A program made the position numbers and the translations under genes. Of a stretch of DNA of 47,957 nt, positions 1-47,957 are shown in pieces (positions within the stretch are counted from its first letter, which is position 1; every line of letters begins with the position of its first letter). Source of the stretch: Streptomyces catenulae (GTDB lineage: Bacteria > Actinomycetota > Actinomycetes > Streptomycetales > Streptomycetaceae); assembly GCF_000718015.1 (NCBI RefSeq), contig NZ_JODY01000043.1, positions 1 to 47,957 on the forward strand, in the 5' to 3' direction. A model generated the notes under the pieces. The model made no database searches and was not told where the DNA came from. It saw only the letters and a list, made by a program, of their open reading frames with translations.

Positions 1-930
1 CTCCCCCTCCGCCCCACCCCGACGCGCCCCTCTCCCGTACGGGGCCTCCCGTACGGGAACCGTCGTCACCTCGCCCCGCGCAGGGCCCAGCACCCACCCG
101 GACAGCAACCGGGCGTCGAGCACCGCCACCACCTCACCGGCGTCCTCCGTCCGCGTGCGCACATACACATCCGCACCGGCCCCCGCCAGGACCTCCCCGA
201 CCACCTCCGCGCCCGCGGTCGGCGCTCCCAGTTCGGCGGCGTCCGCCGGGATGCGCTCCAGTCCGAACAGTTCGCCGTGGTCACCGAAGGCGAAGTCCAC
301 CGGCTCCAGCGTCTCCGGCCAGCCGGGCAACCCCCGCGCCCGCGCATGGAGTTCCGCCAGCTCCGCCCGCCGCGCCGCCACCGGCGGCAACGCGCCCCGC
401 GCCGCCCGCTTGGCCTCCTTGGCGAACCGGTCCGGCACCGCGAGCGCGCTCCCCAGCACCGCCTCCGCCCGCCGCGCCGCCATCAACGGCCCGCGCCCCA
501 GCCACGCGTACGCCACCGCCGCCTGCTCCACCAGGCGCGCCGCCCCGCGCTCCGCCGCGGTGATCCCGACCTTGACCAGCCCGGGCCCGAAATAGGCGAG
601 GTAGACGCCGTACGGACGGGGGTCGTCGGCCATGGTGTCCGCCGCGACCGAGCGCGAACGGTCCAGCCGGGCGCACGCCTCGCACTGGTCCCGGGCGGCG
701 GTCCCCGTGATCACCGCCTCGTACGGGCAGACGATCCACCGGCCACCGCGCCGCACCCCCAGACAGCGCCGCTCACCCACCACGGAGAACGCCAGCCGCT
801 TGCCCGCGGGCAGCGCGCTGACCCGCTCCGCTCCGCGCGCGGCGGAGTACCAACCGAGCCCCTGCCGAAACCCCCGTTCCTCTCCCGCTTCCCCCTCCGA
901 CGACCACCGCGGACCCGTACATCGCCACAC
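1..930 (-). CDS. DUF2797 family protein (3' end cut by window edge)
   Basis: The frame is open from a GTG at 930-928 to the left edge of the window, so the C-terminus is missing and about 310 codons are visible. The N-terminus begins VWRCTGPRW. A CEAC pair follows, and then a block reading YGVYLAYFGPGLVKVGIT that resembles a GIY-YIG-like strand pair. This order (Cys-containing N-terminal part, then a KVGIT block, then an Ala/Arg-rich helical region) is what I know from the DUF2797 family of actinobacteria, whose function is unknown. GTG is chosen because conserved sequence starts there; no strong ribosome binding site is visible. It is transcribed away from the regulator gene on its right, with a gap of about 110 bases. 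Confidence 0.7.
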   Translation of the reverse strand, partial: MWRCTGPRWSSEGEAGEERGFRQGLGWYSAARGAERVSALPAGKRLAFSVVGERRCLGVRRGGRWIVCPYEAVITGTAARDQCEACARLDRSRSVAADTMADDPRPYGVYLAYFGPGLVKVGITAAERGAARLVEQAAVAYAWLGRGPLMAARRAEAVLGSALAVPDRFAKEAKRAARGALPPVAARRAELAELHARARGLPGWPETLEPVDFAFGDHGELFGLERIPADAAELGAPTAGAEVVGEVLAGAGADVYVRTRTEDAGEVVAVLDARLLSGWVLGPARGEVTTVPVREAPYGRGARRGGAEGE

Positions 931-1041
931 CCCGCAAGCGTACGGCCACCCACTGACATCGCCCCGGCCCGCCGCCTCCGCTCCGCCACCGGCCCCGCAC
1001 CGCCCCCGGACGGGCCCCCTCGCTCTCCGGGGCAGGCCCCC

Positions 1042-2265
1042 TCACACCCCCCGGAACGTCCGCCGGTACTCCCTGGGCGACACCCCCAGCACCGCCTGCA
1101 CATGGGCCCGCAGCGACGCCGCCGTGCCGAACCCGGCCCGGGCGGCGATCCGTTCCACCGTCAGGTCCGTCTCCTCCAGGAGCTCCCGGGCGCGCTCGAC
1201 CCGTTGGCGGGTCAGCCAGTGGTGCGGCGAGACGCCCATCTCCTCCCGGAACCGCCGGGTGAACGTGCGGACGCTCATCGCCTCGCACTCCGCCAACTCC
1301 CGCAGCGTCACGGGCCGGTCGAGATGGTCCAGCGCCCAGGTACGGGCCGCCGCCGTCGACGAGACCCGGGGCGCCGGTACGGGCCGCCGGATGTACTGCG
1401 CCTGCCCGCCCTCCCGGTACGGCGGGACCACCGTCCGCCGCGCCACCTCGCCCGCGACCGCCGCTCCGTGATCGCACCGGACCATGTGCAGACAGAGGTC
1501 GATGCCCGACGCGACCCCGGCGGCGGTCAGCACCCCGCGGTCCTCCGTGTAGAGCACATCGGGCTCCAGCGCCACCTCGGGGAAGAGCCGCCGGAAGTCG
1601 TCCGCCGACTTCCAGTGCGTCGTCGCCCGCCGCCCGTCCAGCAGGCCCGCCGCCGCCAACACGAAGGAACCCGTACAGATCGACGCCACCCGCGTCCCCG
1701 CCCGTACCCGCCGCAGCGCCCGCGTCATCGCCGCCCGCTCCGCCTCCGCCGACCGCCCGGTCGCCTCCCGCGGAACTACGGCCGCCGGGTCCGTCCCCGG
1801 ATCTCCATCCGCCGCCCCGGAACGCTCCTGACCTGCGCCGACGACCGCCGCCACGGCCGCAGACGCCCCCGGCGCACCCGCTCCCCCGACGGCGCGCGCC
1901 GCGGCACCGCGCGCCGCCCCCGGAACGTCCGCGCACCCCTCGCCGGGCACGACGCCGCGGCCCCCGCCGCCGTCCGCGTAGTCCGCCGCGGACGCCGGGA
2001 CGACCACGGTGTCCGCCTCCTCCAACGCCTCCGGGCCATGGGCGACGTTCACGGTGAAGTCGGCGTCCGTGCGCACCTCCCCGGGCACCGGAGCGCAGGT
2101 CACGACCTCGTAGAGCGGTTCCCCCGTCTCCGACCGTGCCTCGCCGAAGATCCGGTGGACGATGCCGACCTCGATGGGCAGCATCCCGTCCCGCACCAGC
2201 ACCGCCACCCGGTGCCGCGCCCCGCCACCGGCGAAAGCCCGCGCCCCGTCCGCCTCACCCACCAC
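1042..2265 (-). CDS. GlxA-type AraC family transcriptional regulator
   Basis: An N-terminal DJ-1/PfpI-like domain (starting VAVLVRDGMLPIEVG, with the nucleophile-elbow sequence SICTGSF) is followed by a C-terminal pair of AraC helix-turn-helix motifs (RPVTLRELAECEAMSVRTF and a second helix ending FGTAASLRAH). This is the GlxA arrangement. The amidase-like domain normally senses a ligand or is structural, and the HTH pair binds DNA. I prefer the GTG at 2265 because GGAGAG lies 9 bases upstream; the same frame stays open to an ATG at 2469. A Gly/Ala/Asp-rich stretch of roughly 70 residues interrupts the DJ-1 domain ahead of the elbow, which is unusual. The gene is divergent from the NAD(P)H oxidoreductase at 2527, its most likely target. 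Confidence 0.85.
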   Translation of the reverse strand: MVGEADGARAFAGGGARHRVAVLVRDGMLPIEVGIVHRIFGEARSETGEPLYEVVTCAPVPGEVRTDADFTVNVAHGPEALEEADTVVVPASAADYADGGGGRGVVPGEGCADVPGAARGAAARAVGGAGAPGASAAVAAVVGAGQERSGAADGDPGTDPAAVVPREATGRSAEAERAAMTRALRRVRAGTRVASICTGSFVLAAAGLLDGRRATTHWKSADDFRRLFPEVALEPDVLYTEDRGVLTAAGVASGIDLCLHMVRCDHGAAVAGEVARRTVVPPYREGGQAQYIRRPVPAPRVSSTAAARTWALDHLDRPVTLRELAECEAMSVRTFTRRFREEMGVSPHHWLTRQRVERARELLEETDLTVERIAARAGFGTAASLRAHVQAVLGVSPREYRRTFRGV

Positions 2266-2526
2266 AACCGCCACCTCTCCGCCGTACCCGCCTCCTGGGG
2301 CCACGCCCCCGCGCCGCCCCCGGAACACCTGCCACCAGCCCCAACCCGAGCCCCCGCTCCCCCATCCCGCCACGCCCCGGCCGGGCCCTGTACGCCCCCG
2401 GCGCACGCCGCCCACCGCACGCCCCCGACGACCGCCTCCACGACGCCCCGCCCGTGGCCCGATCCTCACGCATCACGGCCATCCGGCCACTCGTCCCACC
2501 GGGCGGTCGCCCCCGACAGTTGCCCC

Positions 2527-3399
2527 ATGACCACCAACCCCACCACCGGCACCACCCGCCCCACCGACGCCGAAGCCGCGCCCCGGTCGCCGACGCACCG
2601 CCCCCTGAAGGTCCTCTGGGTCTCCGCCCACCCCGACGCCCGCTCCCTGAACGCCTCCCTCCAGGCGGACGGGCTGCGCGCCCTCGACGCGTACGGCCAT
2701 GAGCACCGCCTCTCCGACCTGCGCGCCATGGGGTGGAACCCGGTCGTCGACCCGTCCGACTACGCCCACGACCCGGCCGACCGCCTCCACGTCGGCACCG
2801 CCTCCGAACGCGCCTACCGCACCGGCACCTTGAGCCCCGACATCCGCGCCGAACAGGAGAAGATCGACTGGGCGGACACGCTGATCGTGCAGTTCCCGCT
2901 GTGGTGGTACGGGATGCCGGCGCAGCTCAAGGGCTGGTTCGACCGGGTCTTCGTCAAGGGTTTCGCCTTCGGTCTCGACGACCCGGCAACCGGCCGCCCC
3001 CGCCGCTACGGCGACGGCCGACTGACCGGCAAACGCGCCATGGTCGTCGTCACCGCCGGAGCCCGCACCGCCACCCTCGGCCCGCGCGGCGTCAACGGAG
3101 ACCTCAACGACCTCCTCTTCCCCCTCCAGCACGGCACCTTCTGGTACACCGGCATGACCGTCCTCCCGCCGCTGCTCATCCCCGGCGCGGACCGCCTCAC
3201 CCCGGACACGTACGCCACCGCCGCCGACCGGCTCCGCGCCCGGCTCCGCACGCTCGCCACCACGCCGCCGCTCGCCTTCCGGCACCAGAACTCCGGCGAC
3301 TACGACGACGAGCTGCTCCTCCACCCCCACCTGGCAGCCCCGCGCCACCTCGGTCCCGCGGCCCACTACACGGCCCCACCGGCACCGCTCGCCCCATGA
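2527..3399 (+). CDS. NAD(P)H oxidoreductase, flavodoxin-like fold
   Basis: The 290-residue protein carries the features of the Flavodoxin_2 family (NQO/MdaB/KefF-like quinone reductases): an N-terminal strand KVLWVSAHPDARSLNASL, and the central block FPLWWYGMPAQLKGWFDRVF followed by FAFG that forms the flavin and substrate pocket. It probably transfers two electrons from NAD(P)H to quinones or similar electrophiles through FMN or FAD. The ATG at 2527 precedes a poorly conserved Thr/Pro-rich stretch of about 25 residues, so the mature fold starts near residue 27. It sits head to head with a GlxA-type regulator about 260 bases away, a common pairing for electrophile-induced reductases. Regulation by that neighbour is an inference. 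Confidence 0.85.
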   Translation: MTTNPTTGTTRPTDAEAAPRSPTHRPLKVLWVSAHPDARSLNASLQADGLRALDAYGHEHRLSDLRAMGWNPVVDPSDYAHDPADRLHVGTASERAYRTGTLSPDIRAEQEKIDWADTLIVQFPLWWYGMPAQLKGWFDRVFVKGFAFGLDDPATGRPRRYGDGRLTGKRAMVVVTAGARTATLGPRGVNGDLNDLLFPLQHGTFWYTGMTVLPPLLIPGADRLTPDTYATAADRLRARLRTLATTPPLAFRHQNSGDYDDELLLHPHLAAPRHLGPAAHYTAPPAPLAP

Positions 3400-3426
3400 G
3401 CCGCCGCGGGCGCGCACCGCATACGG

Positions 3427-3469
3427 AAAAAGCCGTAGGCCCGGTGGACGAATCCACCGGGCCTACGGC
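3427..3469 (-). terminator. Rho-independent terminator after tRNA-fMet
   Basis: A 17-bp perfect inverted repeat (3432-3448 with 3453-3469, loop CGAA) is followed on the minus strand by five T residues (3431-3427). It lies 5 bases past the 3' end of the initiator tRNA and can also stop the convergent oxidoreductase transcript. Confidence 0.9.
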
Positions 3470-3474
3470 GTCAG

Positions 3475-3548
3475 TAGCGGGGACAGGATTTGAACCTGCG
3501 ACCTCTGGGTTATGAGCCCAGCGAGCTACCGAGCTGCTCCACCCCGCG
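3475..3548 (-). tRNA. tRNA-fMet (CAT), initiator
   Basis: A 74-nt cloverleaf with anticodon CAT. Two initiator hallmarks are visible: the first base (C) cannot pair with its partner at the top of the acceptor stem, and the anticodon stem carries three consecutive G-C pairs next to the loop (CTGGG / CCCAG). The T-loop reads TTCAAAT. The 3' CCA is not encoded. This is the tRNA that starts translation. Confidence 0.93.
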
Positions 3549-3711
3549 TCGGTGAACAGAACAGTACGCGAACTCCGCACCAATGCCTAATCCGTTCCCC
3601 ACCCGCCTCTCGATCACCTCGTCCACCACTCTGTCCCAAGGACACGAACCCCACCCCGGACCCGTCCGTTGAGGCTTCCGCCCCTCACGCCCCGCCACCC
3701 CCAGGAGCCCC

Positions 3712-4125
3712 GTGCCCCCGCGCAGCCGCACCGCCCCCGTCGCCCACTACGTCCGCTTCCAGGGCGCCGCCCGGAACGTCCACGGCTACTTCCCCGGCGT
3801 CTTCGCCCTCGTCAACGGTCTCGCCCGCGAGGGGCTGCTCACCCCGGCCCAGGAACGGTTCCACCGCACCTCCAACGACTGGTACGACACGCACTTCACC
3901 AACCCCGCCCACGTCGACCCGACCGTCTACGACCGCGACCGCCACCCCGGTGCCGCCGCCTGGTTCAAGTCCACGTCCCCGCACCTGATCACCCGCGTCG
4001 ACGGCTACCTCGCCATCCTCCGCACCCACCGCATCCCCTGCCACCGCCTCCACTCCCGCTCCCCCGGACACGTCGTCTACGAGGACCCGGACCAGATCGT
4101 GGTGGTACCGCGCCGGCCGTCCTGA
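3712..4125 (+). CDS. Conserved hypothetical protein, 137 aa
   Basis: GTG start with AGGAG four bases upstream. The protein is soluble, with no signal peptide or membrane segment. It contains many aromatic and His residues (YVRFQGAARNVHGYFPGVF at the N-terminus; NDWYDTHFTNPAHVDP in the middle) and ends EDPDQIVVVPRRPS. I do not recognise a named domain. The even distribution of charged and aromatic residues and the good codon bias argue for a real gene. It is a single gene between the initiator tRNA and the metallo-hydrolase; nothing in the context points to a function. Confidence 0.7.
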   Translation: MPPRSRTAPVAHYVRFQGAARNVHGYFPGVFALVNGLAREGLLTPAQERFHRTSNDWYDTHFTNPAHVDPTVYDRDRHPGAAAWFKSTSPHLITRVDGYLAILRTHRIPCHRLHSRSPGHVVYEDPDQIVVVPRRPS

Positions 4126-4232
4126 GCGCCGGACGGCCCGCGGCGGACCGTCTCCGTGCCGCACCTTCCGGCATTTCCCGAGCCCGTGTTCGTCGGCCGG
4201 AGGAATTCCGTGGGCGGGTACGTTGGGGCGCC

Positions 4233-4829
4233 ATGCGGATGACGAAATACACCCACTCCTGTGTACGGCTCGAAAAAGACGGCCGGGTGCTGGTCATCGA
4301 CCCGGGAACATGGAGTGAGCCGAGAGCCCTGGCCGGTGCGGACGCCGTACTCGTGACGCATGAACACGCCGATCACGTCGATTCCCTCCGCCTGGCCGGG
4401 CTCGGCGTACCGGTCTACGCTCCCGCCGAGGCGGACATCCCGCGGGTGAATGTCATCGGGGTGTCGTCGGGTGAGGAATTCACCGCGGGTGGATTCCGCG
4501 TACGGGCGGTCGGCGGTCGCCATGCGTGCGTCCATGCGGGCCGACCGGACTGCGCGAATCTCGGCTACCTCGTCGAGGACGCGGTCTATCACCCCGGCGA
4601 TTCGCTGCATGTGCCCGACCGCCCGGTCGAAACGCTTCTGGTTCCGGTCCACGGGTCGTGGTTGAAGATGACCGAGGCGATCGATTTCGTCCACGCGATC
4701 CAGCCGCGGCGGACCTACGCCATCCACGACGGTTCGCTCAACGAGCGGGGTCTCAGCAGCGCAAACGGCTGGCTCACCCAGGAGACCCACAGCGGCTACC
4801 GGTATCTGCGCCCCGGCGAATCGGTCTGA
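4233..4829 (+). CDS. MBL-fold metallo-hydrolase
   Basis: A 198-residue single-domain metallo-beta-lactamase-fold protein. The metal-binding signature THEHADHVDSL is complete (HxHxDH), followed by GGRHACVH, YHPGDSLHVP (bridging Asp) and AIHDGSLNERG. The size and order fit the small cytosolic UlaG-like or YhfI-like hydrolases rather than antibiotic-degrading lactamases; the substrate cannot be told. The start is ATG at 4233 (or ATG at 4239). No ribosome binding site stands at proper distance, because the GGAGG at 4199 is too far away, so leaderless translation is possible. It stands alone; the following gene is about 350 bases downstream. Confidence 0.85.
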   Translation: MRMTKYTHSCVRLEKDGRVLVIDPGTWSEPRALAGADAVLVTHEHADHVDSLRLAGLGVPVYAPAEADIPRVNVIGVSSGEEFTAGGFRVRAVGGRHACVHAGRPDCANLGYLVEDAVYHPGDSLHVPDRPVETLLVPVHGSWLKMTEAIDFVHAIQPRRTYAIHDGSLNERGLSSANGWLTQETHSGYRYLRPGESV

Positions 4830-5177
4830 GGCGGACGACGGGCCGAGAAATTCCTTAAGCGGAAAACGTACGCAAGACCCGACCTCCGCCCGAGGAAGTG
4901 AAGGGTGAACTCTCCCGGCACTCCGACCCGCCCCGTAAGGAAATTCCGGCGGTGGGGACCCGGCGGCCGGACCCCGATCACCAGGGAATTTCCGCCCTGC
5001 CGCCCCCACCCCCATTAATAGGCTCATCTGCAAGGGGCGGCCATTGGCTGGCGATCGGTCACCCGGGTGCAGGACACGGCCGCATGGCCTCTCATGAGTG
5101 ACTCCATTACCGCATTTTTGCCTATAGCTTCCTGCCGTTGTCGTGTTGGGAATCATCGACAGAAAGGGCGGGGCAGA
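4830..5177. other. Intergenic region upstream of the surface protein
   Basis: No gene is visible in these 348 bases. Two inverted copies of an AT-rich nonamer occur: GGAAATTCC at 4939-4947 and GGAATTTCC at 4985-4993. A related AAATTCC stands near 4848. The last 80 bases before the ATG at 5178 are comparatively AT-rich (TTTTTGCCTATAG near 5116-5128) and probably hold the promoter of the surface-protein gene. Confidence 0.4.
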
Positions 5178-8100
5178 ATGCTGCGCCGATTGTTGGGTCT
5201 GGCGGGAATCTTCGGATTGGTCGCGAGTTTGTTGTTGCCGATGGCACAGCAGGCTCAGGCCGCCCCCGGAGACCCTTTTCCCCAGGGACCCGGACTGGTC
5301 TTCGTGGCCCAGGGCACGGCGCCCGGCCAGCCGACCACCCTGTACGAGGCGGTCCAGGGCACCGGTCAGATCACCTTTGCCGCCCAGGGCACCGCCGCCT
5401 TCGGCTACAACGCCATGGGCTTCCGCACCACCGACCGCTACCTCTACGCCATCAACAACAACGACGGGCTGGCCCGCATCGGGCAGGGTGGCGTGGCCAC
5501 CAACCTCGGCCAGGTCGGTCTGCCGTCCAGCGGCACCTTCAGCTACAACCAGGGCACCTTCGGCGACGGAGCCACCGCCGACACCCTCTACGTCCGCCAG
5601 TCCACCAGCGACAACAGCCTCTACGCGATCGACGTCCCCACCATGACGTCGACGCGGATCGCCCTCTCCACCGACGTCCCGAACATGTCGGACATCGTCT
5701 GGAAGGACGGCTACATCTGGGGCGTCTACGGCGAGGGGCACCAACTCGTCCGTATCGACCCGAACAGCGGCGCCGTCCTGGAGGTCCCCCTCACCGGGCT
5801 GCCCGCCAACCCGTACGGCGCCCAGTGGGTCTACGGCAACGGCAACATCGGTATCTCCAACAACGTCACCGGCACCGTCTACCAGCTGCGGCTGAACAAC
5901 CCCACGTCCAGCAACCCCACCGTCACCATCCTGTCCTCCACCCGGGGCCCGGCGAACACCCAGAACGACGGCGCCGCGGTGGCCGGTGAACCCGCCGACC
6001 TCGGGATCACCAAGGACGGACCGGCGACGTGGGCACCGGGCGACACGCTCACCTACACCCTCCGGATCCACAACTACGGCCCCGGCGACTCCTCCGGCTA
6101 CGTCGTCACGGACACCCTGCCGGACAACCTCGGCAACCCCACGACCACCACGGACGGCTGCGCCGTCACCACCTCGGACGGCCAGAACCTCGTGCAGTGC
6201 ACCGGGCCGCCGCTCGCCAGCGGGGACGACGCCCCGGTCATCACGATCACCGGCACCGCCCCGGACACCCCGGGCACCGACTGCGTCGCCGACGGGATCA
6301 GCAACACGGCGACCGTCGTTGGCAACGAGTCCGACCCCAACCCGGGCAACGACACCGCCGCCTCCACCGCCTGCCCCGACGAACAGGCACCGCCGTCCTT
6401 CACCGTCTCCAAGACCGCTTCCGTCGGACCGGACGCGTTCGTCGGACCCGGCGACACCGTGACGTACACAGTCGACGTCACCAACACCGGAACGCAGGAC
6501 TACACCGCCGACAACCCCGCGTCCTTCACCGACGACCTCAGTGACGTCACCGACGACGCCCAGGTCGACCCGGACTCGCTGACCGGCGGCGCCCAGCTCA
6601 CCGACGGCGGCATCAGCTGGTCCGGCCCGCTGGCCGTCGGCGAGACCCACACCGTGACCTACACCGTCACCGTCAACACCCCGGACGCCGGCGACCACGT
6701 CCTGCGCAACGCCGTCACCCCGGGCACCACCGGCAGCTGCACCAGCGCCGATGCCTGTACGACGACGGTGCCCGTCGCGTCCTTCACCGTCTCGAAGAGC
6801 GCCGACCCCACCGTCACCTCCCCCGGTGGCGTCGTCCACTACACCGTGACGGTCACCAACAACGGCGCCGTCGACTTCGGCGGCACCGCCACCCCGCACG
6901 CACCCCCGGCCCACATCGAGGACGCCCTCGCCGGTGACCTCGCCGGGGCCGACTACAACGGGGACGCCGACAACGGCGGCACCCTCCAGGGCACCAACCT
7001 CGTCTGGGACCTGGACCTGCCCGTCGGCGCCACCGAGCAGCTGACGTACTCCCTCACCGTCCACGACAGCGTCGCGCCGGGCACCGAGCTGACCAACACC
7101 GTCACCCCCGGGCCGAACGGCAGCTGCGCCACCCCGAACAGCTGCTCCACCACGACCCTCATCGGGCAGTACAGCGTCGCGAAGACCGTCTCCGCCACCA
7201 GCGCGCAGCCGGGCGACCGGGTCACCTACACGGTCACCCTGACCAACACCGGCAGCGCCCCGTTCACCGACGACAACCCCGCCTCGTTCAGTGACGACCT
7301 CACGGACGTACTGGACGACGCCACCTACAACGACGACGCGACCGGCGGCGCCACCGTCACCGGCACCACCCTGAACTGGTCGGGCCCGCTCGACGTCGGG
7401 GCCACGACCACCCTCACCTACAGCGTCACCGTGAACGACCCCGACACCGGGAACCAGCACCTGCGTAACGCGGTGACCCCGGGCACGGGCGGGGTGTGCG
7501 CCGCGGCCGGATCGTGCGCCACCGACGTCCCCGTGATCGTCACCCCGCCGACGGAGCCGTCGCTGGCGCTGCGGAAGCAGGTCGTGACGCCGGGACCGTT
7601 CCGGCCCGGTGACCGCGTCGACTACACCTACACGGTCACCAACACCGGCAACACCACGATCAACGACCTCACCCTCGCCGACGACCGTCTCTCCGACATC
7701 ACCTGCCAGGCCACCAGCCTGGATCCGGACGAGAGCACGACCTGTACCGGTACGTACACGGTCACCGAGGCCGACGCCGCGATCGGGACGGTACGCAACA
7801 CGGCCGTGGCCCGCGGTGAGTCCGACGGCACCTCCGTGGAGTCGCCGCCGGACAGCGCCCAGATCGAGGTCGTGACCAGCAGGCCCGCGCTGGCGCTCCG
7901 CAAGACCGTCGACGCCTCGCACCCGTACCGCGTCGGCGACACCGCCACCTACACGTACACCGTCACCAACACCGGCAACACCACCCTCAGCGACATCACC
8001 GTCACCGACAACCGGGTCTCCGGGATCACCTGCCGGGCGACCACGCTGGCACCCGGGACGAGCACCACCTGCACCGGTACGTACACGGTCACCGCGGCCG

Positions 8101-8759
8101 ACGCGTCGGCCGGGCACGTCGACAACACCGCCATGGCCCACGGGCGCTCCAACGGCACCCCGGTGGAGTCCCCGACGTCCAGCGCCCGGATCGACATCGT
8201 GACCAGCCGCCCCGCGCTGACGATCAAGAAGACCGTCGACTCCTCCCGCACCTACCGGGCGGGCGACCGGATCACCTACACGTACACCGTCACCAACACC
8301 GGTGACACAACCCTCAACGGCATCACCGTCACCGACAACCGCGTCACCGACGTGACCTGCCGGACGACCACGCTGGCGCCGGGCGAGAGCACCACCTGCA
8401 CCGGCACCTACACCGTCACCCGGGAGGACGCGAAGCGCGGCACGCTCACCAACACCGCGGTCGCCACCGCCGACAACGGCTCCGTCCGCTCCGACCCGGC
8501 CCAGGCCACCGTCAAGATCAAGGAACGGAAGCCCTGCAAGGGCAAGGACTGCCGCCCCTGCAAGGGCAAGGACTGCAACAAGCCGTGCAAGGGGAAGGAG
8601 TGCCGACCCTGCCACGGCAAGCACTGCGACAAGCCCTGCAAGGGGAAGCACTGCGACCGCCCCTGCCACGGCAAGCACTGCCACAAGCGCTGCGACGACA
8701 AGCACGGGGACAGACACTGCGACCGCCCGTGTGAGGGGAGGCGCTGCGAGCAGGAGTGA
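5178..8759 (+). CDS. Secreted DUF11-repeat surface protein with Cys-rich tail
   Basis: A 1193-residue extracellular protein. It has a Sec signal peptide (MLRRLLGLAG... with cleavage near AQA/AP at residue 28), then a propeller-like N-terminal region (about 30-275) rich in YAINNNDGLARIG-type strands. About seven immunoglobulin-like DUF11-type repeats follow (about 280-1110), recognisable by YTYTVTNTGNTT and SPGGVVHYTVTVTNNG-type strands. The last three repeats are near copies of one another. From about residue 1115 the tail is built of PCxGKxCxx units and contains 16 Cys and many Lys and His. There is no LPxTG motif or C-terminal membrane anchor. The role is probably structural or adhesive on hyphae or spores. 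What the tail does (metal binding, disulfide or covalent crosslinking) is unknown. ATG at 5178 follows AGAAAGGGCGGGG. Confidence 0.85.
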   Translation: MLRRLLGLAGIFGLVASLLLPMAQQAQAAPGDPFPQGPGLVFVAQGTAPGQPTTLYEAVQGTGQITFAAQGTAAFGYNAMGFRTTDRYLYAINNNDGLARIGQGGVATNLGQVGLPSSGTFSYNQGTFGDGATADTLYVRQSTSDNSLYAIDVPTMTSTRIALSTDVPNMSDIVWKDGYIWGVYGEGHQLVRIDPNSGAVLEVPLTGLPANPYGAQWVYGNGNIGISNNVTGTVYQLRLNNPTSSNPTVTILSSTRGPANTQNDGAAVAGEPADLGITKDGPATWAPGDTLTYTLRIHNYGPGDSSGYVVTDTLPDNLGNPTTTTDGCAVTTSDGQNLVQCTGPPLASGDDAPVITITGTAPDTPGTDCVADGISNTATVVGNESDPNPGNDTAASTACPDEQAPPSFTVSKTASVGPDAFVGPGDTVTYTVDVTNTGTQDYTADNPASFTDDLSDVTDDAQVDPDSLTGGAQLTDGGISWSGPLAVGETHTVTYTVTVNTPDAGDHVLRNAVTPGTTGSCTSADACTTTVPVASFTVSKSADPTVTSPGGVVHYTVTVTNNGAVDFGGTATPHAPPAHIEDALAGDLAGADYNGDADNGGTLQGTNLVWDLDLPVGATEQLTYSLTVHDSVAPGTELTNTVTPGPNGSCATPNSCSTTTLIGQYSVAKTVSATSAQPGDRVTYTVTLTNTGSAPFTDDNPASFSDDLTDVLDDATYNDDATGGATVTGTTLNWSGPLDVGATTTLTYSVTVNDPDTGNQHLRNAVTPGTGGVCAAAGSCATDVPVIVTPPTEPSLALRKQVVTPGPFRPGDRVDYTYTVTNTGNTTINDLTLADDRLSDITCQATSLDPDESTTCTGTYTVTEADAAIGTVRNTAVARGESDGTSVESPPDSAQIEVVTSRPALALRKTVDASHPYRVGDTATYTYTVTNTGNTTLSDITVTDNRVSGITCRATTLAPGTSTTCTGTYTVTAADASAGHVDNTAMAHGRSNGTPVESPTSSARIDIVTSRPALTIKKTVDSSRTYRAGDRITYTYTVTNTGDTTLNGITVTDNRVTDVTCRTTTLAPGESTTCTGTYTVTREDAKRGTLTNTAVATADNGSVRSDPAQATVKIKERKPCKGKDCRPCKGKDCNKPCKGKECRPCHGKHCDKPCKGKHCDRPCHGKHCHKRCDDKHGDRHCDRPCEGRRCEQE

Positions 8760-8880
8760 GGCACCCGGCCCGGCCGTGAAGCCCCCGAAGGGCTGATCGC
8801 CGCGCCGCACGACAGGGCGTCCGCCGACCACCGGCGGGCGCCCTCGTCAGCTGCTGGGGAACGGGCGGACCGAACGCCGA

Positions 8881-8908
8881 AGGCCCCGTCGATCTCTCGA
8901 CGGGGCCT
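8881..8908 (-). terminator. Hairpin terminator after the first tRNA-Arg
   Basis: A 12-bp perfect stem (8881-8892 with 8897-8908, loop TCTC) lies 11 bases beyond the tRNA 3' end. There is no T-tract, as is common in Streptomyces. Confidence 0.75.
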
Positions 8909-8919
8909 CCGGCCTGCTG

Positions 8920-8992
8920 TGCGCTCGGCAGGATTCGAACCTGCAACCTTCTGATCCGTAGTCAGATGCTCTATCCGTTAAGCTACGAGCGC
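8920..8992 (-). tRNA. tRNA-Arg (ACG), copy 1
   Basis: A 73-nt cloverleaf with acceptor stem GCGCTCG/CGAGCGC, anticodon loop CTACGGA (anticodon ACG, wobble inosine expected) and T-loop TTCGAAT. It is identical in sequence to the copy at 9269-9341. CCA is not encoded. Confidence 0.93.
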
Positions 8993-9227
8993 TCGACTTC
9001 CGGTGATTTTCCTACCGGTCGGCGTGCGGGGACCACCTTACATGAATCGCGGCGCCCCGCCCTTCTCCCGCCTCCCGGAGCTGCGGAAAAGACCCCGGGA
9101 CGCTTTCCGGAGCCCCGAGCCCCCGAAGACCTCAAAGATCCTCGACGGCCACCGAAGATCCTCGGAACGGAATTCCGCGCCCGCCCGTCCGGCCCGACTC
9201 CGACCACTCGTCCGGCCATACAACGCC

Positions 9228-9259
9228 GGAGGCCCCGTCGATCTCTCGACGGGGCCTCC
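9228..9259 (-). terminator. Hairpin terminator after the second tRNA-Arg
   Basis: A 14-bp perfect stem (9228-9241 with 9246-9259, loop TCTC), almost the same as the hairpin after copy 1. Confidence 0.75.
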
Positions 9260-9268
9260 GGCTTGCTG

Positions 9269-9341
9269 TGCGCTCGGCAGGATTCGAACCTGCAACCTTC
9301 TGATCCGTAGTCAGATGCTCTATCCGTTAAGCTACGAGCGC
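9269..9341 (-). tRNA. tRNA-Arg (ACG), copy 2
   Basis: Same 73-nt sequence as copy 1, with anticodon ACG in a CTGA/TCAG stem context. On the minus strand its leader carries a small hairpin (9350-9369) and a plausible promoter: -10 TAATGT in the complement of 9388-9393, with a weak TTCGTG 17 bases upstream. Confidence 0.93.
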
Positions 9342-9560
9342 TCGGCTTTCCGGCAGCTTTTCTTGCCGGTCGGCGTTGCGTGGACAACATTACATGAACC
9401 GCGCCGGGACACGAAATCCATTGCCCGTACCGCCCCTGAGCTGCGGAAACGCCCCTGGATGGCGCGGCGGAAGACCGTCCGGTGACGCCCTCGGGAATGC
9501 GATGAAGATCGGCGTCGGGGACCGGCTTCCCCGCCTCTCCCCTTACGCATCCCCGTACGC

Positions 9561-9606
9561 AAAAACGCCTCCGGGCCCTTTCCCGCTGAGGGAAAGGGCC
9601 CGGAGG
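9561..9606 (-). terminator. Rho-independent terminator after tRNA-Ser
   Basis: A 17-bp perfect inverted repeat (9568-9584 with 9590-9606, loop GCTGA). On the minus strand it is followed by GCG and five T residues (9565-9561). It lies 7 bases past the tRNA 3' end. Confidence 0.9.
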
Positions 9607-9613
9607 TCGGACG

Positions 9614-9704
9614 CGGAGGCGGAGGGATTTGAACCCTCGATGGGGGGTAAGCCCCAAACCGCATTAGCAGTGCGGCGCCATAGACCGGACTAGGCGACGC
9701 CTCC
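9614..9704 (-). tRNA. tRNA-Ser (GCT)
   Basis: A 91-nt class II tRNA with a long variable arm. Acceptor stem is GGAGGCG/CGCCTCC with discriminator G, anticodon is GCT inside CACTGCTAATG, and T-loop is TTCAAAT. Confidence 0.93.
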
Positions 9705-9940
9705 ACACGCACCGGCGCGTGAGCGCCGCGGCGTGACCAGATGATGGCACAGCCAAGGGCGCTGTCACCAATCGCCCCCTACGGTACCCGGCGGGTGAGC
9801 CGTCGGGCAAAGACGTTCCTGCAGCGAAACGTCGGGGCGGGAGGCGCGTTAGTGGGGGTGGGGCCGGGTGCGGCGTGGCCGCGGGGTGCCCCGGTGGGTG
9901 CGTGCCGCGCGCCCGTTCCGCTCTCGCGTCTGGAGCCGTG

Positions 9941-10576
9941 ATGCCGTATCTCGGGAAGTCCCTGCTGACCGTCGTCGCCCCGGTGGTGGCCGCCGCGGCC
10001 ACGCTGGCGCTCGCCGCGCCCGCCGCCTCGGGTGCGCCGATCCCGCTGCCGCTGCCCGGGGAGCGCGCCGCGGCGCCGAACCCCACCGGTCCGGCCGGGG
10101 TCCTCGACCGTACGGGGCTGCGGCCGCCCACCGGCCACCGTCACCTGCGGGGCGTCGCCGGGCTGACCGGGCCGGTCACGCGGACGGACGGCACGGACCC
10201 GGACGGCACGGACGACACGGAGCGCGGGGCGGGGCGGCTGCGTCCGGCGGATCATCTGACGGTGACGGTGTCGCGGTCCGGTGCGGCGGGGGTCGACGGA
10301 CGGTACGAGCTGTTCTGCCACCCGGACGGCGGGAACCACTTCGACGCGGCGGGGGCGTGCGCGCGGCTGGACCGGATGACGCGGTGGGGCCAGGACACCT
10401 TCGCGGCCGTTCCGCAGGCGGCGAAGTGCACGATGATGTACGGCGGTCCGATCACCGCGCATGTCTCCGGTCACTGGGCCGGGCGGCCGGTGGATGCCGA
10501 GTTCCGGCGGACCAACGGCTGTGAGATCGCCCGCTGGGACCGGTTCGAGCCGCTGCTCCCGACGACCGGTTCATGA
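9941..10576 (+). CDS. SSI-type subtilisin inhibitor (secreted)
   Basis: A 211-residue exported proteinase inhibitor of the Streptomyces subtilisin inhibitor family (MEROPS I16). The signal peptide spans residues 1-32 (MPYLGKSLLTVV..., Ala-rich core). The inhibitor domain begins near 103 (DHLTVTVSRSG) and has the four family Cys (C126, C140, C163, C194). The reactive loop reads CTMMYGGP, against CPMVYDP in classical SSI, placing Met165 at P1. A Met P1 suits subtilisin-like enzymes. Between signal and inhibitor lies an Asp/Thr/Pro-rich extension of about 65 residues that classical SSI lacks. Start: ATG at 9941 with GGAG five bases upstream; the adjacent GTG at 9938 is in frame. Confidence 0.88.
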   Translation: MPYLGKSLLTVVAPVVAAAATLALAAPAASGAPIPLPLPGERAAAPNPTGPAGVLDRTGLRPPTGHRHLRGVAGLTGPVTRTDGTDPDGTDDTERGAGRLRPADHLTVTVSRSGAAGVDGRYELFCHPDGGNHFDAAGACARLDRMTRWGQDTFAAVPQAAKCTMMYGGPITAHVSGHWAGRPVDAEFRRTNGCEIARWDRFEPLLPTTGS

Positions 10577-10780
10577 CGCGATGCCCGAGCCCTTTCGTGG
10601 CGGAGTGGGCGGTCAGGTCAGGACGCGGGGCACATGTCGGGCGTGCGGCGAGTCGCGCACGGCCCGGACGGCACCTCCCCCTCATCCGCCTCGGCGTCCA
10701 CGGGAACTGCCCGTAGACTCCTGTCCAGCGGCCCGCCCAGCCGGGCCGGCACTGTGCGGTAACAGGGAGGAAGCGTCGTC

Positions 10781-13700
10781 GTGAGCAGCAGGCCATCCCG
10801 AGGCGCTGCTCGCCTCGCAGCCATACTGGACGCCCTTCCTGACGCCTTGTTGCTCGTCAACTGCAACGGCACGGTCGTCAACGCCAACACCATCGCCCTG
10901 GAGACGTTCGAGGCGCCCGGTACCGCCCTGGTGGGGCGCGGACTCCTCGATCTGCTGCCGTCGTTCGACTCCAAGCGGATCCCCGGTTCGATGCGGCGGC
11001 ACGACGCCGAGACCGAGGGCGGGCGGACGAAGCCGACGCGGATGGTGGCGCGCCGTACCGACGGCACCGAGCTGCTCGTCGAGGTGACCAGCGCCAATCT
11101 GGAGGACGGACGGACCCCGTACGAGTCGGCCTTCGAGGCGGCGTACGCGGATCACCGCAACGGCTACACCGGCAACGAGCTGCTGATGCTGGTGGTGCGG
11201 GATCTGACGGGGACGCTGGACACCGAGACGGAGCTGGCGCGGCAGCAGCGGCAGACCGAGATGATCCTGCGGGCCGCGGCCGAGGGTGTCGTGGGGGTGG
11301 ACGCGGACGGCAAGGTCGTGCTCGTCAATCCGTCGGCGGCGCAGATTCTCGGCTACCGGGCGAGTGAGCTGGGCGGCAAGGAGCTGCATCCGCTGATGCA
11401 TCACTCCCGGGCGGACGGTTCGCCGTTGCCGTGGGAGGAGACGCCGCTGGCGGACACCCTGCGGTCCGGGCGCAAGCACCGGGTGCGCGGGCAGGCGCTG
11501 TGGGCGAAGGACGGCAAGGCGGTCTCCGTCGATCTGACGACGGCTCCGGTGCGCGACGGCGATCAGCTGGTCGGCGCGGTGATGACGTTCACCGACCGGC
11601 GGCCGTACGACGCGCTGGCGGCGCGCCACACGCAGTTGCTGGCGGTGCTGGAGCAGGCGCTGCGCGGGCCGTTGGAGGAGCTGACCGGGGAGCTGCGGAC
11701 GCTGGCGTCCGACCCGGCGGGGCAGCTGTGGCCGGAGGCCAACCAGATCCTGCACCACCTCGCGGCCGGGCACGCGCGGATGACGACGCTGGTCGACAAC
11801 GTGCTCAGCTATCAGCGGCTGGACGCCGGGGCGGAGAAGCTGCGGCGCAAGAAGGTGAAGCTGGACGGCGTGGTGGCGGCCGGTGTGGAGGGCGCGATCG
11901 ATCTGATCGGTCCCGGTCGGGCGCAGTTCGCGGTGCATGCGCCGCCGATCGAGGCGACGGTCGACGCGGAGCGGGTGGCGCAGGCGCTGTCGCATCTGAT
12001 CGCGGATGTGGCGGGCGTCGACTCGACGGGCCGGATGCCGTCCGCGGAGGCGGCGGGTCAGGGCGCGGGCGGGCGCGGCCCGGTGGCCCAGGATTCGACG
12101 ATCGTGGTGGCCGCGGCGCGGCGCGGCGATGTCGTACGGATCGAGGTGCGTGGTCCGTACGCCGGTGGTGATCCGGTGCACGCGCCGATCGCGCGGGGCA
12201 TCGTGCGGCAGCACGGCGGGCTGATGCAGACCCACAAGGTGCCGGGTGGCCAGGGCGCGGGCGGCAGTGCCTGGGTGCTGGAGCTGCCGGTGGCGGCGGA
12301 CGGCACGGTGCCCGCGGGCGGCAGCCGGGCGCGGGAGGCGCAGGGCGACGGGACGACGGTGATGCCGGTCCCGGCGCAGCGGGCGCGCGGTACGGAGCAG
12401 TCCGGTGCGGACGCTCCGGCCGGGTCCGGTGGTTCGGACGGTGCCGGGCGGGCGCTCGGTGACGGTGCGGCGGCGGACGGCGGTTCCGGTGGGACCGGGG
12501 CCGGGCGGTCGGGCGACGGTGCGGAGGCGAGTGACGGTTCCGGACGGCGGCGGGCGCCGCAGCCGGACGGTGCGCCGGGTGCGCTCCCGGCGTTGCCCGG
12601 TGGTGCGGGTACGGGCGCGGCGCAGCTGACGCCGGTCGGGCATCCGGGGCAGCCGCAGCAGGCGCCGCCGCAGGGCATCGCGCAGCAGGGTTCCGGGCGG
12701 CGGGCGCGCCGGGCGCTGGCGGAGGCGCCGGAGCGCGCCGGTCAGCAGCAGGCGGCGGGCGGCGCGCGGTCGCCGTTCGCGCTGCCGCCGGCCGCCGCCG
12801 ACCAGGCGCCGGGTTCCGCCTCCGGGTCCGCGGGGTCGGCGCTTCCGGCGCTGCCCGCGGTGGCCGGGCAGGCGCCCGCGCAGGCCGAGGGGACCGGGCG
12901 GCGCCGGGCGCGGCGTCCGGTGGCGAACGGTCCGGCGCAGCCCGCCGAGGCCCCGGCGGGTCCGCCCGGGCTGGAACCGGCGGTCAACCCCGGGGTGCCG
13001 CAGGGTGAGTGGCAGGACGAGGGGACCGGCCGTCGGCGGGCCCGGCGGGCCGCGGCCGAGGAGCGGGCGGCGGCCGCGATGGCGGACTCCGAGACGTCCG
13101 GGATGTTCGTGGCGGGGCCCGAGGGGCTGGTGGCGCAGTCCGGCGAGGACGAGGCCGAGGGCGCTCCGGCGCCGGGCACCCCGGAGCAGCAGGGGCCGCA
13201 GCAGGGCCGTACGGGCGGCGGTAAGCACGGGCAGCACGGCCGTCCCGAGGAGTCGGGGCCGCAGCAGGCCCGCCCGGAGGCGCCGCAGCAGCGTCCGGCC
13301 CACGGCGGTCCCGTGCCGCCGCAGGGCGTGGGCCCGGTGCCGCCGCAGGGCGCCGGTCAGCAGCCGGTGCCGCCGCAGGCCCCGGGTCAACCGGTGCCGC
13401 CGCAGGGGCAGCCCGTGCCGCCGCAGGGTGCGCCGGTGCCGCCCGCCGAGCCGACGCGGGCGGCGCAGGGCAGCGCGCCCGGTGCCGTACCGGCAGACGG
13501 GGAGGCGCCCGCGCCGACCGGACGGCGGCGGGGGCGGCCCAGTCCTGCCGAGGCCGAGGCGGAGCAGCGGCCGGAGGAGGACGGCGCTCCCGGGCCGGGG
13601 CAGTCGCACGGCCGGGCGTTCAGCGTCCGCACGCTCGGGCAGGGCGTGCCGTTCGCGCAGCAGCTCGCCGATCCGCAGGGGCAGGGCGCGGCCGCCGGGG

Positions 13701-14698
13701 GCACGCCGCCCGGTGGTACCCCGGCCGCCGGTTCCGGTCGTCGCCGTAAGCTCGCCGCGCCGCAGGAGGGCGCGCGGGAGGCGGGCGCCGGGCGTCGGCA
13801 GGCCGCGCCGTCCGGGCAGGGCGCGCCGCAGCCGCATCTTCTGGACGCCGGTGAGGGCCGGGCGTTCGCGGTCTCCGCGCCGGACGAGGGCAGCGAGGGG
13901 CCGGAGCCGCTGGACGGGCCGAACGGCGCCGTGGAGGTGCTCGGTCCGCAGCAGCCGCCGATGGACGACGAGTTGCCGCCGGAGCCGCTGGACAATCCGC
14001 GGCGGCTGCTGGTCTGGCCGGCGCCGGACGTCTCCACCCAGCAGGCGCTCAGCGACCGCGGCTACCGCCCGGTGATCGTACACTCCCGCGAGGAGGTCGA
14101 CGCGCAGATCGCGGCGTACCCGGCCGCGCTCTTCGTCGATCCGCTGACCGGGCCGATCACCCGGACCGCGTTGCAGTCGCTGCGCCAGGCGGCGGGGGCG
14201 GCGGAGGTTCCGGTGCTGGTCACGGCCGGTCTGGGGCAGGCGACGCGGGAGGCCGCGTACGGCGCGGATCCGGCGGTGCTGTTGAAGGCGCTGGCGCCGC
14301 GGGACAGTGAGCAGCATCCGCCGCGGGTGCTGCTGATCGAGCAGAACGACGCGGTGGCCGGGGCGTTGACCGCCTCGCTGGAGCGGCGCGGGATGCAGGT
14401 GGCGCGGGCCGCGGCGGACAGCGACGCGGTCGCGGTGGCGCATCAGGTGCGGCCGAACCTGGTGGTGATGGACCTGATGCAGGTGCGTCGCCGCCGGGCC
14501 GGGATCGTCGACTGGCTGCGGTCGAACGGCCTGCTCGACCACACCCCGCTGGTCGTCTACACCTCCGTCGATCTCGACCCGGCGCAGCTGCCGACCCTCG
14601 CCAACGGTGAGACGGTGCTGTTCCTCGCCGAGCGTTCGACCAGCGCCGAGGTGCAGGCCCGGATCGTCGATCTGCTGGCGAAGATCGGGACGAATTAG
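10781..14698 (+). CDS. PAS / degenerate histidine-kinase / receiver hybrid protein, 1305 aa
   Basis: Order of parts: PAS-like segment (about 5-145), second PAS domain (about 155-275, AAAEGVVGVDADGKVVLVNP), dimerisation-like helices (about 276-350), ATPase-like region (about 360-500), a Pro/Gln/Gly-rich linker (about 505-1060), then two receiver-like domains (about 1068-1165 and 1185-1303). The H-box position reads EQALRGPL, so Gln292 replaces the phospho-accepting His. The N-box Asn is Asp409 and the DxGxG box is absent. The last receiver keeps a phosphorylatable Asp1231 and Thr1261 but has no evident Lys. The linker repeats TGRRRARR-like motifs about seven times. I infer a scaffold or sensor without kinase activity. 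GTG start with GGGAGGAAG about 8-10 bases upstream. It is monocistronic. Confidence 0.82.
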   Translation: MSSRPSRGAARLAAILDALPDALLLVNCNGTVVNANTIALETFEAPGTALVGRGLLDLLPSFDSKRIPGSMRRHDAETEGGRTKPTRMVARRTDGTELLVEVTSANLEDGRTPYESAFEAAYADHRNGYTGNELLMLVVRDLTGTLDTETELARQQRQTEMILRAAAEGVVGVDADGKVVLVNPSAAQILGYRASELGGKELHPLMHHSRADGSPLPWEETPLADTLRSGRKHRVRGQALWAKDGKAVSVDLTTAPVRDGDQLVGAVMTFTDRRPYDALAARHTQLLAVLEQALRGPLEELTGELRTLASDPAGQLWPEANQILHHLAAGHARMTTLVDNVLSYQRLDAGAEKLRRKKVKLDGVVAAGVEGAIDLIGPGRAQFAVHAPPIEATVDAERVAQALSHLIADVAGVDSTGRMPSAEAAGQGAGGRGPVAQDSTIVVAAARRGDVVRIEVRGPYAGGDPVHAPIARGIVRQHGGLMQTHKVPGGQGAGGSAWVLELPVAADGTVPAGGSRAREAQGDGTTVMPVPAQRARGTEQSGADAPAGSGGSDGAGRALGDGAAADGGSGGTGAGRSGDGAEASDGSGRRRAPQPDGAPGALPALPGGAGTGAAQLTPVGHPGQPQQAPPQGIAQQGSGRRARRALAEAPERAGQQQAAGGARSPFALPPAAADQAPGSASGSAGSALPALPAVAGQAPAQAEGTGRRRARRPVANGPAQPAEAPAGPPGLEPAVNPGVPQGEWQDEGTGRRRARRAAAEERAAAAMADSETSGMFVAGPEGLVAQSGEDEAEGAPAPGTPEQQGPQQGRTGGGKHGQHGRPEESGPQQARPEAPQQRPAHGGPVPPQGVGPVPPQGAGQQPVPPQAPGQPVPPQGQPVPPQGAPVPPAEPTRAAQGSAPGAVPADGEAPAPTGRRRGRPSPAEAEAEQRPEEDGAPGPGQSHGRAFSVRTLGQGVPFAQQLADPQGQGAAAGGTPPGGTPAAGSGRRRKLAAPQEGAREAGAGRRQAAPSGQGAPQPHLLDAGEGRAFAVSAPDEGSEGPEPLDGPNGAVEVLGPQQPPMDDELPPEPLDNPRRLLVWPAPDVSTQQALSDRGYRPVIVHSREEVDAQIAAYPAALFVDPLTGPITRTALQSLRQAAGAAEVPVLVTAGLGQATREAAYGADPAVLLKALAPRDSEQHPPRVLLIEQNDAVAGALTASLERRGMQVARAAADSDAVAVAHQVRPNLVVMDLMQVRRRRAGIVDWLRSNGLLDHTPLVVYTSVDLDPAQLPTLANGETVLFLAERSTSAEVQARIVDLLAKIGTN

Positions 14699-14705
14699 CG
14701 GCGGT

Positions 14706-14754
14706 ACGCACCGGAGCCCCCGCAGGGGAGATCCCTGCGGGGGCTCCGGTGCGT
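14706..14754. terminator. Bidirectional hairpin terminator
   Basis: A 22-bp perfect inverted repeat (14706-14727 with 14733-14754, loop GAGAT) in the 59-base gap between convergent genes ending at 14698 and 14758. It can stop transcription from both sides; no T-tract. Confidence 0.9.
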
Positions 14755-14757
14755 CGA

Positions 14758-16407
<1,650 letters not shown>

Positions 16408-16931
16408 CGGGTGCCTCCGCGTGGTACGGGCGCTGCTGCGGGCGCTTGTTACGGGCGAGTAGTGACGCTGGCTGCGATTCTCGGTCCGTACCGGGTGGTA
16501 TGTCACGTGCTCGGGGGTGTTCTTCGGGGCACATGGCCTGATGGGGCGGGTGCTCTTCGGAGTACGTGGCCGGATGGGGGTGGGTGAGGGCGGGGGGCCT
16601 ACCCGAGGGGGCGGCTTGCCCGAGGGGGCGGTCGGCCCGGGCGGGATGGCGTGCCCCGGGGGGGTGCCCCGGGCAGGGAGGCGTGCCCCGGGCAGGGAGG
16701 CGTGCCCCGGGCAGGGAGGCGTGCCCCGGGCGGGGAGGCGCCACCCCGGGCAGGACGTGCCCCCGGCAGGGCGGCGCCCCGAGGCGGGGGCAGGGCGCCG
16801 CAGCGTGCCTCGCGGCTCGTGGTGTGCGCCTCGTCCGCAGCCTGCCTCCCACGTCGTGGTGCGCGCCCCGTGGTGCGCACCTCGTCCTCGCGCCGCCTCC
16901 CGTCCCGCCGCGTCCGTTCCTCTCCTCGCCG
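16408..16931. repeat. Intergenic region with 19-bp tandem repeats
   Basis: No gene is credible in these 524 bases. Four tandem copies of a 19-bp unit (GTGCCCCGGGCAGGGAGGC) run from 16664 to 16739. Further upstream an imperfect direct repeat of about 32 bases (16517-16549 and 16551-16582) contains CTTCGGRG and TGGCCKGATGGG blocks. The rest is G-rich low-complexity sequence. Confidence 0.7.
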
Positions 16932-17672
16932 CTACTGCCGCTTGCCGATGACCGACCGGATCCACGTCAGCTGCTGGGATATCTCGCCCGCTCCGGCGAT
17001 CCGCTCGCGGTCGGAGGTGTCGAAGACGCCGAGGAGGGTTTCGGTGCCGTTCGGGGCGATGCTCATCACCGGGCCGCCGGAGTCGCCACCGGCGGGTACC
17101 CCGGTGACCTTCTCCATGCAGAAGTCGGTGCCGCCCGGCACGCTGAACCCGTCGCAGCGCGGGTCGTCGGGCCGGACGACCCGCAGGTCCGACTGCTTGA
17201 GCACCGGGGACTGGCAGGCGTTCTCGTCACCCGTGCAGGTGGCGCCCCACCCGTACTGGCGGACGCGCTGGCCCGGCTTCACCGGCGAGGTGGCGAGCCG
17301 TGCGGTGGGGATCGTCATCGGCGGGACCTTGACCAGCATCATGTCGGCCTCGGCGGCGCCCCGGCGGCCTCCGGGTACGGGGTGGACCGTGGTGCCCTTG
17401 GTCATGTCGAGGTTGCCGACGCGGAACGAGATCCGCTTGTCGGCGATCGGATCCGCGTGCTCGAAGAAGCAGTGCGAGGCGCCGATGATCCACTCCGGGT
17501 CGATCGCGGTGGCGGTGCACTCCGGCTTCCCGTCCACCAGCATCCGCACCGCCCACGGCCCGTACGTACTCGTCGACCCGCCGATGACGGCGGCGGCCGG
17601 TGTGGACGACATCAGCGCGCCCGTCACCAGCAGCAGCGCGGTCAGCAGGAGTACGCGTACTCGACGCACCAT
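16932..17672 (-). CDS. Secreted trypsin-like serine protease (S1 family)
   Basis: A 246-residue chymotrypsin-fold protease. The signal peptide (1-28) is followed directly by VIGGS, the mature trypsin N-terminus, so no separate propeptide is apparent. The triad is complete: His67 in GASHCFF, Asp110 in EADMMLVKV and Ser198 in AGGDSGGP. Seven Cys remain after the signal. ATG at 17672 follows GGGGAG at good distance. It is exported and probably degrades extracellular protein. The SSI gene of this window lies 6 kb away and inhibits subtilisin/trypsin-type enzymes, but no direct link is shown. It is single, on the minus strand upstream of the FadD gene and separated from it by the repeat region. 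Confidence 0.9.
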   Translation of the reverse strand: MVRRVRVLLLTALLLVTGALMSSTPAAAVIGGSTSTYGPWAVRMLVDGKPECTATAIDPEWIIGASHCFFEHADPIADKRISFRVGNLDMTKGTTVHPVPGGRRGAAEADMMLVKVPPMTIPTARLATSPVKPGQRVRQYGWGATCTGDENACQSPVLKQSDLRVVRPDDPRCDGFSVPGGTDFCMEKVTGVPAGGDSGGPVMSIAPNGTETLLGVFDTSDRERIAGAGEISQQLTWIRSVIGKRQ

Positions 17673-17743
17673 CCGGTTCAGCTCCCCTCACATCGCCGTC
17701 CGGCCGCGAGCCTGACGGCTCGGTGGCCTGGCGGCCGGTTGCC

Positions 17744-17796
17744 CGTACGGCAGTCGCCCGTACGGGAGTTGCTCGTACGGCGGGCTTGCCGTACGG
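17744..17796. repeat. CGTACGG tandem motif array
   Basis: The palindrome-like heptamer CGTACGG occurs four times at 15-16-base spacing (17744, 17759, 17774, 17790) in the gap upstream of the protease gene. It could be a decayed tandem repeat or a regulatory array. Confidence 0.6.
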
Positions 17797-17860
17797 CTGG
17801 TGAGAGGGCGTCAGGCGGTGTGGCGTTCCGTCCGGTCCGGCGTGGGCGGCGCCGGGGTGT

Positions 17861-18337
17861 TCAGCCGCTCGCCGCCGTGCTCGCCGCCACCGTGTTGCGC
17901 TGCCGCTGCCAGCGCAACAGCATCACGGCGGTGACGAACACCTGCGCCTCGTCGGCGAGTCCGGGCAGGTCGGCGGTGGCGCCGAGCTTGAACCCGGCGG
18001 CACAGGCGATCGAGCCGACCGGCTCGCCGTCCGCGCCCAGCAGTTCCTGGTTGCGACCGGCGAACGACGCGCGCCGGAACACGAACTCCTGCCCCGAGGC
18101 GCGCAGGCTCCAGTTACGGCGCCCGACGCGCTCCGCCGTCGCCACGCAGGTCCCCGCCTCGGTCAGCAACTCATAGGTGCCGCCGAACGCGTGCGCACGA
18201 ACGGTGTACTCCGCCCCACCCAGGCGGAAGCTCCCCTTCGACTGCCCCTTCCCCGACGTGAACGTCGTCAGCAGCTGTCCATCCCGACTCATCTCGTACC
18301 GACGAGGCCACGACCCCGCCCTCTCCGCAATCAACAT
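17861..18337 (-). CDS. Hypothetical protein, possibly LURP-one/Tubby-like
   Basis: A 158-residue protein starting MLIAERAGSWPRRYEMSRDG. Repeated short strands (LLTTFTSGKGQSKGSFRLGG, YTVRAHAFGGTYEL, WSLRASGQEFVFRR) give the look of a 12-stranded beta barrel of the LURP-one-related/scramblase group. The hydrophobic C-terminal stretch (VFVTAVMLLRWQRQR) fits the central helix or a peripheral membrane contact. This is an inference from pattern only. No catalytic residues are visible. It is transcribed alone on the minus strand, and the start is the first ATG of the open frame. Confidence 0.65.
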   Translation of the reverse strand: MLIAERAGSWPRRYEMSRDGQLLTTFTSGKGQSKGSFRLGGAEYTVRAHAFGGTYELLTEAGTCVATAERVGRRNWSLRASGQEFVFRRASFAGRNQELLGADGEPVGSIACAAGFKLGATADLPGLADEAQVFVTAVMLLRWQRQRNTVAASTAASG

Positions 18338-18453
18338 TCCCCCATCAGACCACCCGCGGGGCGGTCGCGACCCCTGGCATTTGTCATGGATCCACCCGGA
18401 GATTTGTCAGGGGCGGGGGCGCTCCGACTCCCGTGCGGTGGTCCCGCGAGGGG

Positions 18454-18813
18454 TCAGGCAGCCTTCTCGATCGCCTCGAAGATGTCCGCGTCCGTCTCCC
18501 GCTGCCACGCGGGCAGTTCGGGCCAGTCGGCGACGTACCCCGGCTTCGGGTCCGCGAAGTGCCGGTACATCTGCGCCGTCCAGCACACCGCGACGAACCG
18601 CCCCTTCTGCTCCCGCGAGAGCCGCGCAGCGGACCCGCCGCTCACCTCCAGAAGCTGCCTGACCTGCGCATACACCGCTCCGGCCGCCGCCCGTTCCCAC
18701 TCGGGCGTTCCTTCCCACGGCGTGACGTACCCGGCCTTCGGCTCCCCGGGAAAATGCCGCCGCACCCCGGCGATCCACGCCTCCCGAAACACACGCGCGC
18801 CTTCGGTCGCCAT
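18454..18813 (-). CDS. Hypothetical protein made of two repeated halves
   Basis: A 119-residue protein whose two halves are homologous. Half 1 contains REAWIAGVRRHFPGEPKAGY and WEGTPEWERAAA. Half 2 contains AVCWTAQMYRHFADPKPGYV and WPELPAWQRETD. The shared pattern is W-x(5)-RHF-x(3)-PK-x-GYV-x(2)-W-x(4)-W. I know no named domain with this pattern. It has no signal or membrane segment. It lies between the SLOG protein and the LURP-like protein on the same strand, with a 60-base gap to the former. Confidence 0.7.
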   Translation of the reverse strand: MATEGARVFREAWIAGVRRHFPGEPKAGYVTPWEGTPEWERAAAGAVYAQVRQLLEVSGGSAARLSREQKGRFVAVCWTAQMYRHFADPKPGYVADWPELPAWQRETDADIFEAIEKAA

Positions 18814-18873
18814 CGTTCGGTCCCCTTTCGTCGGGTCGGGGCGCGGGGCCCGCGCCCCCGTACGGGCCCGGGC

Positions 18874-19350
18874 CTAATCCCGCACCGCGCCCTCCGGCCA
18901 GACGGTCTCGACCGGTACGCCGGTACGCCGCGCGTGGGCCACCACGTCCGCGGTACCTCCGTAGCCACGGGCCGGTTGGCCGTCCCACACGGCGAGAAGC
19001 CTGTCGGCCAGGCCCACCAGGATCTCGCTGCCGCGCATGTGCGCCTCTTCCGTCGACTCGCGCAAACCGGTCCGGTGCACCGCCGCCGCGCGGGCAAGCA
19101 GCCCGTCGTACGTGGCGTGGTGCGACACGGGCAGCCCGGCACGGTACTCCTCGGCCGGAACGACCACCTCCAGTCGGCCACCGAGCGCGAGTACGGCTTC
19201 CGCGAACCAGGCATCGGGCCCGTCCGCGAGACACGAGACGCCACACAGCTCCCCCGCGTCGTACGCCGCCAACTCCGCCCGGAGAAGGGCCCGGACCTCC
19301 CGTTCGACGTCGGCGGAGAGGCCACGGTGACCGGTGATTCCCAGGATCAT
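18874..19350 (-). CDS. SLOG-superfamily nucleotide-binding protein
   Basis: A 158-residue Rossmann-like protein. The N-terminal MILGITGHRGL, the following SCLADGPDAWFAEAVLALGG and the C-terminal SEILVGLADRLLAVWDGQPARGYGGTAD match the layout of SLOG-fold proteins (DprA/YpsA/LOG relatives), which bind nucleotides or their derivatives. A hydrolase activity is not assured. ATG at 19350 has AAGGAAA 6 bases upstream. It begins 21 bases after the stop of the XRE regulator on the same strand, so the two are very likely one operon. A ligand-sensing or defence-related role is possible but not shown. Confidence 0.7.
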   Translation of the reverse strand: MILGITGHRGLSADVEREVRALLRAELAAYDAGELCGVSCLADGPDAWFAEAVLALGGRLEVVVPAEEYRAGLPVSHHATYDGLLARAAAVHRTGLRESTEEAHMRGSEILVGLADRLLAVWDGQPARGYGGTADVVAHARRTGVPVETVWPEGAVRD

Positions 19351-19371
19351 GATTGTTTCCTTCGATTCGAG

Positions 19372-20637
19372 TTACATGAATACGTCGTACAGCCGCTCAT
19401 CGAATTCGCGCACAACCTTGGGAGGAGTGCTTGTGGAGTATGAGCGGCGCAGGCCGCGCGCCCGCTCAACAATCCGCCCCGACTGATATCTCAGTCCGAT
19501 CTCCAACGCCTGAGTGGCCAGAATGAAAGCGCCATCGAGCCGCCCGGAGGCCATGTGCCCTGAGGCAAGGTCGAGCATCAGCAAAGCCCGCTGCTTTTCA
19601 TGGCCGGGCGTTGTCGCAGCGGCCGTGGAATCCGGCGTGCTGAATACCCATCGGGGCTTTCCCAGGTGGGCTCCACACGAGACGCGCACCGCCGCTACTT
19701 TCGCCTCGGTGAAGGAGAAGACCCACGGCCATGGCGGACCTTCTTCGTTCTCGATGTGGCGTACACAGCGCTCCGAGGCACCCAGGGCAGCATCTGCCGA
19801 CTCCGCGTCACCAGCGGTGGCATGCGCCAGAGCCTCAACGCTGAACAGCCACGCATCGGCGATTGCCGGAAGGTCGGGCCCAAGCTGCTTACGCGCTGAT
19901 CTCACGAGAGCTAGCCCCTGAGCGGAATTCCCCGCGTGTGCTTCGAACTGGGCCAAGCTCCCCAGCTGATACGCGGCAAGCAACGGCTTGCGGGAATGAC
20001 GGGCAGCCTTGCTCGAGACGCCGTACCAGGTGCGGGCCGAGCCGTGATCTCCGATGTCCCAGTGGAGCCATCCGGCCAGGCTAGCCACCTCGCTCCCCAC
20101 AGCTGCGAGGTGACCACGCTCGCGGCCGTTCTCGGCATTATGGGTAATCCGCTGAGCCATTCGCAGATGCGCCAGCACTGCTTCTACGAGCTGTCGCGAA
20201 GGCGTGGAACCGTCCAGTCTCCGAAAAGCCGAAGTCGCGTCACGTAGAGCGGCTGCCTGATTACTCACCGAGCTATGCACAGAGGCTACGGAAACAACGG
20301 AGGATGCCGCGACCGTAGCCACTCCGGTGAGAAAACTTCGCCTTTCGACGTCGCTTCCTGACCGCTCCCCTCTCGCAGCCAGCGCGGTAGCACGGTCGGC
20401 CAGGCCGACGAGGCGCGGGGGAATCTGGAGGTGGTCGGCAATCTGGGCGAGCTGTGCCGTGTCGTACGACGTCACACCCCTGCCCTCCAGACGGGAAATC
20501 GCTGACTGACTGGTGCCGCACGCCTCTCCGAGGCCCCGTTGCGATAACCGGGCCTCCATCCGTGCGAGCTTCACAACCCTTCCGTAGTCGCCCCTACGCG
20601 ACGCCTCACTGATCGCATGTGACGACCAATTCACCAT
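19372..20637 (-). CDS. XRE family regulator with TPR-like C-terminal domain
   Basis: A 421-residue regulator. The N-terminal helix-turn-helix (about 18-75) includes LSQRGLGEACGTSQSAISRLEGRGV. A link containing RRSFLTGVATVAA follows, which looks Tat-like but is internal and typical of this Streptomyces regulator group. The rest is alpha-helical and TPR-like (about 130-421, e.g. GSLAQFEAHAGNSAQGLALV). The ATG at 20637 is chosen over the open frame to 20694 because GGGAG stands 6-8 bases upstream and the sequence MVNWSSHAISEASRRGDYG starts a homologous-looking helix. It is divergent from the small-protein/Nudix pair (20795) and cotranscribed with the SLOG protein. It probably regulates one or both directions. 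Confidence 0.82.
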   Translation of the reverse strand: MVNWSSHAISEASRRGDYGRVVKLARMEARLSQRGLGEACGTSQSAISRLEGRGVTSYDTAQLAQIADHLQIPPRLVGLADRATALAARGERSGSDVERRSFLTGVATVAASSVVSVASVHSSVSNQAAALRDATSAFRRLDGSTPSRQLVEAVLAHLRMAQRITHNAENGRERGHLAAVGSEVASLAGWLHWDIGDHGSARTWYGVSSKAARHSRKPLLAAYQLGSLAQFEAHAGNSAQGLALVRSARKQLGPDLPAIADAWLFSVEALAHATAGDAESADAALGASERCVRHIENEEGPPWPWVFSFTEAKVAAVRVSCGAHLGKPRWVFSTPDSTAAATTPGHEKQRALLMLDLASGHMASGRLDGAFILATQALEIGLRYQSGRIVERARGLRRSYSTSTPPKVVREFDERLYDVFM

Positions 20638-20794
20638 GACAACTCCCTTGGCTTTCTTGCTACACGCCCTCCGCACCGCAATCAGCATCCACATGCGCTG
20701 CGCGAATCGGCTTATGCAGTAAGCGGGTTGTTCGTAGCGGCACCAGCTTGCCCAGCAGTTGAGTCAGCGCACTACCCGGACAGGGAGGAAACTC

Positions 20795-21211
20795 ATGATC
20801 GACGAGACACCGGACCTGGCTCGCTGCCTGAACGTATCCGGACTCCGTTGCGCCCTACCGTCACTGGACGAACCAGCTCACACGGCCGCCACCCTCGACT
20901 GCGCCCGAGCCCTGGCCCCCCACCAGCAGATGCCGCCGCCCGATGAGATCGCCGACCTGTCGGCGCGGCTCGCGGTGCGCTGTGCGGAGCTCGCGGCGGC
21001 ATGGGAGGGGTGCTCGCAGGGTGCCCTCGCGCCCCGTACCGCTACCGCTCTGCGTGACTGGCAGTGCTTGCGTGCGGGGCCCGGTGAAGGTCCCTTCGCC
21101 GCCTGGCTGCATGTGCGGGCCATGGCGCGTACGTGCCGGACGTTGCTCGCCCTGGGGCGGTCGCAGGGCCTTCTGCTCTCCCTCGCGGAGGAGGCCGGAC
21201 GTGACCGTTGA
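20795..21211 (+). CDS. Small helical protein (DUF6415-like), upstream of Nudix
   Basis: A 138-residue alpha-helical protein starting MIDETPDLARCLNVSG, with an excellent GGGAGGAAA ribosome binding site. The middle part (DEIADLSARLAVRCAELAAAWEG) and C-terminus (LHVRAMARTCRTLLALG) resemble the small DUF6415 proteins that sit beside XRE regulators in Streptomyces; I am not certain of the family. It overlaps the next gene by 11 bases, so the two are translationally coupled. It lies divergently from the XRE regulator. Confidence 0.7.
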   Translation: MIDETPDLARCLNVSGLRCALPSLDEPAHTAATLDCARALAPHQQMPPPDEIADLSARLAVRCAELAAAWEGCSQGALAPRTATALRDWQCLRAGPGEGPFAAWLHVRAMARTCRTLLALGRSQGLLLSLAEEAGRDR

Positions 21212-21749
21212 CGCCGCCTCTCTCACCCGCGACCTCACCGACTATCTCCGCCACCACCCCGACGAACTCGGCCCGTTGATGCCGCTCTACGACGCGTTGC
21301 GGGATCACGCGCGGCGGGGGCGGTGTCCGCATCGGGGGCGGTGTCCGCAGGTGCGGGTGGGGGCGTTGTTGAGTGAGGAGCGGGGGCGGTTGCTGCTGCT
21401 TCGGCACAGTGGCGGCTGGGCGTTTCCGGAGGGGGAGCCCGTGGCGGGGGACGGGTCGTTGCGGGAGAGCGCGTTCGGGTTGTTGCGGGAGTTCGGCGGG
21501 GTGCGGGAGGCGTGGGCGGTGCCGGGGGCGGAGGGGCCGGTGCTGGTGGACGTCGACGAGGTTTCCGGGGGCGGGGCGCCGCGGCTCCGGGTCGGGTTCC
21601 GGTATCTCTTCGCCGCCCGCGCGGGGGCCGTACCGCGGGTGGCGCTCCGTACGGGGCTGGCGCGGTGGGCCGGGCCGGAGGAGGTGGACGCGCGGATCGT
21701 GGAGCGGGTGCGGGCGTGTACGGGGGTGGTCGGGGCGGAGGGGCCGTGA
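21201..21749 (+). CDS. Degenerate Nudix-fold protein
   Basis: A 182-residue protein starting VTVDAASLTRDLTDYL at GTG 21201, inside the previous gene, with GGAGGA upstream. The body has the Nudix layout: VGALLSEERGRLLLLRHSGG, then WAFPEGEPVAGDGSLRESAF and LLREFGGV. The canonical Nudix box (Gx5Ex7REUxEExGU) is only partly kept. The REUxEE core reads FGLLRE, so two of the three metal-binding Glu are absent. A CPHRGRCPQVRVG segment with two Cys precedes the domain. It may bind a nucleotide without hydrolysing it, or use a different metal set. It is coupled to the preceding small protein and controlled from the shared divergent promoter region. Confidence 0.72.
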   Translation: MTVDAASLTRDLTDYLRHHPDELGPLMPLYDALRDHARRGRCPHRGRCPQVRVGALLSEERGRLLLLRHSGGWAFPEGEPVAGDGSLRESAFGLLREFGGVREAWAVPGAEGPVLVDVDEVSGGGAPRLRVGFRYLFAARAGAVPRVALRTGLARWAGPEEVDARIVERVRACTGVVGAEGP

Positions 21750-21799
21750 CGGGCGCGGGGCGGCCACGGCCGACCCCGGGCGGGTTTCCTTAACCCACA

Positions 21800-21830
21800 C
21801 TTACAGTCTGGCTTGTAGTCTGGCTGCAAG
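21800..21830 (+). promoter_or_regulatory. Array of three CTTGTAG-type half sites
   Basis: Three 7-mers, CTTACAG, CTTGTAG and inverted CTGCAAG, are separated each time by the identical spacer TCTGG (12-base period). The second and third form an imperfect palindrome. It lies 34 bases before the DJ-1 gene, in the core promoter position, and is a likely operator. The MarR gene just downstream is the nearest candidate binder. Confidence 0.55.
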
Positions 21831-21863
21831 CTCTGTGGGGCAAGGCGAGGAGAGGCAAGGAAA

Positions 21864-22577
21864 ATGACCGCTGCACTGCGCAAGCTCGACGTCGGGATCC
21901 TGGTGTGTCCCGGGTATCTGCCGGTCGACGTCATCGGGGCCCACACGCTGCTGGGGTTCCAGCCGGAGGTGAAGGTGCATCTCGTCTGGAAGAACCGGGA
22001 CGAGATCGAGGGCACCCCGAACTTCCCCACGCGGGCGACCACCACGTTCGAGGAGTGCCCGGCCGATCTCGACGTCCTGCTCGCGGGCGCGGTGCCCGCC
22101 GAGATCCTGGAGGACACCGAGACGCTGGAGTTCCTCGCCGACCGCGGCGGGCGCGCGAAGTGGGTCGCCGGGGTCTGCCTGGGCAGCCTGCTGATGGGCG
22201 CCGCCGGGCTGCTCCGCGGGTACCGCGCCACCACCAACTTCCACGCGTACGACCTGCTGCCGTACTACGGGGCGACCCTGGTGCCCACCAACCGCGTCGT
22301 GACGGACCGCAACCGCATCACCGCGGGCCCGGCGACCGGCGGCATAGAGATCGCGCTGCGGCTGCTCCAGAACCTCCGCTCCACCGAGGCCGCGCGCCTG
22401 TCCGAGCTGGGCTGGGAGTACGCCCCGGAGCCGCTGTTCGGCGTCGGTACGCCGGAGCTGGCCGGGCCCGAGCTGACCGCGGCCTCGATGAGGGAATTCG
22501 TCGAGGACAACGCCGCCTTCCAGGGGGTGTCCGAGCGGGCGGCCGAGCGGCTCGGCGTCGTGGTGCCGACGGCCTGA
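21864..22577 (+). CDS. DJ-1/PfpI family protein (isonitrile-hydratase-like)
   Basis: A 237-residue single-domain DJ-1/PfpI protein without a DNA-binding domain. The nucleophile elbow GVCLGSLLMGAAGLL holds the conserved Cys and is followed by RGYRATTNFHAYD, as in the isonitrile hydratase (InhA-like) branch, where ATTH is usual. Other landmarks are VGILVCPGYLPVDVIG and RNRITAGPATGGIEIALRL. It may hydrate an isonitrile or act on aldehydes; the His-to-Asn change after ATT makes the exact reaction unsure. ATG 21864 has AAGGAA and AGGAGAGG upstream. A MarR gene follows 64 bases downstream on the same strand. Confidence 0.82.
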   Translation: MTAALRKLDVGILVCPGYLPVDVIGAHTLLGFQPEVKVHLVWKNRDEIEGTPNFPTRATTTFEECPADLDVLLAGAVPAEILEDTETLEFLADRGGRAKWVAGVCLGSLLMGAAGLLRGYRATTNFHAYDLLPYYGATLVPTNRVVTDRNRITAGPATGGIEIALRLLQNLRSTEAARLSELGWEYAPEPLFGVGTPELAGPELTAASMREFVEDNAAFQGVSERAAERLGVVVPTA

Positions 22578-22641
22578 GCGACGCCTGGGACACTGAACAC
22601 CGGGGGCTTCGGCGCGTGGAGCCCCCGGTGAGGAGTCTCAG

Positions 22642-23070
22642 GTGAGCAAGGCGCCGGAGGGTGCGCTGTCGACCGTCATCCTGGTGATCGCCGCCGGTCG
22701 GCGGCTGCAGGAGCGGATGGAGGACCGGCTCGGCGAGATCGGTCTGTCGGTGCGGCTGTTCAGCGCGCTCGGGCACCTCTCGCGCGACGCCGACCTGTCG
22801 TACAGCGATCTCGCCCGCCGGGCGGGCGTCACCAGTCAGAGCATGCGCGCCACCGTTCTCCTGCTGGAGGAGCAGGGCGCGGTGGAACGCACCCTTCAGG
22901 GGCAGGGGCACCGCGCCCGGCTGGAGCTGACCGACGAGGGGCGCGCGCTGCTCGCCAGGGCGCGGGACCTCGTGGCGGAACTGGACGCGGAGTTCTTGGC
23001 GGACGCGGGCGAGGAGACCGAGGGGGCGCTGGCGGAGGCGTTCCGGCGCGCGATGGGGTGGCCGCTGTAA
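22642..23070 (+). CDS. MarR family transcriptional regulator
   Basis: A 142-residue winged-helix protein. The recognition region SYSDLARRAGVTSQSMRATVLLLEEQGAVERT and the wing QGQGHRARLELTDEGRALL are typical of MarR dimers, which usually repress nearby genes and release DNA on binding phenolic or oxidising ligands. GTG 22642 has GAGGAG about 9 bases upstream. It probably forms an operon with the DJ-1 gene. It lacks the conserved Cys pair of oxidation-sensing OhrR proteins. Confidence 0.85.
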   Translation: MSKAPEGALSTVILVIAAGRRLQERMEDRLGEIGLSVRLFSALGHLSRDADLSYSDLARRAGVTSQSMRATVLLLEEQGAVERTLQGQGHRARLELTDEGRALLARARDLVAELDAEFLADAGEETEGALAEAFRRAMGWPL

Positions 23071-23208
23071 CAACACGCCCGAGCTGCGGCGTTCCCGAGG
23101 GCGGGGCGCGGCCGGGGCGGGGCGGTGTTCAGGCGGACCGCGTGGTGGGGCACGGCGGGGTGCAGCCGGGCGGGCCCGTACGCCGGTAAAGGGCGGGGCT
23201 CAACCGAT

Positions 23209-23229
23209 AGCGGACAGGTTCTGTCCGCT
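23209..23229 (+). promoter_or_regulatory. Palindromic operator upstream of the VOC gene
   Basis: A perfect 9-bp inverted repeat, AGCGGACAG and CTGTCCGCT, is separated by GTT. It lies 97 bases before the VOC start codon and well after the MarR stop. The size and symmetry fit a dimeric winged-helix repressor site (HxlR, MarR or TetR). Confidence 0.6.
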
Positions 23230-23271
23230 GTCCCGCCTAGCCTCCGGCATGCACACCTTCCGCACGTCCGG

Positions 23272-23312
23272 CACCTCCAGCACCTCCAGCACCTCCAGCA
23301 CCTCCAGCACCT
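23272..23312 (+). repeat. 9-bp tandem repeat in the VOC leader
   Basis: Four exact copies of CACCTCCAG (23272-23307) plus a partial fifth end 14 bases before the VOC start codon and directly before its ribosome binding site. They would encode HLQ or TSS repeats if translated, but the conserved protein starts after them. Confidence 0.7.
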
Positions 23313-23325
23313 TCGAGGGGACCTC

Positions 23326-23724
23326 ATGGACTTCGTTTCGATTCGCATCATCACCGGGGATGTGGCGCGCCTGGTCGCGTTCTACGAGCGCGTCACGGGG
23401 GCGAGCGCCGCGTGGGCCACCGAGGACTTCGCCGAGCTTCGGATCGGGGGCGTGACCCTCGCGATCGCCGGGACCCGTACCGTCCCGCTGTTCGCCCCGG
23501 GCTCGGCCCGCCCGGCTGCCAACGACAGCGTGATCACCGAATTCCTCGTCGACGACGTGGACCGCGTGTACGCGGAGCTGACGGACCACGTCACGGATGT
23601 CGTCGCCGAGCCCACCACGATGCCCTGGGGCAACCGGTCGCTGCTGTTCCGCGACCCCGACGGCAATCTGGTCAACCTCTTCACGCCCGTCACCGCGGTG
23701 GCCAGGGAGAAGTTCGCACGGTGA
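23326..23724 (+). CDS. VOC (glyoxalase/bleomycin-resistance fold) family protein
   Basis: A 132-residue single VOC protein with two beta-alpha-beta-beta-beta halves: MDFVSIRIITGDVARLVAFYERVTG and TEFLVDDVDRVYAELTDH...NRSLLFRDPDGNLVNLFTPV. It may act on a small electrophile, or bind a drug without turnover. ATG 23326 is chosen because conserved sequence begins there and GAGGGG precedes it. The frame is open further upstream through the 9-bp repeats. The leader contains a palindrome and tandem repeats. An HxlR fragment lies convergently 10 bases downstream. Confidence 0.82.
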   Translation: MDFVSIRIITGDVARLVAFYERVTGASAAWATEDFAELRIGGVTLAIAGTRTVPLFAPGSARPAANDSVITEFLVDDVDRVYAELTDHVTDVVAEPTTMPWGNRSLLFRDPDGNLVNLFTPVTAVAREKFAR

Positions 23725-23733
23725 GGCCGCCGG

Positions 23734-23904
23734 TCACGGCCGTCCCGGTGCCTCCGTGACCTCAAGGCCCTCCCGGCGGAGCCGCTCCTGGCCCCACTCC
23801 CCCAGCGGGCCCAGGGCCTTGTTGAGGGCGGCGCCCGACTCCGTGAGGGAGTACTCGACCTTCGGGGGCACTTCCGCGTGGACCTGCCGGTGGAGGAGAC
23901 CGTC
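23734..23904 (-). pseudogene. Remnant of an HxlR family regulator (C-terminal part only)
   Basis: The last 56 codons of this frame read DGLLHRQVHAEVPPKVEYSL, then TESGAALNKALGPLGEWG. This is the wing and dimerisation helix of HxlR-type winged-helix regulators (usual form dGLv-R-vhaevPPkVEYsLTe-G). The N-terminal part with the conserved Cys and recognition helix is missing. Upstream of 23904 the frame runs into Ala/Arg/Pro low-complexity sequence. The gene is therefore truncated and almost surely non-functional. Confidence 0.75.
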
Positions 23905-24158
23905 TCGTTCGGTTCGGGGTCGGGAGCAGACGCACCCCGGCGGCGTAGGCCCGGCCGGGGCGGCGGATCGGGCGCGAGCCGGGCCGGAGCGGGCACGAGC
24001 CAGGGCAGCGGCGCGGGCACGAGCCAGGCCGGAGCAGGCGCGAGCCGGGGCGCACCGCCGCCCCGCCGCCCCCGCCCCACCCGGTCGGTACGATTCCGGC
24101 CGCGGGGCGGGGCCATCGGGGGCCGTGCCGTCCACGCGTCGTACACGGGGGTTCTCAT
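23905..24158. other. Low-complexity intergenic region
   Basis: No gene is seen. The sequence is built of degenerate copies of GGGCACGAGCCAGGGC-like words (about 23965-24058), where the N-terminal part of the HxlR gene would be expected. The last bases carry the weak leader of the DUF5685 gene. Confidence 0.5.
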
Positions 24159-25613
24159 ATGTTCGGGATCGTCAGGCCCTGCGCGCACCGGTTGACCGGT
24201 GGGCTGAAGGCGGAGTGGATGGCGCATCTGTGCGGGCTGTGTCTGGCGCTCCGCGCCGACCACGGGCAGTTCGCGCGGGTCGTCACCAACTACGACGGGC
24301 TGATCGTCTCGGTGCTGACCGATGCGCAGCGCGGTCCCGCGCCGGGCGGGCGCCGCACCGCGGGGCCGTGTCCGCTGCGGGGGATGCGGACCGCGTCGGT
24401 GGCCAAGGGCGAGGGGGCGCGGCTCGCGGCGTCGGTCTCGCTGGTCCTGGCGTCGGCGAAGATCCGTGATCATGTCGCGGACCGGAACGGGCTGCTGCGG
24501 CGCCGCCCGGTGGCCGCCGCCGCCCGTAAGGTCGCGGCCGGCTGGGACCGTGCCGGGGCCCGTACGGGTGCCGGGCTCGGCTTCGACACCGCCGTCCTCG
24601 TCGACGCGGTGGACCGGCAGCCGGGTATCGAGGAACAGGCCGGGCCCGGGACGCCGTTGACGGTGATCACCGAGCCGACCGAGACGGCGACGGCGGCGGC
24701 GTTCGCGCACACCGCGGTGCTCGCCGGGCGCCCGGAGAACGCCGCTCCGCTCGCCGAGGCGGGACGGCTCTTCGGGCGGCTCGCACACCTCCTCGACGCC
24801 GTGGAGGACCGTGCGGCCGACGCCGCCGAGGGCGCCTGGAACCCGCTCGACGCCACCGGCGCCGCCCTGCCCGAGGCCCGTCGGCTCTGCGACGACGCGC
24901 TGCACGGCATCCGGCTGGCGCTGCGCGACGTCGCCTTCACGGACGGGAAGCTGGCGCATGTCCTGCTCGTCCACGAGCTGCGGCGGTCGGTGGACCGGGC
25001 GTTCGGCACGGAGTCCTGCGGCCACCCGGGCGGGCCCGCGCACACCGGTGGCCCCGGCGGCGTCCCGCACCTCAACCACCCGCAGGGCACCCCCGGTCCG
25101 TACGGGAGCCCGAACCCGTACGGGGAGCCGAACCCGAACCCGTACGGGATGCCGGGGCCCGGTGGGGTGCCCCCGCAGGGTGCACCCGTCGGGGGCAACC
25201 CGTACGCGACCGGGCCGCAGCATCTCAACGGCGCGCAGTCGCCGCAGCCGGGCGGCGGGGCGACGCCGCCGCACCGGTACGACGGCGGGATGGACGGCGG
25301 CTGGGGCGGCGGGCACGGCGGTGGTCACGGGGGCGGCTCGCACGGGGGCGGCGACGGGGCGCAGGGTGGCGCACCGGCTCCGCGGCCGCCCAAGCCGCCG
25401 CGCGGGCTGCTCACCGGCTGTCTGGTCGCCGTCGGTCTGTGCTGCTCCTGCCAGGTCTGCTGTGCGAGCAGCTACGAGGGGCCGTGGTCGCGGAAGAAGC
25501 ACGAGGGGTGCTGCCACTCCGCCTGCGACGGGTGCGACTGCGACTGCTGTGACGGCTGCTGCTGTGACGGGTGTGACGGCTGCTGCTGCGACGGATGCTG
25601 CTGCGACTGCTGA
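24159..25613 (+). CDS. DUF5685 family protein with Cys-rich C-terminal tail
   Basis: A 484-residue protein. The N-terminal domain (1-285) starts MFGIVRPCAHRLTGGLKAEW, then MAHLCGLCLALRADHGQF, with Cys/His residues typical of DUF5685, an actinobacterial family of unknown function. A Gly/Pro/Tyr-rich linker (290-415, NPYGEPNPNPYG and GGGHGGGHGGGSHGGG) leads to a hydrophobic stretch LLTGCLVAVGLCCSCQVCC and a tail of CDGC/CCDG units with about 24 Cys. The tail could bind metal clusters or be a membrane-associated Cys mesh. ATG at 24159 has only a weak GGGGG leader. It faces the sigma factor gene convergently, separated by a 15-bp repeat array. Confidence 0.78.
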   Translation: MFGIVRPCAHRLTGGLKAEWMAHLCGLCLALRADHGQFARVVTNYDGLIVSVLTDAQRGPAPGGRRTAGPCPLRGMRTASVAKGEGARLAASVSLVLASAKIRDHVADRNGLLRRRPVAAAARKVAAGWDRAGARTGAGLGFDTAVLVDAVDRQPGIEEQAGPGTPLTVITEPTETATAAAFAHTAVLAGRPENAAPLAEAGRLFGRLAHLLDAVEDRAADAAEGAWNPLDATGAALPEARRLCDDALHGIRLALRDVAFTDGKLAHVLLVHELRRSVDRAFGTESCGHPGGPAHTGGPGGVPHLNHPQGTPGPYGSPNPYGEPNPNPYGMPGPGGVPPQGAPVGGNPYATGPQHLNGAQSPQPGGGATPPHRYDGGMDGGWGGGHGGGHGGGSHGGGDGAQGGAPAPRPPKPPRGLLTGCLVAVGLCCSCQVCCASSYEGPWSRKKHEGCCHSACDGCDCDCCDGCCCDGCDGCCCDGCCCDC

Positions 25614-25635
25614 ACCAACTGCCCTGACTCATAAG

Positions 25636-25725
25636 GGAGTTGGAGACTCTGAAGTTGAAGGATCTGGAGTTGGAGGCTCTGGAGCTGGAGAATCTGGAGT
25701 TGAAGGCTCCGGAGTTGGAGGCTCT
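25636..25725. repeat. Six 15-bp tandem repeats between convergent genes
   Basis: Six imperfect copies of GGAGTTGGAGGCTCT run back to back from 25636 to 25725. They sit exactly in the gap between the DUF5685 stop (25613) and the sigma factor stop (25738-25736). All differences are point changes, mostly A/G. Confidence 0.85.
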
Positions 25726-25735
25726 CGAATCCCGG

Positions 25736-26284
25736 TCAGCCGAAGAGTGCCGGTGCCAGTTCCTCGTCCTCGCGGAGCTTGACCAGGGCGCGGGAGACGG
25801 CGCTCTTGACCGTGCCGACCGAGACCTCCATGATCTCGGCGGTCTGCGCCTCGCTCAGGTCCTCGTAGTACCGGAGTACGACCATGGCGCGCTGGCGGGG
25901 CGGCAGCCGCATGATGGCGCGCCACATCGCGTCCCGCAGCCCCTGGAGTTCGGCGGGGTCGGGCGCGGGCACCGGGTCCGGCTCGGGCAGCTCCTCGCAG
26001 GCGAACTCGTCGACCTTGCGCTTGCGCCACTGGGAGGTGCGGGTGTTGAGCAGCGCCCGGCGGACGTAGCCGTCCAGGGCGCGGTGGTCCTCGATGCGGT
26101 CCCAGGCGACGAAGGTCTTGGTCAGCGCGGTCTGGAGCAGGTCCTCCGCGTCGTTCGGGTCGGTGAGCGACCGCGCCGCCCGCATCAGCACCGGCCCCCG
26201 GGCCTGTACGTACGACGAGAACGACGGGTACGTCGGGCGCGCGGCGGCGGGCTGCGTGGCGCGTGTGCACACTGGCGTGGTCAT
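25736..26284 (-). CDS. SigE-family (ECF-like) RNA polymerase sigma factor
   Basis: A 182-residue group 4 sigma factor. Region 2 reads DPNDAEDLLQTALTKTFVAW. Region 4 reads LPPRQRAMVVLRYYEDLSEA, then EVSVGTVKSAVSRALVKLRE. There is no anti-sigma gene next to it. The Thr/Ala-rich first 20 residues are not conserved sequence, so a later start is possible. The ATG at 26284 has GGAG only three bases upstream. It directs RNA polymerase to an unknown promoter set. The upstream region (26285-26590) also contains the start of the structured RNA on the other strand. Confidence 0.85.
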   Translation of the reverse strand: MTTPVCTRATQPAAARPTYPSFSSYVQARGPVLMRAARSLTDPNDAEDLLQTALTKTFVAWDRIEDHRALDGYVRRALLNTRTSQWRKRKVDEFACEELPEPDPVPAPDPAELQGLRDAMWRAIMRLPPRQRAMVVLRYYEDLSEAQTAEIMEVSVGTVKSAVSRALVKLREDEELAPALFG

Positions 26285-26560
26285 GTCTCCACGCTAGAAG
26301 CGGCCACCCCCTCACCGGATCGCCCCAAGGTGCCGAAGACCCGTCCGTCTGAAGTTGTACGGGTAGGGGTTCCCCTACCTCCTACGGACGGAGGGAGACC
26401 CTGAGGCGCACCCCTGAGGCGCACCCCTGGGGCGCGCCCCGACGCGGAGCCCCGGGGGGGGCACGTACGGCTAGGGATCACCCCGAGCGGCAGGCCGACC
26501 CCGTCCTTCCCGACTCAGGCCATCCCTCCGCACAACGGACAAAAAATCATCAAAGGGGGG

Positions 26561-26589
26561 TTTCCCCTCATCGGTGTGCGGACTATCAT
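26561..26589 (+). promoter_or_regulatory. Promoter of the structured RNA
   Basis: A -10 element TATCAT (26584-26589) lies 17 bases from a weak -35 TTTCCC (26561-26566) and below an A-rich stretch (26541-26553). It predicts a start near 26595, a few bases before the closing helix of the RNA. Confidence 0.55.
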
Positions 26590-26594
26590 AAAAA

Positions 26595-26803
26595 GCAGCC
26601 TGCGGGGCGAGCGAGGGAGTTCGAACCGGAGCGTATCCGTAGGAGAGGGCGGTGACCCTCTCGAATACGCAAGGGTCGGGCTGAGAGGCCGGAAGGTCGG
26701 GGAGACCGGAAGGCGACCTCCATCACCTGATGCGGACAATGCCGCCGAAGGAAGCCCACCTCGCAGGTTCATGACGCCCGGAGCCGCGAGTCGGCACCGG
26801 GCG
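26595..26803 (+). ncRNA. Free-standing structured RNA with TPP-riboswitch-like blocks
   Basis: A closing helix of 9 bp (26599-26607 with 26759-26767, one G-U pair) encloses three arms. Arm A has GCGTAT/ATACGC (26631-26636, 26665-26670) and GAGAGGG/CCCTCTC (26643-26649, 26656-26662). Arm B has GCC/GGC and GGTC/GACC, flanking a symmetric GGAA/GGAA internal loop (26688-26714). Arm C has CCT/AGG and GCGG/CCGC with loop ACAATG (26726-26751). A short GAGG/CCTC (26613-26616, 26717-26720) may close A and B. CTGAGA (26681), CACCTGAT (26724), AATGCC (26738) and GAAGGAAG match the TPP aptamer in order, but arm B is extra. A hairpin terminator follows and no sense gene lies downstream, so it seems to be an independent RNA of about 210 nt. 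Confidence 0.7.
26775..26803 (+). terminator. Terminator of the structured RNA
   Basis: Stem CGCCCGG/CCGGGCG (26775-26781 with 26797-26803) is extended by GCCG/CGGC across an A-A mismatch, with loop CGAGT. It stands 8 bases after the closing helix and 18 bases before the stop of the convergent ltp2 gene. Confidence 0.75.
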
Positions 26804-26820
26804 CCGCCGTGTGCGGGCCG

Positions 26821-28005
26821 TCACCCACCGTCCCGCCCCAGGATCAGCCCCGACGTCGGCACCCCCGTACCCGCCGTGACCAGGGCGTGGGCCACGTCCG
26901 GCACCTGGTTCACCGCGCTCCCCCGCACCTGCCGGACCGCCTCCGCGATGCCGTTCATCCCGTGCAGATACGCCTCGCCGAGCTGGCCGCCGTGCGTGTT
27001 GAGCGGCAGCGCGCCGTCCGCGACGAAGGCGGCCGCCTCGCCGGGGGCGCAGAAGCCGAACTCCTCCAGCTGCATCAGCACGAACGGGGTGAAGTGGTCG
27101 TAGAGGACCGCCACGTCGATGTCGGCGGGACCGTAGCCGGAGGTGCGCCACAACTGGCGGGCCACGACGCCCATTTCGGGGAGACCGGCGAGGTCGGAGG
27201 GGTAGAACTCGTCGCGGTAGTAGCTGGTCATCTGCTCCTGGGCGCGGCCCGCGCCCTGCGCCGCTGCGGTGATCAGGGCGGGCGGGCGCCGCAGGTCACG
27301 GGCGCGTTCGGCGGTGGTGACGACGAGCGCCTGCCCGCCGTCGGTCTCCTGGCAGCAGTCGAGGAGCCGTAGCGGTTCGACGATCGGCCGGGAGGCGGCG
27401 TGGTCGGCGAGGGTGATCGGGCGGCCGTGGAAGTACGCCGCCGGGTTGGTCGCCGCGTACCGGCGGCCCGTGACGGCGACGTGGCCGAACGCCTCCGGGG
27501 TCAGCCCGTAGGTGTGGAGGTAGCGCCGGGCGGCCATGGCGACCCAGGAGGCGGGGGTGAGGAGGCCGGGCGGGAGGTTCCAGCCGAGGGCGGTGCCTTC
27601 GGCGGACGGTTCGCGGTGCTGGACGCCGGAGCCGAAGCGGCGGCCGGAGCGCTCGTTGAAGGCGCGGTAGCAGACGACGACCTCGGCGATGCCGGTGGCG
27701 ACGGCGAGCGCCGCCTGCTGGACGGTGGCGCAGGCGGCGCCGCCCCCGTAGTGGACGCGGGAGAAGAAGGAGAGTTCGCCGATGCCGGTGGCCTGGGCGA
27801 CGGCGATCTCGGGGCTGGTGTCCATGGTGAAGGTGACCAGCCCGTCGACGTCGGACGGGGCGAGCCCGGCGTCGTCGAGTGCGGCGCGTACCGCCTCGGC
27901 GGCGAGGGTCAGCTCGCTGCGGCCGGAGTCCTTGGAGAACTCGGTGGCCCCGATGCCGACGACGGCGGCCCGGCCGCCCAGGGTGTCCGCGCGGCGCACG
28001 CTCAT
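26821..28005 (-). CDS. ltp2: Ltp2-like thiolase-fold aldolase
   Basis: A 394-residue protein of the SCP-x thiolase/lipid-transfer family. Landmarks are AAVVGIGATEFSKDSGRSEL, SRVHYGGGAACATVQQAALAV, CCQETDGGQALVV and the C-terminal NTHGGQLGEAYLHGMNGIAE. Mycobacterial Ltp2 is a retro-aldolase that removes the last side-chain carbons from the hydrated steroid CoA thioester, together with the DUF35 part of ChsH2. The classical thiolase Cys is not obvious, as expected for this branch. The start ATG overlaps the stop of the preceding MaoC gene (ATGA), so it is the last gene of a coupled five-gene operon. Whether the substrate is a steroid in this organism is inference. Confidence 0.82.
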   Translation of the reverse strand: MSVRRADTLGGRAAVVGIGATEFSKDSGRSELTLAAEAVRAALDDAGLAPSDVDGLVTFTMDTSPEIAVAQATGIGELSFFSRVHYGGGAACATVQQAALAVATGIAEVVVCYRAFNERSGRRFGSGVQHREPSAEGTALGWNLPPGLLTPASWVAMAARRYLHTYGLTPEAFGHVAVTGRRYAATNPAAYFHGRPITLADHAASRPIVEPLRLLDCCQETDGGQALVVTTAERARDLRRPPALITAAAQGAGRAQEQMTSYYRDEFYPSDLAGLPEMGVVARQLWRTSGYGPADIDVAVLYDHFTPFVLMQLEEFGFCAPGEAAAFVADGALPLNTHGGQLGEAYLHGMNGIAEAVRQVRGSAVNQVPDVAHALVTAGTGVPTSGLILGRDGG

Positions 28006-28433
28006 GGGGCGGCGCTCCCTCCGGTGACGGGCACCGTGAGGGTCACGGTGCCGGTGACGTGGTGCCCGAGGCCGTTCGCCCCGACCACCCGGACCTGTAC
28101 GGCCGCGCCGTCCGCCTCGGTGACCGTGCCCGTCAACTCCATGGTGTCGCCCGGGTGGTTGGGGGCGCCGAGGCGGATGGCGACCTTGCGGAGGACGGTG
28201 CCGGGGCCGAAGTGGTCGGTGAGGTAGCGGCCGACGAGGCCGTTGGTGGTGAGGATGTTCATGAAGATGTCCGGCGAGCCCTTCGCCCGCGCGGCCTCGG
28301 CGTCGTGGTGGACGTCCTGGTAGTCGCGGGAGGCGACCGCCCCGGAGACGATCAGGGTGCGGGTGATCGGGATCCGGAGCGGCGGGAGGGCGTCGCCGGG
28401 GGCGGGCGGCCTCCCTGGTGCGGCGTCGCTCAT
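28002..28433 (-). CDS. chsH1: MaoC-like hydratase subunit (ChsH1-like)
   Basis: A 143-residue hot-dog-fold protein. The hydratase motif is present as ASRDYQDVHHDAEAARAKGS, giving the catalytic Asp and His. It also has PDIFMNILTTNGLVGRYLTD and a C-terminal VTGTVTLTVPVTGG. In mycobacteria ChsH1 pairs with the MaoC half of ChsH2 to hydrate the enoyl-CoA made by ChsE1-ChsE2. Its ATG overlaps the upstream acyl-CoA dehydrogenase stop (ATGA) and its own stop overlaps the ltp2 start, so the whole set is translationally coupled. Confidence 0.82.
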   Translation of the reverse strand: MSDAAPGRPPAPGDALPPLRIPITRTLIVSGAVASRDYQDVHHDAEAARAKGSPDIFMNILTTNGLVGRYLTDHFGPGTVLRKVAIRLGAPNHPGDTMELTGTVTEADGAAVQVRVVGANGLGHHVTGTVTLTVPVTGGSAAP

Positions 28434-29500
28434 GAAGCCTCCTCCTCGATGATCGACTCGCCCAGCTCTTCGAGGAGTTGGGCGCCCGCGCCGAGGTCGG
28501 CCGCGAGCTGGCGCCCCCACAGGAAGTGCCGGTGGACAGGGTGGCCGAGGTCGGCGCCGAGACCGCCGTGGAGATGCTGGACGGCGTGCACCACCCGGGT
28601 CCCGGCCTCGGCGGCCCACCAGGCGGCGGTCAGCGCGTGCGGAGCGGCGCCGCGCCCGGTGTCCCGCCGCCAGGCCGCCTCGTACGCGGTGACCCGGATC
28701 GCCTCGGTGTCCAGATGGGCGTCGGCGGCGCGCAGCAGTACGGCCTGGTGGGCGTCGAGCGGCCTGCCGAACTGCTGCCGCTCCGCGGTGTGCGCCACCG
28801 CCCGCGCGAGGGCGCCCGCGCAGACGCCCGCCTGGAGCCCGGCGTGCGCGGTGCGGGCGCAGGCCAGCACGGACGCGTACGGGACGGGGCCGACCGGCTG
28901 CGGGGCGCCGCCGAGCCGTTCGGCGGGGGCTTCGGTGAGGTCGAGGCGCCCCGCGGACCAGGGCGCGGTGGTCGCGACCGGGGTGACGGCGACGCCCGGC
29001 GCATCGGTCCGCAGCAGCCACAGCTCCCGGTCGGCGTCCGGCACCAGCACCAGATCGGCGCAGGTCAGCCAAGGGACGACGGGCACGGTGCCGGTCAGGT
29101 GGGCGGCGGGCCCGACCCCCGCGCGGGCCCGCACGGCGGGTGGTTCGCCGGTCCCGAAGGCGCCGGTGGCCACCGCCGTGCCGTCGGTCAGCCCCGGCAG
29201 CAGCCGCTCCCGCTGCTCCGGCGCACCGTGCGCGGCCACCGCGAGGACGCCGTACGCGCCGGTCGCGGCGAGCGGGATCTGTGCGGTGGTCCGGCCGGCC
29301 TCCTCCAGGAGCAGGACCAGCCCGAGCAGCCCGGTCTCGGTGACGGAGCCCGGCAGTCCGGCCCGGCACAGCGTCGCCCACAGGGCGGTGTCGGTGTCCG
29401 TGCCCAGGGCGGTCAGCCGCTCGGGCGTGGACCGGTCGCCGAAGATCTCCGCGGCGAGTCCGGCCGCCGCCCGCTGCTCCCGTGTCGGCGTGAAGTCCAT
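28430..29500 (-). CDS. chsE1: Acyl-CoA dehydrogenase subunit (FadE28/ChsE1-like)
   Basis: A 356-residue acyl-CoA dehydrogenase-like protein beginning MDFTPTREQRAAAGLAAEIF. It is shorter and more diverged than its partner and keeps the C-terminal flavin-contact region RQQFGRPLDAHQAVLLRAAD and VQHLHGGLGADLGHPVHRH. In mycobacteria FadE28 and FadE29 form an alpha2beta2 enzyme in which one subunit supplies most of the active site; this gene corresponds to the less canonical one. No Glu in the usual catalytic position is evident. ATG 29500 follows the ChsH2 stop by one base, with GGAGGG upstream. It lies between chsH2 and chsH1, unlike the mycobacterial order where the two fadE genes are adjacent. 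Confidence 0.78.
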   Translation of the reverse strand: MDFTPTREQRAAAGLAAEIFGDRSTPERLTALGTDTDTALWATLCRAGLPGSVTETGLLGLVLLLEEAGRTTAQIPLAATGAYGVLAVAAHGAPEQRERLLPGLTDGTAVATGAFGTGEPPAVRARAGVGPAAHLTGTVPVVPWLTCADLVLVPDADRELWLLRTDAPGVAVTPVATTAPWSAGRLDLTEAPAERLGGAPQPVGPVPYASVLACARTAHAGLQAGVCAGALARAVAHTAERQQFGRPLDAHQAVLLRAADAHLDTEAIRVTAYEAAWRRDTGRGAAPHALTAAWWAAEAGTRVVHAVQHLHGGLGADLGHPVHRHFLWGRQLAADLGAGAQLLEELGESIIEEEAS

Positions 29501-29501
29501 C

Positions 29502-30545
29502 TCAGCCCTCCTCCCGGGGCGCCCGCGCCGCCCCCGGCTCCGCGCGGAACACCGGCAGCTCCCACGCCCCCTTCCCGTCCCTGACCTGCTGGAACTCCAG
29601 CCGTACCGGCATCCCGACGCGCACCGCGTCCGGCGGCACCCCGGTGACACCGGCGACCAGCCGCACCCCCTCCTCCAGCGCGATCAGCGCGACCGCGTAC
29701 GGCGGGTCGAAGGCGGGGAACGGCGGATGGTGCATCACGACGTACGAGTGGACGGTGCCGCCGCCGCCCGCCTCGACGGTGTCCCACTCCGGCGCTCCGC
29801 ACCGCGCGCACCCCGGCAACCACGGCATCCGCAGCCGCCCGCACCCGGTACACCGCTGGATCAACAGCCGGTGCTCGGCCACACCCGCCCAGAACCCGGC
29901 GTTGTCACGGTTGATCACGGGCCGGGGGCGGGCGGGGGCGTCGCGGGGCGCGGCGACGGGCTCGGGGGTTCCCTTACGGGGTGCGGGGTCCGCCTCCGGG
30001 GCCGGGCCGCCGGGGCCCGAACTCCCCTTCCCCGGCACGTACTTCAGGATCCGGAACCGGTGGGCCCCCGCCAGTTCGCCGTCGACCCGGACGTCCATCC
30101 GGGTCGTGACGAAGTACCCGCTGCCCAGCTTCGTCGTCTTCCGGGGGGACACCGACTCGATGACCGCGTCGAAGGTGATCTCGTCGCCGGGGCGCAGCGG
30201 GCGCAGATACTCCTGCTCGCAGTCGGTGGCCACCACGGCGGTGCACCCGGCGCCGTCCAGCAGCGCGGACAGTTCGTCGTAGGCGGGCGAGCGGTCCGTG
30301 TGGCCGGAGAGTCCGCCCATCGTCCACGCCTGGAGCATCGTCGGCGGGGCGACCGCGTCCGGTCCCCGGTACGCGGGGTGGGTGTCGCCCATCGCCTCGC
30401 ACCAGTGGCGGATCATCGCCGCGTTCACCGGGTCCTTGCCGCGTCCGCCGGTCGCCGCGGGCCGCCCCTCGAACGCCTTGAGCCGCGCGTACAGCGCGTC
30501 GTCGCCGCTCACCGCCGCGCCCCGCGCCCCGTCCCCACCGCTCAC
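29502..30545 (-). CDS. chsH2: MaoC hydratase / DUF35 fusion (ChsH2-like)
   Basis: A 347-residue two-part protein. The N-terminal hot-dog domain contains MIRHWCEAMGDTHPAYRG and LRPGDEITFDAVIESVSPRK. A Pro/Ala-rich link (about 185-215) follows, then a C-terminal DUF35 module with a zinc ribbon (CTGCGRLRMPWLPGCARCG) and an OB fold (GTVHSYVVMHHPPFPAFDPP). In the mycobacterial system the MaoC part joins ChsH1 in hydration and the DUF35 part docks Ltp2 and is needed for aldol cleavage. I place the start at the GTG that overlaps the stop of the upstream gene (GTGA at 30545); a second GTG 33 bases on is possible. The next gene starts one base after its stop. Confidence 0.82.
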   Translation of the reverse strand: MSGGDGARGAAVSGDDALYARLKAFEGRPAATGGRGKDPVNAAMIRHWCEAMGDTHPAYRGPDAVAPPTMLQAWTMGGLSGHTDRSPAYDELSALLDGAGCTAVVATDCEQEYLRPLRPGDEITFDAVIESVSPRKTTKLGSGYFVTTRMDVRVDGELAGAHRFRILKYVPGKGSSGPGGPAPEADPAPRKGTPEPVAAPRDAPARPRPVINRDNAGFWAGVAEHRLLIQRCTGCGRLRMPWLPGCARCGAPEWDTVEAGGGGTVHSYVVMHHPPFPAFDPPYAVALIALEEGVRLVAGVTGVPPDAVRVGMPVRLEFQQVRDGKGAWELPVFRAEPGAARAPREEG

Positions 30546-31699
30546 CGCCGCCCCCTCCGCATCCCCAGCCGCATGGTCGCGACCAACTCCCGCTGGATCT
30601 CGCTCACCCCGCCGCCGAACGTGTTGATCTGCGCCGCCCGGTTCATCCGCTCCAGCACGCCGTCCTCGAAGGCGCCGGGCGATCCGGCGCGGATCAGCGC
30701 CGCGTCGCCCACCGCCTCCTGGCACAGCCGGTACACCTCGACCGCGCTCTCCGTCCCGGCGAACTTCACCCCGGCGGCGTCGCCCGGCGCGAGCGTCCCG
30801 GCGCCGACGTCGCCGACCAGCCGCCAGTTCAGCAGCCGGGTCGCGGCGAGCCGGGCGTACGCCTCGGCCAGCCGGGAGCGCACCCACGGGCGGTCCGCGG
30901 GCCGCCGCCCGGTCGCCGGGTCGGGCGTGCGGGCGTGGGCGAGCGCCGCCGCGTAGACGTCCTCCGCCTGCATCCCGATGGCGGCGAGCGCGACGCGTTC
31001 ATGGTTGAGCTGGTGGGTGATCAGCCGCCAGCCGGTGTGCTCCTCCCCGACGAGGTTGTCCGCCGGGACCCGTACGCCGTCGTAGTACGTCGCGGTGGTC
31101 GTCAGTCCGCCGACCGTCTCGATCGGCGTCCAGGAGAAGCCGGGGGCATCCGTCGGGACGAGGAGCAGGGAGATGCCGCGGTGTTTGGGGGCGTCCGGGT
31201 CGGTGCGGCAGGCGAGCCAGATCCAGTCCGCCCGGTGGGCGTTGCTGGTGAAGATCTTGGAGCCGTCGATCCGCCAGTCGCCGCCGTCGCGGACCGCGCG
31301 GGTGCGCAGCGACGCCAGGTCGGTGCCCGCCTCCGGTTCGGTGTAGCCGATCGCGAAGACGGTCTCGCCGCTGAGGATGCGCGGCAGGAAGTACGCCCGC
31401 TGCCGCTCGGTGCCGTACGCCATCAGGGTCGGGCCGACGGTGTTGAGCGTGACCATCGAGACGGGGGCGCCCGCCCGGTACGCCTCGTCGAAGAAGACGA
31501 ACTGCTCGTCGGGGCCGCGTCCCTGGCCGCCGAACTCCCGGGGCCAGCCGAGGCCCAGCATGCCGTCCGCGCCGATCCGCCGCAGCACGGCCCGCTGCGC
31601 GGCGGCCCCTTCGGGTGGCCCGTCCGGCATCAACTGCCGGAAGTAGGCGCGGAGTTCGCTACGCAGCTGCTGCTGGCGTGCGGTGGGCGCGAGGTGCAC
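30542..31699 (-). CDS. chsE2: Acyl-CoA dehydrogenase (FadE29/ChsE2-like)
   Basis: A 385-residue FAD-dependent acyl-CoA dehydrogenase, the first gene of the operon. The match to mycobacterial FadE29 is direct in several blocks: GADGMLGLGWPREFGGQGRG, VFAIGYTEPEAGTDLASLRT, and the catalytic-base region LITHQLNHERVALAAIG. The C-terminal INTFGGGVSEIQRELVATM is the typical closing helix. It oxidises an acyl-CoA to the alpha,beta-enoyl-CoA with its ChsE1-like partner encoded two genes downstream. ATG 31699 is 56 bases from a long palindrome that probably controls the operon. Confidence 0.85.
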   Translation of the reverse strand: MHLAPTARQQQLRSELRAYFRQLMPDGPPEGAAAQRAVLRRIGADGMLGLGWPREFGGQGRGPDEQFVFFDEAYRAGAPVSMVTLNTVGPTLMAYGTERQRAYFLPRILSGETVFAIGYTEPEAGTDLASLRTRAVRDGGDWRIDGSKIFTSNAHRADWIWLACRTDPDAPKHRGISLLLVPTDAPGFSWTPIETVGGLTTTATYYDGVRVPADNLVGEEHTGWRLITHQLNHERVALAAIGMQAEDVYAAALAHARTPDPATGRRPADRPWVRSRLAEAYARLAATRLLNWRLVGDVGAGTLAPGDAAGVKFAGTESAVEVYRLCQEAVGDAALIRAGSPGAFEDGVLERMNRAAQINTFGGGVSEIQRELVATMRLGMRRGRR

Positions 31700-31754
31700 G
31701 TCGACGGCCTCCCCTTCGGGGCGCGGACGGCGCGGGGCAGGGGCGCCCGCACCT

Positions 31755-31785
31755 CAGGGTTTCTGACTGTCCGTCAGAAACCCTG
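31755..31785 (-). promoter_or_regulatory. 13-bp palindrome upstream of the Chs-like operon
   Basis: Perfect arms CAGGGTTTCTGAC and GTCAGAAACCCTG surround TGTCC. With one bulged base the arms extend to 17-18 bp (31751-31790). The core TGAC-N5-GTCA is the type bound by TetR-family lipid regulators. It may also terminate the GNAT transcript that reads toward it. Confidence 0.65.
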
Positions 31786-31825
31786 GAGGTGTCAAGAGCC
31801 GGACGGCCCGCCGCCCGGCCCCGCC

Positions 31826-32350
31826 TCACGCCCCGTCCGGCGCCTCCCCGACCTCGATCACCAGCTCCGGACGGTCCCACCGCACGGCCGGTGGCCGCGC
31901 CCGGACCACGCCGACCGGCCGGGCGCCGACGCTGCGGTAGAACCCCTCGGCGGGCGGATGGGAGACCACCCGCACCCGGTCGAGTCCGGTCCGGCCGGCC
32001 TCCTCCCGCAGATGCGCCATGAGCAGCCGCCCGATGCCCAGCCCCTGCGCCTCGTCCGCGACGAACAGCAGGTCCAGCTCCGGCGGATCGAGCACCAGCG
32101 CGTAGAAACCGAGCACCCGGACCCCGGACCCGTCCGCCGCCCGCCCCGCCTCCGCCGCCTCCGCGACGAAGACCCGGTGCGTCTCGATGTAGTCGGGCCC
32201 GACGCGGTACCCCTCGACCATCGACGCGTACGGACCCTCGTACGCGCGCGACGTACGGACCAGACGGGTCAGACGGCGGGCGTCGCGGGGGGTGGCCCGC
32301 CGTACCGTCACCGGGCCGAAACGCCGTCCGCCGCCCTTTTCACCGCTCAC
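31826..32350 (-). CDS. GNAT family N-acetyltransferase
   Basis: A 174-residue acetyl-CoA-dependent acyltransferase. The N-terminal VTVRRATPRDARRLTRLVRT, the acetyl-CoA loop ELDLLFVADEAQGLGIGRLL with following MAHLREEAGRTG, and the C-terminal FYRSVGARPVG give the complete GNAT fold. Substrate unknown. GTG 32350 has GGGAGAG about 8 bases upstream; a later GTG (32311) would still leave the domain intact. It stands alone upstream of the Chs-like operon on the same strand, with a palindrome in the gap. Confidence 0.85.
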   Translation of the reverse strand: MSGEKGGGRRFGPVTVRRATPRDARRLTRLVRTSRAYEGPYASMVEGYRVGPDYIETHRVFVAEAAEAGRAADGSGVRVLGFYALVLDPPELDLLFVADEAQGLGIGRLLMAHLREEAGRTGLDRVRVVSHPPAEGFYRSVGARPVGVVRARPPAVRWDRPELVIEVGEAPDGA

Positions 32351-32773
32351 CGCAACCGCTCTCCCACCGTTAATTTTCGGCCTTCCGACGATTTCGGCCC
32401 CCGGACGGCACCGTCCGCCGGTACTTTTCGCAGAACCGATTCCGCCGTTCCACCGTACCGCCCCGAGCAGCACCGGAACCGGCCCGTCCGGGGTAAACCC
32501 CCACCCGTCACGACTTTCCGCGGCGGCGCCGTCCGGCGGGTTCTCCCCGAACGCGTACGAAGAATTCCGGTGCCGCTGGACACCCGGACGAATACCGCCG
32601 CCGGTATTCCACGAAAAGCGGCCTTCGTGGTCCCCCGCCGCAGCGATCCGGGAATTTCCGCAAGAGCCGCCGGACCGCCATCCCGGAACTCTCGGCCAAA
32701 GATTTCCCGGCCCGTTCCGCACCCCGGTCGCCGGTAGTTTCCTGGTCGCCACGAACCACGTCAGGGGGTTTTC
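32351..32773. other. Intergenic region of 423 bases
   Basis: No convincing gene. It is less GC-rich than its surroundings with several short A/T runs (TTAATTTTCGG, TACTTTTCGC, AAAGATTTCCC), so it probably carries the divergent promoters for the GNAT gene and the small protein at 32774. Confidence 0.45.
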
Positions 32774-33097
32774 ATGACCACCGGTATCAGGGGCTGCGAC
32801 AACCAGTCGAACGCCCAGGTCTCCTTCCTCAACAGTGAGCATCCCGGGGACAGCAAGTCGGTGCCGCCGCGGACGTACGACGGCGGCGTGTACGCCTGGA
32901 TCTCCCAGCACAAGGGCAATCCGCTCAACGTCCAGACCGGTCGGGGCAACTGCATCCTGTGGGACGAGGACTGGAAGGTCAAAGGCCAGTGGAACGACGG
33001 TAGCGGGGAGTTCGTCCTCGCCGAGGTCCACAGCAGCCCGCAGGACTACGGCATGACCGTCAGCATGACCGGCGACATCTCCCTTGCCGCGAAGTGA
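32774..33097 (+). CDS. Small unrecognised protein, 107 aa
   Basis: ATG 32774 follows GGGGG at 6-7 bases. The protein is rich in Gly, Asn, Ser and Trp (MTTGIRGCDNQSNAQVSFLN, VYAWISQHKGNPLNVQTGRG, ILWDEDWKVKGQWNDGSGEF) and looks like an all-beta sandwich; no signal peptide or membrane segment. I do not recognise a family. The alternating pattern is like that of small lectin-like or pore-forming folds (for example aegerolysin-sized proteins), but this is only a resemblance. A second small protein with a related composition follows 89 bases downstream on the same strand. Confidence 0.7.
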   Translation: MTTGIRGCDNQSNAQVSFLNSEHPGDSKSVPPRTYDGGVYAWISQHKGNPLNVQTGRGNCILWDEDWKVKGQWNDGSGEFVLAEVHSSPQDYGMTVSMTGDISLAAK

Positions 33098-33186
33098 CCC
33101 ACGGGGCGTCGGCGCGGACGGCCGATCCGCCGACCGATCCGGCGCCTCGACCGCACCGCGCACCCCGCCGGAAAGGGCGTACCACC

Positions 33187-33447
33187 GTGTCCATGTCCGA
33201 CTGGACGATCAGTAACTCCAAGGAGAACAACACGGGGAACTGGGTGTACTACGTGTGCACCGTCTTCGTGCAATTCGCCAATATCCATTTCAGCCGCCAC
33301 GTCGACGTGCCCGGCCAGGATCATATGGCGACCAACGACAATCAGTATTACTACTACGGCGTCACCGGCACCTTCAACACCCCGAACATGCCGGCGTCCG
33401 TCCGCCAGGCTCTCGTCGACGCCTGGAACAACTACTTCACGGTCTGA
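33187..33447 (+). CDS. Small unrecognised protein, 86 aa
   Basis: GTG 33187 with GGAAAGG upstream; an ATG follows two codons later. The protein is rich in Asn, Tyr, Thr and Val: SDWTISNSKENNTGNWVYYV, FVQFANIHFSRHVDVPGQDH, NQYYYYGVTGTF. It ends with a helix VRQALVDAWNNYFTV. No known domain or signal peptide is recognised. The stop codon lies inside the first copy of a 20-bp tandem duplication (33433-33472). It is probably cotranscribed with the preceding small gene and could work with it. Confidence 0.68.
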   Translation: MSMSDWTISNSKENNTGNWVYYVCTVFVQFANIHFSRHVDVPGQDHMATNDNQYYYYGVTGTFNTPNMPASVRQALVDAWNNYFTV

Positions 33448-33472
33448 TCGCGTACTTCACGGTCCGATCGTG
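33433..33472 (+). repeat. 20-bp tandem duplication across a stop codon
   Basis: TACTTCACGGTCTGATCGCG (33433-33452) is repeated at 33453-33472 with two changes. The stop TGA of the small gene is in copy 1; in copy 2 the same place reads CGA. Confidence 0.8.
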
Positions 33473-33483
33473 CGCCGACGACC

Positions 33484-33523
33484 GATGCCGCTGCCCTCCG
33501 GGAATCCGTCAGGCAGCGGCATC
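33484..33523. terminator. Hairpin between convergent genes
   Basis: A 12-bp stem GATGCCGCTGCC/GGCAGCGGCATC (33484-33495 with 33512-33523) lies between the small gene ending at 33447 and the MFS gene ending at 33543. Confidence 0.75.
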
Positions 33524-33542
33524 TCCACGCCGGGCGCCGTCC

Positions 33543-35111
33543 TCAGACCGCCGCGCCGTCCGCCGCCTCCGCGCCGCCCCGCCGCCGCTCGGCGAGCGAG
33601 AGCCACCCGAGAACCAGCAGCGCCACCACGGAGACGCCCGCCACCAGCCACATCGCCGCCTGGGTACCGTGCGCGAACATCCGCCGGAACAGGTCGGTGA
33701 CCTCCGCGGGCCCGAGCGAGGTGTGCGCCGTCAGCAGCGCGGTGGCCCGCTCCGGATCGGCGGCCACCTCCCGCGTCCAGGCGCCGCCCCGCCCCGCGAG
33801 CGCCGACGTGAGGTACGCGTCCGCCCGCGCCCGGTAGAGGACGATGCCGACGGCGAGACCGATCGCGCCGCCCAGGTTGTGGAACGTCCAGGACGAGCCC
33901 ATCGCCAGCCCCGCCTGCCGCTCCGGCACCGACGACAGCGCCGAGACGGTGGCCGGACCCAGCACACAACCCCAGGCCAGCCCCATCGCCACCAGCGCCG
34001 CCACGATCACGGCGAGCGGGGCGTCGGCGGTGAGCCGGGTGAAGAGCAGCGCCGCGACGGTGAAGAGCGCGAAGCCGGTCAGCAGCAGCGGACGCGGTCC
34101 GAAGCGGTCGGTGAGCCGCCCCACGAACGGCGACAGCGCCGCCATCACCGCCGTACACGGCAGCAGCATCGCGCCGGTCGCGTACCCGCCGAACCCGCGG
34201 ACCTCGGCGAGATAGAGCGGCAGCAGGAAGAGCACCGTCGCATAGAAACAGGCCAGCGCGGAGTCCGCGACGATCGCGGCAAGGAACGCGCGGCGGCGGA
34301 AGAGCCCGAAGCTGACGATCGGGTCCGCCGCCCGCCGCTCGACCAGGTAGAACGCCACGAGCGCGACGACGGCGAAGGCCAGCAGACCCAGCGTCCGCCC
34401 GCTCGACCAGCCCCATGTCCCGCCGAGGGTGAACGCCAGCACCACGGCGGGGATGCCGAGGCTGATCAGGACCAGCCCGGGCCGGTCCACGCCGGTGGCC
34501 GACTCCTCGTTGCGGGACTCGCGGACACTGAACGAGCAGAGCGCCAGCGCCAGGACGACCAGCGGGACGTTGAGCCAGAACACCCACTGCCAGCCCGCGG
34601 CGGAGACCACCACGCCGCCGAGCAGCGGGCCGATCGCCAGCCCCACGCCGTTGACGCCGTAGAGCGCGCCGATCGCCCGGCCACGCCGCTCCGGCGGGAA
34701 GGCGTGCTGCACGATCGCGCCGGTGGAGGTGTAGAGGATCGCCCCGGCGGCGCCCTGGAGGAAGCGGAAGGCGATCAGCCAGCCGGTGGTCGCCGCGAAC
34801 CCGGCGCCCAGGGAGGCGAGTCCGAAGACGACGGTGCCGAGGTAGAGGACGCGGCGGCGCCCGTAGGAGTCGGCGAGGCGGCCCATCGTCACCATGAACA
34901 TCGACAGCGCGACGAGGAACATGTTGACGATCAGCTGGAGGTCGGTGACGGATGCCCCGAGATCGGCCTGGATCTGCGGGGCGGCCGTGTTGACGATGGT
35001 GAGGTCGATACAGCCGAGGAAGCTGATCATGCTCACGCCCGCAAACGCCCACCAGCGGCGGTCCGGTGCGGACGGCGCGGCGGTCGGGTCGGCGGTGGTC
35101 GATGACGTCAC
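33543..35111 (-). CDS. MFS transporter, DHA2 type (14 TM), product exporter
   Basis: A 522-residue major facilitator with about 14 predicted membrane helices. The DHA2 motifs are visible: SFLGCIDLTIVNTAAPQIQA (motif D1), MGRLADSYGRRRVLYLG (motif A) and GPLLGGVVVSAAGWQWVFWL (motif C, antiporter signature). Such carriers export drugs or secondary metabolites by proton antiport. GTG 35111 overlaps the stop of the cyclodipeptide synthase (GTGA) and has GGAGGA 9 bases upstream, so it is translationally coupled. In this context it most likely exports, and gives self-resistance to, the diketopiperazine product. Confidence 0.88.
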   Translation of the reverse strand: MTSSTTADPTAAPSAPDRRWWAFAGVSMISFLGCIDLTIVNTAAPQIQADLGASVTDLQLIVNMFLVALSMFMVTMGRLADSYGRRRVLYLGTVVFGLASLGAGFAATTGWLIAFRFLQGAAGAILYTSTGAIVQHAFPPERRGRAIGALYGVNGVGLAIGPLLGGVVVSAAGWQWVFWLNVPLVVLALALCSFSVRESRNEESATGVDRPGLVLISLGIPAVVLAFTLGGTWGWSSGRTLGLLAFAVVALVAFYLVERRAADPIVSFGLFRRRAFLAAIVADSALACFYATVLFLLPLYLAEVRGFGGYATGAMLLPCTAVMAALSPFVGRLTDRFGPRPLLLTGFALFTVAALLFTRLTADAPLAVIVAALVAMGLAWGCVLGPATVSALSSVPERQAGLAMGSSWTFHNLGGAIGLAVGIVLYRARADAYLTSALAGRGGAWTREVAADPERATALLTAHTSLGPAEVTDLFRRMFAHGTQAAMWLVAGVSVVALLVLGWLSLAERRRGGAEAADGAAV

Positions 35112-35869
35112 GGTGCCAATTCCTCCGGGCCTGAGGGAGGTGTGGGCGGAACGGTCCGCCGGACCTGCTGGGGGATGGTCGCCGACCGCTTCTTGTACCG
35201 GAGCGACAGCCAGCCGCCCTTTCCGGGGAATTCCCCGGTGACGAAACGGGCCTGGGTGGCGGCCATGGCGGCGGTCATGGGCTGCGGATAGATGACGTAG
35301 TCGTATCCCTGGTGCGCCCACATCGGCATGATGATCGGGCACTCCTCCACGAGATAGGCGAGGCAGCCGCGGAATGCCTCCGCGGTGTCGACGTCCGGGT
35401 CACGGGCGGTGAACCGCTCGATGAATTTCCCGATCGTCGCGTCCACCGCCTGCCCGTATTCCGGCTCCTCGGCGTACGCCTCTTCTATACGGCGCCGGAA
35501 TCCCGGGTAATCCGGGTCCTTCAGCGCCTCGTCCCAGCGCAGCACCTCGGTGGGGACGGTGAGTTGGCCGAGTATGTTCTCGTTGCGCGCCAGCCAGTCG
35601 TCCCCGGCGCGGAGCGCGCGGATATACGCCTCCTCCGGGGGAACTCCGTGGAAATTGGAGCGCTGGAGGGTGTCGGCGACGGCGATGGTCAGTTCACCGA
35701 AGGCGCTGCGGTTGACGAGTTCCACGGTGGCGCGGAGTTTGTCGCCCTCGTGATAGCGCTGACCGACACTGACCAGGAGAACGGCGCGGGTTCCGGCGAG
35801 GGTGAGTCTCTTCGCCGCCTCCCCGAAATTCGCCTTCGTCCGACCGTCGACGACATAGGTGGTGGTCAT
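35108..35869 (-). CDS. tRNA-dependent cyclodipeptide synthase (XYP subfamily)
   Basis: A 253-residue CDPS. These enzymes take two aminoacyl-tRNAs and make a 2,5-diketopiperazine by ping-pong chemistry in a class-I-aaRS-like fold. Key residues compared with AlbC: nucleophile Ser34 in VSVGQRYHEGDK (AlbC Ser37); Tyr172 and Glu176 in AYLVEECPI (AlbC Tyr178, Glu182); Gln37 where NYQ enzymes have Asn; and Tyr194-Pro195 in YVIYPQPM. The last pair defines the XYP subfamily. DTLQRSNFHG (66-75) is another family block. The C-terminal 15 residues are Pro-rich and extra. ATG 35869 is 7 bases after the oxygenase stop. The amino acids used cannot be read reliably by eye. Confidence 0.93.
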   Translation of the reverse strand: MTTTYVVDGRTKANFGEAAKRLTLAGTRAVLLVSVGQRYHEGDKLRATVELVNRSAFGELTIAVADTLQRSNFHGVPPEEAYIRALRAGDDWLARNENILGQLTVPTEVLRWDEALKDPDYPGFRRRIEEAYAEEPEYGQAVDATIGKFIERFTARDPDVDTAEAFRGCLAYLVEECPIIMPMWAHQGYDYVIYPQPMTAAMAATQARFVTGEFPGKGGWLSLRYKKRSATIPQQVRRTVPPTPPSGPEELAP

Positions 35870-35876
35870 GGTCGGC

Positions 35877-36659
35877 TCAGCTCCACAGGGTGAGCGGTCG
35901 GTCGGCGCCGTGATAGCCGAGGAAATGGCCGAGGGTGACGCGGGGCTCGTCGCCGGAGGGCCGCACCGCGTGGATCCGGCGCGGGTTGAGCAGCAGCAGA
36001 TCGCCCGGCTCGGGCCGGATGACCTGCTGCGGAGGGCCGAGCTGTGTGCGTTCCAGCCCCCAGACGCGGTCGCCCTTCAGCGCGTTGTAGGCGTCCTCGC
36101 CGGGCTCGGTGGCCCAGAGTTCGAGCTCGCCGCCGGTCTCCGGAATGTTCAGATAGATATTGGCGGAGAGTTGGGCGACGAGGTCGTGGGCGGCGCTTTC
36201 GGGGAGATTGCGTTCCAGGGCGTCGGTGTGCGGATTGAGGTCCACGCCTTTCCCCTGGAAGCGGCAGATCCCGATGAATGCCTTACGACCCGCCACCGTC
36301 AGCAACTGCGCCCCGGCGTCCCAGGTCTCCTCGACGAGTGCGCGGAAGGTGTCGCTCGGTAAGGCGTACGGGGCGAAGAGGTCGCGCATCCGCTGGATGT
36401 TGTCCCGTGCCTCGCGGTGATAGCGGTCCCGGGATTCCTCGTCGCTGATCTCGGAGTAGGCGAATCCGATGCGCTGGAAGGCGGTGTCCTGACTCAGCCC
36501 TCCTCGGTCCGGATGGTGCAGCACCTCCTCGCGGACGGCTTTCACCACCTCGTCCGGGATGAAGTGCGGTATGTGCACGGCGAGGGCTTCTCCCTCGGCG
36601 AGCGCCAGAATGTCCTCGTGCACGAGTTCGCGTGCGCGGGTGCGTCTTATGACGGTCAT
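35877..36659 (-). CDS. 2-oxoglutarate/Fe(II)-dependent oxygenase, tailoring enzyme
   Basis: A 260-residue cupin-fold oxygenase. The iron triad is complete: His144 and Asp146 in NPHTDALERN, and His230 in LNPRRIHAVRPSG. Arg240 in DEPRVTLGHF would bind 2-oxoglutarate. The Asp of HxD argues for hydroxylation or desaturation rather than halogenation. Size and motif order resemble the small-molecule hydroxylases seen with CDPS genes, such as those of the bicyclomycin pathway, but I cannot assign a subtype. ATG 36659 has GGAAGGA 5 bases upstream; the frame is open 39 bases further. It is the first gene of the CDPS operon and presumably oxidises the diketopiperazine. Confidence 0.85.
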   Translation of the reverse strand: MTVIRRTRARELVHEDILALAEGEALAVHIPHFIPDEVVKAVREEVLHHPDRGGLSQDTAFQRIGFAYSEISDEESRDRYHREARDNIQRMRDLFAPYALPSDTFRALVEETWDAGAQLLTVAGRKAFIGICRFQGKGVDLNPHTDALERNLPESAAHDLVAQLSANIYLNIPETGGELELWATEPGEDAYNALKGDRVWGLERTQLGPPQQVIRPEPGDLLLLNPRRIHAVRPSGDEPRVTLGHFLGYHGADRPLTLWS

Positions 36660-36724
36660 CGTGTCCTTCCGGGTCGCGGGAAAGGGCGGGCGCGGCACCG
36701 CCGCCCGAAAATCGCTCCTCGGTC

Positions 36725-36753
36725 ATCGCACACGGTCCGGCAAATCCGGTCAA
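36725..36753 (-). promoter_or_regulatory. Likely promoter of the CDPS operon
   Basis: TTGACC (36753-36748) and TGCGAT (36730-36725) are separated by 17 bases, about 65 bases upstream of the oxygenase ATG. Predicted start near 36718. Confidence 0.55.
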
Positions 36754-37075
36754 CCGACGTCGCGGTCGTGTAATGCAGCGTTAAAACCCCGATGACAAAA
36801 GGCCCCGGAGCGCCCCACGGAACCCTGCGAAAAGCGGCCGGAACACGACAGAAATGGCCGATGCACCGTCAAAATCCGGGCAGAAAAGCACCCCTGATCG
36901 GGAATAGCCAGGTCAGAGGCGGTGGCGTGAATACCCCGGGTGGAGCGGGCACACCCGGGGGCCGGAATCGGCCCCTCGACCCCCCGCCGAGCCCGCTGCC
37001 CCGCTCCCCGCCCGCTTCACCCAGGGCGGAACGCCGCACCCTTCCCCCGGCGCCCCGGATCCCTACGCTGAGGGG
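36754..37075. other. Intergenic region, no gene seen
   Basis: It lies between the CDPS operon promoter and popR. A plus-strand frame (36792-37079) is open but Pro/Arg-rich with no ribosome binding site and no recognisable domain. The popR promoter should lie in the last 100 bases. Confidence 0.5.
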
Positions 37076-37546
37076 GTGAGCACTCATGCGCGGAACGAAG
37101 CCCACGTCATCCCGCTGCGCCCGCAGCCCTCCCGCCCCTCGCAGCCCGGCTCCGGCGGGGCGGCACATCCACCGCAGCGACCGGCCGGGGAGCCGTCGGC
37201 GCCCGCGCCGCGCGAGCCGCTCTGGCGCGACCTCGTCGGCCATGCGCTGCGCCGCGAACGCCGCGCCCAGCAGCGCACGTTGAAGGAGGTCGCGGAGGCG
37301 GCGCGGATCTCCCTGCCGTACCTCTCGGAGCTGGAGCGCGGCCGTAAGGAAGCCTCCTCCGAGGTGCTCGCGGCCGCCGCCCGGGCCCTCGGACTCGACC
37401 TCGCCGATCTGCTCGCGCTCACCCGGGACGAGCTGACCCGGCACCTCCGCAGCCGGACGGACCGCGGACGGACGGCGCGCGGACGGACGGCGCGCGGCCG
37501 TACCTCGCCCACGGCCCGGTACGACGCCCTCGACCTCGCCGCCTGA
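37076..37546 (+). CDS. popR: PopR, activator of the clpP3-clpP4 operon
   Basis: A 156-residue regulator of the ClgR/PopR family. A disordered N-terminus (1-48) is followed by the XRE helix-turn-helix (about 50-115): HALRRERRAQQRTLKEVAEA, then RISLPYLSELERGRKEASSE. The protein ends YDALDLAA. In S. lividans PopR activates clpP3-clpP4 and is itself destroyed by ClpP1/ClpP2 through its last two Ala, so the pathway is switched on when the main proteases fail. The same terminal Ala-Ala is seen here. The C-terminal part repeats GRTARGRTARGRT, which is low complexity. GTG start. The gene converges with clpP4. Confidence 0.88.
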   Translation: MSTHARNEAHVIPLRPQPSRPSQPGSGGAAHPPQRPAGEPSAPAPREPLWRDLVGHALRRERRAQQRTLKEVAEAARISLPYLSELERGRKEASSEVLAAAARALGLDLADLLALTRDELTRHLRSRTDRGRTARGRTARGRTSPTARYDALDLAA

Positions 37547-37614
37547 CGCGCCGACGGCCGGTGCGGCGGGGAACCACCGCACCGGCCGCCCGACGAACCC
37601 GCAGGTCAGGCAGG

Positions 37615-38217
37615 TCAGGCAGGCAGTAGCCGCCTGCTCAGCACCTCGTCGGCGAGCCCGTAGGCCACGGCTTCCTCGGCGGTGAGTACCTTGTCCCGGT
37701 CCATGTCCGCGCGGAGCGTCGCCACGTCGTGGTGGGTGTGCCGGGACAGCACCTCCTCCGCCTGCGCGCGGATCCGGGCCAACTCCTTGGCCGCGAGGCC
37801 CAGGTCGGAGACGGTGCCCTGCTGTCCGCCGCTGGCGGGTTGGCCGAGCAGCACCCGCGCATGCTCCAGCACGAACCGCCGCCCGGGATCGCCACCGGCC
37901 AGCAGCACCGCCGCCGACGATGCCGCCTGCCCGACACAGCAGGTCGAGATCGGCGCCCGTACGTACGTCATCGTGTCGTAGATCGCCATCAGCGAGGTGA
38001 ACGAGCCGCCCGGGGAGTTGAGGTAGAGCGAGATCTCGCTCTCCGGGCTCGCCGACTCCAGATGGAGGAGCTGCGCGATGACCACATTGGCGACCCCGTC
38101 GTCGATCTCGGTGCCGACGAAGATGATCCGCTCGTTCAGCAACCGGCTGAAGACGTCGGAGGAGCGCTCGCCGTGCGGCGTCCGCTCGGTGACATAGGGA
38201 ACCGTGTACGTGCCCAT
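37615..38217 (-). CDS. clpP4: ClpP4, ATP-dependent protease proteolytic subunit (His lost)
   Basis: A 200-residue ClpP-fold subunit. The nucleophile Ser100 ([11 protein letters not shown]) and the Asp175 region ([16 protein letters not shown]) are present. The motif that should read ARIMIHQP reads ARVLLGQP, so Gly125 stands where the catalytic His belongs. The subunit is therefore unlikely to cleave alone and probably assembles in mixed rings with ClpP3. SLYLNSPGG and [12 protein letters not shown] are standard fold blocks. It starts one base after the clpP3 stop and is cotranscribed with it from the PopR-dependent promoter. Confidence 0.9.
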
Positions 38218-38218
38218 G

Positions 38219-38857
38219 TCACAGCCCCATCCGTCGGTGCGCGGTGGTCGGGCGAATGTCGGCGAGCGACTCCACCACCCGGTCCACCATCCCGTACTCC
38301 CGGGCCTGTTCGGCCGTGAACCAGCGGTCGCGGTCGCCGTCCCGCATGATCGTCTCCTCGCTCCGCCCGGTGTGCTCGGCGGTGATCCGCGCGATCGTCT
38401 CCTTGGTGAACTGGTGGTTCTCCGCCTGGATCTCGATGTCCGCGACGGTGCCGCCGATCCCCGCCGACGGCTGGTGCATCATGATCCGCGCATGCGGCAG
38501 CGCGAACCGTTTGCCGGGCGCCCCCACGGTGACCAGGAACTGACCCATGCTGGCCGCGAACCCCATCGCCAGCGTCGCGACGTCGTTCGGGATCAGCCGC
38601 ATGGTGTCGAAGATCGCCAGACCCGCGGAGACCGAGCCGCCGGGGCTGTTGACGTACAGGCAGATGTCGGTGCGCGGGTCGTCCGCCGACAGCAGCAGGA
38701 GCTGGGCGCAGACCCGGTTGGCGGACGCGTCGTCGACCTCGGTGCCGAGGAGGACGATGCGCTGGGCGAGCAGTTGGGCCGCGAGATGGTCGTCGAAGCG
38801 GGTGGGCGGGGTGTCGCCGTCCGCCGCGCGGGGCGGGCGGGTGGTGAGTGGAGTCAT
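38219..38857 (-). CDS. clpP3: ClpP3, ATP-dependent protease proteolytic subunit
   Basis: A 212-residue ClpP serine peptidase with the full triad: Ser103 in [11 protein letters not shown], His128 in [11 protein letters not shown] and Asp177 in [12 protein letters not shown]. The N-terminal 22 residues are variable. It forms the proteolytic chamber with ClpP4 and is fed by Clp ATPases. ATG 38857 is about 80-110 bases downstream of a TCTGCC-N3-type palindrome expected for PopR. It is the first gene of the two-gene operon. Confidence 0.92.
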
Positions 38858-38933
38858 CCGGTCTCCTCGTTCGTCGGGGCAGGAATGCCGTCGAACTCAC
38901 TCTTCGCCCCGGACGCCCACCGGCTACCGCTTC

Positions 38934-38969
38934 TCTGCCCGCCGCAGATTCGCCACGGGCAGAGCGAAC
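38934..38969 (-). promoter_or_regulatory. PopR/ClgR-type operator of clpP3-clpP4
   Basis: TCTGCC-CGC-CGCAGA (38934-38948) matches the TCTGCC-N3-GGCAGA palindrome reported for PopR with one mismatch. A further half site GGCAGA (38958-38963) abuts GCGAAC (38964-38969), which on the minus strand reads GTTCGC, the left half of a ClgR box. Confidence 0.65.
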
Positions 38970-39066
38970 GGCCACACCCTGTCTGAACTGCGACGTTACG
39001 GGCGGGCAGCGGGGCCGGCCGACACCACCGCCCCCGCTGCGCCGCCGCCTCCGGGGCTCCGGCCCG

Positions 39067-41475
<2,409 letters not shown>

Positions 41476-41563
41476 ATCCCTCTCTCCTGCATCCCCACCA
41501 CGCTCCACCGCCACCCCAGCCCCCAGGGCTCTCTCCCTCTTCTTCTTCCTCTTCCTCTCCTCC

Positions 41564-41977
41564 TTACGACCGCGCCTGGGTGAAGCGCAGCATGTTCCCG
41601 GCCGGGTCCCGGAAGGCGCAGTCCCGGACGCCGTACGGCTGATCGACCGGCTCCTGGAGCACCTCACCGCCCGCTGCCCGGATCCGCTCGAAGGTCGCGT
41701 CGCAGTCGTCGGTCGCGAAGATGACACCGCGCAGCAGACCCTTGGCCAGCAGCTCCGCCATGGCCTGCCGGTCGGCGGGCGACGCGTTCGGATCGGCGAG
41801 CGGCGGTTCGAGGACGATGTTCACCCCCGGCTGCGACGGCGACCCGACCGTCACCCACCGCATCCCCTCGAACCCGACGTCGTTCCGCACCTCAAGGCCC
41901 AGAACGTCCCGGTAGAAGGCGAGCGCCCGGTCGTGATCGTCAACCGCGATGAAGCACTGCGAAAGCGTGATGTCCAT
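41564..41977 (-). CDS. VOC family protein
   Basis: A 137-residue glyoxalase-fold protein: MDITLSQCFIAVDDHDRALA, FYRDVLGLEVRND, GVIFATDDCDATFERIRAAG and CAFRDPAGNMLRFTQAR. The C-terminal half has the usual metal-ligand position filled (the Glu/Arg-rich RIRAAGGEVLQEP). I start at ATG 41977; the frame is open to 42019. It sits between an AraC regulator and a UvrA2-type ATPase, all on the minus strand. This may be a small stress- or drug-response group; the substrate is unknown. Confidence 0.82.
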   Translation of the reverse strand: MDITLSQCFIAVDDHDRALAFYRDVLGLEVRNDVGFEGMRWVTVGSPSQPGVNIVLEPPLADPNASPADRQAMAELLAKGLLRGVIFATDDCDATFERIRAAGGEVLQEPVDQPYGVRDCAFRDPAGNMLRFTQARS

Positions 41978-42067
41978 GCGCCCGACGCTACGGTCCACCG
42001 CCCGGATCCGCTTCTCCAATCCTGACGGGTCCGGACACGCGGGCCCGCGTCCGCGGGGGCTACCGGG

Positions 42068-42889
42068 TTACGGACCTGGCGGAAGGGCACGGGCAGCCAC
42101 TCCCGCCTGGGCTATGGCTTCCGCTTGGGTTATGCCTTCCGCTTGGGCTATGGCTTCCGCCCCGGCTATGGCTTCCGCCCGAGCTATGGCTGTGCCTGCG
42201 CCGGACCTGACACCGGCGGCGCCCGTACCGGCCACGGACGGCACGGAGACAACCGCTCCGGCTCCGGCTCCGGCACCGGCACCCGCACCCGCACCCGCAC
42301 CCGCACCCGCACCGAGCCTGGTACCAGCGGCTGTCGCACCGGCCACGGAACCGGGCCTGGCGGTGGGGCGGGCGGCGGAAGCGACCCGCGGTACGGGTCG
42401 CGGGGAGGCGGCCCGCGGCGCAGGTCGAGAGGTGACGGCTCCCGCACCGGCGACTGCTTCCGCACGGGCCCCGACAGCCCTCTCCCCCGCTGTCTCCCGC
42501 CTCCGCACCGGCCGCGTGAAGATCTTCGCGATGCACGGCGGCACCACAGCCGCCGCCTCATGGTCACGGGCCCGGTAGGCGCTCGGGCTCTCCCCCACCA
42601 GCTCCGTGAAGCGCGAGCTGAACGAGCCGAGCGACGTACACCCGACCGCGAAACAGACCTCCGTCACCGACAGATCCCCCCGCCGCAACAACGCCTTCGC
42701 CCGCTCGATCCGCCGCGTCATGACATACCCGTACGGCGTCTCCCCGAAGGCCGCCCGAAAGCTCCGCGAGAAGTGCCCCGCCGACATCAGCGCAACCCGC
42801 GCCAGGGCCGGAACATCCAGCGGCTCGGCATACTCCCGATCCACCAGATCCCGCACCCGCCGCAACCGCACGAGCTCCTCCACCGTCAT
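42068..42889 (-). CDS. AraC family regulator with repeat-built Ala/Gly tail
   Basis: A 273-residue protein. The DNA-binding pair is N-terminal (about 5-105): PLDVPALARVALMSAGHFSR, FRAAFGETPYGYVMTRRIER, then LSVTEVCFAVGCTSLGSFSS. After it come PPCIAKIFTRPVRRRE and a tail of about 150 residues with almost no sequence complexity (GAGAGAGAG and QAEAIAQAEGITQAEAIAQ). The tail is coded by DNA tandem repeats and is probably not a ligand-binding domain. ATG 42889. Short AraC regulators paired with a VOC gene are common in Streptomyces; the VOC gene lies 90 bases downstream. Confidence 0.8.
   Translation of the reverse strand: MTVEELVRLRRVRDLVDREYAEPLDVPALARVALMSAGHFSRSFRAAFGETPYGYVMTRRIERAKALLRRGDLSVTEVCFAVGCTSLGSFSSRFTELVGESPSAYRARDHEAAAVVPPCIAKIFTRPVRRRETAGERAVGARAEAVAGAGAVTSRPAPRAASPRPVPRVASAARPTARPGSVAGATAAGTRLGAGAGAGAGAGAGAGAGAGAVVSVPSVAGTGAAGVRSGAGTAIARAEAIAGAEAIAQAEGITQAEAIAQAGVAARALPPGP
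42105..42194 (-). repeat. 18-bp tandem repeat within the AraC gene
   Basis: Five copies of GCTTGGGCTATGGCTTCC-like units run from 42105 to 42194, all in frame, coding AEAIAQ-type hexapeptides near the protein's C-terminus. Confidence 0.85.
42255..42314 (-). repeat. Hexanucleotide repeat within the AraC gene
   Basis: Ten consecutive hexamers (GCTCCG x3, GCACCG, GCACCC x5, GCACCG) code a Gly-Ala run. Copy-number change would lengthen or shorten the tail in frame. Confidence 0.85.
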
Positions 42890-43014
42890 GCCCCCAGCGT
42901 GACACGGAGCACTGACAATCGACCGGGGCACAAGGGCACGGGCCGCTGACCTGGCACGACACCACACGTCCCCGAATCCCTCCCCTCGCCCCACCCGCCG
43001 GGCAGGATGCCTCT

Positions 43015-43938
43015 GTGATCGATTGGCTGAACCAGACCCCGCTGGATCCGCACGGTGCCCGCCTCGGACGCGCCGAGGACCACCCCGCCTTCGCCGATCA
43101 CACCTACGTCAGCCGCCGGAACGCGATCGTGGCCACGGCCAAGGACCACCGCGTCGGCGCCCCGTCGCCCCCGGTCACGTACGACGACGCCGAACACGCC
43201 ACCTGGCGCACCGTGCACGCCGCCCTCACCGAGGCACAGCAGGGACGCGTGTGCCAGGCGGTACTACGGGCACGCGGGACGGCCCCGATCCCCGCCGACC
43301 ACATCCCGCAGCACGAAGAGGTCTCCGACCGCCTCGAACCGCTGACGGGATTCCGCTTCACGCTGGCCGGCGGCATCGTCCCGAACAAGCGCTTCCTGGG
43401 CGCCATGGCGGACGGCTACTTCCACGCCGTCCAGTACGTCCGCCACCCCGCGATGCCGCTCTACACCCCGGAACCCGACATCCTCCACGACGTCTTCGGC
43501 CACGGCATCCACCTCTCCGACCCCTGGTTCGCCGACCTCTACCGCACCGTCGGCCGCGCCGCCGCCCGCGTGCAGTCCGCCGACGCCCTCGACCTGATCA
43601 GCCGCATCTACTGGTTCACCCTCGAATACGGCCTCGCCTACGAGAACGGCCACCCCAGGGCCTACGGCGCCGCCCTCCTCTCCTCCTCCGGCGAACTGGC
43701 CCACTTCCCCCGCACCACCATCCGCCCCTTCCACCTCCCCGACCTCATCCGCCTCCCGTACCAGGTGGCCGGCTACCAACAGGTGCTGTTCGCCGTCGAC
43801 TCCCTGCCCCGCCTCGCAGACGTCCTGCACGGTGTCCTCGACGACTTCGACGAGGACACCCGCGACCGCCACGGCCTCCCACCCCTCGCCGAACGGGGCT
43901 TCATGGCCCGCCCGGGATCGACCGCGTCCAAGGGCTGA
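43015..43938 (+). CDS. Biopterin-dependent aromatic amino acid hydroxylase
   Basis: A 307-residue enzyme of the phenylalanine/tyrosine/tryptophan hydroxylase family, which uses tetrahydropterin, Fe(II) and O2 to hydroxylate an aromatic ring. The iron ligands are visible: His158 and His163 in PDILHDVFGHGIHL and Glu204 in YWFTLEYGLAYE. Other blocks are RLEPLTGFRFTLAGGIVPNK and IPQHEEVSDRL. The size fits bacterial phenylalanine 4-hydroxylase, which lacks a regulatory domain. The start is GTG at 43015, just downstream of CAGGA. There are no pterin-recycling genes beside it. It is divergent from the AraC gene; a role in tyrosine supply or secondary metabolism is inference. Confidence 0.88.
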   Translation: MIDWLNQTPLDPHGARLGRAEDHPAFADHTYVSRRNAIVATAKDHRVGAPSPPVTYDDAEHATWRTVHAALTEAQQGRVCQAVLRARGTAPIPADHIPQHEEVSDRLEPLTGFRFTLAGGIVPNKRFLGAMADGYFHAVQYVRHPAMPLYTPEPDILHDVFGHGIHLSDPWFADLYRTVGRAAARVQSADALDLISRIYWFTLEYGLAYENGHPRAYGAALLSSSGELAHFPRTTIRPFHLPDLIRLPYQVAGYQQVLFAVDSLPRLADVLHGVLDDFDEDTRDRHGLPPLAERGFMARPGSTASKG

Positions 43939-43992
43939 ATCCGTCAGAGGGGTGCTGCGCCACAGACGAAGCAGATCTGAACACTAGTCAAT

Positions 43993-44895
43993 TCACCCGA
44001 AAGCAGAGTCCGTTGGGCTGGAATGAACAGAACGGTTACAGGGAGAAGCAACCTCAGCCTCAATCCGGCCAGCGCCTATATCGACGGAAAGGCTCAAAGA
44101 GTGCCCCACACGTTCTCCAGAAGCATCAACTTCCCACGCACACAAGACTCCCTCAGCCTCTCCTGCCTCCGACTTCCAGCCGTTGACGGAGAACTTCTCG
44201 GCTACCCGTGAAAGTGCACCAGAAAGCTCATCGACAGGTACGAGATCAATACTCCAGGGATGCTTGGCGGAACACGGAGTACGCAGGCCTTTGGCCCAAC
44301 AGTCCGCGCAGGTAGTTGTGGCCACCGGGCTCGCGCCCTCCACCCGCCCTCGCACGGCCGCGGCATCAAGCAGTCTGCTGGAGTGCCAATAGAGAGCCTT
44401 CTGAACAGACTCATCCGGTTCAACGGAAGCCGATAGCGGCGAACTCCGCATGGCACGGTAGTCCGCAACTTCCTGATCCGTTCCCCAATCGACCGTATTC
44501 AGGATTTCACGAAAGAGCTCGACGTGAAGACCCCAGTGTTCACCCGCTTGCGAGGTGATCTCAAAGATCAGCATCTCGCTGGTGTCAGGCAGCGGAATAT
44601 AAGCCTGCATCTGCGACTGGGTGACCGGAATTTCACGACCGGATGCCGACCATTCCGCACTGATAACGAATGAGGAAATCCCGGACCGAAGGAGAGCGGT
44701 TCCGCAGTTCAACTCAACGGAGTCCCATTCGTCGTCCGGATACTTCCGTTCGAGAGTCTCACGTGTCGTCTGCAGAACCGCAGCTTCGTTCTCGGCATCG
44801 TGCTCCACCTGGCTGACCACAATGGCCGAAAGGCCCGGATTCCCCTCGAATTCAAGCGGACAGAGGCCAGCGTATATCACATTGGCCTCCACCAT
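43993..44895 (-). CDS. Hypothetical protein with CxxC...C zinc-like motif
   Basis: A 300-residue protein of unrecognised family. The N-terminal part (about 1-140) is a mixed alpha/beta domain with long beta strands (LNCGTALLRSGISSFVISAE; QSQMQAYIPLPDTSEMLIFE; GEHWGLHVELFREILNTVDW). The middle contains CADCWAKGLRTPC, a possible zinc site. The C-terminal part is Ser/Glu-rich. Start: ATG 44895 (a TTG at 44904 is possible), both near GGAG. Codon use is less GC-biased than in neighbouring genes. It is transcribed with the 45022-45657 gene after a 126-base gap. Function unknown; secretion-associated or immunity-type roles are possible but unsupported. Confidence 0.65.
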   Translation of the reverse strand: MVEANVIYAGLCPLEFEGNPGLSAIVVSQVEHDAENEAAVLQTTRETLERKYPDDEWDSVELNCGTALLRSGISSFVISAEWSASGREIPVTQSQMQAYIPLPDTSEMLIFEITSQAGEHWGLHVELFREILNTVDWGTDQEVADYRAMRSSPLSASVEPDESVQKALYWHSSRLLDAAAVRGRVEGASPVATTTCADCWAKGLRTPCSAKHPWSIDLVPVDELSGALSRVAEKFSVNGWKSEAGEAEGVLCAWEVDASGERVGHSLSLSVDIGAGRIEAEVASPCNRSVHSSPTDSAFG

Positions 44896-45021
44896 CGGCT
44901 CCAACTGCGCCGAGAGACCGAGTGCGAAATAATGAAGATATCGCCAAAATGTTTAGATATAGCGATTTTCCACCCAGATACCTACGCGGAATTCCCGACT
45001 GCTGGTTCCGACGCCACTCTT

Positions 45022-45657
45022 CTACGCGCCGTACAGCACCGCCTGCGCATATACAAGGTTCACATCCAGCAACTCGGCATCCGCACGGTACCGACCGTTC
45101 TGGAAATCGATGACAACTTTCCCTTTTCCGCTGCCGCTCCTCACGCGCCATCGGGCTCGGTGAGGCTTACTCCACAGGGAACCACTCGGATGCAAGTCGC
45201 CGTTGAGAAGGAAGATCAATGCCAGTATCCCCCAGAAAGGTGAGGCCACCCAATATGCGAGCCAGCCTCGGATATTCCCCTTACGGGCAACCGCGCTGCA
45301 CTGTTCATCCCCGCCCTCCACACGCCACTCCTGGCGAATTCCCAGCGGAGATCGTCCGTGGGTGATCCGCCCGACGAACCGCCCAGATCCGTCATGCACT
45401 GCGTACACCGTCTCAGATGGAGCGGAATCGACTTGAGGGATAACGGTGCACAGAGTCTGGTGAGGATCTGCCGTCGTGAGAGCAAAAGCCGGCTCGTCAT
45501 CGCTCCCCCCGCCATATCGGTGAACCCGGGCCAGCGGAGATTCAGCAGCGAATCTCCCCATCCCCGTTTGAAGGGCCCCCCACGCCTCACAGTCTCGCAA
45601 GGCCACGAACTGCTGCGCAGACTCATCCTGCGAAAAGCAGAACTTTATATCGGCCAT
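45022..45657 (-). CDS. Hypothetical membrane-associated protein, 211 aa
   Basis: Starts MADIKFCFSQDESAQQFVAL with AGGGGGAG 8 bases before the ATG. The body is beta-rich (SETVYAVHDGSGRFVGRITH; RQEWRVEGGDEQCSAVARKG) and contains one hydrophobic segment, LAYWVASPFWGILALIFLL (about 133-151), probably a membrane anchor. A further beta block, ARWRVRSGSGKGKVVIDFQN, follows. The strand pattern vaguely resembles LURP-one/Tubby-like barrels, as does the protein at 17861-18337. No enzymatic motif is seen. Lower GC than the window average. It is upstream of, and probably cotranscribed with, the 43993-44895 gene. Confidence 0.65.
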   Translation of the reverse strand: MADIKFCFSQDESAQQFVALRDCEAWGALQTGMGRFAAESPLARVHRYGGGSDDEPAFALTTADPHQTLCTVIPQVDSAPSETVYAVHDGSGRFVGRITHGRSPLGIRQEWRVEGGDEQCSAVARKGNIRGWLAYWVASPFWGILALIFLLNGDLHPSGSLWSKPHRARWRVRSGSGKGKVVIDFQNGRYRADAELLDVNLVYAQAVLYGA

Positions 45658-46194
45658 GTTAAATACTCCCCCTGCCTCGACTTGTCTATTTTTGCGAACT
45701 TCTCAGCCTTACGTGTACAGATGGCCGACTCATGCCCTCGGTAGTAGGGGTGGGCAACAGCCGACGGCCAACCAGTCTGTCAGAGTTCGGCGATCGGCAG
45801 TCAGGTCGCCGTGAAACCCGATGTGAAATCTCCCTCGACACGCAATCGACGTTCCGACCTTGTTAAGCGAGTTGAGCTCATGTCGTTCAGGGGCGGGAAC
45901 CAGATACTCGTCCACGCAGACCGACCCCTGGCACGATCCATGAAGCGGAGTGGAAAAGAATTGCAGAAGAGAACTGGCCTGGGGCACCCCGGAGCCTTTC
46001 CCATCTGCCGTATTCGCTGAACCGTAAGGCGGTGCGATGTGAATCACGGTGGGGGGCGCTTCTCAGAGGAAGGCCTCATATACGCGTCTGACCTTGGGTC
46101 CGCCAGAAATCCAAGCCGTCCGCGCCGCCGAGAAATGGAATCCATGGCCCAAGTCCGCGACCGTCCTCGACGCCGGAAACCCGACCCGCATAAC
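45658..46194. other. Intergenic region without a supported gene
   Basis: About 540 bases of comparatively low GC. The first 70 bases (AAATACTCCCCC; TATTTTTGCGAAC) probably contain the promoter of the minus-strand gene ending at 45022. A GTG-started minus frame (45730-46047) is open but has no ribosome binding site or recognisable domain. The rest appears non-coding. Confidence 0.45.
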
Positions 46195-46229
46195 AAAAGG
46201 TCCCCTCCTCATCACGAGGAAGGGACCTT
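46195..46229 (-). terminator. Rho-independent terminator after the tRNA-like sequence
   Basis: Stem AAGGTCCC/GGGACCTT plus TCCTC/GAGGA (46197-46229, one C-A mismatch, loop ATCAC) is followed on the minus strand by a T run (46198-46195). It starts 6 bases after the tRNA-like 3' end, the same geometry as the terminators of the other tRNA genes here. Confidence 0.75.
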
Positions 46230-46235
46230 CTTCAG

Positions 46236-46304
46236 AGCGCCCGGCAGGCCTTGCACCTACATTTCCCACCGGTTGGTGGGCGTCTTTCCTTGGACCACAG
46301 ACGC
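46236..46304 (-). tRNA. tRNA-like gene or tRNA pseudogene, anticodon unclear
   Basis: A 69-nt cloverleaf can be drawn. Acceptor GCGTCTG/CGGGCGC (7 bp with two G-T pairs), D-arm GTC/GAC with an 8-base loop containing GG, anticodon stem CCCAC/GTGGG with only six loop bases (CAACCG, no T33), T-arm GTAGG/CCTGC with loop TGCAAGG instead of TTCRANY. The terminator right behind it supports a real or recently active gene. The short anticodon loop and altered T-loop suggest decay or an unusual tRNA. No isotype is assigned. Confidence 0.5.
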
Positions 46305-46411
46305 ACGCCCCACCCGCCGTTCCCGGAGGCGAAGTTGCACCATGATCATATCGGATCCCGGACGCCCCCGCGACCACCAGGGACGCGCAGCCACCAGGCC
46401 CCCAGAACGAC

Positions 46412-46448
46412 GAAGGCCCCTGACCGAGAACTCCGGTCAGGGGCCTTC
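46412..46448 (-). terminator. Hairpin terminator after tRNA-Ser(TGA)
   Basis: A 15-bp perfect stem (46412-46426 with 46434-46448, loop AGAACTC), 16 bases beyond the tRNA 3' end. Confidence 0.85.
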
Positions 46449-46464
46449 TCACGCTGTTGAGCCG

Positions 46465-46552
46465 CGGAGGCTGTGGGATTTGAACCCACGGTGAGGGGTT
46501 ACCTCACGACAGTTTTCAAGACTGTTCCCTTAGGCCGCTCGGGCAAGCCTCC
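46465..46552 (-). tRNA. tRNA-Ser (TGA)
   Basis: An 88-nt class II tRNA with acceptor GGAGGCT/AGCCTCC, anticodon TGA in CAGTCTTGAAAACTG, a long variable arm GTGAGGTAACCCCTCAC and T-loop TTCAAAT. CCA is not encoded. Confidence 0.93.
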
Positions 46553-46596
46553 CCGCGGCAGCGCCGGGGCGGGTGCCGCGGGGTCAGGGTAGCGCG

Positions 46597-47957
46597 TCAC
46601 TTGTCCCCTGTGCGCTGGCCCAGGGTGACTTCGGCGGTGTGCTCCTTGCCGTTGCGCTGGAAGGTCAGGGTGATCTTGTCGCCGGGCTTGTGCTGCCAGA
46701 TCTCGCTGATCAGGGTGGGGCCGCTGTCGATGACGGTGTCGTCGAGCTTGGTGATCGTGTCGCCGGGGTGCAGGCCCGCGCGGGCCGCCGGGCCGTTCGG
46801 GGTGACGGAGTCGGAGCCGCCGTTTCCGGTCTCGGCGATGGTGGCGCCGTTGCCGGTGTCCTTCATCGAGACCTGGACGCCGATCTGCGGGTAGATCGGC
46901 TGGCCGGTACGGATCAGGTCCTGGGCGACGCGGCGGGCCTGGTCGATCGGGATGGCGAAGCCCAGGCCGATGCTGCCGGACTGTTCGCCCTCGCCGCCCA
47001 TGCCGCCGTTACCGGCCGACTGGATCGCGGAGTTGATGCCGATGACGTTGCCACCGGCGTCCATCAGGGGGCCGCCGGAGTTGCCGGGGTTGATGGAGGC
47101 GTCGGTCTGCAGGGCGCTCATGTACGAGGCGCTGGAGCCGCCGCCGTCGCTGGAGGCGACCGGACGGTCCTTGGCGCTGATGATGCCGGTGGTGACGGTG
47201 CCGGAGAGGCCGAAGGGGGCGCCGATGGCGATGGTGGCGTCGCCGACCTGCACGTCGGAGGACTTGCCGAGCGGCAGCGGGTTGAGCTTGGCGCCCGAGG
47301 CGTTCTTCAGCTTGACGACGGCGACGTCGTAGCCCTGGGCCCGCCCGACGACCTCGGCGGCGTACTTCTTGCCGTCGGAGAACGTCGCGGTGAGCTTGCC
47401 GCCGTCGGCGGCGCTGGCGACGACGTGGTTGTTGGTGAGGATGTGGCCCTGCTTGTCGTAGACGAAGCCGGTGCCGGTGCCGCCCTCGCCCGTCGCGCCC
47501 TGTGCCTCGATGGTGACGACGCTGGGCAGCGCCTTCGCCGCTATCCCGGCGACGGAGGTGGGCTTGCGGTTGAGTGCGCCGGAGTCGCCGGAGCCGGTGA
47601 CCGTCGTCGAGGCGTGGTCGTCGCGGCCCGCGGCCCAGAAGCCGATGCCGCCGCCGACACCGCCCGCGACCAGCGCGGCCACCAGGACCGCGGCGACCAG
47701 ACCGCCGTTGCGCCGCCGGGGCGGCTGCGCGTCCGGGGCGCCCCAGCCGTTGCCGCCGCCACCGCCGCCGCCGTACGGGGGCTGCTGGCCGCCCCAGCCA
47801 CCGCCGCCGCCGTACGACGGCAGCTGGGTGGTGGGGTCGCCGCCGGGGGCGCCCGGAGCGCCGTACGCGCCGGGGGCGGACGGGCCGGAGGCACCGGGTG
47901 CGCCGGGCCCGGGCTCGCCGGGGTGCCCGGGCGGACCGTGCGGCGGCTCCTGACCGG
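46597..47957 (-). CDS. HtrA/DegP-like serine protease with PDZ domain (5' end cut)
   Basis: The frame is open to the right edge, so the N-terminus is missing; about 450 residues are visible. From the edge: a Gly/Pro/Tyr-rich cytoplasmic stretch (QQPPYGGGGGGG), basic RRRNGG, one membrane segment (LVAAVLVAALVAGGVGGGIG), then the periplasm-like side with a trypsin-like domain. The triad is intact: His in ILTNNHVVAS, Asp in GYDVAVVKL, Ser in DASINPGNSGGPLMD. A C-terminal PDZ domain (PQIGVQVSMKDTGNG to GPAARAGLHPGDTITKLDD) completes the protein. It is a membrane-anchored quality-control protease acting outside the membrane, typical of Streptomyces HtrA paralogues. It lies 45 bases upstream of tRNA-Ser(TGA) on the same strand. 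Confidence 0.9.
   Translation of the reverse strand, partial: GQEPPHGPPGHPGEPGPGAPGASGPSAPGAYGAPGAPGGDPTTQLPSYGGGGGWGGQQPPYGGGGGGGNGWGAPDAQPPRRRNGGLVAAVLVAALVAGGVGGGIGFWAAGRDDHASTTVTGSGDSGALNRKPTSVAGIAAKALPSVVTIEAQGATGEGGTGTGFVYDKQGHILTNNHVVASAADGGKLTATFSDGKKYAAEVVGRAQGYDVAVVKLKNASGAKLNPLPLGKSSDVQVGDATIAIGAPFGLSGTVTTGIISAKDRPVASSDGGGSSASYMSALQTDASINPGNSGGPLMDAGGNVIGINSAIQSAGNGGMGGEGEQSGSIGLGFAIPIDQARRVAQDLIRTGQPIYPQIGVQVSMKDTGNGATIAETGNGGSDSVTPNGPAARAGLHPGDTITKLDDTVIDSGPTLISEIWQHKPGDKITLTFQRNGKEHTAEVTLGQRTGDK

Follow-up and report, generated by a model that had tools for sequence, protein, structure and literature searches.

Positions 26598-26768 of the forward strand of the window (i.e. the whole analysed stretch of Streptomyces catenulae DNA, with a length of 47,957 nucleotides) constitute, judging from the comparison with homologues, an RNA gene rather than a fold that arose by chance or a riboswitch left stranded, and the fold of the encoded product is that of an aptamer for TPP, the vitamin B1 coenzyme (P1-P2-P3-P4-P5) with a long P1 and a large P3 extension. 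TPP riboswitches figure in textbooks as cis switches. The RNA resembles the RF00059 aptamer in its P1-P2-P3-P3a-P4-P5 topology and its contact residues, but it differs from that family in that it scores below the gathering score and has a long P1, a large P3 extension, its own promoter and, in the window, no gene to control. We consider it rather probable that this is a stand-alone RNA gene, the product of which contains an aptamer for TPP sensing and exerts its effect at a distance from the locus that encodes it: the fact that there is usually no gene behind the RNA to control suggests that vitamin status is reported to a distant target.

A scan of the window with all Rfam models recovered the TPP family (RF00059) at the RNA with 33.2 bits, yet below the gathering score of 54.3. 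No other class was recovered in the window, apart from a sub-threshold isrG match (18.1/100 bits) in a repetitive, GACGG/TGCGAC-rich stretch at 25526-25612, which is probably a chance match. The relation to the raiA motif (or another known RNA class) that had been put forward when the sequence was read on its own (hereafter the sequence-only reading) was dropped because the scan gave no such match, and the suggestion of a new-class RNA was given up as well, since a TPP aptamer plus an extension suffices as a fold. All of the 20 relatives tested likewise scored under the RF00059 cut-off (27.4-46.1 bits). The host genome contains three other TPP matches, located before a thiO-like frame (63.5 bits, the only one that passes), a thiC-like frame (44.3 bits) and a frame of uncertain nature (42.6 bits), where the frames were named by reading their sequences; as two of these are also below the cut-off, the latter is strict for this group. 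The window RNA and the thiO-type switch of the host genome have CGAAGGGAG in common.

The folding energy of the single sequence is unexceptional (z = -1.57; 15 of 200 shuffles were equally good) and the case for the fold therefore rests on comparison. RNAalifold, when applied to an alignment of the 30 best loci (A1), yielded the TPP topology unprompted. A covariance model (R1) was built from A1, and the A1 structure was transferred onto a set of 99 non-redundant sequences (A3). In A3, 98.6% of the cells were found to be paired, as compared to 38-55% once the partners were slid, and covariation was evident from two-sided changes in 16 of the 35 pairs (shuffle mean 5.9) and from 165 double-change cells (shuffle mean 40.6). 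Double changes were absent in P2 and P4, where there is too little variation. R1 assigns 163.7 bits to the window RNA, the sequence of which is itself part of the R1 alignment.

The elements of the fold could be located on the + strand of the window as follows. The two strands of P1 are found at 26598-26612 and 26754-26768, the latter being followed by UCAU in the window and by a T-rich tail across homologues, and the helix is 99.4% paired with two-sided changes in 7 of 13 pairs. Its outer part corresponds to the 9-bp closing helix of the sequence-only reading, for which we count 10 pairs if G-U is included (26598-26607 with 26759-26768), with more pairs inward. P2 (26615-26617 with 26719-26721; 99.7% paired) encloses the base of P3 (26619-26622 with 26678-26681; 98.7% paired, a double change in one of four pairs), on top of which the P3 extension arm spans 26623-26677. 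The P3a hairpin (26688-26714; two-sided changes in five of six pairs) carries the symmetric GGAA/GGAA internal loop that had been noticed before; it had then been assigned to an extra arm, a role that in fact belongs to the P3 extension. The P4/P5 arm (26726-26751) comprises CCUGAU, L5 and, in the alignment of contact residues, the equivalents of C77-G78 at 26746-26747. The first pair of P5 is G-C in the window and usually C-G elsewhere, i.e. a double change. The ordered TPP-like blocks of the sequence-only reading were all located: CTGAGA at 26681-26686, CACCTGAT at 26724-26731, AATGCC at 26738-26743 and GAAGGAAG at 26747-26754. A 10-nt perfect inverted repeat, CTCCTACGGA / TCCGTAGGAG, connects positions 26379-26388, upstream of the neighboring sigma factor gene, with positions 26636-26645 within the P3 extension, possibly by chance.

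The residues that contact the ligand were placed on A3 by eye, in an E. coli numbering that we take to be that of the thiM sequence. According to the available part of a review these contacts are G42/A43 (pyrimidine), G40, G19, C77, G78 and G72 (PMC7824784), and on that basis UGAGA in J3/2 (26682-26686) would hold the pyrimidine-binding equivalents G40/G42/A43. Six of the seven contacts (G19, at 26617, and G40, G42, A43, C77 and G78) are retained in 98-99 of the 99 A3 sequences (G19 in all 99), where this conservation is overstated to some degree because the A3 sequences were chosen by motif searches that included the aptamer core, with limited change tolerated. The exceptions are copies from one family of the same order (f3), of which one (L087) is probably an alignment fault. 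The G72 position is more variable (G in 65, A in 32 and T in 2 sequences). In a more distant family (f19), UGAGA, ACCTGA and C77-G78 were each found in 15 of 16 loci. The RNA carries what looks like a complete TPP sensor.

In total, 170 upstream regions of homologues were aligned at the start of P1. A is found at 64-82% at -56..-52, a GGGG.TT.C block is present at -41..-33 and a TAnnnT-like box at -14..-9, the -13 position of which is A or T in 95% of the regions. The window contains the corresponding promoter block at 26541-26567 (an A-tract at 26541-26546 and GGGGGGTTTCCCC at 26555-26567) and the -10 box TATCAT at 26584-26589, 8 nt ahead of P1. Although a consensus sigma-70 scan of the window matched no promoter at the RNA, the conservation of the -10 box and the upstream block at fixed distance bears out the earlier claim that the RNA has its own promoter. 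In six copies with the second type of P3 extension (type II, see below; L018, L132, L135, L148, L153 and L229) a TTGAC-type -35 was seen by eye to replace the usual block, as would be expected of a real promoter. At the other end, T is enriched straight after P1 in the homologues (third base 75%, fourth base 61%), which implies that P1 plus the T stretch may be a terminator, P1 itself acting as its stem. The terminator that had been proposed before is indeed visible as a GC hairpin 3' of P1 in the single-sequence fold (about 26776-26803), but it lacks a T run, a terminator scan of the window called no site on the + strand, and no conserved sequence matching the hairpin was seen by eye in the homologues. 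The predicted transcript of the locus measures about 170-180 nt.

Blastn with the element yielded matches in 64 of 199 Streptomyces genomes. The search of 392 Streptomyces genomes with R1 recovered scores of at least 112 bits in 122 genomes and of 53-103 bits in another 15, so that 137 genomes carry the RNA and 255 (two thirds) lack it; the next matches among those listed reach at most about 45 bits, as ordinary TPP riboswitches do (the thiO-type switch of the host genome obtains 39.7 bits). Within the same order, family f3 has the RNA in 6 of 14 genomes, with 7 copies in all, and one of these genomes (G402) was seen to hold two copies at different loci (L084 and L085). In a sample of 246 genomes of the class a single genome from beyond the order exceeded 100 bits, namely G745 of family f19, and four others reached 52-54 bits. 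A search of f19 then recovered matches with E <= 1e-11 in 15 of 150 genomes and 10 of 68 genera. The weakest f19 match (L309) looks like an ordinary TPP riboswitch before a thiO-like frame and serves as a positive control for the model. A scan of named sequences recovered at least 119 stretches, i.e. at least 113 from Streptomyces, at least 4 from Kitasatospora, at least 1 from Actinacidiphila and at least 1 without assigned rank; a second Actinacidiphila title occurs among the matches listed, and Embleya also has the RNA, with one match in a 5.7-Mb replicon. Carriage by phages or plasmids was considered and dropped: the viral contigs contained no exact pattern match to the RNA and the stretch on the Embleya replicon is unannotated.

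The P3 extension comes in two types. In type I it is a strongly conserved imperfect hairpin, with 98.5% of the cells paired and 26 double-change cells (6.6 in shuffles) in an alignment of 62 sequences (A2). The window belongs to type II and its arm has a sequence of its own; among type II copies the arm differs between clades. By fuzzy motif 70 of the A3 sequences are type I, two of which (L008 and L170) are borderline, and 29 are type II. A model built from the type I arm (R2) gave at least 78 bits in 116 of the 392 genomes, including all 15 genomes of the 53-103 bit class of R1. The idea that the type I arm also occurs elsewhere as an RNA in its own right was rejected, as R2 matches of that strength were found only in genomes with an R1 match. 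In all 15 copies of the 53-103 bit class P4/P5 is missing, while the -10-like box, P1 and the type I extension are kept (with little else in L101 and L102); some copies retain remnants of P3a or UGAGA. Parsimony on an rpoB tree (30 genomes) counts 8 changes for the loss of P4/P5, of which the well-supported branches force only 2, and on that reconstruction P4/P5 was likely lost independently. The absence of P4/P5 from 15 genomes shows that there are cases in which TPP sensing is dispensable, and the retention of the hairpin in the same copies points to the P3 extension as the output module.

The following sequence of events would fit these features. Transcription would start immediately before P1, about 7 nt downstream of the -10 box, and would end in the U-rich stretch right after P1. 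TPP would hold the P2/P3 and P4/P5 arms together like a clamp and stabilise P1, as in known TPP riboswitches, and in this way could set 3'-end formation, the stability of the RNA or the presentation of the P3 extension, which as output module may contact a protein or an RNA.

The genes that surround the RNA bear on whether it could instead act in cis. At the 98 representative loci for which the next gene was called (with a home-made gene caller), this gene is convergent in 80 cases and codirectional in 18, and in f19 it is codirectional in 11 of 16 loci, at a distance of 42-379 nt. In these loci the downstream gene might be controlled by the RNA as a TPP-switched 5' leader, and candidate targets do occur there: a DUF2867 gene follows the RNA in L002, L004, L114 and L167, a Usp gene starts 29 nt after L171, and RtcB, CBS, phosphoribosyltransferase, FtsH and KdpD-like genes are found as well. 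Nevertheless, neither the window nor any of the 80 convergent loci allows such a role, the downstream genes are not the same from locus to locus, and thiamine families are absent, according to Pfam, among the 18 codirectional genes (16 with a family, 2 without) and among the 11 of f19 (10 with a family, 1 without); none of these homologues precedes a thiamine gene, an arrangement by which the sequence-only reading would by its own account have been refuted. We therefore regard a leader function, even when confined to some lineages, as unlikely.

The prevalence of convergent neighbors would suit a TPP-controlled antisense RNA which, in the absence of TPP, reads through past P1 and silences the convergent gene, like Listeria AspocR does with B12. 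The distance to that gene is short (a median of 42 nt for type I and 69 nt for type II, with the stop codon at most 3 nt from the P1 end in 5 loci), a T-rich stretch directly follows P1, and precedents are described in the available parts of PMC8079631 and, for a SAM-I case, PMC2258182. The convergent genes are, however, unrelated: by C-terminal motif the recurrent ones encode TetR-type regulators (33), class V aminotransferases (11) and GMC oxidoreductases (5), and the window has a thiolase gene. Moreover, copies without P4/P5 persist and the conserved P3 extension is left unexplained, which makes antisense action improbable. Upstream, the recurrent neighbor is a ferredoxin gene (28 of 99, again counted by C-terminal motif; one example of each recurrent class was checked by Pfam). 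In three type II loci beside a GMC oxidoreductase gene (L009, L010 and L012) a tRNA gene was seen at about 100-250 nt from the RNA, and two type I copies have a cobalamin riboswitch match, just over the gathering score, at a distance of no more than about 1 kb (L011 1307-1380 and L027 2233-2304).

A third reading, in which TPP is not a signal but a structural or even catalytic cofactor of the RNA or of an RNA-protein machine, would account for the fact that ligand site and type I extension are both strongly conserved, and for the lack of a uniform cis target. It meets the same difficulty that copies without P4/P5 survive, and we hold it to be quite improbable.

That the RNA is a TPP riboswitch stranded by the loss of its gene, as the sequence-only reading had allowed, would agree with the sub-threshold Rfam score and the lack of an adjoining thiamine gene. 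It is contradicted by the double changes in 16 of 35 pairs, the conserved promoter, the spread across several families and, in addition, by the history of the locus itself. In the window the RNA is located between a gene for an ECF-type sigma factor (25736-26284, - strand) and the thiolase/lipid-transfer protein gene (26821-28005, - strand), which is convergent to the RNA and, as had been noted before, leaves no cis target in the window. The aptamer is absent within 1.5 kb of the orthologous thiolase locus in all 21 other Streptomyces genomes compared. In 13 of these the sigma factor and thiolase genes are direct neighbors, with a gap of 143-374 nt versus 537 nt in the window, and 7 of the 13 (G001, G007, G009, G013, G016, G020 and G022) carry the RNA elsewhere, the copy of G013 being without P4/P5. 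As the same gene order is free of the RNA in 13 relatives, while promoter plus RNA recur at unrelated loci, the RNA gene most simply came to the window locus as a unit, the alternative being a loss in all relatives; a stranded, decaying riboswitch is accordingly very improbable. The stretch behind the RNA (26821-30887, - strand) encodes a thiolase/lipid-transfer protein, a MaoC-like protein, an acyl-CoA dehydrogenase and a ChsH2-type protein and resembles a steroid or acyl-CoA degradation set. A sponge that merely soaks up TPP is unlikely given that the extension is conserved.

The favored reading, i.e. an RNA gene that acts in trans, has partial parallels. The HMP-PP riboswitch (thiS motif), as presented in the accessible text of PMC6478431, has an aptamer stem that doubles as terminator stem, which is a possible parallel to P1, but its aptamer is a different and small one that is associated with thiS genes, and HMP-PP was not matched in our Rfam scan. 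The Listeria RNAs SreA, AspocR and Rli55 are described in the available part of PMC8079631 as aptamer RNAs that act by trans base pairing, as antisense RNA or by protein sequestration, but they contain SAM or B12 aptamers instead of TPP aptamers and are not actinobacterial. A handful of orphan aptamers away from cognate genes was reported by Barrick and Breaker in 2007, who proposed trans action or recent orphaning; these look functional and likewise have a non-cognate context, whereas a family, an output domain or a distribution is not given in the accessible portion of that paper (PMC2258182). In S. lividans two TPP elements were reported, both ahead of thiamine genes (PMC8079986, available part), and TPP riboswitches are mentioned in a supplementary table of PMC8388888 (as far as available). 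The RNA is not described in the accessible parts of the published catalogues PMC8079986, PMC3765725, PMC8388888 (main text), PMC11678152 and PMC2422843, and the titles and abstracts searched contained no report of an orphan TPP RNA in Streptomyces. The aptamer is known, whereas a self-contained RNA gene in which it is combined with a separable output hairpin is apparently new, none having been found in the literature to the extent that it was accessible. A TPP aptamer that has become its own gene, appears as a unit at unrelated loci and has an output hairpin that survives it would show a route from riboswitch to trans regulator, and the copies with and without aptamer provide a natural test of module function.

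Finally, the promoters provide a clue regarding the conditions under which the RNA might be made. According to the accessible text of PMC5069765, OsdR of S. coelicolor binds the palindrome AGGGCCGATCGGCCCT, which conforms to the DevR site. A box of this type occurs at -55..-48 before P1 in 10 of 16 f19 loci, 3 of 7 in f3, 5 of 38 in type II and 1 of 126 in type I. Control windows of equal width hold 0-2 boxes in 18 of 19 cases for f19 (the remaining one has 4, located at about -79..-72, which may be tandem sites), 0-1 for f3, up to 10 (in one of 19) for type II and up to 5 for type I, so that the box is supported only in f19 and, weakly, in f3. The upstream region in the window has no good DevR/OsdR-type box (the best match is 10/14). 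Near the f19 copies genes were found for RtcB (3 of 14 wider loci), CBS proteins, a phosphoribosyltransferase, an M50 protease, FtsH and KdpD-Usp. CBS domains are also present in Rv2626c. Together with Rv2631 (RtcB), Rv0571c (phosphoribosyltransferase) and Rv2625c (metalloprotease) this gene is listed as part of the DosR regulon in the available part of PMC5309233. The background of RtcB is about 18 genes or fragments in 93 Mb, which leads to an expectation of about 0.03 in the 131 kb around the f19 copies; as RtcB was picked after viewing the loci, its enrichment is suggestive only. The palindrome and DosR-type neighbors are common to the DevR/OsdR regulon and many f19 loci, but the portions available of the two sources (PMC5069765, PMC5309233) do not mention a TPP-aptamer RNA, and no box was found in the window and few type I copies have one. 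On account of the promoter box the RNA is probably part of the hypoxia/dormancy response, at least in f19. More tentatively, we envisage a sensor of vitamin B1 status within the actinobacterial dormancy programme, in the form of a DevR/OsdR-driven, TPP-gated and trans-acting RNA with a detachable aptamer, the promoter of which would have been changed in Streptomyces, where the RNA would have been remodelled such that the conserved hairpin of the P3 extension outlives the loss of the sensor. Through the dormancy-type promoters of one family, coenzyme status would be connected with a stress programme, a link that is directly testable. Within Streptomyces, the box is present at the type II copy that is followed by the Usp gene at 29 nt (L171).
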